Positions 1 to 64,000 of a stretch of DNA of 64,000 bases are shown in pieces. Positions within the stretch are counted from its first letter, which is position 1. Every line of letters starts with the position of its first letter. The stretch is taken from assembly GCA_015501605.1 (NCBI GenBank), contig JADNRZ010000004.1, forward strand, positions 558,001 through 622,000, given 5' to 3'. This DNA is from Panaeolus papilionaceus (Eukaryota > Basidiomycota > Agaricomycetes > Agaricales). Under the pieces are notes generated by a model, which worked only from the letters and a program-made list of their open reading frames with translations, was not told where the DNA came from and did not search any database. A program made the translations under genes and the position numbers.

Positions 1-1776
1 ACTTGTCACTCAGCTTCTCAGATGTCGCTTTCTGTTCAATCTCCTGAGGTTCGCCGTGCTCTATAAAATCGTATATTCCATCAAAATAAGTGAGACAGAA
101 TCCACGTGTTAATAAGCAAAAGGACGTGCTTTGGCAGAGTCGCTCCCAATGGCAATGTGACTTGCGCCTTGACTCTGGCGAACCTAGTTCTTGTTGGACT
201 GTTTTGGTTAGATAAAATAGTTCTGAATCGTTGCGTTCTCTGGGAGATATCTATATCCAATTGGATTAATCAGTTCAAACACAGGGCCTTGCACATCGAA
301 ACATAAGACGTACAGATGCCCCATCAAGGTGCAGCAGCGATGGTATCCGAGCAATAAGGAAGGGTCGTGAATAATTTGTGGTATTGATGTCTGCGCGTCC
401 CACAGAGGACGGGGCCCAAGGAAAGTCAGTGTATGAATGTAACATAACGAATTTGGCCCGTCATCGTGAATAATTAATTGAAATTGCAACACCTACCTTG
501 GGAAAGGGGGTTACCGATGAATGACAAAGATTCCAAGGATGGCAGCCAGCAAGACAGAGCGTCGATGCTCAGCCATTCGCTGATGTCATTTGTGGAGAGT
601 GCCAGCTGTTTGATATTGGCCAAGGGCGCAGGAGCCGCCGGAAAGGGTATGGTTTTAATGATATTTGAAGTCAAGACAACACGCTGTAATCTTGACATAG
701 ATACATACATGTGTGTCAATAACGTACGTGACAGCAACTTTCCGACTTACGAGGGGTATTTGCGCAAAGCTGCCCATATGGCGGTCCAGTTGGCAAGTGA
801 ATTGCAATCGAGATTTATAGAATTAACAACTTGGTGTGAAGGACGAGTAGAATCGGAATCGGAAAGCTCGGAGAGGGCGTTATAACCCATTTCGATGGAT
901 TGAAGGGAAGGCATCCACTGAATGATACACTGCATCTGACTCCATGATGTAAATGTAGCATTCAGTTGAAGTTCTGTCAGCGACAAAAATGCCCCTGATA
1001 AGCGCTGGGAGTCGGTATGCATCCTAAGTCGATTTCGACTGAGGAAGCAGAAAGCCTGATTTAGTCTGGCTGTTCTTCACGCTGTGCTTTCACTCACTTT
1101 AAAGTTAGCCTCTTTAGTGAGGATAACTGCTGTGCAATCTCTGCGACTACGTCCCAACCTGGGATAAGATTTTGAGAGAGGTCCAAATCACGGATATCTG
1201 CGCATAAATTGATCATTCAAGGGAAACGACTGTTGTCGAAAGGGGGATAAGGTGTACTTGGACAGGTCTTCGAGATCTCACCAGTAGGGTCACTTGTTGC
1301 TACATTTTCGTTATCCAGACTGATTACCCGCAAACGATCCAGCTGAGCAAACTTTTGCCTGATTTTGTCCAGGGAGACTGCTTCCACTTGAATGGCGCCG
1401 TCAGATGAGCCCAAGGTTACTGTCTCCTGGGTGTTGGAACCATGGAGAATTTCTATATATTTTGATGTGAGAGCCTGTAAAAACGATATCCCAGTTGTAA
1501 CATGAGAGTTTGGGCGTATGAACGACGCTGAATTGTTGAATCTATTGGGTTTGGATTACATATTTTTTTAAATGAATTTCTACTGTTGAAAAAACCTTAC
1601 CGGCAAGTAAAATACTGCTTGCCATCTTTTGAGCCATTATGCTTACCGCGAGATGGATCATGCCATTCCACTCCGAGCCATATTCCTTGTGTATTATCGA
1701 CTGGGCCGACATAGTTAACAGTACCCAGATGACCGTTATAACTGATTCTAGAGCCAACGGCAAACTTGGTGGTCAT
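1..1776 (-). CDS. TBCE: Tubulin-folding cofactor E (partial, C-terminus beyond the window)
   Basis: TBCE works with cofactors C and D to fold and release alpha/beta-tubulin in the cytosol. The start is the ATG at 1776-1774, followed by an N-terminal CAP-Gly domain (GHLGTVNYVGPV, then GIWLGVEWHDPSRGKHNG). A leucine-rich-repeat region follows, read piecewise across introns (for example LDKIRQKFAQLDRLRVISL and LTELQLNATFTSW). Near 390-320 the exon text FLIARIPSLLHLDG and then SPRERNDSELFYL match the conserved segment after the LRRs of TBCE. The last readable exon continues EHGEPQEIEQKATSEKLSD and runs off the window at position 1, so the ubiquitin-like C-terminus is missing here. The gene is divergent from HIBCH, with 150 bp between the two ATGs. 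Family assignment is strong; exon borders below about 300 are uncertain. Confidence 0.88.
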
Positions 1777-1926
1777 GAGAAAGGAGAATTAAACCCTAAC
1801 CATAAATAAATAAATGTGTTTTTAGCACTTTCAACGAGTTTGCTAAGCCTTCAACCGGTCATTGTCGAAAGCCGTAGCCCTTCACAATTATTAGACTGTC
1901 CGACTCCAACGTTCCCTGCTTTATTC

Positions 1927-3835
1927 ATGTTATCTGCTGTCTTCAGAAACAGTATGTCCAGAACTGCTGTTCGTGTAGCTTCCAGGAGGACAAACGCAAT
2001 TGCTCGTCAAATGTCTTCTCAATCCTCAGTTCAAGTTGAAGAGGTATTTATTCTGAATTTTTAAAACATTTTAACCTCCTTCTTATTATTATCATTAAAC
2101 GATAGCCAACCGTCAAATTCGAGTCTAATGCCTCTTTACGGACATATATCTTGAACAGGCCATCCAAGTTGAATGCTTTGGATGAGCAAATGCTCTCATT
2201 GCTCCGACCCAAAATTGAGGTACCAAGTACCTCACCTTATGACCTTCGTCCCATTCTCAGACAAAATACATGACAGGAATGGAGTTCTTCCGAGCTTTGC
2301 GGCACTATAGTAGGTCGTGGGGTTGGTCGTGCCTTCTGTGCAGGAGGTGATGTTGCAAGTACGTGGTTCCACATGTTTCGGTGTGAGTACTACTCAACCA
2401 TGTTGCTTTTGCTGAATAGGTGTCATCAAGAATGCCTCAAACCCAGAGACACGGTCTCAGGCTTTTGAATATTTCAAACGCGAGTGAGTACTTGTTTACA
2501 ACTCTGCTACTTCGCTTTAATTGATGACCCCGCGTAGATTTGAGATGGATTATATTCTCGCCTCTCTCAAGAAACCGTATGTCGCCATCTTAGATGGTGT
2601 CACCAGTGAGTCGTTATTACCCCATTATGGTATCAAAGTAATTTATAGGTGTACAGTGGGAGGTGGTGTGGGCCTAGCTGCCAATGCTAGAATACGCATA
2701 GCCACAGAAAACACGGTATTTGCGATGCCAGAAACAAAAATTGGCTACTGTCCAGATGTTGGCGCTAGCTATTTCCTCTCACGGATGGATGGCCAAATTG
2801 GAACGTATCTTGCTCTCACCTCAGACTCATTGAAAGGACGGGCGGTGTTGTATGTGTTCCGTCTTTATATAGAACTTATCTCCACTAAACGTCTTCTCAT
2901 CTTGATCTTTAGTGAACATGGTTTCGCCACACATTATCTTCCTTCGAGGAGGATTCCCATGCTCTTGGACCGTCTCGCAGAACTAAATGACCCTCACCCG
3001 AATCTTTTGAACCGTGTTGTTGAAGAATTCTCTGCTGAATGGGACGCATCTGAGCCCCCTGCTCCGTTCACCGGCATTAGGCGTGTGGCTCTTGATCATG
3101 CATTCCGTCATGACAATGTTGAATCGATCTTCGCGGACCTTGAGAGATTCTCGGCAGCTGATGACGCGACTGTGAAGGATTGGGCCGCCAAAACGCTGGA
3201 AATGCTAAGATTGCGCAGTCCCACCAGTCTCAAGGTTGCCTTGGAAGCGATCCGTCGGGGCAAACAGCTGACTTTACTCGAGGCTTTGGACATGGAATTA
3301 AAGATAGGCACTGCATTTTGCGTGAGTTCACGTGTCTATTTCAGTACGATCTACGTCCACCAGTTTGACACTCTTCGCTTTACAGAACGGCGCCAGTTCG
3401 GATTTCATCACTGGTGTCGAAGCTGTTCTGGTCAAGAAGATCAAGGAGAAGCCTGAATGGTCACCCGCGTCTCTGGAAGAGGTTTCTCCTGAGATTGTTA
3501 ACCGATTTTTCGATCCCAAATCACCTTACCTGTCCGCGGCTCCCAAGCTAGATATTCCGGCGGATCTCCAAACAGGCACCTCCCGAAACCCTATGATGTA
3601 TGCATTGCCTACTGAAGCTGAGATCAGTGCATTGGTCACGGGTTCGCATGCCTCAGGTGGGGACATGGGCATGCGCGTGGAAGAATTACTTGCCAGATTT
3701 GACGAGATGAGGGAGGGTAAGATTGGAGTCAAGGAAAAGGTACTTGAGGTTGTTCAGCGTCGGTGTGAGCTTACCGATAATGCGGATGGTAATTATGTGT
3801 GGCTAAAATGGAAACGTGGACCTGGTGATAGATAG
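1927..3835 (+). CDS. HIBCH: 3-hydroxyisobutyryl-CoA hydrolase, mitochondrial
   Basis: This enzyme hydrolyses 3-hydroxyisobutyryl-CoA in mitochondrial valine catabolism and belongs to the enoyl-CoA hydratase/isomerase (crotonase) superfamily. Eight exons join in frame: 1927-2043, 2106-2219, 2277-2358, 2420-2483, 2538-2605, 2657-2849, 2913-3321 and 3386-3835, giving 498 residues, the usual length of fungal homologues. The first 35 residues are rich in Arg/Ser with almost no acid, as expected of a mitochondrial presequence. Diagnostic stretches are LNRPSKLNALDEQML, GRAFCAGGDVA (oxyanion hole), MGGGVGLAANARIRIATE, FAMPETKIGYCPDVGASYFL and EHGFATHYLPS. The C-terminal FFDPKSPYLSAAP region is typical of the fungal family. 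A misspliced reading (the 2606-2656 intron retained) is open, but only the spliced form restores MGGG. Confidence is high. Confidence 0.93.
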
Positions 3836-4673
3836 AAGCCCTTTGGATATCCTTAAATAATCCAAATTGATTTACACTGCTTCAACTCCTTTATTTTTCC
3901 CCAAGCATTGCATGAACCCCATCATGCAATATCGCCAATGGCCGAATGTATCAGGGCATCAAAAGATATGAATACATAATATTTTATGGGCTCCCGAGTC
4001 TTATACACGATATCGAGGAGGAGTGAATGATTCAGGCTAAATCGTATAAATATAATGGACCTTTGGGTCAAATGATCGTCTTGAGAACAAAGGCTCAATA
4101 AATAAATAAATTGTAAACGCTACATAGTCCTGGCCAGCCGGGAATGCTGGGAGACACTGAGCGGAGATATATTGCTAAGTGATTGATGAAACGTGCCAAA
4201 ATACCTAGACCTTAATCAGTAATCTGGTACGGTGTATGTACCGGTACCTCGATTGGAGTAAAGTTATTGGGCGTCAGGAAATGGTTTGAGATATGTTTGT
4301 TCCTGGAATTCAACATATCATTGGCTTGGAAACTCCTAACCCTGGCTGACAGTAGAGTCATAAACCCATTGATATATAGTTTGAGAAGTGTATATGTACA
4401 TACTAATCTTGAGATACAGGATCAAGTTCAAATCAAGTTAATATGTTTTAACAATGAACCATCGGGGCTAAACAATCGCGATCCCGGAATAACAAGTCTA
4501 TGGAACCAACTCTCCGACTTGATCTCTAAAGGGGTATGATAATAGCATGCAGGGCCCAATTTTAATCTTTGCGTAAATTTTTTTTAATGCCCTTAGTAGT
4601 GGCGCCAAACCTCTTCAGCTCTATAAAAGCCATGCAGTTCAAATGACCCTTCCCTCCCATTCATATCAGTATC
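3836..4673. other. Intergenic region between HIBCH and IDO
   Basis: About 840 bp of AT-rich sequence lies between two same-strand genes. It holds the HIBCH 3' end (AATAAATAAATAAA near 4098-4111), a 10-bp palindrome GTACCGGTAC near 4239, and the IDO promoter. A 90-codon open frame (4267-4539) has no recognisable protein features and no good coding character. I see no RNA gene. Confidence 0.6.
4622..4628 (+). promoter_or_regulatory. TATA box of the IDO gene
   Basis: A perfect TATAAAA lies 46 bp upstream of the IDO start codon, in a tract lacking other features. It is the clearest TATA box in the window. The position implies a short 5' leader. This suggests an inducible TATA-type promoter, which is inference. 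Confidence 0.55.
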
Positions 4674-6189
4674 ATGGATTTTGTCGGCGTCCTCACTTCA
4701 CCCCCAACCTTTCTATCCCTATTTCTGAAGCTTGCCCATTCTCTCATAAATCCTTCTTACTTGCCCTTCTCACAGTGCAAGCCTCTTTCAGATAGACCTT
4801 CCCTGGCCTCCTTTGACGTACATCTCAGCACAGGTTTCTTTCCCCAGCGTCCACTACCGCGTCTAACGAACGAATTTTCGCGTTGGGAACGCGCTCTCGC
4901 CAACGCCAGCAGTAACCTTAGCTTAGGTGAAGATGAGTCAGAAGAGGCTCTAACCAAACGTCCATTCGGTGAAGCATGGCGAACTGAAATCGTCTCGGTC
5001 AGTCCATACTCTTTTAGCATCAGCTCCTTCAATACCGGATCCTGACATATCATCCTTGATTGAACTATTTCAGTGGCCGGCTCTTGACACAGCTCCTCTC
5101 CACCACGATCTAAGGCTCTGTCAACGAGCCCATATGGTTTTGGCGTGGTTGGTTCATTTTTATGTCCATTCGATGCCGCGCTCTCCAGAAGAAGCCGCTG
5201 TTGTACCTAGGTCCCTGTCTGTACCTTTGATGGCAATATCTCGTCATCTGGGGTTTGCCCCCGTTCTTACGTTTGCAGACACGGTCCTTTGGAATTGGGA
5301 ACTGGAGAGGCCGGACCAACCCCTGTCCGCCGATAATATGCGTTTCCTCAATGTCTTCTCAGGAACGGACGACGAGAGGAATTTCTACAGAGCGTCTGCT
5401 TATGCCGAATTATCCGGAGTTGAGATCCTCAACATTATCGACTCGTTCCAATCACAACCGAGCCCAACGGACTTTCCTTCCATCTCTAAAATTGCCAGAG
5501 ACCTCACACGACTGGCAAGCGTCATTGACGACATCAGCGAAATCATTCAGTCTGTTCGGCCTACCTGTGACCCCCATATCTTCTACTGGGACATCCGTCC
5601 TTGGTTCGAGGGCAGTGACGCGAAGGGTCCGACGGATCCAGGCTGGATCTACGAAGGCTTCGAAGACTCTGAAGACCTGGATCTTAGTGGCCCATCTGCT
5701 GGTCAGAGCAGTGTGATGCATGCTCTCGATATATTTTTGGACGTCGACCACAAATTGCGCCAAAGAAGATTCCCTGCACCGTCAGCCGAGAACAAGCGTG
5801 CCGACCATGGTTTTATGGAGCGAATGAGGCGATATATGCCTGGAAAACACCAAGAATACCTCAGACACCTCGCTGCATCACCCAACAAATCGATCCGGGA
5901 ACTGGCACAAACGACACCCGCTCTCCGTGAACCCTACGATAATGCTGTAATGGCATTGAAACGTCTCAGGGACAATCACATCAGGATAGCTTGCTTGTAT
6001 GTGGTTACCATGTCAAGGTCTACTCCTGGTGCAAAGGGTGGCTGCCCCGCCAGTGCAATGATCGACCGTCTTCACGCGGCTAGGATTGCGGGGAAAGGAC
6101 CAGTTCGAGGCACTGGAGGAAATGAGCTTGCCGTCCTATTAAAGGCTGGGCGCGACGCGACGAGGAGGGCGATCCTAAAGCAAACCTGA
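4674..6189 (+). CDS. IDO: Indoleamine 2,3-dioxygenase
   Basis: This is a haem enzyme that opens the indole ring of tryptophan to give N-formylkynurenine, the first step of the kynurenine route to NAD. Two exons, 4674-4997 and 5074-6189, give 479 residues. Family hallmarks in order are LAWLVHFYVHS, SRHLGFAPVLTFADTVLWNW, GTDDERNFYRAS, HIFYWDIRPWFEG, and the proximal haem-ligand region YMPGKHQEYLRHL with its His. Then come the substrate-side PYDNAVMALKRLRDNH and the C-terminal GTGGNELAVLLKAGRDATR. The intron (4998-5073) joins EIVS to WPALD without loss. Fungi often carry several IDO paralogues of different affinity; which one this is cannot be told from the sequence alone. Confidence in the family is high. 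Confidence 0.95.
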
Positions 6190-6830
6190 CTCATATCTTG
6201 AATTTATGATTTTGAGGTCTAGGTGTGGTACTGAGCTTACGAGACAGAGTCCTTGGTGCTTTCTATTTTACATTCGATATGTTTTCCATTGTTCTATTCC
6301 CTTATTGTTGCTGTCACCGTTTTCGTATTGACATCTGACTATTGCTTTCCTTGGTAACCATTACATAGCTTAACGACATATGTATGTATATCGAGCCTTT
6401 ATAATTAGTTTTTGTATATATTCCAACAGTAGTTAATAGATAATTATCTAACCCACTTTTTTCGTGACTCCTTAACTCGTCGGAGTAGCGATGAAGGAAA
6501 CGGATATTAAAAACTGTCTAGGGTTATTATCGGGAAGAAGGAGGTCGCCGCCGAGAAATACGGTTCTGTCAATGTGGAACTTGAGAAGGCACGAAAAGGG
6601 GCGAAGGCGTTTTAATTCTGTTTTGGGATTTGTAGGTGCCAAAAGGATTAGATCTAAGCCAATACTGTTCAGACCATGTATAGACCATTTACTTAGCGGT
6701 TGAACAACTCCGCCGATGCTTATCTGTTTTTGAATTTTATTGACAACCTGAAAGATTTTCTTTTTTGCTTCATTCATGATGAATATTTATAATTTTAAAA
6801 CCAAGACCTTTGAGAGTTCAGATTTAATTA

Positions 6831-6849
6831 TTTTATTTTATTTTATTTA
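6831..6849. repeat. TTTTA pentanucleotide repeat
   Basis: A short (TTTTA)n-like tract of about 19 bp in the RPA1 upstream region. It is a simple AT-rich microsatellite, possibly nucleosome-disfavouring; no further role is evident. Confidence 0.6.
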
Positions 6850-6893
6850 AAGATTATTATGATGACTAATATGCAAATTAATAAACTCCTAAA

Positions 6894-6899
6894 ACGCGT
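6894..6899. promoter_or_regulatory. ACGCGT (MCB-like) motif upstream of RPA1
   Basis: A perfect ACGCGT lies 55 bp before the RPA1 start codon. In yeasts this is the MluI cell-cycle box bound by MBF, which drives G1/S transcription of replication genes. A 6-mer is expected roughly 15 times by chance in 64 kb, so position and gene identity are what make it notable. A second copy lies in RPA1 intron 1 (7291-7296). Confidence 0.4.
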
Positions 6900-6953
6900 C
6901 GAAACTCGTAAAGTCACATTTCGGTCACATTATTAACGTTGGTCTTGCCCATC

Positions 6954-9105
6954 ATGGTTCAACTTTCAACAGGCTGCTGCCAAAAGCTACAGGCTGCCAC
7001 TCCAGAGGATGTTGAAGTCTTCGAACACGAATATACTGTTCAATTCCTCTCAGTAAAAGTCGTTGGAAACAACGCGAAGAGTGGTAATCCTAATGCTGCT
7101 ACCAATCAACCAGAGAGACATCGCATCATCATGTCCGATGGTGTTCATTATATGCAAGCAATGCTCGCGACACAACTCAACCATCTCGTTCACGAGCAGA
7201 AAGTGGATAAGAACGTTGTCGTTGTATTAGAAAAGTTGACGTGTAACTACGTCCAGGATAAACCGTATTTGTTTCTTCCTTCATATTAAGACGCGTCTCC
7301 TGATCTCTTTAATAAACTATACTCCAGACTCGTAATTGTCCTCAGTCTTCGCGTCGTTCAACCTGGTGGTCAAGAAGCAGTTAAAATAGGTGACCCTCAA
7401 CCCATCCACACTGCCGCTCAACAGGCAGATGGAACATCACCTGCTGTCAAGGCTCCTGCACCAGTCGCCCAAGTTGCGACTGTTGCACAAAGCTCAAAAC
7501 CGTTGAATCCACAGCCACCACCACCACCTCAGACCGCACGAGGAAATATCTACCCCATTGAAGGACTTAGCCCTTACCAAAATACATGGACCATCAAGGC
7601 TCGCGTCACACATAAGTCAGAGGTCAAAAACTGGAGCAACAATCGCGGAGAAGGAAAGCTTTTCAACGTGACTCTCATGGACGATACAGGCGAGATCCGA
7701 GGAACGGCATTCAACCAAGCTGTCGACGAACTGTATCCCAAGTTCCAAGAAGGCAAGGTTTACTTCATCTCAAAAGCACGTGTCAACCTCGCCAAAAAGA
7801 AGTTCTCCAATGTGAACAACGACTACGAACTCAGTTTCGAGCGCTACACTGAAGTCGAAGAAGTATTATATTTCTTGCTTTCTGTGACTGTAATCTTACA
7901 CGACTTGACAGTGCCATGACACGACGAACCTACCCAGCGTCAAGTACAATTTTGTCCCCCTCAGCGCCTTGGGGGATCTTCCACCTGAATCCACATGTGG
8001 TATGATCTTTGTTTATATGTACAAATGTGCAAATCTTATGTCGTGTTTTATGTCAGATGTGATTGCAATCGTAAAGGATGTCGGACCTATCACAGAGATC
8101 AATTCCCAGAAATTGAATCGAACTCTGCAAAAAAGAGAACTTACACTAGTTGATGAATCCAAGGCATCAATAGCGTTGACTTTATGGGGAAAACAAGCAG
8201 AATCTTATGATGCTGAAGATGCTCCCGTTGTTGCTTTCAAAGGCGTCAAGGTTGGCGAATTCCGAGGAGGTTTGTCGCTTTCCGTGTATGTTGTTTGTTT
8301 CTCATCTGTCTCAATTTAGGTCGCACATTGTCTATGTTAAGCTCCAGCATCATGCAAGTTAATCCTGAAATTGACGTCTCATTCAAACTTCGAGGATGGT
8401 ACGATACCGGAGGCGCCAGTGAATCGTTCACAGCACAGTCTACTGTGAATACTGGTGCTTCCTCCAGTGGCCCCTTCAACCGCAACGAGCTTCACACATT
8501 CGACGAAGTAAAAACACAAGGTTATGGGCTTGCTGAAAAACCAGCTTATTTTTCAGCTCGTGGTACCATCATGCACATTCGTGAAAATATTTCCTACCCA
8601 GCTTGCCCGACCGAAGGCTGCAACAAGAAGGTTAACGAGAGTGGTGATAGCTGGCGTTGCGAAAAGTGCAATCTTAGTTTTGGAAGCCCCTCTCATCGGT
8701 ATGCCCCCCTTCATCGCTGTCAGAATACCAATTAATGTGAAACAGTTATGTTATTTCCATGGCCGCGGCTGACTACTCTGGTCAAGCGTGGCTCCAGGGG
8801 TTCAATGACATTGGAGAGGTTATTTTTGGAATGCCTGCCAACGACTTGATAGCACTGCGAGACAGCGACAAAGGACAGTATGATGCGGCCTTTCGTCAAG
8901 CCCTTTGCAAAACGTACAATTTCTCATGTCGCGCAAAGCAAGATAACTTTAAGGTGTGTATTACATGTTGATCCTTGGACTGTATCTAATTCAACTTGCA
9001 TTATATTAGGAAACCATGCGTGTTCGCTATGGTATTTCCAGCATCCAACCTTTCAACTATAGAGAAGAAGCCAAGATTCTCCGCGACCAACTTTACTCTA
9101 TGTAG
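6954..9105 (+). CDS. RFA1: Replication protein A 70-kDa subunit (Rpa1/Rfa1)
   Basis: This is the large subunit of the heterotrimeric single-stranded-DNA-binding complex RPA, needed in replication, repair and recombination. Seven exons (6954-7264, 7328-7862, 7912-7999, 8057-8269, 8320-8698, 8746-8953, 9010-9105) close in frame at 609 residues, the normal size. Residues 1-120 form the protein-interaction OB-fold (DBD-F) and are followed by a Pro/Ala/Gln-rich linker. DBD-A starts at IYPIEGLSPYQNTWTIKARV, DBD-B includes DVIAIVKDVGPIT and GRTLSMLSSSIMQVNPEI, and DBD-C carries the zinc ribbon CPTEGC..CEKC. The C-terminus RVRYGISSIQPFNYREEAK is conserved. The start used is the ATG giving MVQLSTGCC; an in-frame non-ATG extension was not used. 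Two ACGCGT boxes (upstream and in intron 1) suggest G1/S control. Confidence 0.95.
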
Positions 9106-9422
9106 AACGGACTGTTTTCTTGTTTCTTTTTGTAGCATTCTGTATTTTTTGTCGTAGTCATCGTCCGCGTCGTTTTGCTTTTCTCTCTGTCTTTGTTTCT
9201 TGATATGACTTAACACATTGACTGAAAGTGATTTATTTGGGTTATTTGTGTATGTGCATGTGATGTGAAAGGCGGACGAAATGAGACGCGTCAACAAAGT
9301 CGCGCCAAGAATGAGAGCCTGACAACCCCAAAACCACGACTTGAGCTATTCTTCGTCGATTAACAGCGTTGCCTTTCCTCCATTTCTCGCGTAAATAAAC
9401 TGTCCATAAGACGCGTCAATAC
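9106..9422. other. Intergenic region between RPA1 and the 9.4-kb gene
   Basis: 317 bp holding the RPA1 3' untranslated region and the promoter of the next gene. Two ACGCGTC motifs lie at 9286 and 9411, the second only 7 bp before the ATG. No gene is seen. Confidence 0.6.
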
Positions 9423-12400
9423 ATGCCCGTACCCCTTCATTCGCGTTATGAACAGCCTCAGAGTCCTCCTTCGATCATGATCACCCCGGCTCGTTCCAAT
9501 TTTATTCGCTCAGCATCAAATAATACAAGCTATACCCCAACTGTCGTGTCTAATGGCGCACAACCACGAACAAATATTGTCTCTCGCGTTGCAGTTGAGG
9601 GGAGGGTGCGGAAAGGACAAGATAGTGCGCCAATTAAATTGTTTTTAAAGGTGTTTCAATTCTCTTTTTTTTTTGAGTAAACATTCTGTGGCTAAACCTG
9701 TCGGCGTAGCTCTCAATACCAATAGACTCCTTCTCTCCTGGGACGACGATACCTCTATTTCCTGGTACATCATTTCAATTCTCCTTTCCTAAATCCGCTC
9801 TGACATCCATGATAGAGGAAAACGTCAAAGTTATCACCTCGAAAGTTCACCCACTCAACAACAACTCTGTACCATACAATTTCTCATCTTCTTCGTCGCC
9901 TCTCCTCCATGCAGCCGCTCGAGCTCTGAATTTACCCGCTCGATCAGCGGAATACTTTCCTGGATCAGCATCGGCGTCAAAATCCCATCCTGCGCCTGGT
10001 TCTAGGACGGATAGCAATGATATACCACCTGTTGAACCTCACTATACTGGATCCATTGTTGTCAGTGGCTATAATGTCGCTTTTGTGCTTCCAAAAGTCT
10101 TCATCACACCCGAAGAACACTCAGAGACCGACCATCCGAAAACGCCTCTTCATCGTCGTCGCATGTCTATCGGAGAGAAGCAGCAAGTCCATTTTATGGC
10201 TGCCATAGACATGTTGGTGCCGTTGGCCTCTCGCCCTCCCCGGGCACCCTATCTGGTATAGTATAGCATTGCCTGTGTCTTTAGGTGACTTTGACTTACG
10301 AATTTTACAGTTGGTAATTCCAACCCCGCGCTGTCTTCATAATCATATTAAACTACGCATTTTCCCCCCCGTCATGCAATCAGCTTCCTTTGCATCATTG
10401 TCATCTGTTGAAGAAGATGGAAATATGTGGGATCTTACTTCAGATCCACATGTCACAAGAACACCAGCAGTTCGATCGAAGCGCACTGGCTCCTACAGTC
10501 ACTTTGCCGACGATGAATCCTCTGAATCCTCTGGCCAAGGTGTATCTGAAGGGTGTATAATCCAGGGTACTTTTCCTAGCGCAGAGAAAATCCGCATCCG
10601 ATGGGCCAAACCAATCAAAAACCTTAATGTCCCTGGCATGGACCGCAGCGGGCGTCGGAGAGCAGGCGTTGAAGAGGTCAGGGGAGAAATGATTTGTGTA
10701 GTCCAGGGAAAGGGCGTTAGTGCCAACAATCCAGGTGTTGAAGGCGTTCTTATGAGCGTCGAATACAGAGGTCAGTGTAAAGGTGTCTGGTTTCCTGGCG
10801 TAGCCACTTTGCTAGGACTCGACGTCGGACTTCAGGCCAAAAATTCGGACATATCTTGGCCTAATAACTACCCTGGCCGTTGGGAGGTATCTGGAGAGAC
10901 GGGATACACTGGTTTTGACCATGGCTCCCCTTCCCGACCCTACAATTCGCGGAGTGCATCGATCGAGTCACAGGGGTCCGTTGTGATTGAACAGGAGGCG
11001 TTGAGCAGCAATGACAGCACGAAAACACATTCTGCCTCACTCTTGAGGGCACCACTTCCTTCCAATGTCGCAGAATATTCATTCGAAGGATCAAGCGCTA
11101 CGTTACCTTCCTCGTCTATATCCCCACTTGGCACTCTTTCATCTATGTCTTCCTTACCTGCCGCCTCGGTGACGACTCCTGCTAAGGACTTCTCTCCCGG
11201 TTCTCCCATCACTCTTCATCTCAATGTCAGTGACCTGAAACCACCACCCAACAACAGCTTTTCCTTCAAAATCTCGGGCACCATTCTTGTGACCAGTCGC
11301 ACATCCACATCGCGCCTTACCGAGGAAGGGGATTCCATCACCCCTTCGGGTGGTGATCCCGACCCGATCGTGCTCCCCTGCTTCACGGTTCTTGCTGCAG
11401 ACGCAGAGTCGATGTCCATTGTGGTCAGGAACGAAGCAGAAAATACATCAGTTGAGGTCTTTCATCCGACTGGGGATCTCTATAACGATCCTCAAACTAG
11501 GAAAACTGTCTTGCAAAAGGATAACTCAACCAAGTGTGGGGAAGAAGGCGGACGGATTGCCCTAAAATCCTTTGACGCGTTCGGAAATACATTTGTGCGA
11601 CCCACAACAACTCGATCTCGCACACCAAGCAACAACATAGTAACCCGACATCCGTCTCCTAGTCCGCAGCTATCCAGGGCTACTCTGTCCTCAAGGGGAA
11701 AACATGAAGGGCCCAGTGTAATACCATGTGTTCACGCACATATTACGCCAATAGCTCAAGATTGTTTATCAGCCATGCCCACCGGATATGCTGTCCGGAT
11801 ATGTCTAAGGACACCTTCGTTGACTGATTCAGAGTGGCTAGAATTCGGAATGACCCCAGGGACAAAAGCACAAACGGACGGGAGCAAGATACATCCGAAG
11901 TTGACGCTGATCTGTGCAAGTGTTGACGGGGTCCCCGTCAAAGCCGAGACGAGCAGATACCAACTCACTGCGAAGGTCACAACCGGTGGGGCACCATTCG
12001 AGGAGTTGACAACACACAACTGGGCATGTTGGGGAAAAGTCTTTGTCGGACCAACTGCTGGACGCAAGCTAATCATCGATTACGTGGTGCGAGATGCGGA
12101 ACCCGTGTCAGGGAAGGGGAAGAAAGGTTTAACCTCATGCAGGGCTTTCAATACGCTTCTGCCTACCTTTTTTGTTTCGACTGCGCGATTAGAGGTCGAA
12201 ATAGACCCTTTGCCAGGTTTGTTTTATTTCTTTAACATATGTAAAATTGGCATTGTCTCAAGCTTGCTCCAGGCCTTCAGATAACGGATTTGACGTCCAA
12301 CTTCGACTATCATCGACCATCTTCCACAGGTGACCGCCTTCTGATGTATTCTGTTGAGGGTCTTGCCCCACCTCAGCTCTCCTTCAGTCTTAGGAAGCAG

Positions 12401-12961
12401 AAATCCCGCCTCTGCCCGAGCAGGTCGAATCTTCTCACCAGTATATGGTGGGCGGTTTTTGTTGCTCTTGCCATCTACCTACAGCTACGATTCATTATCC
12501 TCGAACGGCTTCCTCTGCCCATCGCTCCAGAATCCTATTTGCCTTCAGTCACCACTATAACATTCACAACAACCGTATATCAAACAACTACCATGACAAA
12601 ACTACCTTTGGTTACTCCAACATTGTCAACTTTAGTTCACCCCGAATCCGTTTTTACCTTTTCATCTTCCACCACCTCAACTATTGAGGAAAGCATCCCC
12701 ATACTGACGACCAAGACTTCGGTTTCTCATAATGCACATTCAAAACCTTTGATTTCTGTTCCGAATACCGTTTCAGAGGAGACGTACCAGTCCTTTTTGA
12801 AGCGGTTCGGATTATTCTCTCTGGAAGAAATGTTCGATATTTCTTGGACATTGGAACATAAATATGATGCCAAACATGTGCTTCATAAAGTGACAAGCAC
12901 GCTAGAAACGGTTTGGCAAATAGTTAGAAGAGTCTATCATTATCCACTTGACCCACCGTAG
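9423..12961 (+). CDS. Large fungal protein of unknown function with one membrane segment
   Basis: I do not recognise the family. Four exons (9423-9650, 9710-10255, 10311-12216, 12273-12961) join in frame to 1,122 residues. The N-terminal half contains beta-rich stretches such as GSIVVSGYNVAFVLPKVF and GEMICVVQGKGVS. The middle is Ser/Thr/Pro-rich and probably disordered. Residues about 700-900 again look folded (LTLICASVDGVPVKAE, NWACWGKVFVGPTAGRKL, ARLEVEIDPLPG). A single strongly hydrophobic segment (SIWWAVFVALAIYLQL) lies near residues 950-970. It is followed by a Thr/Ser-rich tail and a C-terminal helix-like region (SFLKRFGLFSLEEMFDI). This suggests a C-terminally anchored membrane protein with a large cytosolic part; orientation is unknown. 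Two ACGCGT boxes precede the gene. Confidence 0.75.
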
Positions 12962-13156
12962 ATGTAATTGTGACTATGTAGTGTAGTATAGTCTTATTTG
13001 AATTTATGTACCCTAGCAGACTATCATAAATTGAGTTCGGCTTTGCTTATGTTATCAGAAGGTTGACTGTGATGGTCCTCTGTTGGTACTTTGACACAAT
13101 TGGCAAATAAACTGGTGACCTTGAATAAGGTTGCATTGTTAAGCTTGTAATTTCGT

Positions 13157-16100
13157 ATGCGGTTTCTTTCTTCCCTTAAACCCGACCGCATTGTGCAACC
13201 TGCTATATCTCATCGCTTGTGGTTAAAGCCATATCTTCGCCCTCCTGCTGTTCACTTGCGCAGAATGGCTACTGTTACTCCATCAGATTGGATCTCTATC
13301 TCAAGCCAGAACGGGCATTATCAGCAATTCAACAAGCCTATTATCAAATCAGAACAGGACGACAGGGATTATAGAATCATAATACTGGATAATGGAATGC
13401 AAGTCACCCTGGTTCACGATGCCAAAGCAGACAAAGCAGCTGCCAGTTTAGATGTCGCTGTGGGACATCTATACGACCCGGTAACGGACTTTTCTTTTAG
13501 TTGCCTGTAGGTGATATCAACTTATTCTATTCCCATTATAAGGATGATATGCCTGGGCTCGCCCATTTCTGTGAACATCTGCTTTTTATGGTAAGCTATA
13601 TGCTCTCTAGGTCTATTAGTTATCTTCTCTTCTGATTGCGAAAAACATGGTCAAATTTATAGGGGACCGAAACCTTTCCGAAGGAAAACGAATACTCAGA
13701 AGTTTGTCTTCCTACTGCCATCTATCATCTTGTGTTTCACGTTTTATGATACAGTACCTTGCCAAAAATAATGGCGCTTCGAATGCCTATACCTCGACGA
13801 GCAACACCAATTACTATTTCAGTGTAGCAACATCAGCTTTACCCGGTGCATTGGAACGTTTCGCGGCATTCTTTCATTGTCCCTTGTTTGCACCGTCATG
13901 CACTTCCAGAGAACTTAATGCCGTCGATTCTGAGCACAAGAAGAATCATCAAGCCGATATGTGGCGTATCTTCCAACTGAACAAACACCTCTCTAAGCCT
14001 GGTCATGTCTGGTCGAAATTCGGCAGTGGCAATCGTACCAGCCTTTCTCAAGCTGCCAAAGATCTCATAGCTCAAGGTAAAATCTCAACCCTCGGTGGTC
14101 GAGAAGCTACACCCGCTGCAAGTTTGCACCCCTCTCCTATTCCCTCCAGAAAGGGTTCACCTGCACCTTCCGTTGCATCTAGCACGGGCGAAGGAGAAGC
14201 AGACGGCGGCGTAATTGGACGTGAAACGCGTCGGAGGCTGGTGGAGTGGTGGAGTCAAGAATACTGCGCCAGTCGTATGCGTTTGTGCATCGTTGGAAAT
14301 GGTCCGTACATACTTTTTTTTGTGGTCTGCGACTACGCTCTGACCGTTTATCAATCGGACAGAATCACTGAACGCACTGTCCGATCAGGCTGTAAAGTTT
14401 TTCAGTCCAATACTAAACCGTGGAAGGAATGCTCTACCCACTATTACCGACCATCCATTCGGACCTGATGAGAAAGGCGTATGTGCTGCTTTGGCGCCTG
14501 TGCAACCCAATTTTACTAATGCAGGCTCCTTATAGACCTGCGTCAATGTCCAAACCATCATGGCTTTCCATGCATTGGAAATATCGTTCCCTTTGGAGTA
14601 TCAACCACCGAATTGGCGTTACAAACCCGCCAACTTTCTTTCTCATTTCGTCGGCCATGAAGGGCCCGGATCGCTCTATTCATACCTTAAAAATAAACAT
14701 TGGGTGACATCCCTGAGCTGCGGTCCTCAAAACCTTGCAAGGGGTTTTGCTATGTTTAAAGTTACAATCCATCTAACTCCTGAAGGTTTCAGTGCGTATT
14801 ATCCCTCCCCACCCTTTTTTGTCCAACGGTACAATGATCGCTCCTTTAGCCCAATACCGATCTGTTATTCGAGCAACTTTTAAATACCTTTCCCTCCTGC
14901 GCGCATCGACGTTTGATGAATATCATCACCAAGAACTGGTCAAGCTATCCGCAACAAGGTTTCGCTTTGCAGAGAAGAGGAGACCAGACGATTATGCCAC
15001 AAGCATTACAGAACACATGACCTGGCCTATGCCGAGGGACATGATTCTCGCAGGTCCCAGAGTCACATTTGACTACACTAATGAATCAGATAAAAAGATG
15101 CACGAAGCCAAGATCTCTGAATATCTGGATACGTTCAGAATTGGCAACGGCCGTGTTGTTCTCATGGCCCCAAAGGACGACCATGAGAAGTTGCAACCTC
15201 GAATACAATGGGAAAACGAACCTTGGTATGGAACAGGATACTCTGTCCAGAGATTTGATGATGGATTCATCAAGGAGGTGACCCACGATCAATGAAAGAT
15301 CCAAGCTTGCGATCTCACTAAATGAACTTTTAGGCTGATGGACCCAATGATATTCCTGACATGTTCCTTCCAGGGCCCAACGAGTTTATTCCGGATAATC
15401 TCGATGTCGACAAGAAGGATGTGCCCGAGGTGCGTGATATATGGGTGGAGTGGCAAACCGATATCTGAAGCGGAGCATTGTAGCCCGCGAAACGACCGCA
15501 CCTCATCCGTCAAACACCGCTTTCTACACTCTGGCACAAGAAAGACGACCAATTCTGGGTTCCGAAAGCGCATGTTGTCATTGACCTAAGAAGGTATAGC
15601 TTACCCTTTGTTTTGTTAAGCACTACTGACTCGATGTCTTATAATCAGCCCTCTGGGCAACGCGTCACCGCGGGCCTCCGTCATGACCCGGTCAGAATCG
15701 CGCCCGTCTTTTCTTAGACGTCAAGCTAATGAAATCTTCCTTAGGTTGTACTCCGACCTCGTTACTGATTCGCTAAGCGAGTATTCTTACGACGCCGACC
15801 TGGCGGGTTTGACATATAACTTCGCATCCCACACGGCTGGACTATACATATCTATGCATGGGTACAATGACAAAATGTCGGTGCTTGTTGAGCATGTTCT
15901 CGACAGGGTGAAACATCTTGTTATAGATCCCCAAAGATTGATTGTATTGAAGGAACAGGTTCGGTACCCTGTCAGCTTGTTTATTTTGGTCTTCCTAAAT
16001 TCTATCACAGGCGAGAAGGGAATGGGAAAACTTCTTCCTAGGGCAATCATACACACTCTCCGACTACTATGGACGCTATTTGATGACTGCAAGGCAGTGG

Positions 16101-17472
16101 ACAGTGGACGAGAAGCTCAGAGAATTATCAAGTATGAATCTACACCCTTGCTTATCTAAAAACACTCATCGCGTCTCTGCGTAGCCATCACCGCCGACGA
16201 AATCCAAGATCATGTCAGCAAGCTTCTTGCGCAGGTGAACATGCGCATCCTCATCATGGGCAACATGTTCAAAGATGTATGTCTTGGCTTTTTGTTGCAA
16301 ATGCAAAAGTTGATCTGGTAATAGGAAGCAATAAAGATCGTGGAGGAAGCGGAGAAAGGACTGGGCGCATCACCTCTTAGTCCCACTGAGCTCAACGATC
16401 GAGGTTTACTTCTCCCAAAAGGTATGCCCCAGAGGTTATCGCGTCAGTCCAAAATGTTTACCGCGTGATCTTCCAGGTTCCAATTATATCTGGTCATCAA
16501 CAGTTCCCAATCCCAATCAGCCTAACTCCGCCTTGACATACTTCACTTACTATGGTCCTGTTGTTGACGACAAAGTGCGCGTGACAGGCGCGCTTCTCAC
16601 ACAGATTCTCAGCGAGCCAGCATTTAATGTCCTGCGCACGAGGGAACAGCTTGGTTATATCGTTTCATGTTCATCCTGGTCATTGGCTGGGTCCACAGAT
16701 CGGGGATTAAGGATCGTCATTCAGAGCGAAAAGTCGCCCAACTTCCTTGAAGAACGAGTCGAGGCCTTCCTCGACGAGATGAAAGACAAACTCGAGGAGA
16801 TGAGTGACGAGGAATTTGGAAATCATCGGAGCGCGCTGGAAAAGAAATGGCTGGAAGCATACAAGAATATGGGTGAAGAAGTCAGCAGATATACCGTGTA
16901 TGTCAATAATGGGCAATGGGACTTTTTACGAAGTATGGTGTCTGACAAAATGTGCGCTTTCTGTGATGCTAACAAACACCATTTATTCAGATGAGCGATC
17001 CGCTGCCGTCATCAAAACCCTGAATAAGCAGGATGTCATTGACCTTTTCCTTTCCAGTGTACACCATTCTTCCCCTACGAGGTCGAAGCTATCCATCCAC
17101 ATGAAGTCATTGAAACTGGCTGGTCAATCAGTCAGTGCTGCGGCTGCGCAATCCTTTGAGGACTTGGTCCGGACCTCTCTCCCTGAAGTTGACGCAAGTG
17201 CATGGCGCGATGCAGTAGAAGGTGATGAACCAAGCCTGATGGACTTTGGACAGTACTGGATGAAAGATCTGAATTCAGACACTGGGAAACTATTGTTGAT
17301 GCAAATACCCTCACTGTTGGAGAAATATCCCGCTTCGGGACAACAGGTGGACGAAAAACGGCCTAGCGCTACTTATATCGAGGATATAAAGAGTTTCAGA
17401 GCTGGTCTGAAGACCACTATTGATCCTGGTCCCATAGTGAAATGGAATGACCTTCCCATTGCCCGATTTTAA
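13157..17472 (+). CDS. STE23: M16 metalloprotease, Ste23/insulin-degrading enzyme type
   Basis: This zinc peptidase degrades short peptides; the yeast homologue Ste23 helps mature a-factor pheromone. Many exons run from the ATG at 13157 to the stop at 17472. Exon 1 (13157-13480) ends VGHLYDP and the next exon gives DDMPGLAHFCEHLLFMGT with the inverted zinc motif HxxEH, then ETFPKENEYSE. Later conserved parts are ANNGASNAYTSTSNTNYYF-like text, HFVGHEGPGSLYSYLK, AKRPHLIRQTPLSTLWHKKD, DQFWVPKAHVVIDLRS and REQLGYIVSCSSW. The first 40 residues are basic and could be a targeting signal, with an internal Met (RRMATVTPSDW) as an alternative start. A Ser/Pro/Gly-rich insert of roughly 45 residues lies at about 14090-14220. 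Splicing fully restores the frame, so the gene looks intact. Confidence 0.93.
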
Positions 17473-17754
17473 CGCGCATTATTGATAGCATGATATAAAC
17501 CTTGCTTGGCTGGCTATTTGTAACATAGAAGACTGTACCCGCTGCATGATATCTCTTGTAGTTGTGTGCGATTTATTGATCATTGAAGGATGCATTTGCG
17601 TGGATATACAATAAGTATGATAACGATTGTCAAGGAAAGCATAAACAGCGACTGTTACGGAGGTGATACAAAACATTGCGGAGTGATTGACAGAAGTCCA
17701 TCAGAGGTCATAACGAGAAGAGAAAAAATAGAGGAAAAGGCAAGGACTCGCTCA

Positions 17755-18258
17755 TTACTTCCTCCTGGCATCCTTGAACCTAGCGTTAGCGTTCTGGGTA
17801 GCGGGAGCGTAATCTTTGGGGCGACGGAAGAGTAAGACGTGAGGTTCAGGAGCTAATATGAAAAAAATTAGAAGGCTAATAATTTCTGGACAAAAAAAAA
17901 ATAACCCACCATGAACCTCATAGTGCTCCCAACCTAGACTCTGTGTGATACCGATTCCTCTCCATTCGGCCTCAGTCAACAGGCGAAGAACACCGGAATC
18001 GTCAGGATTAAAGTATTCCTTGGGAATCATCTTCAGAAGCGGCTTGGGAAGAATGACATGGCGGTATTCAAATTCATCATCTGAGTAACGATCCGAATAA
18101 TGGATTCTAGATAAACAAAGGTAAAAAGGTTAGAAGAAATGAAATAGTCATAAATCACTGGCCACAAGAAAGGAAAGCATCAGCTGATCTTACTTTTCAA
18201 TGTATTCCTCCAACTTTCGGGTCATCTCTTTCTGCTGCTGAGCTGTTTGAGCCGCCAT
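17755..18258 (-). CDS. CKS1: Cyclin-dependent kinase regulatory subunit Cks1
   Basis: This small adaptor binds CDK1/Cdc28 and phosphorylated substrates to promote multisite phosphorylation in the cell cycle. Exons on the minus strand are 18194-18258, 17910-18106 and 17755-17852, giving 119 residues. Hallmarks are [40 protein letters not shown] and [16 protein letters not shown]. The N-terminus ([20 protein letters not shown]) and the C-terminal tail ([15 protein letters not shown]) flank the conserved core. It is divergent from HFM1 over 387 bp that contain an ACGCGT, and convergent with STE23. Confidence is very high. Confidence 0.97.
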
Positions 18259-18645
18259 TTGAGTGTTAATAAAGTATATTTCAAAGGATAGGGTAGGGAG
18301 AGGTGTATTAGCGAATTATAGATGGTGATGGAAAGAGTCAGAGAGTGTAAACTCAATTCATTGTCAATCTCTTCAGCTTAACGTGTCACTCAACGCGTCT
18401 GTCACAATCATGACGTTAGTCACGTGAATCAAATCAATAAATCCAGTCAATTATGTTTATAATTTAAATACATGACAGCCAGGTATGAACGCGCGTTTTT
18501 TACGATTTATTGTACAATTAATGAAATTTTACAGGGTGTATTTCAAGTAATCGCAATCACCAAAGTCGTCAGTCGTTTTTGTGGTCATATCTTCAAGCCC
18601 TTTCCCTTGTAATCTCACTATTATACTCTGTTTTTAACTTCCATC
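18259..18645. promoter_or_regulatory. Shared CKS1/HFM1 divergent promoter
   Basis: 387 bp between the divergent start codons of a cell-cycle gene and a meiotic helicase gene. It contains ACGCGT at 18393-18398 (134 bp upstream of the CKS1 start) and GAACGCGCGTTTTTT near 18487. No open frame or RNA is evident. Functional use of the boxes is inference. Confidence 0.45.
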
Positions 18646-21600
18646 ATGGACGACGACGAGTACTTTGGAAAAAATGGTCTTACAGAACATTATGCCCCTT
18701 TCATGCCAGATGACGAATTCCTCGGTCTAACACCCAGTCATAATCATGAAATTGGTTCAGTCAATTCCAAAGCCATATGACAGCCCGGTTCTGACAACGC
18801 CTTAATCCCTTTCAGCTGCGCCTCTCGCAGAATATGATTCAAGAGAAACACAGATCCATCGTTACTCTGACCAAATTAACGTGTCATATGGCAGCTATAG
18901 TTCCTATGTTCTACCCAGTTCTCCTGAATTTTCTCCTGGACGGTGGGCCAGCTACCAAGAGGGCAATCCGTCATATCCCTCGAACCATGATGCACCTCAT
19001 CCGAGCTCCCATTCCCGAAGGCAATATATACCTCCTGGTGCTCATATGGACAATGAAGCACGTGAACAGAGCGCATACAATCATACCAACTTCCGCTCAT
19101 TTCAGTCGCATGACATTCAACGCGCAGAAACTGTTCCCAGAAACGCACATGGTGTATCCCTCCGCCCAGTATCGGAACTTCGTTAGCTTAATTTATGGTT
19201 TCTATGCCTATGATGTGCTTACAATGGAAAACAGCGGATGTTTACCGAGGCATGTTCAAGTTTGGTGTCTTCAATGCCGTTCAGTCAACATGCTTTGACT
19301 ATGTACGTATGCCCATTCGTTGACGGTTTTCATAATTCTGAATTTTGTTTGATTATAGATTTTAAAAAGGAATGTCAATATGGTAACTCAGCGAGGTTTT
19401 GGGCTCATTGTTCGATAAGCTGACTGATGTCCCAATAGATAATTAGTGGTACTGAACTCGCTCCCTTCTTTCGATACGACTCACCGTCTCGTGTCCATAG
19501 CTCCAACCGGCAGTGGAAAAACTGTTCTCTTCGAGTTGGCCATTATTCGCGCCCTTGAGCAGAGCAAAGTGTCGAGTAAACCTGTGAAATGTGTTTACGT
19601 CGCTCCCACAAAAGTATATGCACTGTGACTGCTCAGAGTCAATTCTCAAGTCTCACCAATGATTTTAGGCATTATGTACCGAAAAGTTCCAAGACTGGTC
19701 GACCAAATTTGACCCTATTGGGTTTAAATGTCAGCTCAAAAACTATTCTATCGCGTCTATCTCTTGTTGAAACAACCGGCACAGGTGCTGAACTTACAGG
19801 AGATACAGTAGTTTTTGGCAGTAGCGCTTGGGGAAGCGCGAGGAGTGCATCAATTATGTCGGTCCCCATCTAGTGCATCATAACTCAAGACTTACCTTTA
19901 ACGTTTCCTTCAGCGTCACAACGGTAAAAATTCTCGTTGGCGGAAAAAAATAAAAAACTGATATTCATAATCTCAGTGCGAGAAATGGGATAGTCTGACT
20001 CGGAATTGGTATGTCAATTGTCCTTGATTGTTTTCGCATTTCTCATAAGATGGGACACAAAGGAGGGAACATGAAACAATCCTGTCCCAGATAGGCTTGT
20101 TCCTTGTCGATGAGGTTCGTTCCAGATCGCAACAGTCGCTTGGCGCGCATTTCACAGCTTTAGGTTCATATTCTGAACGAATCGCGAGGAAGTACACTCG
20201 AAGTTGTCGTGTCAAGAATGAAATTCCGGGCACCTGCCCTGCGATTTGTTCTAGTGTCAGCAACTGTCCCAAACATCAATGACGTTGCGCGTTGGATTGG
20301 AGGCGAAGCCTCGAAGGGAAAGCAGGCTCATGTCTTTCAAGTATGTGGCTGGTTCAAACGACATTGCTACATGCATATAGAGAGCGTCGATACTAACCAT
20401 GCCTTTCCTTAGTTCGGCGACGAATATCGGCCTTGCAAACTTACGCGTCACGTCGTTCCGGTCCATCGTCGCCATGACCAAAACGATTTTCAATTCGCTA
20501 AAACTCTAGACTATAAACTATTCCAGGTCATACAAGAATATTCCACGGGGAGACCAATTTTGATTTTTTGCCCCACGAGAAAAGGTACTATTCAGCCCAG
20601 ATCTTTGGTCACCGTCGGCTTATTAGCTGTCTTTTCCAGGTGTTTTTGACGCGGCAGAGCAACTCTTGAAAGACTACGATGTTTTGGAGGCAAAAAAGGA
20701 GAGTCTGCCATGGATGAGACCACGCGGTCTGAGTCAATCGTTCAGTGATAAGCGGTTAAACGGTTCGTCCCACATTTCGATTTTCTATCACAATGGTTCA
20801 CGCATTGGTTGCAGAACTAGCCAGAGCTGGACTTGGTGTGCATCACGCAGGTCTGCCAATCGAGGATCGAAAAATGACTGAGAGCTTATTCTCAAAAAAA
20901 CATATCAGAGTTCTGGTTGCCACTTCTGTAAGTGATGCAACGACGAGAGTATTTTCTTCAAACTCTGAACCCTTTGTAGACCCTGGCCGTTGGGGTCAAT
21001 CTTCGTAAGTCAGTGCCTCTCTGAATCTGCGAAAACTAAAGCTGCACAGCTGCACATATGGTCATTATCAAAGGTGTTCACTTATTCCAAAACAACGAAT
21101 CGAAGGAGTATTCCGATTTGGACATCATGCAAATGCTCGGTCGCGCAGTACGTCTACTTCGCTCCGATGACATTCATCCTAATATACTTTTAATCCAGGG
21201 TAGGCCCCAGTTCGGTTCGTGTTGAGTTTCCCTCTTTTCCTATGTCTATTTTAATGTCCATTTCTGCAGACAAAGACGGCGTTGCTGTGATTCTATGTGA
21301 ATCCAGTCTTGAAGCCAAATACACAGCCCTTGTGGAAGGCAGAACGATTTTGGAAAGCTCTTTGAATACAAACCTGGCTGAACACATCAACTCTGAAATC
21401 AGTTTAGGTACTATTACTGATATCAAGTCAGCCAAATGTTGGATATACGGCTCTTTCCTCTACCAGAGAATGCAACAGAACCCAAGATACTACGCATTGG
21501 GAGACGAGAAAGATCGCACATGTCAAGAGCGCGTGGACGAAATGGTCATGAATAGTGTTTCCCAGCTGAAAGAAATTTCATTGATCCAATATGACGAACA

Positions 21601-24600
21601 AGGCGGTGAAGGCGCAGCACTTCGATCTACGCCGTATGGTGAAATTATGAGCAAGGTCTTGAAACACCTTCTTGCACTGTGCCTGACTGATGGCTGTCAT
21701 TTTAGTACTATCTTCGACGCACCACTGCATGTCTTATCCTGTATACCTAGGCATGTGGGCTGACACCAAGTCAATAGATGCAGCTTATCCTGGCGCTCCC
21801 CCCTCACTCAAGTCTTCGAGAAATTGTTCATCTCATTTCTGTGCTTCTCGCGACAACTGATCTAACATTCCTACAGCTCGAAACAATTTGCTCTTCAGAA
21901 GAGTATGTCTATGTTGACCTCTTCTTCGTCCCTTTCTTTTGATCTTTCCAGATTCAATGACCTGAAGCTTCGAGGATCGGAAAAAACGGTCGACAAGTTC
22001 TTGGATTGCTTCCAATTCATTGCTAATTACATCTCCAGGTTTTTAACAAGTTGAAGAGAGATATGGACATTCGATTTGAAGTTTCAAAGGTCGAAAAAAC
22101 TTGTGATAAAGTCTTTCTACTTGTTCAGGTGCGGGGATTTTGTTCATCAGGATTCGCTCTCACCGAGTCTGTATGGAAGGCTGTTCTCGGCGGCGTCTCT
22201 TGGCAAAACCCAGAATATAAGAACGGGGAAAGCCAGCCATATATGGAAAGCCTTTCCATTTTCAAGCACATTCCGCGCATAGCAAAGGGTCAGTGAGCAC
22301 CAGCGGTACAACTTCGTCCGTTCTGATGCGGAATTTAGCCACCGTGGATGTTGCTATCATTAAAGGCGATGGCGTTCAGATTAAAAATGCTTTAGAGCTG
22401 TAAGCTTGCGTATCGATTATTCTTCCTAGAACACCTGTTTCAGCCGTATTTGCAACTTTAGGGTTCGTTGTCTTTCTGCCAAGGCATGGGAAGATCGGGC
22501 AGTCGTTATGAAACAGATAGAACAAATCGGAGAGAAATCGTGGTTAATTTTCCAGTGCAAAATTTCATTCGACTGATTCTAGGCACTTCATTTTTTAGAA
22601 TCAAGGTACTGTTCCGATTTTTTCTTCTTCTGTCCAGCATTCGTTAAGCTAGGATGCCAGGTTCTCGCCGAGCATGGTATCGTATCTCTCACTGCATTGC
22701 AGAAGCAAAGCCCTTTGAGAATCGAAACAGTAACTATTTCTTGTCTTCGCCATCCCAGCAGTCATCTATGCTGAAGGCTACAGCTTCTGAACAGAAGATC
22801 GCCATTTGGTCTGGATGTTTTAGCGTCACTTGCAGAGTTACCTCAGTATGATCTCGATATCAGGGAACTCTCAGTGACATCCAACCAAGGGAAGGGCCCA
22901 GTAGAAGTGGAACTATCCATCCATTGTAGTCTTGTCCACGGTTCAGACACTAATCCTCGCTTAACAAAAAAGAGCACACGAGCACGCTCGTTCCATGTGG
23001 CAGTCATCTTGACTATCACGTCGGACATGGAATTAATTGACTTGAGAAGGATACCGTTAGTGTTTTTTCTCGTTAGGTTGTAGCATTCTAATGCCCTCAC
23101 TTTCTACAGATCCAAGGCTTTGAAAGACTCCAGGGCATTCGAACTTAGTGTCATACTTACTAAACCCAGTCAAAGTATCATTGTTATGATATCTTCGGTA
23201 TATCTCCATGGTTGAAATCCAGAATCTGTCGCTGAAAGACGGCCAATTTTTTAGGAAAACGTGGCTGGGCTGGTGGTTCAGAAGGTATATAAACCTAACA
23301 TCCCTGCAAGTGCCTATCCCGTCCCCGACACCCGTCCGATGACAGCTGTGGTATGCACTAGACTAAACAGTGTGGGACGTTGTATGCGAGCTATTGACCC
23401 CCACTGTCAGGATATGGACCTTGTTGGGCTCGAGGATGATCCTGATTTTTGGAACATGTCTATTGATACGTCGGAGGCAGAAGGAAAGTGTGGATCACCA
23501 AATGATGGTAAGTCTACGTTGAGACAGTGCTTTGTCTGACTGTGATTTAGCAGATCTATCGCGGCCTTTGATAACCAAAGACAAAATCACCAGTGGCGAG
23601 AACCGCGCGCCAACGACACGGCAACAAACAGCTATCAAAAAAAGGGCCCACCTCCAAACAATGCCGAATGGTCGATACAGGTGCGTCACACATTATATCT
23701 ATACGATACCGTTCTTTTTGTTCCAACAATCAGTTAGTTGTAATCACACTTGCAAGGATAAAACGACTTGTCGTCATTTATGGTACGCGACGAACTGCTT
23801 CTCTTTTCCAGGCGTTTGTTTACCTTACCCTATCAAGCTGTCGTGAAGGCCTGGAAGACCCTCCCAAAACTAAGAAAAATTCTCAAATAGACGCGACCGA
23901 GAAAGAGACAGCCAAGTCATCCATCCTCCAGTTACTAGATGCAAAACACTCGAAAGATAAGGCTGTGATCAGGAAAAACGAGTGGAAGATGAATGAGTTG
24001 AACCAAATTCATGCCCAAGCCAAAGTCGAGGAAAATCTGCAACTGAAGGTTGGACAACGTATCAAACTTGATGCAGGCCCTCCAAAAAAGCAAAAGCGTC
24101 CAGCTCCCAACTACGACATCCAGTTCACAGAATTACACGATGGCGACGACGAGGGGGTTCTGTCTGCCTCCGATTCGGAGGATCTTCCCGAATCAGTGAT
24201 GTCTGCCTTCACATCATCGGGCGTCAATAGAGCAACGCTAAGGATGCCATCGACGCCCCATGAACGACATCACACAACCAATGTCCCACTCAAGATGCCA
24301 AAGGAGAAAGAAGCGATTTTGAGACAGCCCATTACTACATCGCCGCCCCGCAAGAGGACAAAAGTTACGCACAGTTCTGAGGTGATATAAATTTCAACAC
24401 ATAATGTTCAATTCACCTGAATTTTGGAGCAGAAAAGGGTTTCATTGTTTTTGGATGCATCAGACGATGATATGGACGACGTTGTCGTGGAACGAACGAA
24501 GGGTTTTGATAGCCCAATCACCCCATCCACGACCAGGAATTCCATGCTTAACGAACCGAAACAATTTGCAGACGCCCTAAGCCCTATCGCAACTACGTGT

Positions 24601-24705
24601 CACATGTCACCTCTAAAAACTGATTACAAGGACGAATCCGACAGGAACGATGAATTAGATGAGTTGGATGAGTGGTTGACAAGTAATTCAGTGCAGATAT
24701 TATAG
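18646..24705 (+). CDS. HFM1: Meiotic DNA helicase HFM1/MER3
   Basis: MER3/HFM1 is a Ski2-like 3'-5' DNA helicase that stabilises recombination intermediates for crossover formation in meiosis. The gene is split by many 45-65 nt introns. After splicing I read ELPDVYRGMFKFGVFNAVQS (Q-like motif), SGAPTGSGKTVLFEL (Walker A) and DEVHILNESRGST. The DEVH box is restored by removing an intron at about 20111-20162. Further on are VLVSATVPNINDVARWIGGE (motif III), GVHHAGLPIEDRK and MLGRAGRPQFDKDGVAVILC (motif VI), then a winged-helix/Sec63-like part (RFEVSKVEKTCDKVFLL). The MER3-type cysteine/histidine motif CNHTCKDK..CRHLCCREG is also spliced together, near 23730-23850. The C-terminus is charged and disordered, with a likely nuclear signal (GPPKKQKRP). 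The final exon (to 24705, DELDEWLTSNSVQIL) is less certain. Confidence 0.92.
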
Positions 24706-24766
24706 ATGATGTCGCATTATCGTACGTGGTAAACGAAATTGAAGCAGTATTTTGTTAGGATTTCTG

Positions 24767-26273
24767 TTACTCATTTTGGTTAGGGGGATTACAGAACACC
24801 TTTAGAGCATCCTGGAATCGCGGGTCCCAAGCGACTGGACTTCCTGACTTGATTGTGTTCCAGCCTACAACATCGTCGCGCCATCGACGTTCCTTTTTGA
24901 GGCGTTCTGCACGGAGTTCGACTTCGGTCGGTGGGGGGTTTTCGTATTCTTCTTTGGTTGGTTCACGGGTTCCACGAGTCAAAGCCCGAGCCGTGGCAAG
25001 CTTTTCGGGGAGCTTCTCGTAGTATTTCTTGCGTGATACTTCGATATCTTCCTCAAGGTCATCAAGAGACTTTTTGTAATATGCCTCGGCCCCCTTGTCG
25101 AAGTTGAGGTCCCCGTCCTGGAGAACAGGCGCATTTTCGTCACCAAACGAAGTCGAGCAGGCATTGGGAACGTTAATAGGACGTGTTGACTGCATGACCA
25201 GACGATAACCCGCTTCAGCACCCGACAGGACTTTGTGGCGTTGGTTGAAGAAACCCCATATCATCAGGGGAATTTGCTTAATGCCGATATAATTGGTAAA
25301 AGGTACAAGAAGCAAGGGTGGAAGTTCTGGGATAAATGTGGGGGGTGCATTGTAGTCAACTGAGGGCATCTTCGGAGTGTATGAAGGTGGTGAAGATTGT
25401 TTGGGCTGCATCTGAAGAGGGGAGAATACCGGTGACGGTTTGGGTGATGGCAAGCTAGGCGCTTTAGGTTCTTCTTCGACGTTAAAGCCGACTGGTAGAG
25501 GTTCTTCGGGCTCATCGAACCTGCCGTCGTCCTCTAAAAGGTGCGCTAGTTTTTCATCGTCATCTACTTTCTCCAAGCCTTGCGTCCATCCCTTGGTCAA
25601 GCCTGCCATGAACTCCTTGAATGTGGGCCTGCCAACAATGACGATACCACCATTTAGCTCCTGTTTTCGACGCTCTGTTGGAGATTTATAGGTCGGAAGT
25701 GCTTTTGTAACGTCGGAGTCTTGGTCTAAACCATCATCTATACGTCTGCGCTTTCGGACATCCTCTGCAACGCGTTTGGCAATGTCTCCGTGGCGTTTAC
25801 CCGGAACAAGTTCGTAGTCGACAGCTGCAGCAACTAAGATGGGCTAAGAAAAGGATTTAAATATGTTAAAATCGATAATCGCGTTAAGGAGCAGCACAGC
25901 GCCCCGACCTTGACGTACTTCCGGAAGTACCTGAGGCTCTGGTCGTAGTCCTCATCCCCGGCCATTTTGCTCCGTAAACAGTTACTCGGCGAGGCGTATC
26001 GAAAGGGTCAGCTGAGACCTCCGAAAGATGCTTGACTTTGTCAATGTAATGCTGCTTTATTTGCTTGCATTGCCTGCGGTCATAAACGTAGTATCCCAAA
26101 ATGGAGCCAGTAAGACTCCAAAATATGAGCCAATTGCGTGATGGTAGCTTTGGACGTTTATCAAGCCATGAAGGTGGTATGCCTGTATACTTTAGAACAG
26201 TACGAACACCGGAGACTTTTTTTGGAGCCTCAAAAGCAGAAGAGTTGTTTCCTGGTTGAGGTGTGGAGGACAT
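24767..26273 (-). CDS. TIM54: Mitochondrial import subunit Tim54, with an apparent one-base frame break
   Basis: Tim54 is an inner-membrane component of the TIM22 complex that inserts carrier proteins. The start at 26273 begins MSSTPQPGNNSSAFEAP, followed by the matrix/membrane segment SRNWLIFWSLTGSILGYYVYD and TPRRVTVYGAKWPG. The reading frame then breaks: the conserved continuation DEDYDQSLRYFRKYVK is present but one base out of frame at a C-run on the plus strand (25956-25959). An intron at 25844-25908 follows, then PILVAAAVDYELVPGKRHGD and the rest to the stop at 24767 (MAGLTKGWTQGLEK, EEYENPPPTEVELRAERLKK, GSPVAWDPRFQDALKVF). Exons 25909-26273 plus 24767-25843 total 1,442 nt, one short of whole codons. 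This is either a sequence or assembly indel or a true frameshift. Confidence 0.85.
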
Positions 26274-26437
26274 GTATAAACAGTTCTAAAAAAGTAAGTT
26301 TGTGTCAATTGTAGTCCGGTAAATGCCGGAATATCAAAGAACCAATGATGTGAGCGTGTGAATAAATGTGTAGAACACGACTATAGCACGCGTTGAAAAG
26401 AATTTTGTTTTCTACCATCTACTACATTGTTCATAAA

Positions 26438-27670
26438 ATGTCTGCAGCAGAAATACCTTCAGACATTATTGACGATATTTTAGACTGGATAGAATCAGAT
26501 TTTGATACTCTCAAATCTGTTTCAGCCAGTTCTCGTATCATGCGCCATCTCGCACAGAAGCGTCTCTTTAGAACAGTGTATCTTAATTGCTATTCTCGTC
26601 GTCTACCTAACCTTCGACTTCTTGCCAGGGCCAGTCTACACAACCCTCTTCTTTCTACTTACATTCATTACCTCAAAATCACTATTTCACAACGCGATTT
26701 CTACAATGAAGATCTCATTAACTTCATGTCCCAACTCACACGAGTTCGCGCTCTCCATCTCCTCAATAACGCCATGCTCTTCTCCGACGATTGGACAAGT
26801 ATTCCTCTATCATTTCGGTCAGCACTTAATAATATCATACAGTCCACCGAGACTCTTCGTTTAGAGAACATCCTCCAAATGCCTTTGTCCAATCTCACTC
26901 GCAGCCACAACCTGAAAACATTGATATTGATGGACACCACTTTGACTCCTTGCATCGAACCCTCTCCTTCACCTAAGCATTTAGATGCTACACCGCATCC
27001 CAAGTCACACATTCAGGAATGCGTCGTCCAGTTCTCCTTGTCTCATTCCAGGTCTTCCCGAGCAACCTCGACTCTGAATGTACTTTCCACCATGGATTTG
27101 TCTAAACTACTCTCGCTCAAGTTCATAACCAACCGCACCTCAAACCTTCGAGCTCTGGAGCAGGTTACTAGGAACGCATCAGCTCTGAGTTCGTTCAAAC
27201 TGCAAGGTATGAAATATCACAATATGCGCAAAATATTTATCTAAACCTTTGCAGTCTTGCCTTCCCACAACGGTATCCGTTTCGGGCGCCTTTTACACGA
27301 GTTGTCGTGTGCGGTATCTCCGCTCCGCCCATCCCTCCGCATACTGGAACTCGCTCTGTGCGGCATCGAGGACGACCTCGAGTCCCTTGAACTCGTGCAA
27401 GGATTACTGAACCCATTCCGAGAGCATAACACGCTGCAAGAATTTCACCTCCGCCTTTATCTGCGCGAGGACGAATACGACATCCTTTCCTTGGAGGACG
27501 GTCTTTCTGACCTTCGGCAACTATTCCGAAGAAAAGAACTCAGCTGGCCAGCTTTCAAGCTTGCATCCGCCAGCGTTTTGAACCTGGATGACGGCGTTCT
27601 GTATGAAGATCATCACAAGCACAATATCAAACCCCAGCGAAGCAATGTCTCCTTCCTTTCTCTACTGTAA
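26438..27670 (+). CDS. F-box-like protein
   Basis: Two exons (26438-27206 and 27255-27670) give 394 residues. The N-terminus AEIPSDIIDDILDWIESDFD followed by SASSRIMRHLAQKRLFRTVY has the pattern of the F-box-like domains common in Agaricomycetes. The remainder has scattered leucine-rich stretches (NLRLLARASLHNPLLSTYIH, LRILELALCGIEDDLESLEL) like a degenerate LRR or beta-alpha fold. If it is a true F-box it would be a substrate adaptor of an SCF ubiquitin ligase; that is family-level inference. Such genes are greatly expanded and fast-evolving in mushrooms, so no orthologue is named. It is divergent from TIM54 over 164 bp, which include an ACGCGT at 26388. Confidence 0.75.
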
Positions 27671-28579
27671 CACCTTCATAACACATATAATAATTGTCCA
27701 GAGAGGGTATTGTATCTATATTCTTGGTTTCATCATTTACATGTAGTCGTCTGTTTGTTTAATGGTTGTAAGCGTATATTGTATCTTTTTAACAATTTTG
27801 GCCTTGTATATATACTCGACTTAATGCAATAGCCTACTAACATCCGCTGTTCTGCCATCTTCAGGACAGCTGCTAACTGCGTGCCTCGTTGATTCAACGT
27901 GTCATTCCTCCTGAGGTTGACGAACCCTGACGCGTAAAAGCTCCAGGAGATTGGTAACAGGGTGCAGAAGCCTACAAATTGTCTTGTGTATCATGTAAGT
28001 GTGTATATCACCCTTGGCATAGGCAGGTATTGACATCCATTCCAACCATCCATAAGAGCGCGAGAATCGAGAATAACTAGGAATGCTCACGCATCTCTTC
28101 TGGGGCAAAGAAACCTTCTGCGAAATCAACTTACCGGGGGAGTACGCGTTGTGTTGTCATCAGATATTATATAGCCACCACTTATGCGCCATCCGAATAT
28201 GCTGATCAAGATCAGTGTTGGACAAGGAACCAGTATCATTGAAAGGTACTCGGCAGAGTCAAACATAGTTAGACGCCGAAGGAGGAGAAGAAGTGAAGGC
28301 GCCCGTGCTGATATCTCTAATAAACATTTCTACAACTACAGAAAAGGCCTACGAGGCCAAGGTGCTTGTACGTATGGTTACAAGACTAAACAGATGAAAG
28401 CAAGAGGAAAGTGATGTGGGTATTATTGGAGGGGGTGATCTGTGAATAAGAGTATTAAAACTACAACGTATGGTATGACTGGACTGATTGCGTGTATATC
28501 GAGGGGTAAAGGGTGCCCATATACATCACAAAGACCCTATACAAGAAAGAAAGCATGAATAACGAAAGCCAAACATCGC
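27671..28579. other. Long gap between the F-box gene and the conserved unknown
   Basis: About 900 bp between convergent genes. Part of it (27902-28266, minus) may hold a small spliced gene, listed separately at low confidence. The plus strand shows a 76-codon ORF with a run of Arg residues from (AGA/CGA)n, probably a shadow. I recognise no RNA genes. Confidence 0.5.
27902..28266 (-). CDS. Possible small spliced gene (low confidence)
   Basis: On the minus strand an ATG at 28266 opens a reading frame beginning MFDSAEYLSMILVPCPTLIL and continuing ISIFGWRISGGYIISDDNTT to a GTAAGT at 28134. Removing 28100-28134 (35 nt, short for this genome) joins in frame to an exon ending at the stop at 27902, giving about 109 residues. 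A longer intron ending in TTTGTAG instead gives a different short tail. The first exon has one hydrophobic segment. I do not recognise it; it may be noncoding. Confidence 0.2.
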
Positions 28580-30426
28580 TTAACTGACGTCCAGAATGGA
28601 GGTCTCGAGAACGCGAAACATCTCTGCATCTTTGGAATGCTCGGACCATCCAATAACCTCTCTCCAGTTGAATTGGTTGGCCTCCTTTTCCCCGGCATTA
28701 GAAAAAGGCCCCATTTCATCGTCAGTCAGTCCACGGAATATGAGGAAAAGGCGGGTGAAAACGCAGGGTTCGGTGGTCACGCTGATGTCGACTGCTGCGG
28801 CGATGCGGCTGGGAGAAAGGAAACGATAAGCGATGTTCTTGTGTTGCGAGAAAGACGAGATATTGTTGCTAAGTGAAAACGGGTAAGTTATTACGGATCA
28901 AAGTAAATTCGGAGCACACACTTGATGAAAGCGGTTCGAGCGTGTATTGAAAGGCCTAGCTGATCGAGGACGGTAATGAGATGAGGTAAAAAGTCTCTAA
29001 TAGGTAACGCGAAACCGTTGCGGGGTTGAATGAAGTTTGTCGGATCTCCCAGCATAGACGCATCTGGACTATAGCCAAACCTCATTGAGATATCGAGCTT
29101 TTGCACACTGTAATCACTCACATTGCTTCGTAGAACAACGCTGTAGACACCAATTCACTTTCGAAATGCTCCAATGCACCCCCAGGATGGACCCTCAGGA
29201 AGTATTTCACCTTGCTGTCTTCGATCTTTTCCGGGGGTGGCCATGCTGTTCCGAGTTTCCATAATGGGGAGAAAGAAAGACAGACGTCGCAATATTGAAC
29301 GGAGGGTGAAAGAATGGTGAGGTTGCACTTTGCGGCTGTAGGTTTCGTGACTGTTGCTAATTTAGTTAAAACACGTTGATCGATCATGATATCAGGCGGG
29401 ATTTGCTCTCCGCCAGGGAGTCGGGTGCCAGAAAATTCGAGAGTGTGGGTTTCCCCAGAATGGACAATATCTAGTTTGCCCCAGAAGACGCCGTCAACTA
29501 GAGTACCATCCTCCATTCGCGACATGTCGAGCTCATCCGAGTTGATTGTGACGTCAAGAGCGGCATATTGGCCTGGTTGTAATTCCAAGTTGAATGTTCC
29601 AGGCATTTCGAGAATAGGCGGGGGGCTGTTGCACCAGTTTAGACGGGATTTGGTGGTGGAGGGGTGGAGTTTCAACTTACGGAGGCGGTCTTGAGAGTAG
29701 TTTAGTTAATGCGTGAACAGGATGGTCAAGAGCACTTACGGTGGTTCATCTGGGGGAGGAGGCGCGTCGCTGACGATTTCGACTCGAATGCCACTAACAT
29801 TCATTGTCGCGATTTGATAGGAGTCTTCACCTGTTAGCTACAAGGGGATTAAATAGATAGTTGCACACGATTGGAAAGGGCGCACATAGATGTATTGTCC
29901 TGCGACCAATCGCTATCGGATCTTCAGCATTGTGGGTCAAAGATGAAAAGAGACTATGAACATACTGCTGCATGAATTGAAGCATACTCGACGGGTACAC
30001 GAAGGTTAATCTGCACATCTGGAGGGGGCTTGAGCCACTCATGGACAGCGTTTTGCAAGCCCTGAAAGTTGAGATTTATGAATATGTCACTCAAAGAGTA
30101 AGATTAGATACCTCGAAGGAGGATGGTAGCTGAAAAGGATTTGTGAGAATGAAGCAGTAAAATAAAATTGACAGTGAATTAAATACCATACGAAGGGTCT
30201 CTATCTCTCCATAAGCCAGAGTTAATAAACGCGGGCCACGAGCAACGGCCATTTCAGGGTTTGGCTTTGGATCTGGTTCCTTTTGTTTCGGCTTGAATTT
30301 ATTCCAAAACGAATGAGTAGGAAGATGTGCACTAGTGGAACTAAAATATAAAAAGTCAAAGTTCAAGTAAGATGATCGTCGATGGTAAAGAAAGGGAGAA
30401 AGAACTTACGTCGGCGAAAGGAGCAT
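28580..30426 (-). CDS. Conserved fungal protein of unknown function
   Basis: I recognise the style of a conserved fungal protein but cannot name it. The ATG at 30426 begins MLLSPTSTSAHLPTHSFWNK after splicing. Next come EMAVARGPRLLTLAYGEIET, an 18-nt exon (30112-30129, LPSSFE), GLQNAVHEWLKPPPDVQINL, then RLVAGQYIYLTGEDSYQIAT and MNVSGIRVEIVSDAPPPP. The large exon (29118-29675 region) contains ILEMPGTFNLELQPGQYAAL, SPLWKLGTAWPPPEKI and KYFLRVHPGGALEHFESELV. The end carries HARTAFINNNISSFSQHKNI, AYRFLSPSRIAAAVDISV and FTRLFLIFRGL, stopping at 28580. The phrase order is consistent and the frames close, so this is a real gene. It has no membrane segment. It is divergent from the SAP-domain gene over 137 bp. 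Confidence 0.78.
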
Positions 30427-30563
30427 GAAGTGAACAGAGATTACACCAAAAACCAAGAAATCACATAGTCCACGATGAAAACATGAGGCATTTTATCAGA
30501 TTCATTATGTAATCAATTTATTAGTTAAATTATCATTTTCTCTTTCTTTCTGTTATTACAACT

Positions 30564-31335
30564 ATGTTCAATATTACTAGATTATCTATTTCTCGTCATT
30601 TATATTCACGCTCCTTTGTTTCTTCTGCACTTTTAACAAGAGCGTGGAGGGATGAAACTCTAGCTCAACTCAGGCAGGAAGCAAAATCTAGAGGGTTATC
30701 CAGGTTTGTCAACTATTATACTTATTTACTTGCTGTTTTCCTTATATTTTCTTTCTTTTAGTAAAGGTACAAAGGCTGTCCTTGCTTCTCGTCTTGAAGA
30801 ATACGAGAAAGCTCAGGCTCATCTTTCAGAGCCAATACAGTCCAGACCTATGTCAACCTCCGCCGGGCATGTCAAAACTTCGGAAGCTCCAGGAAACCCA
30901 GAGATACTCAGTCCCAGTGACTCGGCCACCTTCTTTTCTGTCAAAATCCCTGACACAAATTTTGCACCACCAGAGCCTGTTGCTCAAGTTGTCAGTATAT
31001 ATATTACCTTTTCACCTCGTTATCTCATAACCTCTAACACTCAACTGTTTATTTATTTATAGCCCTACGTTCCCGATTTCTGGGGTTCCTCAATTCCCAA
31101 GCCAGAATCAGGCACTGAAGAAGCCATTCCTCAGATCCTTGTCGTTGCTGGTAGTGAGACTCACCCCTCTGGAGGACCAGCTCACAACCATCGTGATGTA
31201 ACCGCACATCTAGAACAGGAGAGCGAATCCTCTGCTCCAACAACATCGGGAGGTCTATTTGACGATATGGCTGATGATATTGGATTACCTCGACCTGGAC
31301 AAGTTAAAGCTTCGTTCTGGAAGATTTTCTCGTAG
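30564..31335 (+). CDS. SAP-domain protein, probably mitochondrial
   Basis: Three exons (30564-30703, 30762-30990, 31063-31335) give 213 residues. The N-terminus MFNITRLSISRHLYSRSFVS is a good mitochondrial presequence. Next comes a SAP-like helix-hairpin (ETLAQLRQEAKSRGLSKGTK, then VLASRLEEYE), normally a nucleic-acid-binding motif. The C-terminal part has IPQILVVAGSETHPSGGPAH and FDDMADDIGLPRPGQVK, which I associate with fungal mitochondrial SAP proteins related to yeast Aim34; that link is tentative. Length and three-exon structure are unremarkable. Role unknown; a mitochondrial nucleoid or RNA function would fit the domain. Confidence 0.78.
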
Positions 31336-31637
31336 ATTATTCCTCTACATACGTGTATAATGTACAGTAAATTTCCTCTACCCATTTGGTGGGTTCAATT
31401 CTGAAATTGACGGTGGCACTGGATCCAAAAATAGTTTTTCATGATTTTAACTCACGTGTCATTTGAATTTACACTTCCACTACCACTTTTGTTTTGAGAG
31501 TCAAACTGGATATCTTATCCATTATTGCCCGTGCTCGTAACACTTTTCAAGTCGCGTTCAAGTCGCGCATATTGAATCATCCTCGACCTTCATCATCTCT
31601 CTCAATATCTTGTCAGCCTAGGGGTCTTATAAAAAGC

Positions 31638-33996
31638 ATGTCGACCACTATTTCACCACCACCTCTCAAGACACCAACAGAAATCATAGTTCCCGATGGC
31701 TTCAGGTTGCATACAGAGAACACCACTCATCTTTTAATGTCTGAAGATGAAGCTTTCTTAAACCCTGTCCAGGAATTCAATCGCGACCTTAGCACTGCTT
31801 GCATTCGCGTTTGGGGTGATGAATACAACAGAATCAAGGAAGAAAAATGGAGGCGTGCTTATATCGCAAAAGCAAAGAAAAGGCAAGAGAAGAAGGGTAC
31901 CGGATCATCATCTGAACCCAATATTTCTGCGACTCCTATGCCTGCAGACGATGTTACGATGCAGATTGAAAACGCTCAGAACGCAGAAGTACCAACAGTG
32001 CCATCAGTTCGTTCGTTCTTTATCTCAGACTTCAATACCCAGCTAATTTTTTTTTCAAAAGTATAAACCTTCAAAATTCACGATTCTTGAAGGCCTTTCT
32101 GCCACCGGCCTTCGTTCTATACGTTACGCTAAAGAAATTCCACTCGTCAAGTAAGCACTTGAAACTATCTGAATTTCACCTTGATTTATACATTAATAAC
32201 AGAGGTCTTTTATTATAGTTACGTTATTGCAAATGACCTTTCACCTGCAGCAGTTGAAGCCATGAAAAGAAATGTTCAAATTAATGGCCTCGCAGGGGAA
32301 GAAGGCGACGGAGCTGACTGGAAAGTGCGGGTTAACCAGGGGGATGCATGGTATGTCTTCAGACTCGTGCGCCGGTCTGTTGCTAATACTTTGCCTAGCT
32401 CTCTGATGTATCAGCATCGAGAAGAAAAAAAGCGCGTCGAAGTTGTCGACTTGGATCCTTATGGAACCGCCGCACCTTTCATCGATGCTTCAGTGCAGTG
32501 TGTCAGTGACGGAGGTGAGTTTGGTCATAGCCTGCCCAAATTCACCGTATCTTACTGAATCCTAGGACTCCTGTGCGTAACATGCACTGATCTCTCTGTC
32601 CTTGCCACTACCAATTTCCCTGAAAAATGGTGTGCGATATATGGTCGAACTATTTTTCCTGCCTAATCCATCCACAGTTTCTCAAACTACGGTGGAGTTG
32701 GTGTCAGGACAGAATATTGCCATGAAGTTGTCAGTGTATGGTATCCTTGACGCAACTTCAACTAACCGCTTTGTCTGTAGGCCCTCCGCCTTTTACTGCA
32801 CACGCTATCTACTTCGGCATCGCGTTATGGGCGGTTTATTGAACCACTTCTCTGTCTTTCAATCGATTTCTACATCCGTATCTTCGTTCGAGTGCACACA
32901 TCGCCTATAGAAGTAAAGAAGTCGCTGACGTATGCTTTTGCCCTTTCTTCTGCGCGCTTCTCTCATCCGGTCTACAGAAAAAACTCCACCTTTTACGTTT
33001 GTCAGACATGTCAAAGCTTTCACGAACAGCCACTGGGCAAAATGATCGTAAAAACTAGTGGTGAGGCAGGACTGAACGTCAATCTCTTGTTCAAAACGCA
33101 AGCCGCGCCTTCGGTCCCTGAAAAATGCCTGGAATGCGGATCCCCTTTCCATGCAAGTGTTCCTTTACCCTCCCTCCTCGAGCACCGATTCATACTTTGC
33201 TCTCCCAGATTGCTGGTCCCATGTGGTCAGGCTCGCTCCATGACAAGGACTTTGTGGGCAAGGTTCTCCAGCATGTCAAGGACAACGAGTCGTCGTATGG
33301 TACTGCAGGACGCATGCAAGGCATGCTAACACTGGCGAAAGAGGTCAGATTATTTATTTTTTTGAATGACATCTCACATTGGCTTGACTCCGATTGAAGG
33401 AACTCGACGAGAAATTCTACTTCACGCCTAGCAAAGTGGCTAGCTTTTTCCATTGTACGACGCCTTCTCTGGATGATGTCGCGTGCGTTTTTCGTCATTT
33501 TGTTGTTTGACACGGCTCAGATCAATTCCCATGTTTAGATCGGCACTTTTGAATGCTGGTTATAAGGTCTCGCGTTCTCATGCGTGCCCCGGGTCATTGA
33601 AAACAACTGCTGCCAGAGCGGTTGTGCTTGATATCTTCCGAGCCTGGATAAAAGAGAACCCCGTCAGAATGGACAAAATATCAGGAACGTCCCCGGCCCA
33701 GAAATTATTGGCAAAAGAACCCACGTAGGTCAGAATTCTTGCACCTTGCTGACTATCGCTCATTGACTCCACAGGCTAATCGCCGATTTTACGCGCCATC
33801 CTGACACCGTCGGGGCGCGAGAGACAATCAAGCTAGTTCGCTACCAAGATAATCCGCCAAATTGGGGCCCGAAAAGGAGGGCGGGACCCACAACGGCTCC
33901 AGGGCAGAAGCAACAAGAACATGTGTTGAAGCGTAAACGCGAGGAGGACACTGAGGAGCCAGAAGGAGTGCCCGCCACCAAGCAGCTGTCAAAGTA
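31638..33996 (+). CDS. TRM1: tRNA (guanine26-N2)-dimethyltransferase Trm1
   Basis: Trm1 methylates G26 of tRNAs in the nucleus and mitochondria using S-adenosylmethionine. The first ATG (31638) gives [20 protein letters not shown]. Conserved segments across about ten exons are [40 protein letters not shown] (SAM site), [37 protein letters not shown] (DPYG catalytic motif), [28 protein letters not shown] and [14 protein letters not shown]. Zinc-binding pairs CQTC and CLEC are present. The C-terminus is basic ([10 protein letters not shown]). Upstream of the ATG the frame stays open for a further 48 codons or so with presequence-like composition, relevant to dual targeting (see findings). Confidence is high. 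Confidence 0.93.
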
Positions 33997-34434
33997 GTCG
34001 TATATATAATGGAAAGGATTAATGCCAGGCACTCAGTCAGCACCTTCTTTCATTTCCTTTTCGTTTCTGGACAATTTTGCGAAGTAGTTGGTCGCTTACA
34101 TAATCTTTATGAGGCGCTCCAGTCGGCTAGTTGAGCGCCTATGATTTGTCTCGAGCTGAAAGGATTACTCTTACCTCACTCTCAACAATGCCTACGACCT
34201 AGATCACCTCGTGACAATGCCTGCCAAGACATTCTTCCAGCAGGCACAGGGAACATATGATATGCATCGTGAAGCACATGTCCCAGAAACAACTTCGGAT
34301 CATCTAGTATATAATACTTGACAGGCCCGCAACGATAGCGTCAATGTTCTCTTGAGTACCCCAGAGGATTAATCTTCTTGGATGCAATCATGTAATCGCT
34401 CGCCGCCATTATCATCTTACCTCCATCTCGCTAG
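33997..34434. other. Intergenic region after TRM1
   Basis: About 440 bp with TRM1 3' sequence and the upstream region of a membrane protein gene. Only shadow ORFs are present and I see no RNA gene. Confidence 0.55.
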
Positions 34435-35006
34435 ATGTCGAGTCGACTGCAGGGCAATGGCCTTGGGATGCCACAGACACTAACCCAACTCAGATTCATC
34501 TCCATCGCATTGTCCATCGGCACTATCGTCACAAGCTCCATGGACGGAGGGAGATACAGCTATATCAGCACCTATGTCGTGATGGTCTGCGGATTCCTCA
34601 CATTCGCGTTCCACGGGATCCCTCCTCTTGTCGCGAGAAGACAAGGCCGAGCGTCATCGTCGTATTATTTCCCAGTGGTGTTTTGTGCATGGCTCCTCAT
34701 GGCGTTGTGGATTGGACTGTGCGGTTTTCTGGCGTCGATTACCTACTTCGCGCTGCACAATAAACCGGATAACTCAGATGAACTCCCGATGCAGATGTGG
34801 CTTGGAGTGACGTTGGCTTTGGCGGTCCTAGAAACGGTGGTCATGATTGCGGTAGCCATCTTGATTGAGAAAGAGTGGAGAAGGATACGCTATCCAGATC
34901 CTATTGTGACTGCGTCTCAGTGAGTGATGTTCAGTGAACAGGATGGATCTCAGTACTGATGATAGACTTGTCTGACTGACCTAGGTTTTCCAGGCAGCAA
35001 GCGTGA
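34435..35006 (+). CDS. Small four-pass membrane protein of unknown function
   Basis: The ATG at 34435 opens MSSRLQGNGLGMPQTLTQLR, then four hydrophobic segments: FISIALSIGTIVTSS, YVVMVCGFLTFAFHG, FPVVFCAWLLMALWIGLCG and LGVTLALAVLETVVMIAVAI. A charged C-terminal tail (EKEWRRIRYPDPIV) follows. The single-exon reading stops at 34923. A well-formed intron (donor GTGAGT at 34920, branch-like CTGACTGAC, acceptor at 34984) would remove that stop and add QFSRQQA, ending at 35006 (168 residues versus 162). The topology resembles MARVEL/tetraspan-like fungal proteins, but I cannot name a family. Confidence 0.65.
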
Positions 35007-35297
35007 GGTGTGGCGACCTAATATGCTCAACGACCAAACATCTCTCGGAAGCTCGAACGGAGAATCACAACAGCGCATTTCATATCTGCGTTTTCCATGT
35101 CGCACAATATGTGCATTGGCTCATGTTGCATGCTCGTCGTTTTATGCTCTTGATTGAAGGAGCAGAGTGGAGCCGTCGTATCCTCGGGACTTGATAATCT
35201 GCGCACAGACAACTTCTATTATAGGACGATTCACGGACACAATGTATTTACTGTAAGATTGATCAAGTATGTACTGTGAAGTAAAATCCCGCCTTCC

Positions 35298-37927
35298 TCA
35301 AGCCTTGTAGATGCTCTCCATCTCATACATCCTGGTACTGACATCTGGCTTGACATCTTGTGGGTAGATGGGTTGCACTGAATACATGCTGGATGCGGGC
35401 GCTCCGGCTTTTGGGGCTGGTGACGAGACGGGAGCTGGGGTACCTGCAGCAGCGGGAGTCCCCGCCTTGCTTGCGATGCCTGCCGCCCTGCCGTCAGGAA
35501 TCTTGAAGAACTCTCGAACTCCATCCTTTTCACCGTCATAAATGTAGTATCCTTTCCTCTCGAACTGGATGATGTCGCCAGGTTTGAGCTCGAGGACATT
35601 AGTATCCGCCAAAGCGGTCTCCTTGAACTCAGAGACGGGTGTAACAAAGTCTTTCATTTCGTCATTCTCCTCGAGCTTCTTTTTGGTGATGAGATAGTCG
35701 AAGTCGACCAGCCTGACAGTGGGGATCGAATGGTCGGGAGTCGGTTGGGCAAGCCATGTGATTTTTTTCTTCGTTTTGCGGAAGTCGCCCTCGAGGTTGA
35801 GGTCCATAGTGATAGCAGTGACGTTGCCCTCAGCATCAGTCTCCTTGGATCTTACGATGGCATTGCCCCAGTCCATAAGGGTCACCTATGCAAATTATAA
35901 GTAAAAGAATAATCACAAAGATATCTTGCATACCTCTTCGTCGTCCTCGAACGACACAGCATCTTCCTGCTCGAGGAGAATAGAGGATGAGAAAACAGTC
36001 TTCTTCTCGCCGACTTCAGCATTCTTCTTGTGCTTGGGTAGAAGCTTGATCTCGAGTGAGGCTGGGCCACCGTTTATGGTCACGGGAACACTATAAAGAT
36101 CGTCAGTAGCTAAATGTGTCAGAAAGATATCAGGACGTACGGCTTGTCCTTGAGAATGGCCCAGAATCTGGGCGCTACTGGGTCGATTATTTTCTTGTTC
36201 AGGGTCCAGATCGAATCCCATTCCATGGACACAACGGCCTGAGACGGGCCCTGTGACAGCATGAACTGGGTAAGAGCCTCAAGAGTCATTCCGCGACGGC
36301 GAATTCCTGCTCACGACATTAGAATATTCAAGATGTCAGCCAAATCACGCAAACATACCTCTGACGGTAGGGAACCGAGGATCATCCCATCCACCAACTA
36401 AGCCTTGATCAACAAACCAGTGAAGTTTACGCTTGGAAAGGAGGGTGTAGACAAAGTTCAAGCGACTGAAATCCCAGATATTGACCTTTCGAACGCCCGC
36501 TGCTTCGAGCATCCACTGATACTGTGCATTTCTATCTCTGTACTCGTTAGTTCTGAGTGCGTGAGTGACGCCCTCTATCGCATCGACAATAGGGCAGGCA
36601 AAGTCGTATGTAGGGTAGATCTTCCATTTGTCTCTAAGAGGTTGTCGAAATCAGGCAGGAAATTGGCCAGGAGCACGATAAACTTACCCTGTGCGATGAT
36701 GAGGAAGGGTGTTGCATCGATAGATTACAGGGTCGCGCATGGCCTTGTTAGGATTGTCAACGCTAATTTTAGCGCGAATGCACCATCTCTGGCCCTCTGG
36801 TGACCCAGCCTTCATTTCATCGAAGCGCTTGAGGTTATCTTCAACGCTATCGTCACGATGTTTAGACGCGATGCCGTTAAAGCGTTCATTCCTCATTTGC
36901 TCTTGCTCGGTATCGTCGGCGTAGGCTTTTCCGGTCTTGATCATATTGATAGCGTATTCGTAGAGGGTGTCGAAATGATCGGATGTATGTGTTACGACAT
37001 CTCCGTGAATGTCGAGTAATTTCAGGTCCTCCAAGATGGTTTCTTCAAACTCAGACTGTCAAACGAGTCAATTTGTGCAGGGTAGGGTGACAGGGGTGAC
37101 TCACGCGCTCCTTGCTAGGGTTGGTGTCATCGAAACGGACGATTAATTTCCCGTGATACATCTTTGCGAAGTATTGGTTTAGAATAGCAGCCTTTGTGTG
37201 GCCGATATGAAGGTAGCCACTGGGTTCGGGGGGGAATCGAGTAACAACTTGACCATCGATAGCATCTTGCAGACCGAGAGCGAAACCAGCGGCTGTTTTG
37301 TTAGAACGAGCTTTGTTGGCCTTGGCACTCGTAATTTCGGCGAGAAGTTGCTGGGTGGATGTCAAAGAATCCAAATAGGAGAACCAACGAAGAAGATGAG
37401 GGTGCTGATTGTTTTTGAGCAGACCGACAACCTTGATATTCCCTAGAACTTTGTTGCAGTGTTTAAATTAAGAGGATGATAAACGTAGCATGCCTTTAAT
37501 AGACCCCCAAATAGTCCAATCTGCAGCAGATATAGTGTGCCCAACAAGGAACGTTCTAAACGCGAGATGGTCATCAAGAGAGTTTAGAGCAGAAACGATT
37601 TCAGGGAAAGAGATCAGAGTCCTAAGATTTTTTGATAGTGCGATAAATTCTTGTGTCTAGGTATGTATCAAAGATTATTAACTAGCTGTAAATTCGAAGG
37701 TGTAAAGAAGAAAAGAAAACCTTGGTACTATCTCCTGCCAAACCTGCACTCTTGGCTAGAGTCTCAACGATAACATCCTCATCGTCGATAGTTGATCCTT
37801 CGATCTGTAAAACAGGTTTTGTCAAAGATTCATCGAAATTCAAAGTTGAACCAGCATAAGAAGCGATAGCAGCAGCAGCGAAAGGAAAAGGAGATTGTTT
37901 TGACGATAATGTTAAGACGGTTGACAT
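35298..37927 (-). CDS. GUS1: Cytosolic glutamyl-tRNA synthetase
   Basis: This class I synthetase charges tRNA-Glu in the cytosol. The ATG at 37927 begins [20 protein letters not shown], an N-terminal GST-like domain used for complex formation with partners such as Arc1. The catalytic core starts at [20 protein letters not shown] (HIGH signature), followed by [15 protein letters not shown]. The KMSKS-equivalent [14 protein letters not shown] is read on the minus strand near 36460-36410. The C-terminal anticodon-binding beta-barrels include [20 protein letters not shown] and [20 protein letters not shown], then a Pro/Ala-rich linker and a short tail ([12 protein letters not shown]). Eukaryotic/archaeal-type GluRS is preferred over GlnRS because of the GST-like N-terminus and LSKRKL. 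Several introns interrupt it. It is divergent from LEU4 over 239 bp. Confidence 0.92.
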
Positions 37928-38006
37928 ATTGGTTTTGAAAGAAGAGACGCTTAGACCTTAAATTTAAATCTATAAACTGATTAGATTAGAATTTAAATCT
38001 TTAATC

Positions 38007-38013
38007 TGAGTCA
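38007..38013. promoter_or_regulatory. Gcn4/Cpc1-type TGAGTCA between GUS1 and LEU4
   Basis: A perfect TGAGTCA sits in the 239-bp divergent promoter, 79 bp before the GUS1 start and 153 bp before LEU4. This is the classic bZIP site for general amino acid control. One such heptamer or its reverse complement is expected about every 8 kb by chance, so location between two amino-acid-related genes is the main support. Confidence 0.45.
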
Positions 38014-38166
38014 TTTATATTCAAAGTCACATGCTTAATCAAACTGCTTCGGCCTATAAATTTGGCAGATCTATTTAAATCCCAGTTTAATCTTTAATTT
38101 TATTATACCCTTTACCCTTTCCTTCATCTCTTCCCCCCTTACTCCTTCAACGTCCTCTTGATAAAA

Positions 38167-40758
38167 ATGCCAATGTTGTAAGTAAAATTCAATTTTAATC
38201 TCCTTTCTTGGTATTCATAATACTCCATTAGAACAGTTCCATCACAAAAGTACCGGCCATACACCCCTTTAGTTCTTAAGGATCGTCAGTGGCCTTCAAA
38301 GACTCTCAACAAGGTCCCCGTATGGCTTTCTACAGATCTACGGGATGGAAATCAGGCATTGGCAAATCCAATGACCATAGAACAGAAGACCACATTCTTC
38401 AGGCAGCTAGTCAACTGTGGTGTGAAGCAGATCGAGGTCTCATACCCAGCAGCTAGCGATACGGACTTTAACTTCGTACGTGGTTTGATCGAGAATAACG
38501 AGATTCCGGACGACGTGTGGATACAAGTACGTCTATCTATTTTTTTTTCCGTCTACCCCTAATTCTCATACCCACCTCTCCTCCACCAGGTCCTCACTCC
38601 AGCAAGGGAAGATCTAATCCGACGCACAATCGATGCAGTGGCTGGTGCAAAGCACGCAATCCTTCATATGTACAATGCTACTTCTCCTACTTTCAGAGAT
38701 GTCGTCTTCAGAAACTCTAAAGAGAAGACCATCGAGCTCGCCGTGACCCACACAAAGCTTGTCCGACAGTTGACAGAAGAGTGCACAGCTAAATATGGCA
38801 CAACCTTCAAGTATGAATACAGTCCAGAAACTTTTACTCAAACAGAAATCGACTATGCTATCGAAGTATGTGAGGCCGTAAAGACTGCATGGGGAAAGGC
38901 TGGAACTGGTGAAGATCGTATTATCTTCAACCTTCCTGCCACAGTTGAGATTGCACCTCCGAACCACTACGCAGATCAGGTATTTGTTCCTATAACCTTT
39001 ATCGTACCCATTGTACTCACGCCATACTAGATCGAATATTTCTGTGGTCGTATTTCCGAGAGAGAAAAGATCATCGTCAGTCTGCACCCTCATAACGACA
39101 GAGGTATTCGTTACTCCTCAGTTTTTTCGTTGCATCTGCTGATACATTTATCAGGTACTGGTATCGCTGCAACGGAGCTCGGTTTGTTGGCGGGAGGTGA
39201 CCGCGTTGAGGGGTGTCTGTTTGGAAATGGCGAAAGAACCGGAAATGTCGACCTCGTCAACCTTGCCCTCAATTTCTACACACAGGGGATAAACCCAGGC
39301 TTGGACTTTAGCGACATCCAGTCTGTCATCGATACCGTCACGCAGTGTAACGATCTTCCTGTACACCCACGACACCCTTATGCTGGAGAACTGGTCTTTA
39401 CCGCTTTTTCTGGATCTCATCAAGATGCGATCAAGAAAGGCTTCGAAGCACAAAGAATGCGACACGCTGCTGCTGCCAAAGGGGAGCCCATGTATTGGGA
39501 TATTCCATATCTCCCAATCGACCCAGCCGACCTCGGACAAAGTTACGAAGCCGTTATTCGTGTCAACTCTCAGTCCGGCAAAGGAGGAATTGCCTATCTC
39601 ATCAAGCAGCACCTGCACCTCGATTTGCCTCGAAAGATGCAAGTTTCATTCTACCAAGTCATCCAAGCCATATCCGACAGAGAGGCCCGCGAAGTTACTG
39701 TCGAAGATATCACAACAGCCTTCCGAAACACATACCACTTTGGAGGCAGCAAATATCAAGGCAGGCTTAGTCTCAGAAACTTCAAAATCTCAGCCGAACC
39801 AAGCGATGACCCCACACCCGATTCGGACGAAATTCCCGATGAACGCCGACGCTTCGATGGAACCCTCTCTGTGGATGGTGTCTATCGAGTCATTCGAGGA
39901 GATGGTAACGGCCCCCTATCTGCCTTGTTGGATGCCCTACGTGTACATCTGGATATCGATCTCACTATTCGCGAGTACACTGAGCATTCGGTTGGCGAGG
40001 GCAAGGACGCAAAGGCCGCTTCCTATGTCGAGGTCGTTCCTGCGAATGACCGCAAGTCAAGCCAGTCGTGGTGGGGTGTCGGAATTGACTCCGATATCGC
40101 TGCCTCGGGTCTTCGTGCATTGTTGAGCGCAGTTAACAACGCTATTGGAGACCGTGCTCTACCCGACCTCCAGTTGAGTGTTGGCTTCAACGCTCGTTCT
40201 GGACAAGCCGACATTGCTAGCGCCATCGTCAACTCTTTGGGCCTGGAACTCCCCAGACGCCTGTCATCAGCATTCTTTGAGGTCGTACAACGCGCTTCCC
40301 GTGATACCGGAAACATCTCTTTAGAAGCTCTCACTGAACTCTTCCAGTCAATGTACGGATTCTACCCAGCCGGTGGTCCCGCTCAGAAACTCGAGCTCGG
40401 TTCTTTTAAGCTGCAACACGTAGACGAGAACGGCCGCCAATTTGTGGGAGACATCATCGTTGATGGAGTGAAGCGGTCGGTTACCGGTGACGGTAATGGA
40501 CCTCTGTCATCGACCATCTCTGCTCTGCAGAAAATCGTCGAAGGAAGCCTTGCCGTTCGCGAGTACTCTGAGCATTCTATTGGCGAAGGTACTGAAGTGG
40601 TAGCTGCCTCATACGTCGAGCTGACGTATGAGGTTGCGGGTTCCAAGAAGTCCAGTGCCTGGGGGGTAGCTACTGATACTGATATCACTGCATCTGGTAT
40701 CAAGGCAGTACTAACAGCTGCCAGTCAGATTGGTGTTGTTCTGAAGAATAGCAATTAA
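38167..40758 (+). CDS. LEU4: 2-isopropylmalate synthase with duplicated C-terminal regulatory region
   Basis: This enzyme condenses acetyl-CoA and 2-ketoisovalerate in the first committed step of leucine synthesis. Exons 38167-38177, 38232-38526, 38590-38979, 39031-39103 and 39155-40758 join to 790 residues; about 580-620 is usual for fungi. The catalytic TIM barrel has [20 protein letters not shown] (substrate/metal Asp), [20 protein letters not shown] (metal His pair) and [18 protein letters not shown]. After a linker ([20 protein letters not shown]) comes a first regulatory (LeuA dimer) domain with [16 protein letters not shown] and [20 protein letters not shown]. The linker and domain then repeat as [36 protein letters not shown] and [20 protein letters not shown]. 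No mitochondrial presequence is obvious ([16 protein letters not shown]). Leucine feedback through the extra copy is inference. Confidence 0.95.
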
Positions 40759-41147
40759 GGAGACTTTGTCGCCTTTATAAATGTATAACTAGTTTGCTTC
40801 ACGTACTGATAAAAATCTGGATACAACAATTGTATACTCGAATCAAATAAACTGTAAAAATAATAATTCGTTTGACTGCTCATGGATCATGATTCATTGC
40901 AAGTAATTGAAGTATACTAAATAATCCCTATCTCACGAGTTTGACTTGTTTGAAGTCTGTAGCGTTCACGTGCCTAACCGTGCGACACGGGTCCAAGTGG
41001 CAGTCATTATAATTACTGACTTTGACTGAGGATACTGTAATTGGACTGTATAGTCAAAGGACGAATCTCTGAGTAATTCCCGGACAGAACAGAGAATCAG
41101 AGTGATACGCAGTACAGGTGCTGTATACCTCTCTCTGACATTCCACC
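40759..41147. other. Intergenic region between LEU4 and ATG9
   Basis: 389 bp of AT-rich sequence with LEU4 3' end signals and the ATG9 promoter. No gene is seen. Confidence 0.55.
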
Positions 41148-44100
41148 ATGTCCAAGAAACCAGGTTCTCGCTCCAAGCGCACATCGTCTAGCTCAAGCTT
41201 TCTACAGGACTCGTCATTCAATGCATCTTCTCATCCTTCAAGCTCGCGTCCCTTTTTGAATATGATCAACCCTATGAACAGCACCTATCATGGATATACG
41301 CCTGCAAATCAGTCAGTTTTAGAGGAAGAGGGAGAATCGGCCCATGAGGAAATTGATTTGGAAGGCGGACCGAGCACTATATTCCAGAGCATGCACGAGG
41401 CGCGGCCAACCACCACGACCCCCACTCCCAAAGCCCAGGGAAAGAGACGAGCAGGTCGAGATTCAGTCTCCCCAGGAAGGACTATGGGCTCCAGCGTTCT
41501 ACATCCCAACATACACAAAGAGGATAAAATTCACGAGACGTCTGACGATGAAGACCCTCAGAACTTTATGATTGAACCGACCACACACCGGGGTGCGTCA
41601 CCTGCGTTCACTGGTTCCCCAAAATCCCACGAACACCAACGCCTTCATTCACTGGGTGCTAGTGATCCTCGAAAGCTACCTCCCAGGTCACCGCGAAAGG
41701 TTCACAGACCACTGTCGACGTCACCGCGGCCCGCCAAACCCTCCGAGCTGTATGACGAGGACAGCGTTCATGTAACAGATTTTCAGACACTCCCGACACA
41801 CACGCGAAGCACGGCTCCACGCCAGAAACCTGTAATGAGGGGACTGGACGAGTATGAAAAGGCTTTGTGGAATTGGGTCAATGTTTACAACCTAGATGCA
41901 TTCCTGCAGGAGGTATACCAGTACTATGAAGGAAAGGGGATCTATAGTATCGCTCTTTCACGCGGATTAAATCTATTGTCAGTTTTAGTGCCGAGCTCAT
42001 TGTTTTGTTGCTGATTCTTATTCCAGAACAGTGGGATTTGTCATTGGATTTTCAACATTTCTGCTTGGATGCATCGACTATTCTGCACTACGAGGAAGTG
42101 GACACACCCGGCTATCTGATGTTATTGTGAACCGATGCGTTTCCAAGTGAGATTCGTTGCTGTATTAATGCCTCCTGCAGCTAATGACTCACAAACAGGT
42201 TTTCGGGGTTCACATTGCTGTTCTTCATCCTCTTTACAGCATTTTACGCATGGAGGATAGTCACTTTCGCAATGGGTATACAACGACTGATTGATATGTA
42301 TAAATTTTATACCTATCTACTCAAGATTCCCGATGTCAGTGTTTCCAATCAGTGTCGATTTTGCCATTTGGACTGACTTCCCCCTCAGGCTGATATTCAG
42401 ACTATCTCATGGGGCGAGGTTGTGCGTCGTATAGGGGCTATTCGCGAACAGAACCCACTTACCGCCCTGTCATCTAAGAACGGTCGACCCTCAGACGACA
42501 CGACGACAGCCAAGCTAGATGCTCACGACATTGCCAACAGAATCCTGCGGCAAGAAAACTATCTTATTGCATTGTTCAACAAAGATTTATTGGACCTGCG
42601 TGTTCCATTGCCCAATGCATTGGAATCCTTCCTAGCGGAAGAGGAGGGCAAGGGAAAGATGCTGACTCAGGCGCTGGAATGGAATCTAAGATTTTGTCTT
42701 ATGGAATATCTGTTTGATGACCAAGGCAAAGTTAGAAAGGTGTTTTTGAAGTCCAAGCATAGAAGAACATTAATTGAAGGGTAAGTTTCCTTATCTGGCG
42801 GCGCTGCAAGATATTAAAGTTGCATTGTGGCAGACTAAAGAGGCGATTCATCTTTATGGGCATCCTCAACGCCATTTTTGCGCCCTTTATTGTGCTGTAC
42901 TTGCTCATGTACTCATTCTTTCGGTACTTTGAGGTAAGCCACAGTTCTAATTTTTCAAAGCCCTTTCCTTATAATCCATTGCAGCAATACCACAAAGACC
43001 CATCTTCGATAGGCGGGAGACGATACACTTCATATGCTCAGTGGAAGTTCCGAGAGTTCAACGAGCTACCTCACATTTTCACGCGGAGGTTGGATGAAAG
43101 TTATCCTCTTGCCAACATGTACATTGGCCAGTTCCCAAACGAGAAGGTCACCATTATTATGAGGTGAGCGACGAGGCCCTTTCACCCACCTAGAAGCAAG
43201 CTCACAGTCTTACCTTAGATTCGTGGCATTTATTGCTGGGTCATTCGCAGCTGTTCTTGTCCTGGCAACTGTCCTTGATCCAGATCTTTTCCTCAACTTT
43301 GAAATAACTCCCCATCGTACCGTTTTTTTCTATGTTGGAGTCTTCACCGCTGTCTTGACAGTCGTAAGAGGGATGATTCCAGAAGAAAATCGCGTATTCG
43401 ACCCCGAGCTACTCCTGACAGAGGTCATCACCTACACGCATTATATGCCCGAATCGTGGCGCGGAATGTTGCACAGCAAGAATGTCCACCAAGAGTTTGG
43501 AGAGCTCTTCGCGATGAAGGTCCTGATTTTCGCTCAAGAGTTGTTGTCAGTAATCTTGACGCCATTCGTACTGTGGCTCTCCCTGCCTGAGTGTGCCCCT
43601 GCGATCATCGACTTCTTCCGCGAGTTTACGGTGCATGTTGACGGACGTGGCTACGTGTGCAGCTTTGCCGAGTTCAACTTTGAGAGGCATGGAAACGTCA
43701 AGTTTGGAGTGCAGACGACGATGGTGAACGATGCTAGGATGGTGTCAAATGAGGGGAAAATGGAGAAAAGTTTCTTGCACTTCAAGGTCTGTTGTGGTTA
43801 TTTCCTTGCAAGAGTCGCTGCTGAACTATTTTTATTATTCAGGCCGCGAACCCAGATTGGAATCCGTCGGACCCATCGGGATCTGCTTACCTTAACCGCA
43901 TAGCTGATCTTAACGCACATTATCCATATCCTTATCATCGAAAGCGGCAACAGGCACAGCAGAGTATAGCTGGAGGGTACTATCCGGGACCGACGATAGC
44001 AACGAGCTCGCATTCACATAGCAACATCGCAGGGTCCGGGTCTGACCATGCCGCCCATACGTCGGCCCATGGACATGTATCATTCGCCAACCAGCCTGGC

Positions 44101-44589
44101 ATGGAGACATCGGAGACCAGGGCGCAGGAATATGACCAGGCACTGCGGCAGAGCAGGTTGGCAGCGTTTAGGAGGAAGGGGATGGGTATGCCAGCCTTGA
44201 GCCCTGGCATGATGGGTAACGCCAGTGTGATGGGTATGTCGGCGCTCTTGGCGACAGGTCCGCATGCTGGAGCTATGTCAGTGTATGGAGGTGCCGATTT
44301 CGCGAACGCACCTAGTGCGGTGTTGGGAGACTCACAGGGGAGTGTTGGAGGCGGGAGCGGGAAGAAGGGGAACAAGAGAGAGGTTTCGACGATAAGAGAT
44401 GAAGATAGGGGGGACGATCATGGTGTTGCCAGTGGACTTGGCGGGTCTTATGTCGATGGAACAAACAGAGAAGTTGGAGGTTATGATGAACAGCAGCAGG
44501 AGGACGAGGACGAGCTGGAGGACGCGGGTGTTCTTGGATTGTTGGCTCAGATATACGGAAGGAGGGATGGGCCACAAGTTAATATGTAG
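41148..44589 (+). CDS. ATG9: Autophagy protein Atg9
   Basis: Atg9 is the multispanning lipid scramblase on vesicles that seed the autophagosome. The ATG at 41148 begins [20 protein letters not shown], a long disordered cytosolic N-terminus. The conserved core starts [20 protein letters not shown] and continues with the membrane segments [20 protein letters not shown] and [20 protein letters not shown]. Further core text is [95 protein letters not shown] and [16 protein letters not shown]. The C-terminus after 43850 is low-complexity, Gly/Met/Ser-rich and acidic. Several short introns interrupt the core, including one at about 43789-43841. Confidence is high. Confidence 0.95.
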
Positions 44590-45115
44590 GGGGATGTAAC
44601 AGGGGGAATAGAGGGTCGAGTTAATGTCATTGTCGTCCAGTCTGGTCATGGGACTAGTGATGAATCAGTGCTCAATCCCATTTTGTCCCTATTGTCTATA
44701 ATATGCTGCGTCGTGGCGCTTGCGGGCTATCATTTGGCGCTTATGGTCAAGTTCGTCTCAGAGTCCGGAACGATCTGTGCTATGGATCTCTCAAGGCCAG
44801 CATTTTTGTTACTTATACAGTATGTACAATCAGGACAGGACACGTTCTTTCATTTCCGACCTGCGCGCAATCTTTCTATATTGTCAAATAGTCCTCTTTG
44901 GGGCATTCACCGATACCGAACCCTTTAACGTCTGTACTGGAATTGGACAAATACTAGATCTTCTCATGCCATACTCATATTCTTGTATCGATAAGTGAAG
45001 AACGATTTTCATGTCGTTTGGAATTGATATTTGACATATTGTGGTAGATATGTATGAGATTAAGTATATCTGTTATCAGGGGATGACATCATGGCGTATG
45101 AGAGGGAAATGAGCA
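44590..45115. other. Intergenic region between ATG9 and the ECM15-like gene
   Basis: 526 bp between convergent genes. Overlapping ORFs at 44668-44998 in three frames have no family resemblance, and the region probably holds 3' untranslated sequence of both genes. Confidence 0.5.
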
Positions 45116-45777
45116 TCAGTGGTCTTTAGCAAGAATGCCTTCAACACGAGTCACTTTGGCGTCGTTTCCTTCACCAAAAGTAATTTCACGATCGATACGG
45201 GTGCCGATTCTGATGTCGGTGGCGATCCTTTGAGCACCCTTTGCGTGTACGGCAGCATGGCAGTCATGGATAGCTTTGGAGACTTGTGACCACGGGCCTT
45301 CTGTAGAAGCGACAAGGATAGACAAATGACGGATAAAGAGGGGATTGTGTTAGTTCAGGGTGAACGGAGGAGAATATTGAGTGAATTACCGATGTTTGTG
45401 CCGTAACCGCTGTTGTTTTAACGAGTTGGTTGGTGATGCTGTTGGATAAAAACATTGAAGGAGACTTACTGAAGCTGAAGAACAATGAAAGATATAACAA
45501 ATTAGTAGAATGATGGATTATGAATGGGACTTGCTTTGTATTTGAGACCAGATTGAGCCAGAATGCGTTGACATTCTGCAACCTCCTCTGCAACCTACAG
45601 AAAAACAACAGCGACCAATCTAATTTGTCTCTTTTTCAAAAAAATATGAAAGAATTTACTGAAGTATTTCCAGTCCCTATAGGAATGAGACAAAAATCTG
45701 AAATAAAAAGATGTTAATAAAGAAAAGAATAGAAAAATACAAAATAATAGACCTGCAACTGCGTATAGATCTGCCAT
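45116..45777 (-). CDS. ECM15: ECM15-like thiamine-binding-fold protein with a 5-nt microexon
   Basis: This small protein is of the UPF0045/MTH1187 family (thiamine-binding fold); yeast Ecm15 has no settled function. Minus-strand exons are 45753-45777, 45660-45697, 45535-45594, 45470-45474 (5 nt), 45390-45409 and 45116-45300. They total 333 nt and give 110 residues, the family length. The spliced protein begins MADLYAVADFCLIPIGTGNT, continues VAEEVAECQRILAQSGLKYK and then LHGYGTNIEGPWSQ, which matches the family core. That core is only produced if the 5-nt exon CTTCA is included. The intron after exon 3 has a GC donor (GCAAGT). The end is KVTRVEGILAKDH. It is divergent from the IRS4-like gene with as little as 13 bp between ATGs. 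Confidence 0.9.
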
Positions 45778-45820
45778 AAGTGGAATATGAATGGGTGAGA
45801 GAGTGAGAGAAACAGGTTTT

Positions 45821-47855
45821 ATGCCTTCCACAACGATTCAAGCTAGAATTGCAGCATTTGAGAGCGGAAACACGCTTCCTCGTCGCTCAAATTCAAATTC
45901 TCCTTCCCCTTCACCACCAAATCTTGGAAGAAAGACTTCTTTTATTGACCTTCAAGATTGGGTTGTCGATGTAAATACTAGTACTAAGGAACAACTCATC
46001 GACCTCGACTCTGAACCTTTAAATCGGCGACTTGAACCTCCAAAACTTCCACCTCGTAAACCTTCGCAGACTTCTTTAAAGCAAGCAATTCATGGAACTC
46101 ATTCGGATTCGCAAAGTCCAACAACCCCTTCAAGTCCAGCTCCACCCGCTTTTCTATATCCTCCACGACCTTTCTCGAACTTGGACATAGAATCTGCTCG
46201 TGCTCTTAATTCGAACACTCTTTCTGCAAAACAATCTCATGTACCATCATCATCCATCTCATCTTTTCATTCTGTCTCTCTCTCGTCAGACACGGACCCG
46301 AGTACACCAGGTTCTGTGGCCAACATGATTGCCACTTTTCCTATTGACAGACCCCCAAAGTATGTTGGTTGTCGTTCTTCTCTTGTTAATGCTCACGGGC
46401 TAATTAATCTGTTTAAATAAAGCGAATACAATGATACCACCCGAGATGCTGATATCCAGTCATTAGCAGATTCATACGAAGAGGTTTCCATATCCTCTTC
46501 TATTGCAAGCCCTGCGACAGAGCGTCGTGTTGCTCAAGATTGGCAGAACGCTCTGGCAAGATCATCTGCGAATGGCATATCTTCTTCAATTTCTTCATCA
46601 CTTGCCAAACGCAAGACTCCGCCCGCTGTCCCGCCGAAGTTGCCTGACCGCCCCAATTATCAACAACCTGGCACACCAACCTTGCCTCCACTGATTACAA
46701 GATCACCCCCTCCTCCTCCTCCTCCTCCTTCCGCATATGCAAGTTCTATCGCCTCCCGTTCTAATCGTTCCAGTTTAAATACAAGTGCACCAGCATCTCC
46801 TGTTATTCGTCCTTCCACCTCTTCTTCCTCACTCAGTACCACTTTAGGCTCACCCATGATTCCCACCACATACACTCCACGTCGCTCTGCGCCTCCTCCT
46901 CCCTCCTCACGTGCATCAGATCGTTCTTCCATTCAGAGTCTCCAGAGCACCAGCACTGGCACGACAGTCACCACTACCCACAGCTTTTCATCCAGCTCTC
47001 TTTCTCATACTACTTATGGAACATCCAGCAGCCATAATACCAACAGCGGTTTAGCACATGCCTTGAGCGTTTCCGCAAAGACAAAGCGTCCCACCCCTGT
47101 TCCCGCGGCTGCTCGGAAACGATATGAATCGCTGTTTAAAGCTAATGTTATTCAGAAGCGCATTGCTGGAGAGGATATGAAGAACAGGAAGCCGTCCCTC
47201 TTGACGCCCGGTGAAGCTAGGGGTATGGGTAGAAGAGCTGCGGGATGGAGAGGCTTGAGCGTGGACTTGATTACCGTAGATGACCTCGATCCGATCGGGA
47301 AAGGCAAGGAGAAGGAGGTCAGAGAGACAACAGTAGACGAGACTATTGGCCCAGATGACGTCCTTGAGGCGGGCATTGTCAAGGTTATCTGGAAGAGATC
47401 TGGGCTATCCAAAGAGACTTTATCGCAGATCTGGTACGCAACAAATCAATTGAACTCTTTATTCTTTTATTTATTTATTCTCTCTTTACAGGACTGAATG
47501 TGATCCCCAGTCAAGTGGCGCATTGTCAATGGACGCCTTCGTGAAGGGCATGTGGCGTATCGACGAAGACCTTCGGCGAGCACAGGCACAGGCCATCAAG
47601 GAAGCTCAGAGCACCAGCATTAGAGCCTACAGGTCGCCACCTCCATCTGCATCCGCCCTTGCTCGCAACAATAGCACCAAGCCTCGCAATCAGGCACCTG
47701 CATACCCCGCCAGTCCAGCCTATTCCGCCCGCCCGCCTCCTCCAGCGATACATGTACAACACAACCAAACGCCTAGTCATTATCCGCCAGCTCCGCCGAC
47801 TGCGCGTCCTGTTCCACCCCCTCGACCTTCCAAGCCGAGGGACCTGCTTTCGTGA
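45821..47855 (+). CDS. IRS4: EH-domain protein, IRS4/Tax4-like
   Basis: The protein carries a C-terminal EH domain, as in yeast Irs4/Tax4, which activate phosphatidylinositol 4,5-bisphosphate 5-phosphatase Inp51. The chosen start (45821) gives MPSTTIQARIAAFESGN; an in-frame ATG at 45791 would add ten residues. The long N-terminal part is Ser/Pro-rich and probably disordered, with PPKLPPRKPSQTS (SH3-ligand-like) and a run of nine prolines near 46706-46732. Around 47100 AARKRYESLFKANVIQKR begins the folded region, followed by VIWKRSGLSKETLSQIW, an intron, then TECDPQSSGALSMDAFVKGM (the calcium-loop helix-turn of the EH domain). The C-terminus is again Pro-rich. Assignment to IRS4 rests on architecture and the single C-terminal EH domain. 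Confidence 0.82.
46706..46732. repeat. CCT trinucleotide repeat encoding polyproline
   Basis: A (CCT)n run inside the IRS4-like CDS encodes consecutive prolines, a likely profilin or SH3 ligand. Length variation between strains would be expected. Confidence 0.7.
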
Positions 47856-48248
47856 TCATCATTCCCGTTTATGTTTCCTTGTACATTGCTGCCCGTGTTT
47901 CTTAGCAAGAAATTATGACAAATCCCATGTCTCCATACACTCATTTTCTCCTTCATTGTTTCTCCACATCATAGCAATAGACCCACATATAAATCAGTCA
48001 TCTCACTTGTTCTCGTGCACACCTTGTGATTACATTACTATCCAACACACTTCTATCATTAATGCCACGTAATAAAAACATATTTGAGCTTTGAACATAT
48101 TCGAGTGACACATACATCCCGTGCACCAATAGTAATAACCACAATATACTTACTGTATGTAGTACACAACAAACACCATGGATAGAAATAACAACAAAAA
48201 AATAGGAATAAACTTAGGGTGTTATAAATAAATGAGCTGCAAGAAACA
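47856..48248. other. Intergenic region between IRS4-like and DNMT1 genes
   Basis: 393 bp between convergent genes; only shadow ORFs and AT-rich 3' sequence are seen. Confidence 0.55.
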
Positions 48249-51200
48249 TCACAGTTCAGGGCTTCCTTCGCGCTGATGCTCTTCCCAAGCTTGTATGAGC
48301 ACTTTTGTGAGCTCTTTACCAAGTGCAAGCGCAAAGGGTACCGCAACCGCATTCCCGATTTGCCGTATTTGCTGTTGAGAAACATGTCAGCACATTCATT
48401 CAGGTCTACAAGGAAACAACAAACATCTTCAATAATGCCATGCGGACGAGTATTTATTGATTTGAAGATATAGTGGTCAGGGAAACCCTGTGCTCGAGCA
48501 CACTCTCGCACTGATATAATGCGCCGTTGCTTGAGGGAGCAGTGATGTTTAACCCAATGTCGATAGAAATTGGAATTAAGGATGTAATAGAAATACCTCT
48601 GGGTGTAGCGGCCATTGATTTTTAAGGTCAGGCCTGAGCATGGTGAGAGCACATCGGAAGTGCTTGTCCCCATCCATCCGTCCGAACAGAACTGGAATAA
48701 ACAAAAGTCATGGTCAAACTTGATTTCTATATGAAGGGGGACAGGACATTTACTCCGGTTGGTACTCTTTGCCTCTGGTCCCACATGTCTAGGTACAAGC
48801 TGCAACGGGAGCACTGAATATGTAGGCACCTCGTGAATCATTATCAATTCAACAAGCATTTTGGTCACTCACTTCGATGATAAGCGCCGGGCTCCAAGGG
48901 AATCCTTACTGTCCTGTCAAAAAAGGATGAGTTCCCATGACAAAAACGGAACGAAATAATAAACATACGCTTCTACATGTTTTGGCATAAACGTTGCCGT
49001 GTAATGCCCTGTCACCATATCCGTTTGCTTGTCTTTGCTGTCTTGGGCCCCAGGCATCCGTCGTAACCATTTTTGATATCGGTTCTGAGGCGGTGAGCCA
49101 TATTGAGTGCCGTTCGGGTACCCTGGCAGGCTTTCGAAATTCAGTGGGCCATTCCGGCCCCCATCCACGTCATTTCTTGCGTTGAATTCGGGAATTCCTA
49201 GTCTTTGGATACGATTTGAAGTTTCTTCGCGCTCTTCTTTTGTAGATTTGATGACCGTTTCGGGGTTTTTCCTTTGACATGACGGAGTATTGGTCAGTTA
49301 TAAGTAATTGATGTGATTGAAAATGGTTACCAGTCGAACGGCGGCTTGTATGCACAGATCAGATATGGATAATTTATGAAGCAGCAGGATGGACTCACTA
49401 AATCCCCGATTGCGTCCTTCACTGTAATGGGTTTGTGTGGGGCATATGTATGGTAATGACCTTCTCCCTTCCATCTAGAGATTGGCGGAAGCTTCTGGCC
49501 GTTAGGTAATTTAATCGAATGCACCTTTTCGATACCATGTGTGGGAAGAGGGAATTCAGGCATTGGTATCCCACGAAGAGCACCCCAGAAGATTATGCGA
49601 GTCCGCGACTGTGGAACACCGTATTGAAGCGCTTGGAGTTGCCTGTAGTGAACTTGATAGCTACAGCATGAATGAGATACGAAAATCATTAGGGCGGCTC
49701 GAAAATACGTACCCCAAAGCAATAAGTGCTCGAAAGATGAATTTTACCATTCCCTGACCAACTTTCACTTCGTTGGTTTCACCATCATCCCCCTCTACAT
49801 GGAAATACAAAATATGGTCTTGGATTCCTGCGACGTTTTCAAGTAAGAAGTATCGGGGCCGATAGTACTCTACCCAGCTGAGCATCTGGCACGGGAGTGT
49901 TGAGCTATGCAAAGCTATGATCAGTCGTTGCGACAAGATGGCGAGGCTGAATTTAAACATACCGGCGATCGTCTCGTGTCTTGAGAGCCATCGACAATCA
50001 TTAATACCAACAAACAAGACGAGCAAAATAGATACCTTATTGTGGTTTGCTCTGCTAAAAGATTGACAGGGCGGGCCTTCGTGTTACGACCAGCACTTGA
50101 TGAGTGCTTATTCAGTCATTCAATAGTGACGAGAGCCTACCTCCAAAAATAAAATCAATCTTCTCATCCCGCCTTGGTAGGTCGGGGCACACTGTTTCGC
50201 CGTCATTGGAGTACAATGTTGGTAGTTGTACTCCCGCGTCACGTTGCACAGCCCGCTTAAGTAGGACACTGGTATCCTGGCAGAATACCTCTGTGTTTGG
50301 GTGATTGTGCCTGCATTATGTCTGTGAGATGTGTTGCGTCTGTCAAAACTTTTGAAGTAACTCACTTAAAAGTGGCAGCTGCCGACGGCGAGAATTCCAC
50401 AGCATATTTTGTAGAAACAGCACCGGACAACGCCATCCCCAAACCAAGTCCGCCAGCACCTACAAGATGTTATCAATTTTAGAAACCAGACAACCAACTA
50501 GAACTCACCGCTGAAGAGCTCCATACCGACCAGCTTACTGTTGGTCTTGTGATACATAAGCCTTCGCTCTATAGCCCTTTCGTTTTTGCGGTGACATTCA
50601 GCACAAGTAGTAAATCGCTCGCTGGGAAGAGGACAGAGGCGGCCATTTAAAAGTATCTCATTGAGGTAAAATTGGTCATCGCCTGAATGAACCCACTCTT
50701 CAATCTCGTTGGGATTGTGGCAGTGTTTGACGAAACAAACACCATCGAGTTGGTGGATGGGGACAACAGATTTAGTATCCACCACATAGAGCTCCCTCTA
50801 AGGGGTGACGCAAGTTAATCGAGAAAACACAGCAAGATGAATGCAAAACTGACCTCATCAATAAAACCTGAAGTCAATTTCTTTGACTGGCGTGCATTGC
50901 GTTCAGACATCCTCTCCAGATGGCGAACCTGAACAGTGTTCTTAGCAGTGTCAAAGGCAATGATCTGGCGTATGTCTAAAAGGTGACATTTGTCACTACT
51001 TGGGTGCACATACACATGTTCGCGTACATGGTAAGTTACACCATTATGGATTACTGATCCGTTGTCAAGAGACTGGGTCTTAGAACATGAATCTTGTGCA
51101 TTTTGCACATCACATGCATGACAAACCCTGCCGCTATCGGATTTTGGAGTGACGAGAGCATTGGGGGGAATGTCTGAAAATCGGGCAGTCTCGACATCAT

Positions 51201-53591
51201 ATTGCAAGCTGTGAGATAATAAGTAATGCATAATAAAAAGACAAGAAGCTGCCCACCCGCAATGAAAATCATTGAAACTTTCCAAGTCTTGAGGGGGATC
51301 CTGTCCAGATCCCAACAGGGTGAAATTTGCTTTCTTGTAGATGCAACCAACTGGAAGGTCATCACATGTCCCCAGGTAGTACAAAGATCCGGGGTGTGCT
51401 AGTTCTTGAAGTAGCGTTTCTGACCCATGGTTGAACCATTGCGCATGGAACATAATCTTGGTTTTTTGCTGAAAAAAATACCGTATCTGACAAAACCTGC
51501 AAAAAGTCAAAATCTGCGGCGTCTATGCGTAGTATCAAATACAGTCATACCAGTATTTATTAGCGTAGGGATTTTTTGATCTTTCCTTTGACTTCTTACT
51601 GTCTTCATCTTCGTCCTGCACTACCATGACGACGTCGCCAGCCTAATTTGCAGAAGTACGCGTTCAATCAATGCAATGCAAGTACCATATCAGGCAGTTT
51701 TAAAACCACTTACACTATATCGCACATTGTCCAACTTCACGTCATTATAGATATCGTTCTCTCGATCAAGGTAGCGTCCTACAACAACCTCTTTGGGGTC
51801 TTTTGGATGCTGCTTATGCTTAAACCTTGGTACGGAGGAGGCATAAGCCCCTTCCTGCACCTCCGGCTCCAGGTCTGCTGCTTCAAGAGAGCCTTCGAAA
51901 CAGTTTTCTGCGAGCTGGTTGACCAGGGGCGTGAGGAAGGTTTTGCCATAAGAACGTCGATGTGCATGCACATTCTTCTCAATATTTTTGGTGGGTGTCT
52001 GCGATGAAGGGACCTTGGGTCTGCGTCTTCTGGTTGTTGAACTGTCGATGGGTTTGTCTGCATAATCCACCCCACTGAGAAAATGACGTATTAAGGGTAC
52101 ACGGGAAATTTTGAATGTTTCGTAACAAACTTCAGGAATTGCTGAAACCACATAGGCTTGCTAAAACAGTCAGAGGAAGAGTATCACATTCCAGTCAGTG
52201 GTGGGCCACGGTAAAGGTGCTGTAGACTTACAATATCCGGTGAACACACATCATCCGCATTTAATTCACGTCCAATAATTTCTTGGGCACAAGGTAAAAC
52301 ATGACCGGGGAAATAGCGTTCCTCTGCCTGTGAAACCGATTGCAGGAATTGAGGGAAAGTCATCCTGGCATCGGTTAACGAAGCCACCACGACCGCATGG
52401 AGGATGCGGTGTTGAAGCCAGTACGATGAGTAAAATGTTCTGTATTGGCGATGAGGGTTTCCAAGAATGTACCAGGCATATCTGGTACGAATGTATATTT
52501 TGCTACAAATGTATTCGGAATGTATCAAATATGGCATATTTCGAAGAATGTGATGCTTACCTGTCAAGGGTCATACGGGATGGGGATAATGCATGGACAT
52601 TGAGCTCAAGGATTGAAGTGAGATCAACTGTACGTGCAGTGGTAGTTACAGGAGTTTCCCTATCCTGACTGGTATTGGCATCGCTCTCGTCGTCGTCGTC
52701 TTCTTCTTCTTCTTCTTCTTCGTCTCGCCACGAAGATATGATGCCTGATGCTGAAAATTGGCATCGAGAATCTTCTGCTGGCAACAGTTCCGTGATATAA
52801 ACCATCTCACGTGATCCTAGCTTGAAAATAGCGAAGTTGTCGATGCGGCGGACTGGTATATCGTCCTCGTCAGATGAGTCCGAATCGTTCAGACAATTGG
52901 GTGTGGATTCTCCGGGAACCCTTAGTTTTGCATTTTCTATGACCTCACATGGTTCAAGGAAGATGTTACCTTCGTTGCACGTCTGTCAAACTGAACAGTT
53001 ACAGAAGCGTTCACATAGAAAACATACCTCTGCTGCTCAGGGAGTCATCCCGTTCTGTAGAAAAAACACGGCTAGTTTGACCACTGAAATCTACAAAGCG
53101 ATCCTGGTCGAAGCTTGACAATGCAGGAGTGAAAAGAGGTGACTTCGGTCGAAGTGCGTCAAGTTCAGACACAGTGGGTGATACGGGTAGTGAACCGTAT
53201 TGGCGTCCCCAGTCAGACACTGTAGGCGAAAGTCTTCGAGATGGCTCCTAGATAAACATTTCGTCAACCAACGGCTCCAACAATATACCATGAAAGTGGG
53301 AAGTTGCACATATAAATTTCCATTAAAAGACGAGTACCGACTTTTATCGAAATTCTAAATTGGCTGGTTAGACGACATAGATATGCATAACATCAACGCG
53401 CCCACCTTAAGTTTGATATCTACCGTAAGTTTCTGTCTCTTTTTCGGTGCGAATGTTGTCTTCGGCTCAGAAGGGTCGATTGGCGACAGTGTCCTGTCCA
53501 AGTGGGAACTTTTACGTTTTAGTGGGGGTGGTACGAGTACATAGGCACGATTTATTAAATTAGGTTGAGATGAAGAAGTGTGGTTGGACAT
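48249..53591 (-). CDS. DNMT1: DNA (cytosine-5)-methyltransferase, DNMT1 type
   Basis: This is a C5-cytosine methyltransferase with DNMT1-like layout. The ATG at 53591 begins MSNHTSSSQPNLINRAYVLV. Next come an RFTS-like region (REMVYITELLPAEDSRCQF) and an Asp/Glu run, then two BAH domains: GDVVMVVQDEDEDSKKS on and HVREHVYVHPSSDKCHLLDI on. The catalytic domain shows motif I ELFSGAGGLGLGMALSGAV (spliced near 50520-50460), motif IV GPPCQSFSRANHNK (catalytic Cys, about 50085-50045), motif VI FLLENVAGIQ, motif VIII QSRTRIIFWGALRG and motif X RQIGNAVAVPFALALGKE. The stop is at 48249. I see no CXXC zinc finger, which fits fungal DNMT1. It likely acts in the nucleus on CG methylation of repeats; maintenance role is inferred. 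It is divergent from MCM7. Confidence 0.94.
52688..52733. repeat. CGT/CTT trinucleotide tract encoding an Asp/Glu run
   Basis: An imperfect (TCN)n tract on the plus strand encodes EEEEEEEDDDDES in the DNMT1-type protein on the minus strand. It is a simple repeat in a linker and likely varies between strains. Confidence 0.7.
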
Positions 53592-53763
53592 AATATTACA
53601 AGGCTCTTATCATGAGCAATATAAATTATCAACGGGGTTAATGTTGAGCAGGGTCCGAGTTGTGTTTGTGTTCTGTTCAAATGATCGCGTTGGTATTCAA
53701 GCAACAAAGCCGTTCATAATTTCAAACACCGACAAACTCACTCCTCCTTCACTCTCATCCAAC
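53592..53763. promoter_or_regulatory. 172-bp divergent DNMT1/MCM7 promoter
   Basis: The two start codons are 172 bp apart. The interval contains TCGCGT (reverse ACGCGA, a relaxed MBF-type box) at 53685-53690 and a TATAAAT near 53622. Shared G1/S activation of maintenance methylation and replication licensing is an inference from arrangement. Confidence 0.45.
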
Positions 53764-56528
53764 ATGTCCCTCACAACTGAACAACGTTTGGTAGACTATG
53801 AAACCGAGAAAAGTGATTTTCTTTTCAGTCGTTGAACCAAGGAATTTGTCGTTAATAATATTTTTCAGGCAGGATATCGGACTTTTTGTCAAATTTCAAG
53901 AGCAGCCAGGAGAAAGACCTTGCACAGAACTTTGCCAACATTGGTCTTCAAGATCGCGACGCCGATGCCCGGGGACTTACTCTGAAGTATATGAACCAGT
54001 TGGTACGCGTTATCAACCTTGTATGACGCGTCGAAATACGCTCAACATCCCTTTAGCAAAGGATAGCTAATCGTGAGGAGCAAATGTTGGTGATCGAGTT
54101 GGAGGATATATTTACAGTGAGAACGGCCTTCAAACTCTGCATTGCATATATTTATTCGTCTTGTAGCATGAAAACACCATGAACGAGTTAGTGAATCGCA
54201 TCCGAAACAATGCCCGTCGATATGTGGGCATTTTCTGTGAAGTTGTGGACAAGCTCATGCCCGAGCCTACGAAAGACATCAGTGATCAAGACGAAGTCAT
54301 CGATGTGATCCTACACCAAAGGAGGGAGCGTAACCAGCAAATGGAGACAGGACAGGAGGGCTTTCCACATCACCTACTTAGGCGATAGTGCGTAAACTAT
54401 CGTTATTACTGGCAGATCTCTGACTCGTCTGCAGCAACCTTTACTTCAAGCCACTGACCAGCGATATCCCTATGGCAGTAAGAGATGTAAAAGGGTCTTA
54501 TCTCGGTCGATTGATCACTGTTCGGGGCATCGTAACCCGTGTATCTGAGGTCAAGCCACTTCTTCAAGTTAATGCTTATACCTGTGACGTTTGCGGCTCA
54601 GAGACGTTCCAAGATATCTCCAGCAAGACATTTGCACCCATTACCAACTGTCAAAACGAAAACGAATGCAAAAAAAATGGAATTCAAAATTCTTTACACA
54701 TGCAGACTCGGGCTTGCCGTTTCAGTCCTTTCCAGGAGGTCAAAATCCAAGAAATGGTGGGTTCCAGGTGCATGTGCTTTTCTAATGTTTCTTCTAATAA
54801 CAGTCTTGTAGCCCGATCAAGTGCCTGTTGGACATATTCCACGATCGATGAATATTCATGTTCATGGGAACTTAACAAGGTTGATGAACCCCGGAGACGT
54901 CGTCCACCTTGGCGGAATTTTCCTCCCTATCCCATATACTGGCTTCCAGGCCATCCGTGCAGGTCTTCTTACAGATACTTTCTTGGAAGCTCATCATGTC
55001 GAGCAGCTCAAGCAGCAATATAACGAAATCGAAATCACCCCTGCCATACAGCGACAAATTGCCGAGCTTCAAAGGGATCCTTCCTTATACGACACCCTGG
55101 CTCAGAGCATAGCCCCCGAAATTTACGGTCATGAAGACGTGAAGAAGGCCCTTCTGCTGCTCCTTGTCGGAGGTGTCACCAAGGAAACTGGCGACGGGAT
55201 GAAGATTCGTGGCGATATCAATGTCTGCCTCATGGGTGATCCTGGAGTAGCCAAATCACAACTTCTCAAGTATATCTCCAAGATTGCTCCTCGGGGGGTT
55301 TACACTACCGGCAAAGGTTCCTCTGGCGTCGGTTTGACCGCAGCGGTGATGCGCGATCCTGTCACTGACGAGATGGTTCTTGGTGAGTAAACATCATCAT
55401 ATGTTGAGAGCAGCTGTTAAACTACGTTTCACAACAGAGGGAGGTGCTCTGGTCCTTGCTGACAATGGAATTTGCTGCATTGACGAATTCGACAAGATGG
55501 AGGAAGCTGATCGGACGGCAATCCATGAAGTTATGGAACAACAAACCATTTCTATCAACAAAGCTGGAATCTCTACGACTCTCAACGCGCGCACGTCTAT
55601 TCTTGCCGCTGCTAATCCTCTTTACGGGCGTTACAATACCAAAGTGTCACCCGTCGAGAACATTAATCTTCCAGCCGCCCTCTTGTCAAGGTTTGACCTC
55701 TTGTTCTTGATCCTTGACAAGCCATCCAGAGAACAGGACGAACGCCTTGCAACGCATGTCACATATGTTCATATGCATAACAGCCACCCGGAGCTTCAAC
55801 ACACCGTCATAGACCCGACTGTTATGAGGTTGGCATATTTTAATATTATGGCCTCCCCAATTAATGCTAACTTTCTTCCTAGACATTATATCGCTGTAGC
55901 CAGACAAAAACGCCCGACCGTGCCTAGAGAGGTTTCCAGCTACGTCGTCGACTCGTACGTCCGACTTCGCAAGCAATCCAAAGATGAAGAGCTGCAGAAC
56001 AAGTCACACACCTACACCTCTGCACGTACCCTTCTCGGCGTTCTCCGTCTTTCCCAAGCACTTGCACGTCTTCGTTGGTCAGACGTTGTTGAGCATTCCG
56101 ATGTCGACGAAGCCCTGCGCCTGATGGAATGCAGCAAAGAGAGTCTCCAAGACGAAGAGGACAGAGAACCCGAAACGGACAAGTCGAACATGAGCAAGAT
56201 CTTCAGACTAATCAAGGAAATGGCATCATCTGGTGATCGTCGCCCTAAGCGTCAGAAGAGACTTGGCAAGGGACCTGGTGGGGAACGCGATATGGATGTT
56301 GACTCCGACGACGAAGACAACAACGTTTTGCAAATGACAGATATTCGCGCTCGTGTTCTCTCTGCAGGATTTACCGAGGTTCAACTGATGGAAACCATTG
56401 TCGCTGTAAGTTATTTTTTGTGCTTTATTAATGCTTTAACGCTCAGTTTCCCCTTCTAGTATGAAAATCTAGACATCTGGATTCGGGTTGCCAGTGGCGC
56501 CAAACTTGAGTTCATCAACAACGTTTAA
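53764..56528 (+). CDS. MCM7: DNA replication licensing factor Mcm7
   Basis: Mcm7 is one of the six AAA+ subunits of the replicative helicase MCM2-7. Eight exons (53764-53812, 53869-54002, 54057-54116, 54167-54387, 54435-54756, 54812-55382, 55438-56405, 56460-56528) give 797 residues. The N-terminal domain reads [17 protein letters not shown], then the OB-fold [20 protein letters not shown] with zinc cysteines CDVC...CQNENEC, then [15 protein letters not shown]. The ATPase part has [20 protein letters not shown], Walker [17 protein letters not shown], Walker [21 protein letters not shown], sensor [11 protein letters not shown] and arginine finger [18 protein letters not shown]7 is favoured over other MCMs by [17 protein letters not shown] and the QVPVGHIPR segment. 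It ends [10 protein letters not shown]. Confidence 0.97.
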
Positions 56529-56798
56529 TTCGGTCAATTCCGATTTCTGTCCTTGTGGAATATGTCAACATCTCTGTTTTTATATTTTGTTGTTTGCTAT
56601 CTGTATGCTGTCTTATTTAAACTGTCCCTGTATTCGAACGCATGTTTCTTTTCTTTCTTTTTTTTTTTTTGTCTGCTTTGGCATACCTGTTCTCCAAACC
56701 GTCTTGGTTGTTACACTTAGGATCCATCCTTGAACTTAATTAATCTATGATAAAATACAGATACACAGACTCCTCATAAAAAAAAAGAAAAGCCTAAT

Positions 56799-59661
56799 CT
56801 ACGAAGAGCCCTCGCGGGAAGCGTGTTCCCAGCTCCCACCGCTTCCTGTTGGGCTGGGAGTACTTTCTTCTGGTATTGATGGCTGGACAGTGAGCCGCTG
56901 TGGGTGCTCGTCGTCTTCGGGTTCATCCTGGTATTTTGGCGTCATGCCAGCTGCAGTAGACGGGTCATCGTCCAAGAAACCCGAGTGGAAGCCCAGCCCC
57001 CCTGTCGTCCGGGAATTCGCTTGATTCAAAGCAGTCGTCTCATCATCACTGTCATCGTCTGACACCTCGCCAAAGGCGTCATACAACTCCCTTGTTGTAC
57101 GAGGACCTCCTGATACGGAACCACCCATCGCAGCCATGCCCATCTCGTTTTCGTTTAACGATGTATATTGAGCAGATCTTGAAGCCACCCTTCTCCTCCA
57201 GAAAAAGGCTGCCATGCCAATTCCGAAAACTGATACGGCACCCAGGGCGCCAAAGAACCACTTTTGATTAGTGACGAGGTTGCCCATGTCTGAGAACCAA
57301 CCAACGTCAGGTGTGCCGGAGATGGTAGTGGGAGAGGCGCTGGTGGTAGACGTAGGTACGGGTGTGAATGCTGGTTTCGTGTTCTCTCCAGGTGCTTCGC
57401 CATGATCGGTAGGAAGATTGGCGGTGGGTTTGGCATGTGAAACCGTTGTCGCTGGGGTAGCAAATACAGGGCGCGGGGGTGCAGCTGCAGGAGGGAGAAG
57501 GTCGTCAACAAGAGGCACCTGGTATTTCATGGCCTTGCCCGGGTCGATTGTCGAACCCCATAGCATCATATTCCAACCCAGGAAAGTTCCGTTGCTGTCT
57601 GCCTTGCCTTGGTCCTTAACCTTGATTGTCCAATCTCCAACAGGATCTTCGCCCCTAATAAGTATCGTTAGCATGATTCCACAGAAACTCAGAACAGACG
57701 CTAACCAATGTTTGACTGTCATGAAGGTCCATCCAGGGTATCCGCTTCCATCTCTGTCTGCGGGTCGCGCACCTCCTAGCATGCTCTTAATACCCTTGGG
57801 GCTGACAATCTCAACTTCCACATCACCGCGGGTTGTGTGGCTAATCCAGACCTTGACATTAATGTGCTCAAGGGCCTCGAAATTGTTTTCTTCCAGCATC
57901 TCCTTCGTGATGGTCATCTTGCTATCAATGCCTTCAGCAGGAATGAACTCTCCACCGTTGAACTTTTTGTTGGGGCCGAATGTTCCATTGTTCAACTGAA
58001 TAGTCTTGGTCTCCAGCCACGCCTGTGGCTTGACTAACTTCCACGTCTGTGCCGCCTTGACATACTTATAGGCGTTCAAAACACCGAACCCATATTTATA
58101 ACTGTATTTGCGACCAGTAGCGATGGTGTCCCAGTCAGGGTCATTCTCGTTGATCATTTCCGCAGTTTCAACGCAGAGGTATTGAACGTCGCGCCAAGTG
58201 AGGTCAGGGCTATGAATAGCTTGCTCAGTGAAAGTTCACAGGGAAGGATAGGAGCTGCTTACCGAGCTTCCAAGGCCAATGCAAAAACGCCGACTGCATT
58301 GGGAGCCGCAGCAGAGGTGCCTCCATGGGTGCTTGTACAAGAACTTTTACCCTTATCTGTAGTGACCTTGAGAGATAAATTTAACTCAAAAAGTCACATG
58401 GACGAAGACAGAACTCACTATATGCTTGCCACTGCCCGAACTGTATGCTACAATCATGTTTGCTGAACACATCTCCGAGTAGTATGGGTGAAGGCCCTTG
58501 TAATCAACAGATGAGACCGTCACGGAGTAAATGCTGTTGGTGTAGCCGTCGAAATTGCATTGATCGCCATGAGCAGCGCCATTGCCGCTGGCAAAGACGA
58601 AGATAGAACCTTTTCCGCCGCGTCCGTTGTTGATGCCGTTCAGGACAGCCTTTTTGACAAGGTAGTTGGGGCCCTCCATAGACATGCCGTTGTCTGGTGG
58701 TCCCCAACTGCAACTATAGATCGAGACGTTCTGAAAACCGTAATTGAGAGCAGCAGCCTCATCCACGTCACTGATGGGTCCCGAAAGAATGCGCACACCC
58801 GCAACTTTCGACTCGTAGGCGATACCAACACCGCAAACGTCATTCTTTTGAGCAGCGATTTGACCGGCACACCTTGTACCATGGTGGTCGTCAAAGTTTT
58901 TCGGGGTAGGAAGAGCTTGGTGATCATTGAAGTCATAAGAATTATCGGCGTCCTAGGAAAGGAGAGGGTCAACGTGGGTAGGCTGACAGCAGAGCGAATG
59001 TATAGCTTACAAAGTTTTGGGAGAGATCATCACTCTCGTAGTCAAGGCCATCGTCTACCAAAGATGAAATTACGCCCTTCCCTTTCAAACCCATCTCCCA
59101 GACTCCAGTAACGTTCATCATATGTTCAGGGAATTCGTCGTTAACGAGATGCCATTGATTGCGGAACATGGGATCCTGAATGTCAAACTTTGTTGCGACC
59201 TCTGCAGAGGACAAAGTATGAGGAGGTTTGATAGGTGGTGGGGCACGTTTAACACGTCTACGAAGAACCTGTGGTTCGAGATAATCGACGGAACTGGAGA
59301 CCCTTCTGGCCAACTCTACATCTTGTGAACGAGCTGAAAGTGGTGCATCTGCTAATGCTTTGAAGGTGTTATAGGATGAGACGACAGGATCTGACGAGTG
59401 GTGAATATCCCTGTCAAGCAATGGTATATCCGACTTTTTCTGCTTGACTAGCCAATGGTTGTGGAGCTGACCTGCCTGCTCTACAAATTCCAGGTCCAAT
59501 GCTTGTAAGACCTGGTCTAATGAAGCACCTGAAACCTGATATGGGTCATGACGCAAGACGTAGTAATTATGTGTATCATAATTGCGCTGTTTTGGAAAGG
59601 ATGTCGCAGAGACTGAAAGTGCTAGAATGAAAGAAACCAGAGGCCATAATGGTAAAACCAT
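56799..59661 (-). CDS. KEX2: Kexin (Kex2) pro-protein convertase
   Basis: Kex2 is a Golgi subtilisin-type protease cutting after Lys-Arg in secreted precursors such as mating pheromones. The ATG at 59661 starts a signal peptide (MVLPLWPLVSFILALSVSA). A pro-region ends with a likely autocleavage site (RRRVKR). Catalytic residues are Asp in VISSLVDDGLDYESDD, His in NFDDHHGTRCAGQIAA, Asn region SIFVFASGNGAAHGDQC and Ser in STHGGTSAAAPNAVGV. The P-domain follows (INVKVWISHTTRGDVEVEIV, GEDPVGDWTIKVKDQGK). Then come a Ser/Thr/Pro-rich stalk, the membrane segment FFGALGAVSVFGIGMAAFFW and an acidic cytosolic tail. The stop is at 56799. It is convergent with MCM7 and divergent from HSP20. Confidence 0.95.
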
Positions 59662-59879
59662 CCTCGATGGGTTGAAAGAAAGGAAACAAGCCGTAACATG
59701 AAAATACTACTTATTCTCTATTTTTTCCTTTTTAGTAAACTCTATACATACAGTGCTAGCACTTTCAACTTTCAACGGTTTCAATAATATTAGTCTGAAA
59801 CTATATTATGAAACATAATGAAACACAATTTACTTGTTTAAACTCATCTATTAACCCAACTATCTATCTATCTAACATC

Positions 59880-60467
59880 ATGTCTTCAGTATTTTATTAC
59901 GAACCCTTCTACGATTTCGACCGCTTCCTCGACGAAGCTCTCAGTACACGCATTGGTTCTGCCTCAGATAATGCTGTTGCAAGGCGTAATGATTCCTCAG
60001 ATTCTGGGGCAGCTCGCAATATGAAGCCTCGGTACGTCTGTCTACGTGTGAATAGACCCACATGCTCTTTACTGACACGTCGTTCGAAGTATGGATTTGC
60101 ACGAGGACACGGATAAAAACATCGTCACAGCTAGCTTCGAACTTGCCGGTTTGAAAAAGGAGGATGTTAATATCGATGTCCACAACAATCGTTTGACCGT
60201 ATCCGGAGAGTCCAAAATCTCCAGTGAGCATGATGATAATGGTTGGGCGGTTAGGGAACGACGATATGGCAAGTTCTCACGCACTCTCACACTCCCTCAA
60301 GGTGTCAAGGTTCGGTTTAGTCTCCATTACTTATCCGTACAATTTTATAATTGATCTTTCTCATGCAGGACGACCAAATCAAAGCATCTCTTGATAGCGG
60401 TGTTCTGACTGTTACTTTTCCCAAGGCTTCTCCGGAGCAAGCCACCAAGAAAATCACTGTATCCTAA
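59880..60467 (+). CDS. Small heat-shock protein (HSP20/alpha-crystallin)
   Basis: This ATP-independent chaperone holds unfolding proteins. Exons 59880-60031, 60090-60309 and 60369-60467 give 156 residues. The N-terminus SSVFYYEPFYDFDRFLDEAL is typical of fungal HSP20. The alpha-crystallin domain reads VTASFELAGLKKEDVNIDVH, NRLTVSGE and GKFSRTLTLPQGVK, ending GVLTVTFPKAS. The C-terminal I-x-V motif (KITVS) is the oligomer anchor. The upstream 218 bp, shared with KEX2, contain a CTAT repeat just before the ATG (59861-59873); I could not confirm a canonical heat-shock element. Confidence 0.93.
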
Positions 60468-60678
60468 ATTATCGCGCCTACATAGATATTAGTTTGAGAT
60501 CATGTTCTTGTACAATTGAAAATTAAAACTAGCGTTCAACTGATGTGAACTGGATTGAACAAGCAGCATCATTCAATCAATCAACTATCAACTAAGTACA
60601 TATTAGAATAAATCTTTTGCTAACCTTCAATATTCCCGCCAAATCTCTTCAACTCTCACACAGTACTCTAAGCCTATC

Positions 60679-61545
60679 ATGTCTCCAAGTGAGTTGATAC
60701 CACACCCCCTGAAACACCATCAACCCAGATACTGAATACATACAACATCGCCTTAAGATTCTCCTGACATCGAGCCATTCATACCTCCCAGTCCATCAAC
60801 TTTCACTCAAAAGGAAGAGCCACCACGGTTACCTACACCAGATCTCCAGCCGGCTCCAGCTCTACCCGCGCAATATTTCTCGCAGGACCCTTCCTGGAAC
60901 AGCCCTTTCCGATGGCCTACTTGGTACTACAATCCTGCTCAACAGTCCGTTCAAGGCCATCTACCATCTGATATTCCGACAATAACCTCTCTGCGTCTAC
61001 ATTATCATCTGTGCTTCAACCCTTTAAATCCTATGATACCTCATATCGGATGGGATGTGATTTATCCTCCCTCTTATGCTAGAATCGCCGAACTTCAAAA
61101 CCCTGGTCCAACTCGCTTTATACCCCCTGCATTTGACACAGAGGCCCTCCAGCCGTCTGTCAAAAAGGTCTGGGTTTTCACTGACCACCAGTCGCTTTCA
61201 TACTGGATGGAGAGGTGGGGACCCATAGCTATAACCGCCGATGCCATTACCATTTCAGACATTCTGCAGGGTATCTATGATTACCTGCGCACTCCTCTGA
61301 CTAAAGATGACATGCAACAAGTCAATAAAATTCCTGGGAATCGAGAAGTGTTGCAGATGACTCGTTGTTATCGGGCCAAAGACTCTTTTGAAGTAGAAGC
61401 TGTTGTACTTGCTGCTCCTTATAGGCGTGTTGACATTATTGGAGGACATCGACGTTTTCAAGGTATGAAGATTGTAGTCATGCCTGACAAAACTTGGAGA
61501 TTGTACTTTGGATTGTTAGCTGGAACTATGCCTAGGAACCGCTGA
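60679..61545 (+). CDS. DUF6699-like basidiomycete protein
   Basis: A 10-nt first exon (60679-60688) joins to 60758-61545, giving 265 residues. It begins MSPNSPDIEPFIPPSPSTFT and has a Pro-rich N-terminus. A folded part follows, with LHYHLCFNPLNPMIPHIGWD, PAFDTEALQPSVKKVWVFTD, WGPIAITADAITISDILQGI and FQGMKIVVMPDKTWRLYFGL. This Trp-rich arrangement is that of the basidiomycete DUF6699 family, whose function is unknown and which is often multi-copy in mushrooms. Assignment is from recall of the family pattern, not a search. Confidence 0.72.
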
Positions 61546-61771
61546 ACTGCTTAGACTATAGTAATTCATAGTAATTATAATAATATGTACATCTTTTGTA
61601 GGAATTGTGTCATGAAATAGTTTATTAGGTAACCCCTATCTTTATCAAAAACGGGATTTACCGACGAACCCAAAATCATGATCACATGAGGTGATAGTCA
61701 GGACCTGTCAGTGTCAGTACGCCCCACCGTGACGATCTGCTCTCATTTATTCCTCTTCACCCCACCATACC

Positions 61772-63795
61772 ATGTCTTCAGCAAGCAGGCAAAAGGATAA
61801 GTCGAAGGAAACCGTGGATACCACTCTCGAAGAGGAACACCCCTCCGATTCTGAGGGTGACGACCACGAAGATCAACCCGAAATCGAGAATCAGCCATCT
61901 ACTTCGACCAGCCAGAAAAAGAAGAAGAAGAAGAAATCCAAGTCGAAACGAAAGGATGCCATCCCTGACGAGGTTGTCGAGGCTGTTATGGATCGCGTAA
62001 AAAACGACGAGTCGGTCACTTCGCACATGGAAGTCAATGCCGAAAACATTCGCCAAGTTCTCCAGCAGCTGAAGATTATGGACGTCGTAAAGGGCAAGGC
62101 TGGACCCGGTGGGTTGAACAAAAAGGATATCGGTGAACACAAGGTATGTCATTTCCCAACCCGAGTTAAAATCTCCCGCTGATCTAGTGCGTGTTGCTAG
62201 TTCTGGGCTACTCAACCTGTGCCCCAAATTGGTACGAAGACCACTGCACACTCTGTTTGCACCAATTTCTGAAGATTCTGTGTAGGAGAGGGTCCTCCTC
62301 TAGAAGATGGCTATATAGAACCACCTAAGACTGTAGATGAAATTCGCCAAGAGCCATATCCACTCCCTAAAGAGTTTGAATGGGCAACCTTAGATATTGA
62401 CGACCCGGTGCAGGTGCATTCTATTTTATAGCCACTGGATTATCTTCATTTCTGATCCTTTTCCCTCAGAACAAAGAAGTATACGACCTGTTGTCTTTGA
62501 ACTACGTGGAAGACGACAACGCTGCCTTCCGTTTCAACTACAGCTCGGAGTTTCTTGCTTGGTACTGCGGAACAACTGTTCGATCTATTCGTTTGACTCA
62601 TTAGTTGCGCTAGGGCACTCAAACCTCCAGGTTATCATAAAGAATGGCTTATAGGTGTTCGAGTTGCATCCAACAAGAAACTGGTCGCTTTCATTTCTGG
62701 TGTCCCCATGACATTGCGCGTCCGTGAGCAGTGAGTACTGATTTCTGCGCTGGACATGCATTGTCTAAACAAACGTGCCCTTGTATAGCACCATTCAAGT
62801 CAGCGAAATAAACTACCTTTGTATCCACAAGAAACTACGCGCCAAACGACTGGCGCCTGTACTAATCAAAGAAGTCACTCGCCGAGTCAACCTTAAGGGC
62901 ATCTTCCAGGCCATTTACACCGCTGGTGTTGTCATTCCAACACCAGTCACCATTTGTCGATACTACCATCGTTCCCTCAATATCCCTAAACTCATCGATA
63001 CTCGCTTCTCGTACGTGCCGCGCAATATGACATTGGCGCGCTTGATGCGAATCAACAAATTGGAATCCAAGACTTCATTACCGGGTTTGCGTGAGATGGA
63101 AAACAAGGATGTAGAGGCAGTGTCTGTTCTATTCGCCAACTACATGAAGCGATTTGACATGATTCCCATTTATGACATTGAAGAAATGCGACACCAACTC
63201 ATCAGTGGTCGTGGAACTGGCGAGATTGGAAGTGGTGGGCCTGGACGGAGAGAGGGTCAAGTAACTTGGTCCTACGTCGTTGAGGTACGTGGCCTGTTGT
63301 TCTTTAGTCTCGAAGATTCCTACTTGAGCTGATACACTACTGCTCTAGGACTCTAATGGAAACATCACCGACTTTGTTTCTTTCTACTCTTTGCCTTCTA
63401 CGGTCATCAACAGCGCAAAGTATCCTATTCTAGAGGCAGCTTATCTGTATTATTATGCCAGCAATGTCGGTTTAAAGCGGGGACTGGAGAACGAGGAGGA
63501 GCTTAAGAAGCGGCTCATTGCTCTGATTGGGGATGCACTCATTATCGCTAATGAAGCCAAATTCGATGTGTTTAATGCTCTTACACTTATGGATCATGTT
63601 CCCATTCTCCCGGATCTCAAGGTATGATATGATCGAATTGGCATGAAGATTGGTCTAACACAATTATGACAGTTCGGTGTTGGTGATGGTTTCTTGAACT
63701 TTTATCTGTACAATTGGCGGACTGCATCTCTGGCAGGAATGAGCGCCGAAGGTAACGTTCCTGCTGGTAGGGGTCTAGGAGTTGTCATGCTCTAA
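61772..63795 (+). CDS. NMT1: Glycylpeptide N-tetradecanoyltransferase (N-myristoyltransferase)
   Basis: NMT transfers myristate from myristoyl-CoA to N-terminal Gly of proteins such as Arf GTPases. Eight exons (61772-62143, 62201-62231, 62286-62413, 62470-62561, 62614-62730, 62789-63284, 63349-63621, 63673-63795) give 543 residues. The first 80 residues are acidic then Lys-rich (a ribosome-targeting-type polybasic run [14 protein letters not shown]). The core includes [52 protein letters not shown] and [20 protein letters not shown]. It continues with [40 protein letters not shown] and [20 protein letters not shown]. The protein ends in Leu (GVVML), as needed for the catalytic C-terminal carboxylate known in this family. 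Confidence 0.96.
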
Positions 63796-63910
63796 AACAC
63801 TACCACTGTCAGCGTCACTTCATAATATAGAGATCAGAAATTTTACAGATCTAGAAGGCGCTGTCATTCGAAATGCTATATAGTACATGGAAAGTCATCG
63901 CGAGTCATAA

Positions 63911-64000
63911 TTAATCACTGTCAATCATAATAACATCATCGTCATCATCTACACCCCAGTCCTCCTCTTCAGACTCTTCGGGAGAAGGGCTTTTGGCTGT
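63911..64000 (-). CDS. C-terminus of an unidentified gene (partial)
   Basis: On the minus strand an open frame enters from the right edge and stops at 63911-63913. It encodes an acidic tail (SPSPEESEEEDWGVDDDDDV, then IMIDSD). The composition resembles C-terminal tails of nuclear proteins with casein-kinase-II-like Ser-Asp/Glu sites. The remainder lies beyond the window, so no function is proposed. It is convergent with NMT1. Confidence 0.5.
   Translation of the reverse strand, partial: TAKSPSPEESEEEDWGVDDDDDVIMIDSD

Follow-up and report, generated by a model that had tools for sequence, protein, structure and literature searches.

The first step of leucine synthesis, which is under feedback control, is catalysed by 2-isopropylmalate synthase (IPMS), a proposed antifungal target. 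In the mushroom Panaeolus papilionaceus the enzyme is encoded by LEU4, which lies within the 64,000-nucleotide stretch of DNA analysed here (the window), and its chain contains two regulatory modules in series, which we refer to as R1 and R2. The locus raises the question of what a second module does in such an enzyme, and which of the two senses leucine. From the sequence, the duplication may alter leucine feedback or oligomer symmetry, as the original prediction for this stretch had proposed. We tentatively favour a reading in which leucine sensing has moved largely to R2, itself derived by duplication of the enzyme's own module, with R1 serving as a structural relay; the evidence for this hand-over of sensing is mixed.

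The LEU4 gene and its two regulatory modules

The LEU4 coding region occupies positions 38167–40758 of the forward strand, with exons at 38167–38177, 38232–38526, 38590–38979, 39031–39103 and 39155–40758 that were modelled from the GT–AG signals and reading frame of the DNA alone. Removal of the four GT–AG introns (54, 63, 51 and 51 nt) yields a protein of 790 residues, the length that had been predicted. The first exon comprises 11 nt only (ATGCCAATGTT, 38167–38177), and no methionine occurs in the unspliced frame over the 240 nt upstream. A K(Y/F)(K/R/Q)x(Y/F) motif begins at residue 8–11 in 104 of 114 homologues, most of which start as near to this motif as LEU4 does. Given the lack of an upstream methionine and the position of this motif, the enzyme probably has no mitochondrial presequence, with a further upstream exon still conceivable, and the short start suggests a cytosolic IPMS. 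The yeast enzymes Leu4 and Leu9 are mitochondrial, and Kluyveromyces lactis has one mitochondrial and one cytosolic enzyme (excerpt of PMC7418496). LEU4 is flanked by a class I Glu/Gln-tRNA synthetase gene on the opposite strand (36684–37374) and, downstream on the same strand, by the autophagy gene ATG9 (41148–42014). The Leu3-type site CCGGNNCCGG, which we take to be the yeast site, occurs 12 times over the whole window with up to one mismatch, against 11.2 expected, and is absent between 25439 and 40483, so that none lies near the LEU4 start codon.

LEU4 matches NCBIfam TIGR00970 (leuA_yeast) over its full length with 916 bits (cut-off 697.4). Pfam assigns HMGL-like (PF00682) to residues 35–318 (241.7 bits) and IPMS_D2 (PF22615) to residues 335–407 (112.7 bits), followed by two LeuA_dimer stretches, so that the chain runs from a catalytic TIM barrel through a single post-catalytic subdomain to the two regulatory modules. 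R1, consisting of a three-helix linker and a LeuA_dimer domain, is encoded at 39568–40146 (residues 395–587), and a joint at 40147–40191 (residues 588–602) leads to R2, a second three-helix linker with its own LeuA_dimer domain, at 40192–40731 (residues 603–782). Taken alone, 39550–40149 scores 85.7 bits and 40150–40755 scores 78.8 bits against PF08502 LeuA_dimer (cut-off 24.9), so that there are two matches above the cut-off and not the single one named beforehand as the contrary outcome. Aligned over 191 residues, the halves share 38% identity, with a BLASTP E value of 5e-41 that is far beyond chance in a comparison where the other half was the only subject, and R2 by itself matches residues 426–586 of Mycobacterium tuberculosis LeuA (phmmer E 5.6e-14). 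The frame from 39550 to 40755 is uninterrupted as far as the TAA stop at 40756–40758, and the two linker-plus-LeuA-dimer copies of the original prediction, together with the motifs quoted from each, are indeed present in the translation within a single exon. LEU4 is a variant architecture of the TIGR00970 family, whose model has one LeuA_dimer per chain where LEU4 has two.

R1 is recognised by both profile match and fold, and R2 by its profile match. In the predicted model the helices and strands of R2 follow the same order as those of R1, with pLDDT mostly 82–98, and the packing of R1 against R2 in these monomer models is unreliable (pTM 0.56 and 0.61). When the whole-chain model was given to a structural aligner, the IPMS rows covered R1 only and no listed IPMS chain spanned both modules.

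Across the whole 50.85-Mb assembly IPMS_D2 is matched once and LeuA_dimer twice, all inside LEU4, which is the sole gene of this fungus with these domains; a second LEU4-type gene was sought as a further match to either domain in the assembly and rejected. HMGL-like matches also occur on three other contigs, one of them below the cut-off. The homologue of Panaeolus cyanescens (P0003) is 94.3% identical to LEU4 over 791 columns.

Spread and origin of the second module

A search with R2 found 445 proteins at E <= 0.001, and the named species among the best 120 of 445, which were those listed, are by our assignment mostly Agaricales. Use of R2 from Plicaturopsis crispa (Amylocorticiales) as a second query added matches that are presumably from Boletales and Polyporales. 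As both of these queries select for R2, a new search was made with catalytic residues 180–290 of P0136, itself a two-module protein. Here an HMM built in this study found both modules in 117 of the 120 matches listed, three of these 117 having a module split into pieces. One module match only was seen in 3 of 215 proteins, namely a 607-aa ORF on a 2.1-kb contig (P0171), a 447-aa Grifola model ending inside R1 and a 598-aa Coniferiporia weirii model (P0178) stopping in the joint. Both P0178 and P0171 end in or just past the R1–R2 joint, at ...LPEL, which may reflect truncation or else a joint intron that could yield an R1-only isoform.

Both modules are present in 117 of 117 proteins of at least 760 aa, LEU4 included, and in 80 of the 83 shorter than 640 aa, many of the latter being exon-sized ORFs from environmental contigs. 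The arrangement occurs in at least nine orders as well as in metagenome ORFs, and the two-module matches include Cantharellales (Tulasnella), Auriculariales, Hymenochaetales, Gloeophyllales, Corticiales and Sistotremastrales. No named species outside the Agaricomycetes was recognised among the matches listed (120 per search), and two modules are the rule among the Agaricomycete proteins listed. Judged from these sequences, the two-module IPMS is an old and conserved feature of the Agaricomycetes; the tandem duplication that had been read from LEU4 stands, and the idea that it is peculiar to this gene does not.

Five species of Amanita have the two-module enzyme (P0100, P0150, P0154, P0156 and P0158). 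P0136 is named as Pleurotus ostreatoroseus, and its closest listed matches over residues 180–290 are in Postia, Fibroporia and Wolfiporia, genera that we take to be Polyporales; from these matches the genome record may be misnamed.

The origin of R2 was addressed with a tree of 26 R1, 26 R2 and 21 bacterial modules and one yeast module, the sequence of the last being assumed. R1 and R2 together form a clade with support of 100/96 and R2 a clade with 100/99, and the R1 clade has 94/10, which is weak on one measure. Two Tulasnella species branch first within the R1 half and again within the R2 half, in a tree whose bootstrap was unsettled, whose branches are long and whose R2 half is otherwise largely without resolution. 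With R1 and R2 as sisters and Tulasnella splitting off earliest on each side, the tree is most simply explained by a single duplication of the module within this enzyme, which probably took place before the Agaricomycetes crown, and it supports retention of R2 since its origin before this class diversified. A local or recent duplication is ruled out by the 38% identity of the modules and their conservation across the Agaricomycetes, and capture of R2 from another IPMS is unsupported, as R1 and R2 group with each other and apart from the bacterial and yeast modules.

Tandem modules were also sought in bacteria. One module match was found at 22 of 22 loci in a first set (L015 and L020 being partial frames of 134 and 451 aa) and at 29 of 29 loci in a second, and no frame with two whole domains occurred among the rows for 69 distinct bacterial genomes (10 plus 60, with G003 in both), G042 having one domain split into two pieces.

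Leucine-site residues and rates of change in R1 and R2

In M. tuberculosis IPMS the residues around leucine are L535, A536, V551, Y554, A558, A565 and A567, and mutation at the equivalents of G531, G533 or A536 leads to loss of feedback in yeast (both from an excerpt of PMC2704214). The A555 loop of Mycobacterium abscessus IPMS is described as open without leucine and closed with it (excerpt of PMC11057210), and because its stated neighbours are S554 and D557 we infer that it corresponds to M. tuberculosis S560–D563, within the motif YxEHxxxxGxxA. In LEU4 the glycine-rich part of the leucine site reads GDGNGPLS in both R1 (39898–39921) and R2 (40486–40509), and the leucine-site loops lie at 39976–40011 in R1 and 40564–40599 in R2.

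Residues at these places were counted in 114 of 214 proteins, chosen for a length of 770 aa or more, exactly two module matches and a sequence free of X; fragments, shorter models and split models were left out. R1 has Gly-x-Gly-Asn-Gly-Pro-x-Ser in all 114, with the G531, N532, G533 and P534 places and Ser at A536 each invariant. Its loop is more relaxed than that of R2 or of single-module bacterial enzymes, with T 37, A 33, S 32 and I 12 at the A558 place and A 74, V 23, S 13 and T 4 at the A565 place. In R2 the G531 and G533 places are kept in 114/114, N532 in 102, P534 in 97 and Ser at the A536 place in 108, with departures at N532 in 12, at P534 in 17 and at A568 in 22 proteins. The R2 loop is nearly fixed across the Agaricomycetes (H 114/114, S 111/114, G 113/114, E 108/114, G 113/114 and V 112/114), including the stretch S(I/V/L)GEG, in which Ser stands at the A558 place. 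By the list in the excerpt of PMC2704214, most of the M. tuberculosis leucine-contact residues recur in R1 and R2 alike, with changes that are conservative, the exceptions being the A558 place in R1 and the A565 place in both. At R1 residue 535 (39988–39990), a small leucine-contact place, 12 of 114 homologues, mostly Mycena by name, have an isoleucine that might fill the leucine pocket.

Changes were then counted on a tree of 114 full-length related proteins, built from catalytic columns only and with its branchings taken as given. R2 has undergone more changes per aligned site than R1 (mean 20.4 vs 10.4), and places with fewer changes in R2 number 31 of 187, some of them in linker helices, e.g. 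residues 412–429. In a scan of 12-residue segments, the eight with the fewest R2 changes relative to R1 all overlap the YxEHSxGEG loop, where the R2 deficit reaches 7.5 changes per site. At thirteen places of the leucine site and of feedback, some of them presumed from yeast mutants, R2 has 44 changes against 81 in R1, a result as low being obtained in 12 of 20000 draws of random paired sets of 13. The V551, A558 and A565 places carry this difference (75 changes in R1, 19 in R2), and the other ten have 6 in R1 and 25 in R2. Tested within their own domains, the thirteen places of R2 were reached by 0/20000 random sets and those of R1 by 366/20000.

The variability of each position was also ranked within its own domain, a comparison of Agaricomycete R1 and R2 that is limited in that the bacterial enzymes beside them are more diverse overall, several being close kin (a first set of 20, without L023, and a second of 29, without L027, which comes from the same genome as L005). 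At the A558 place the rank is 0.84 in R1, 0.14 in R2 and 0.12 and 0.16 in the two bacterial sets; at the A565 place it is 0.73, 0.12, 0.29 and 0.06; and the mean over the loop is 0.53, 0.27, 0.33 and 0.31, respectively. The six of 89 segments in which R1 is most relaxed relative to the 29 bacterial enzymes all fall on the loop (starts 531–536), and R2 is not relaxed there. In the glycine-rich motif the bacterial sets are about as variable as R2, ranking 0.37 and 0.37 at N532 vs 0.27 in R2, and 0.51 and 0.30 at P534 vs 0.34 in R2, R1 being invariant at both, and at A561 they rank 0.82 and 0.94, near R1 (0.75) and unlike R2 (0.20). As the comparison sets are bacterial, the looseness of the R1 loop may be older than the duplication.

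Judged by the loop, R2 is the better candidate for selection on closure around a ligand, and R1 for a conserved body beside the catalytic part. If sensing has indeed passed to R2, R1 would keep its ancestral place beside the catalytic part and relay the signal, and leucine in R2 would close the R2 loop, an effect that would reach the active site by way of R1 and the linker. Each catalytic dimer would then have as many as four ligand sites, provided that R1 has remained able to bind. More speculatively, the sole IPMS of an Agaricomycete ancestor could have doubled its module and handed sensing to the new copy, the original becoming a relay or a lineage-tuned second ligand site.

It is less probable, though still a serious contender, that leucine binds to and acts through both modules, so that a dimer would have four sites and a steeper or two-stage feedback, as an in-chain version of the yeast Leu4–Leu9 mixed dimers. 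The invariance of the glycine-rich motif in R1 speaks against a dead site there, the Tyr, Glu and His of the leucine site are likewise retained by R1 in 114/114 and by R2 for the most part, and this fungus has only one such gene. In Saccharomyces cerevisiae the Kii values are 0.22 mM for the Leu4 homodimer, 5.44 mM for the Leu9 homodimer and 0.70 mM for the heterodimer (excerpt of PMC7418496). The R1 loop speaks against this reading, since it varies among T, A, S and I (Ile in 12/114) at the A558 place and is less tightly conserved than its counterpart in the single-module bacterial sets.

That R2 responds to a different small molecule (valine, isoleucine or a keto acid), with leucine acting through R1 and the second signal through R2, we consider unlikely. 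The nearly fixed Val of R2, found in 112/114 at a leucine-contact place that is Ala in M. tuberculosis (excerpt of PMC2704214), leaves room for a changed ligand; bacterial enzymes have Ala at this A565 place in 26/29 of the second set and 8/20 of the first and Val in none, and structures of the homologous regulatory domain from Leptospira citramalate synthase contain isoleucine, by the titles of 3f6g and 3f6h. Yet a change from Ala to Val is small, and the remaining contacts are mostly as in leucine sensors.

A purely structural R2, adding a dimerisation domain and with it a higher oligomeric state, is less likely again. In its favour, leucine binds to M. tuberculosis IPMS in pockets at a dimer interface of the regulatory domains (excerpt of PMC11057210), and R2 evolves fast outside its loop; but that same loop is the stretch R2 conserves best relative to R1, and the conservation pattern speaks for a ligand-sensing role over a structural one. 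An artefact of gene model or assembly, or a decaying spare copy, is very improbable despite the three single-module proteins, given the one open exon here, the recurrence of the form in many orders and in metagenome ORFs, and the retention of site residues.

Comparison with known systems

No description of a tandem LeuA_dimer IPMS was found in the titles and abstract openings of the open-access papers listed. Automatic annotation probably records two LeuA_dimer matches in such proteins. Of the papers found, the one nearest to this subject deals with two origins of the fungal enzyme; its phylogeny includes basidiomycete sequences, and the excerpt of it (PMC2904702) makes no mention of a second regulatory domain. 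An entire fungal class appears to have an IPMS with a pair of regulatory modules, in which, as the sequences suggest, the sensing site has shifted from one part of the chain to another. If this is so, the class would have a serial sensor–relay feedback enzyme, unlike yeasts and bacteria, and the movement of allosteric function between duplicated domains becomes a question that single-site mutants of one enzyme could test. The arrangement may also bear on leucine analogues such as L-cyclopropylalanine from Amanita virgineoides, a species beyond the five with a listed enzyme; this compound resembles leucine and inhibits IPMS by imitating its feedback (excerpt of PMC6149818).

Among known enzymes, the Leptospira citramalate synthase regulatory domain (3f6g, 3f6h), with isoleucine by the titles, has one domain per chain. 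M. tuberculosis LeuA (1sr9, 3fig, 3hps, 3hpz) likewise has one regulatory module per chain and no counterpart of R2; the repeat that it does carry in tandem, a 57-bp VNTR, falls within the domain and does not make a second one (excerpt of PMC2704214). The S. cerevisiae enzymes Leu4 and Leu9 belong with LEU4 to the TIGR00970 family and are feedback-inhibited at the same step, but the 564 positions of that model find their best stretch on LEU4 at residues 7–587, ending with R1. Two ligand-binding regulatory domains in series within a chain are familiar from the tandem ACT-type domains of threonine deaminase and aspartate kinase, although these are of a different family from LeuA_dimer. Where yeast varies feedback through two genes and mixed dimers (excerpt of PMC7418496), LEU4 has two modules in one chain.
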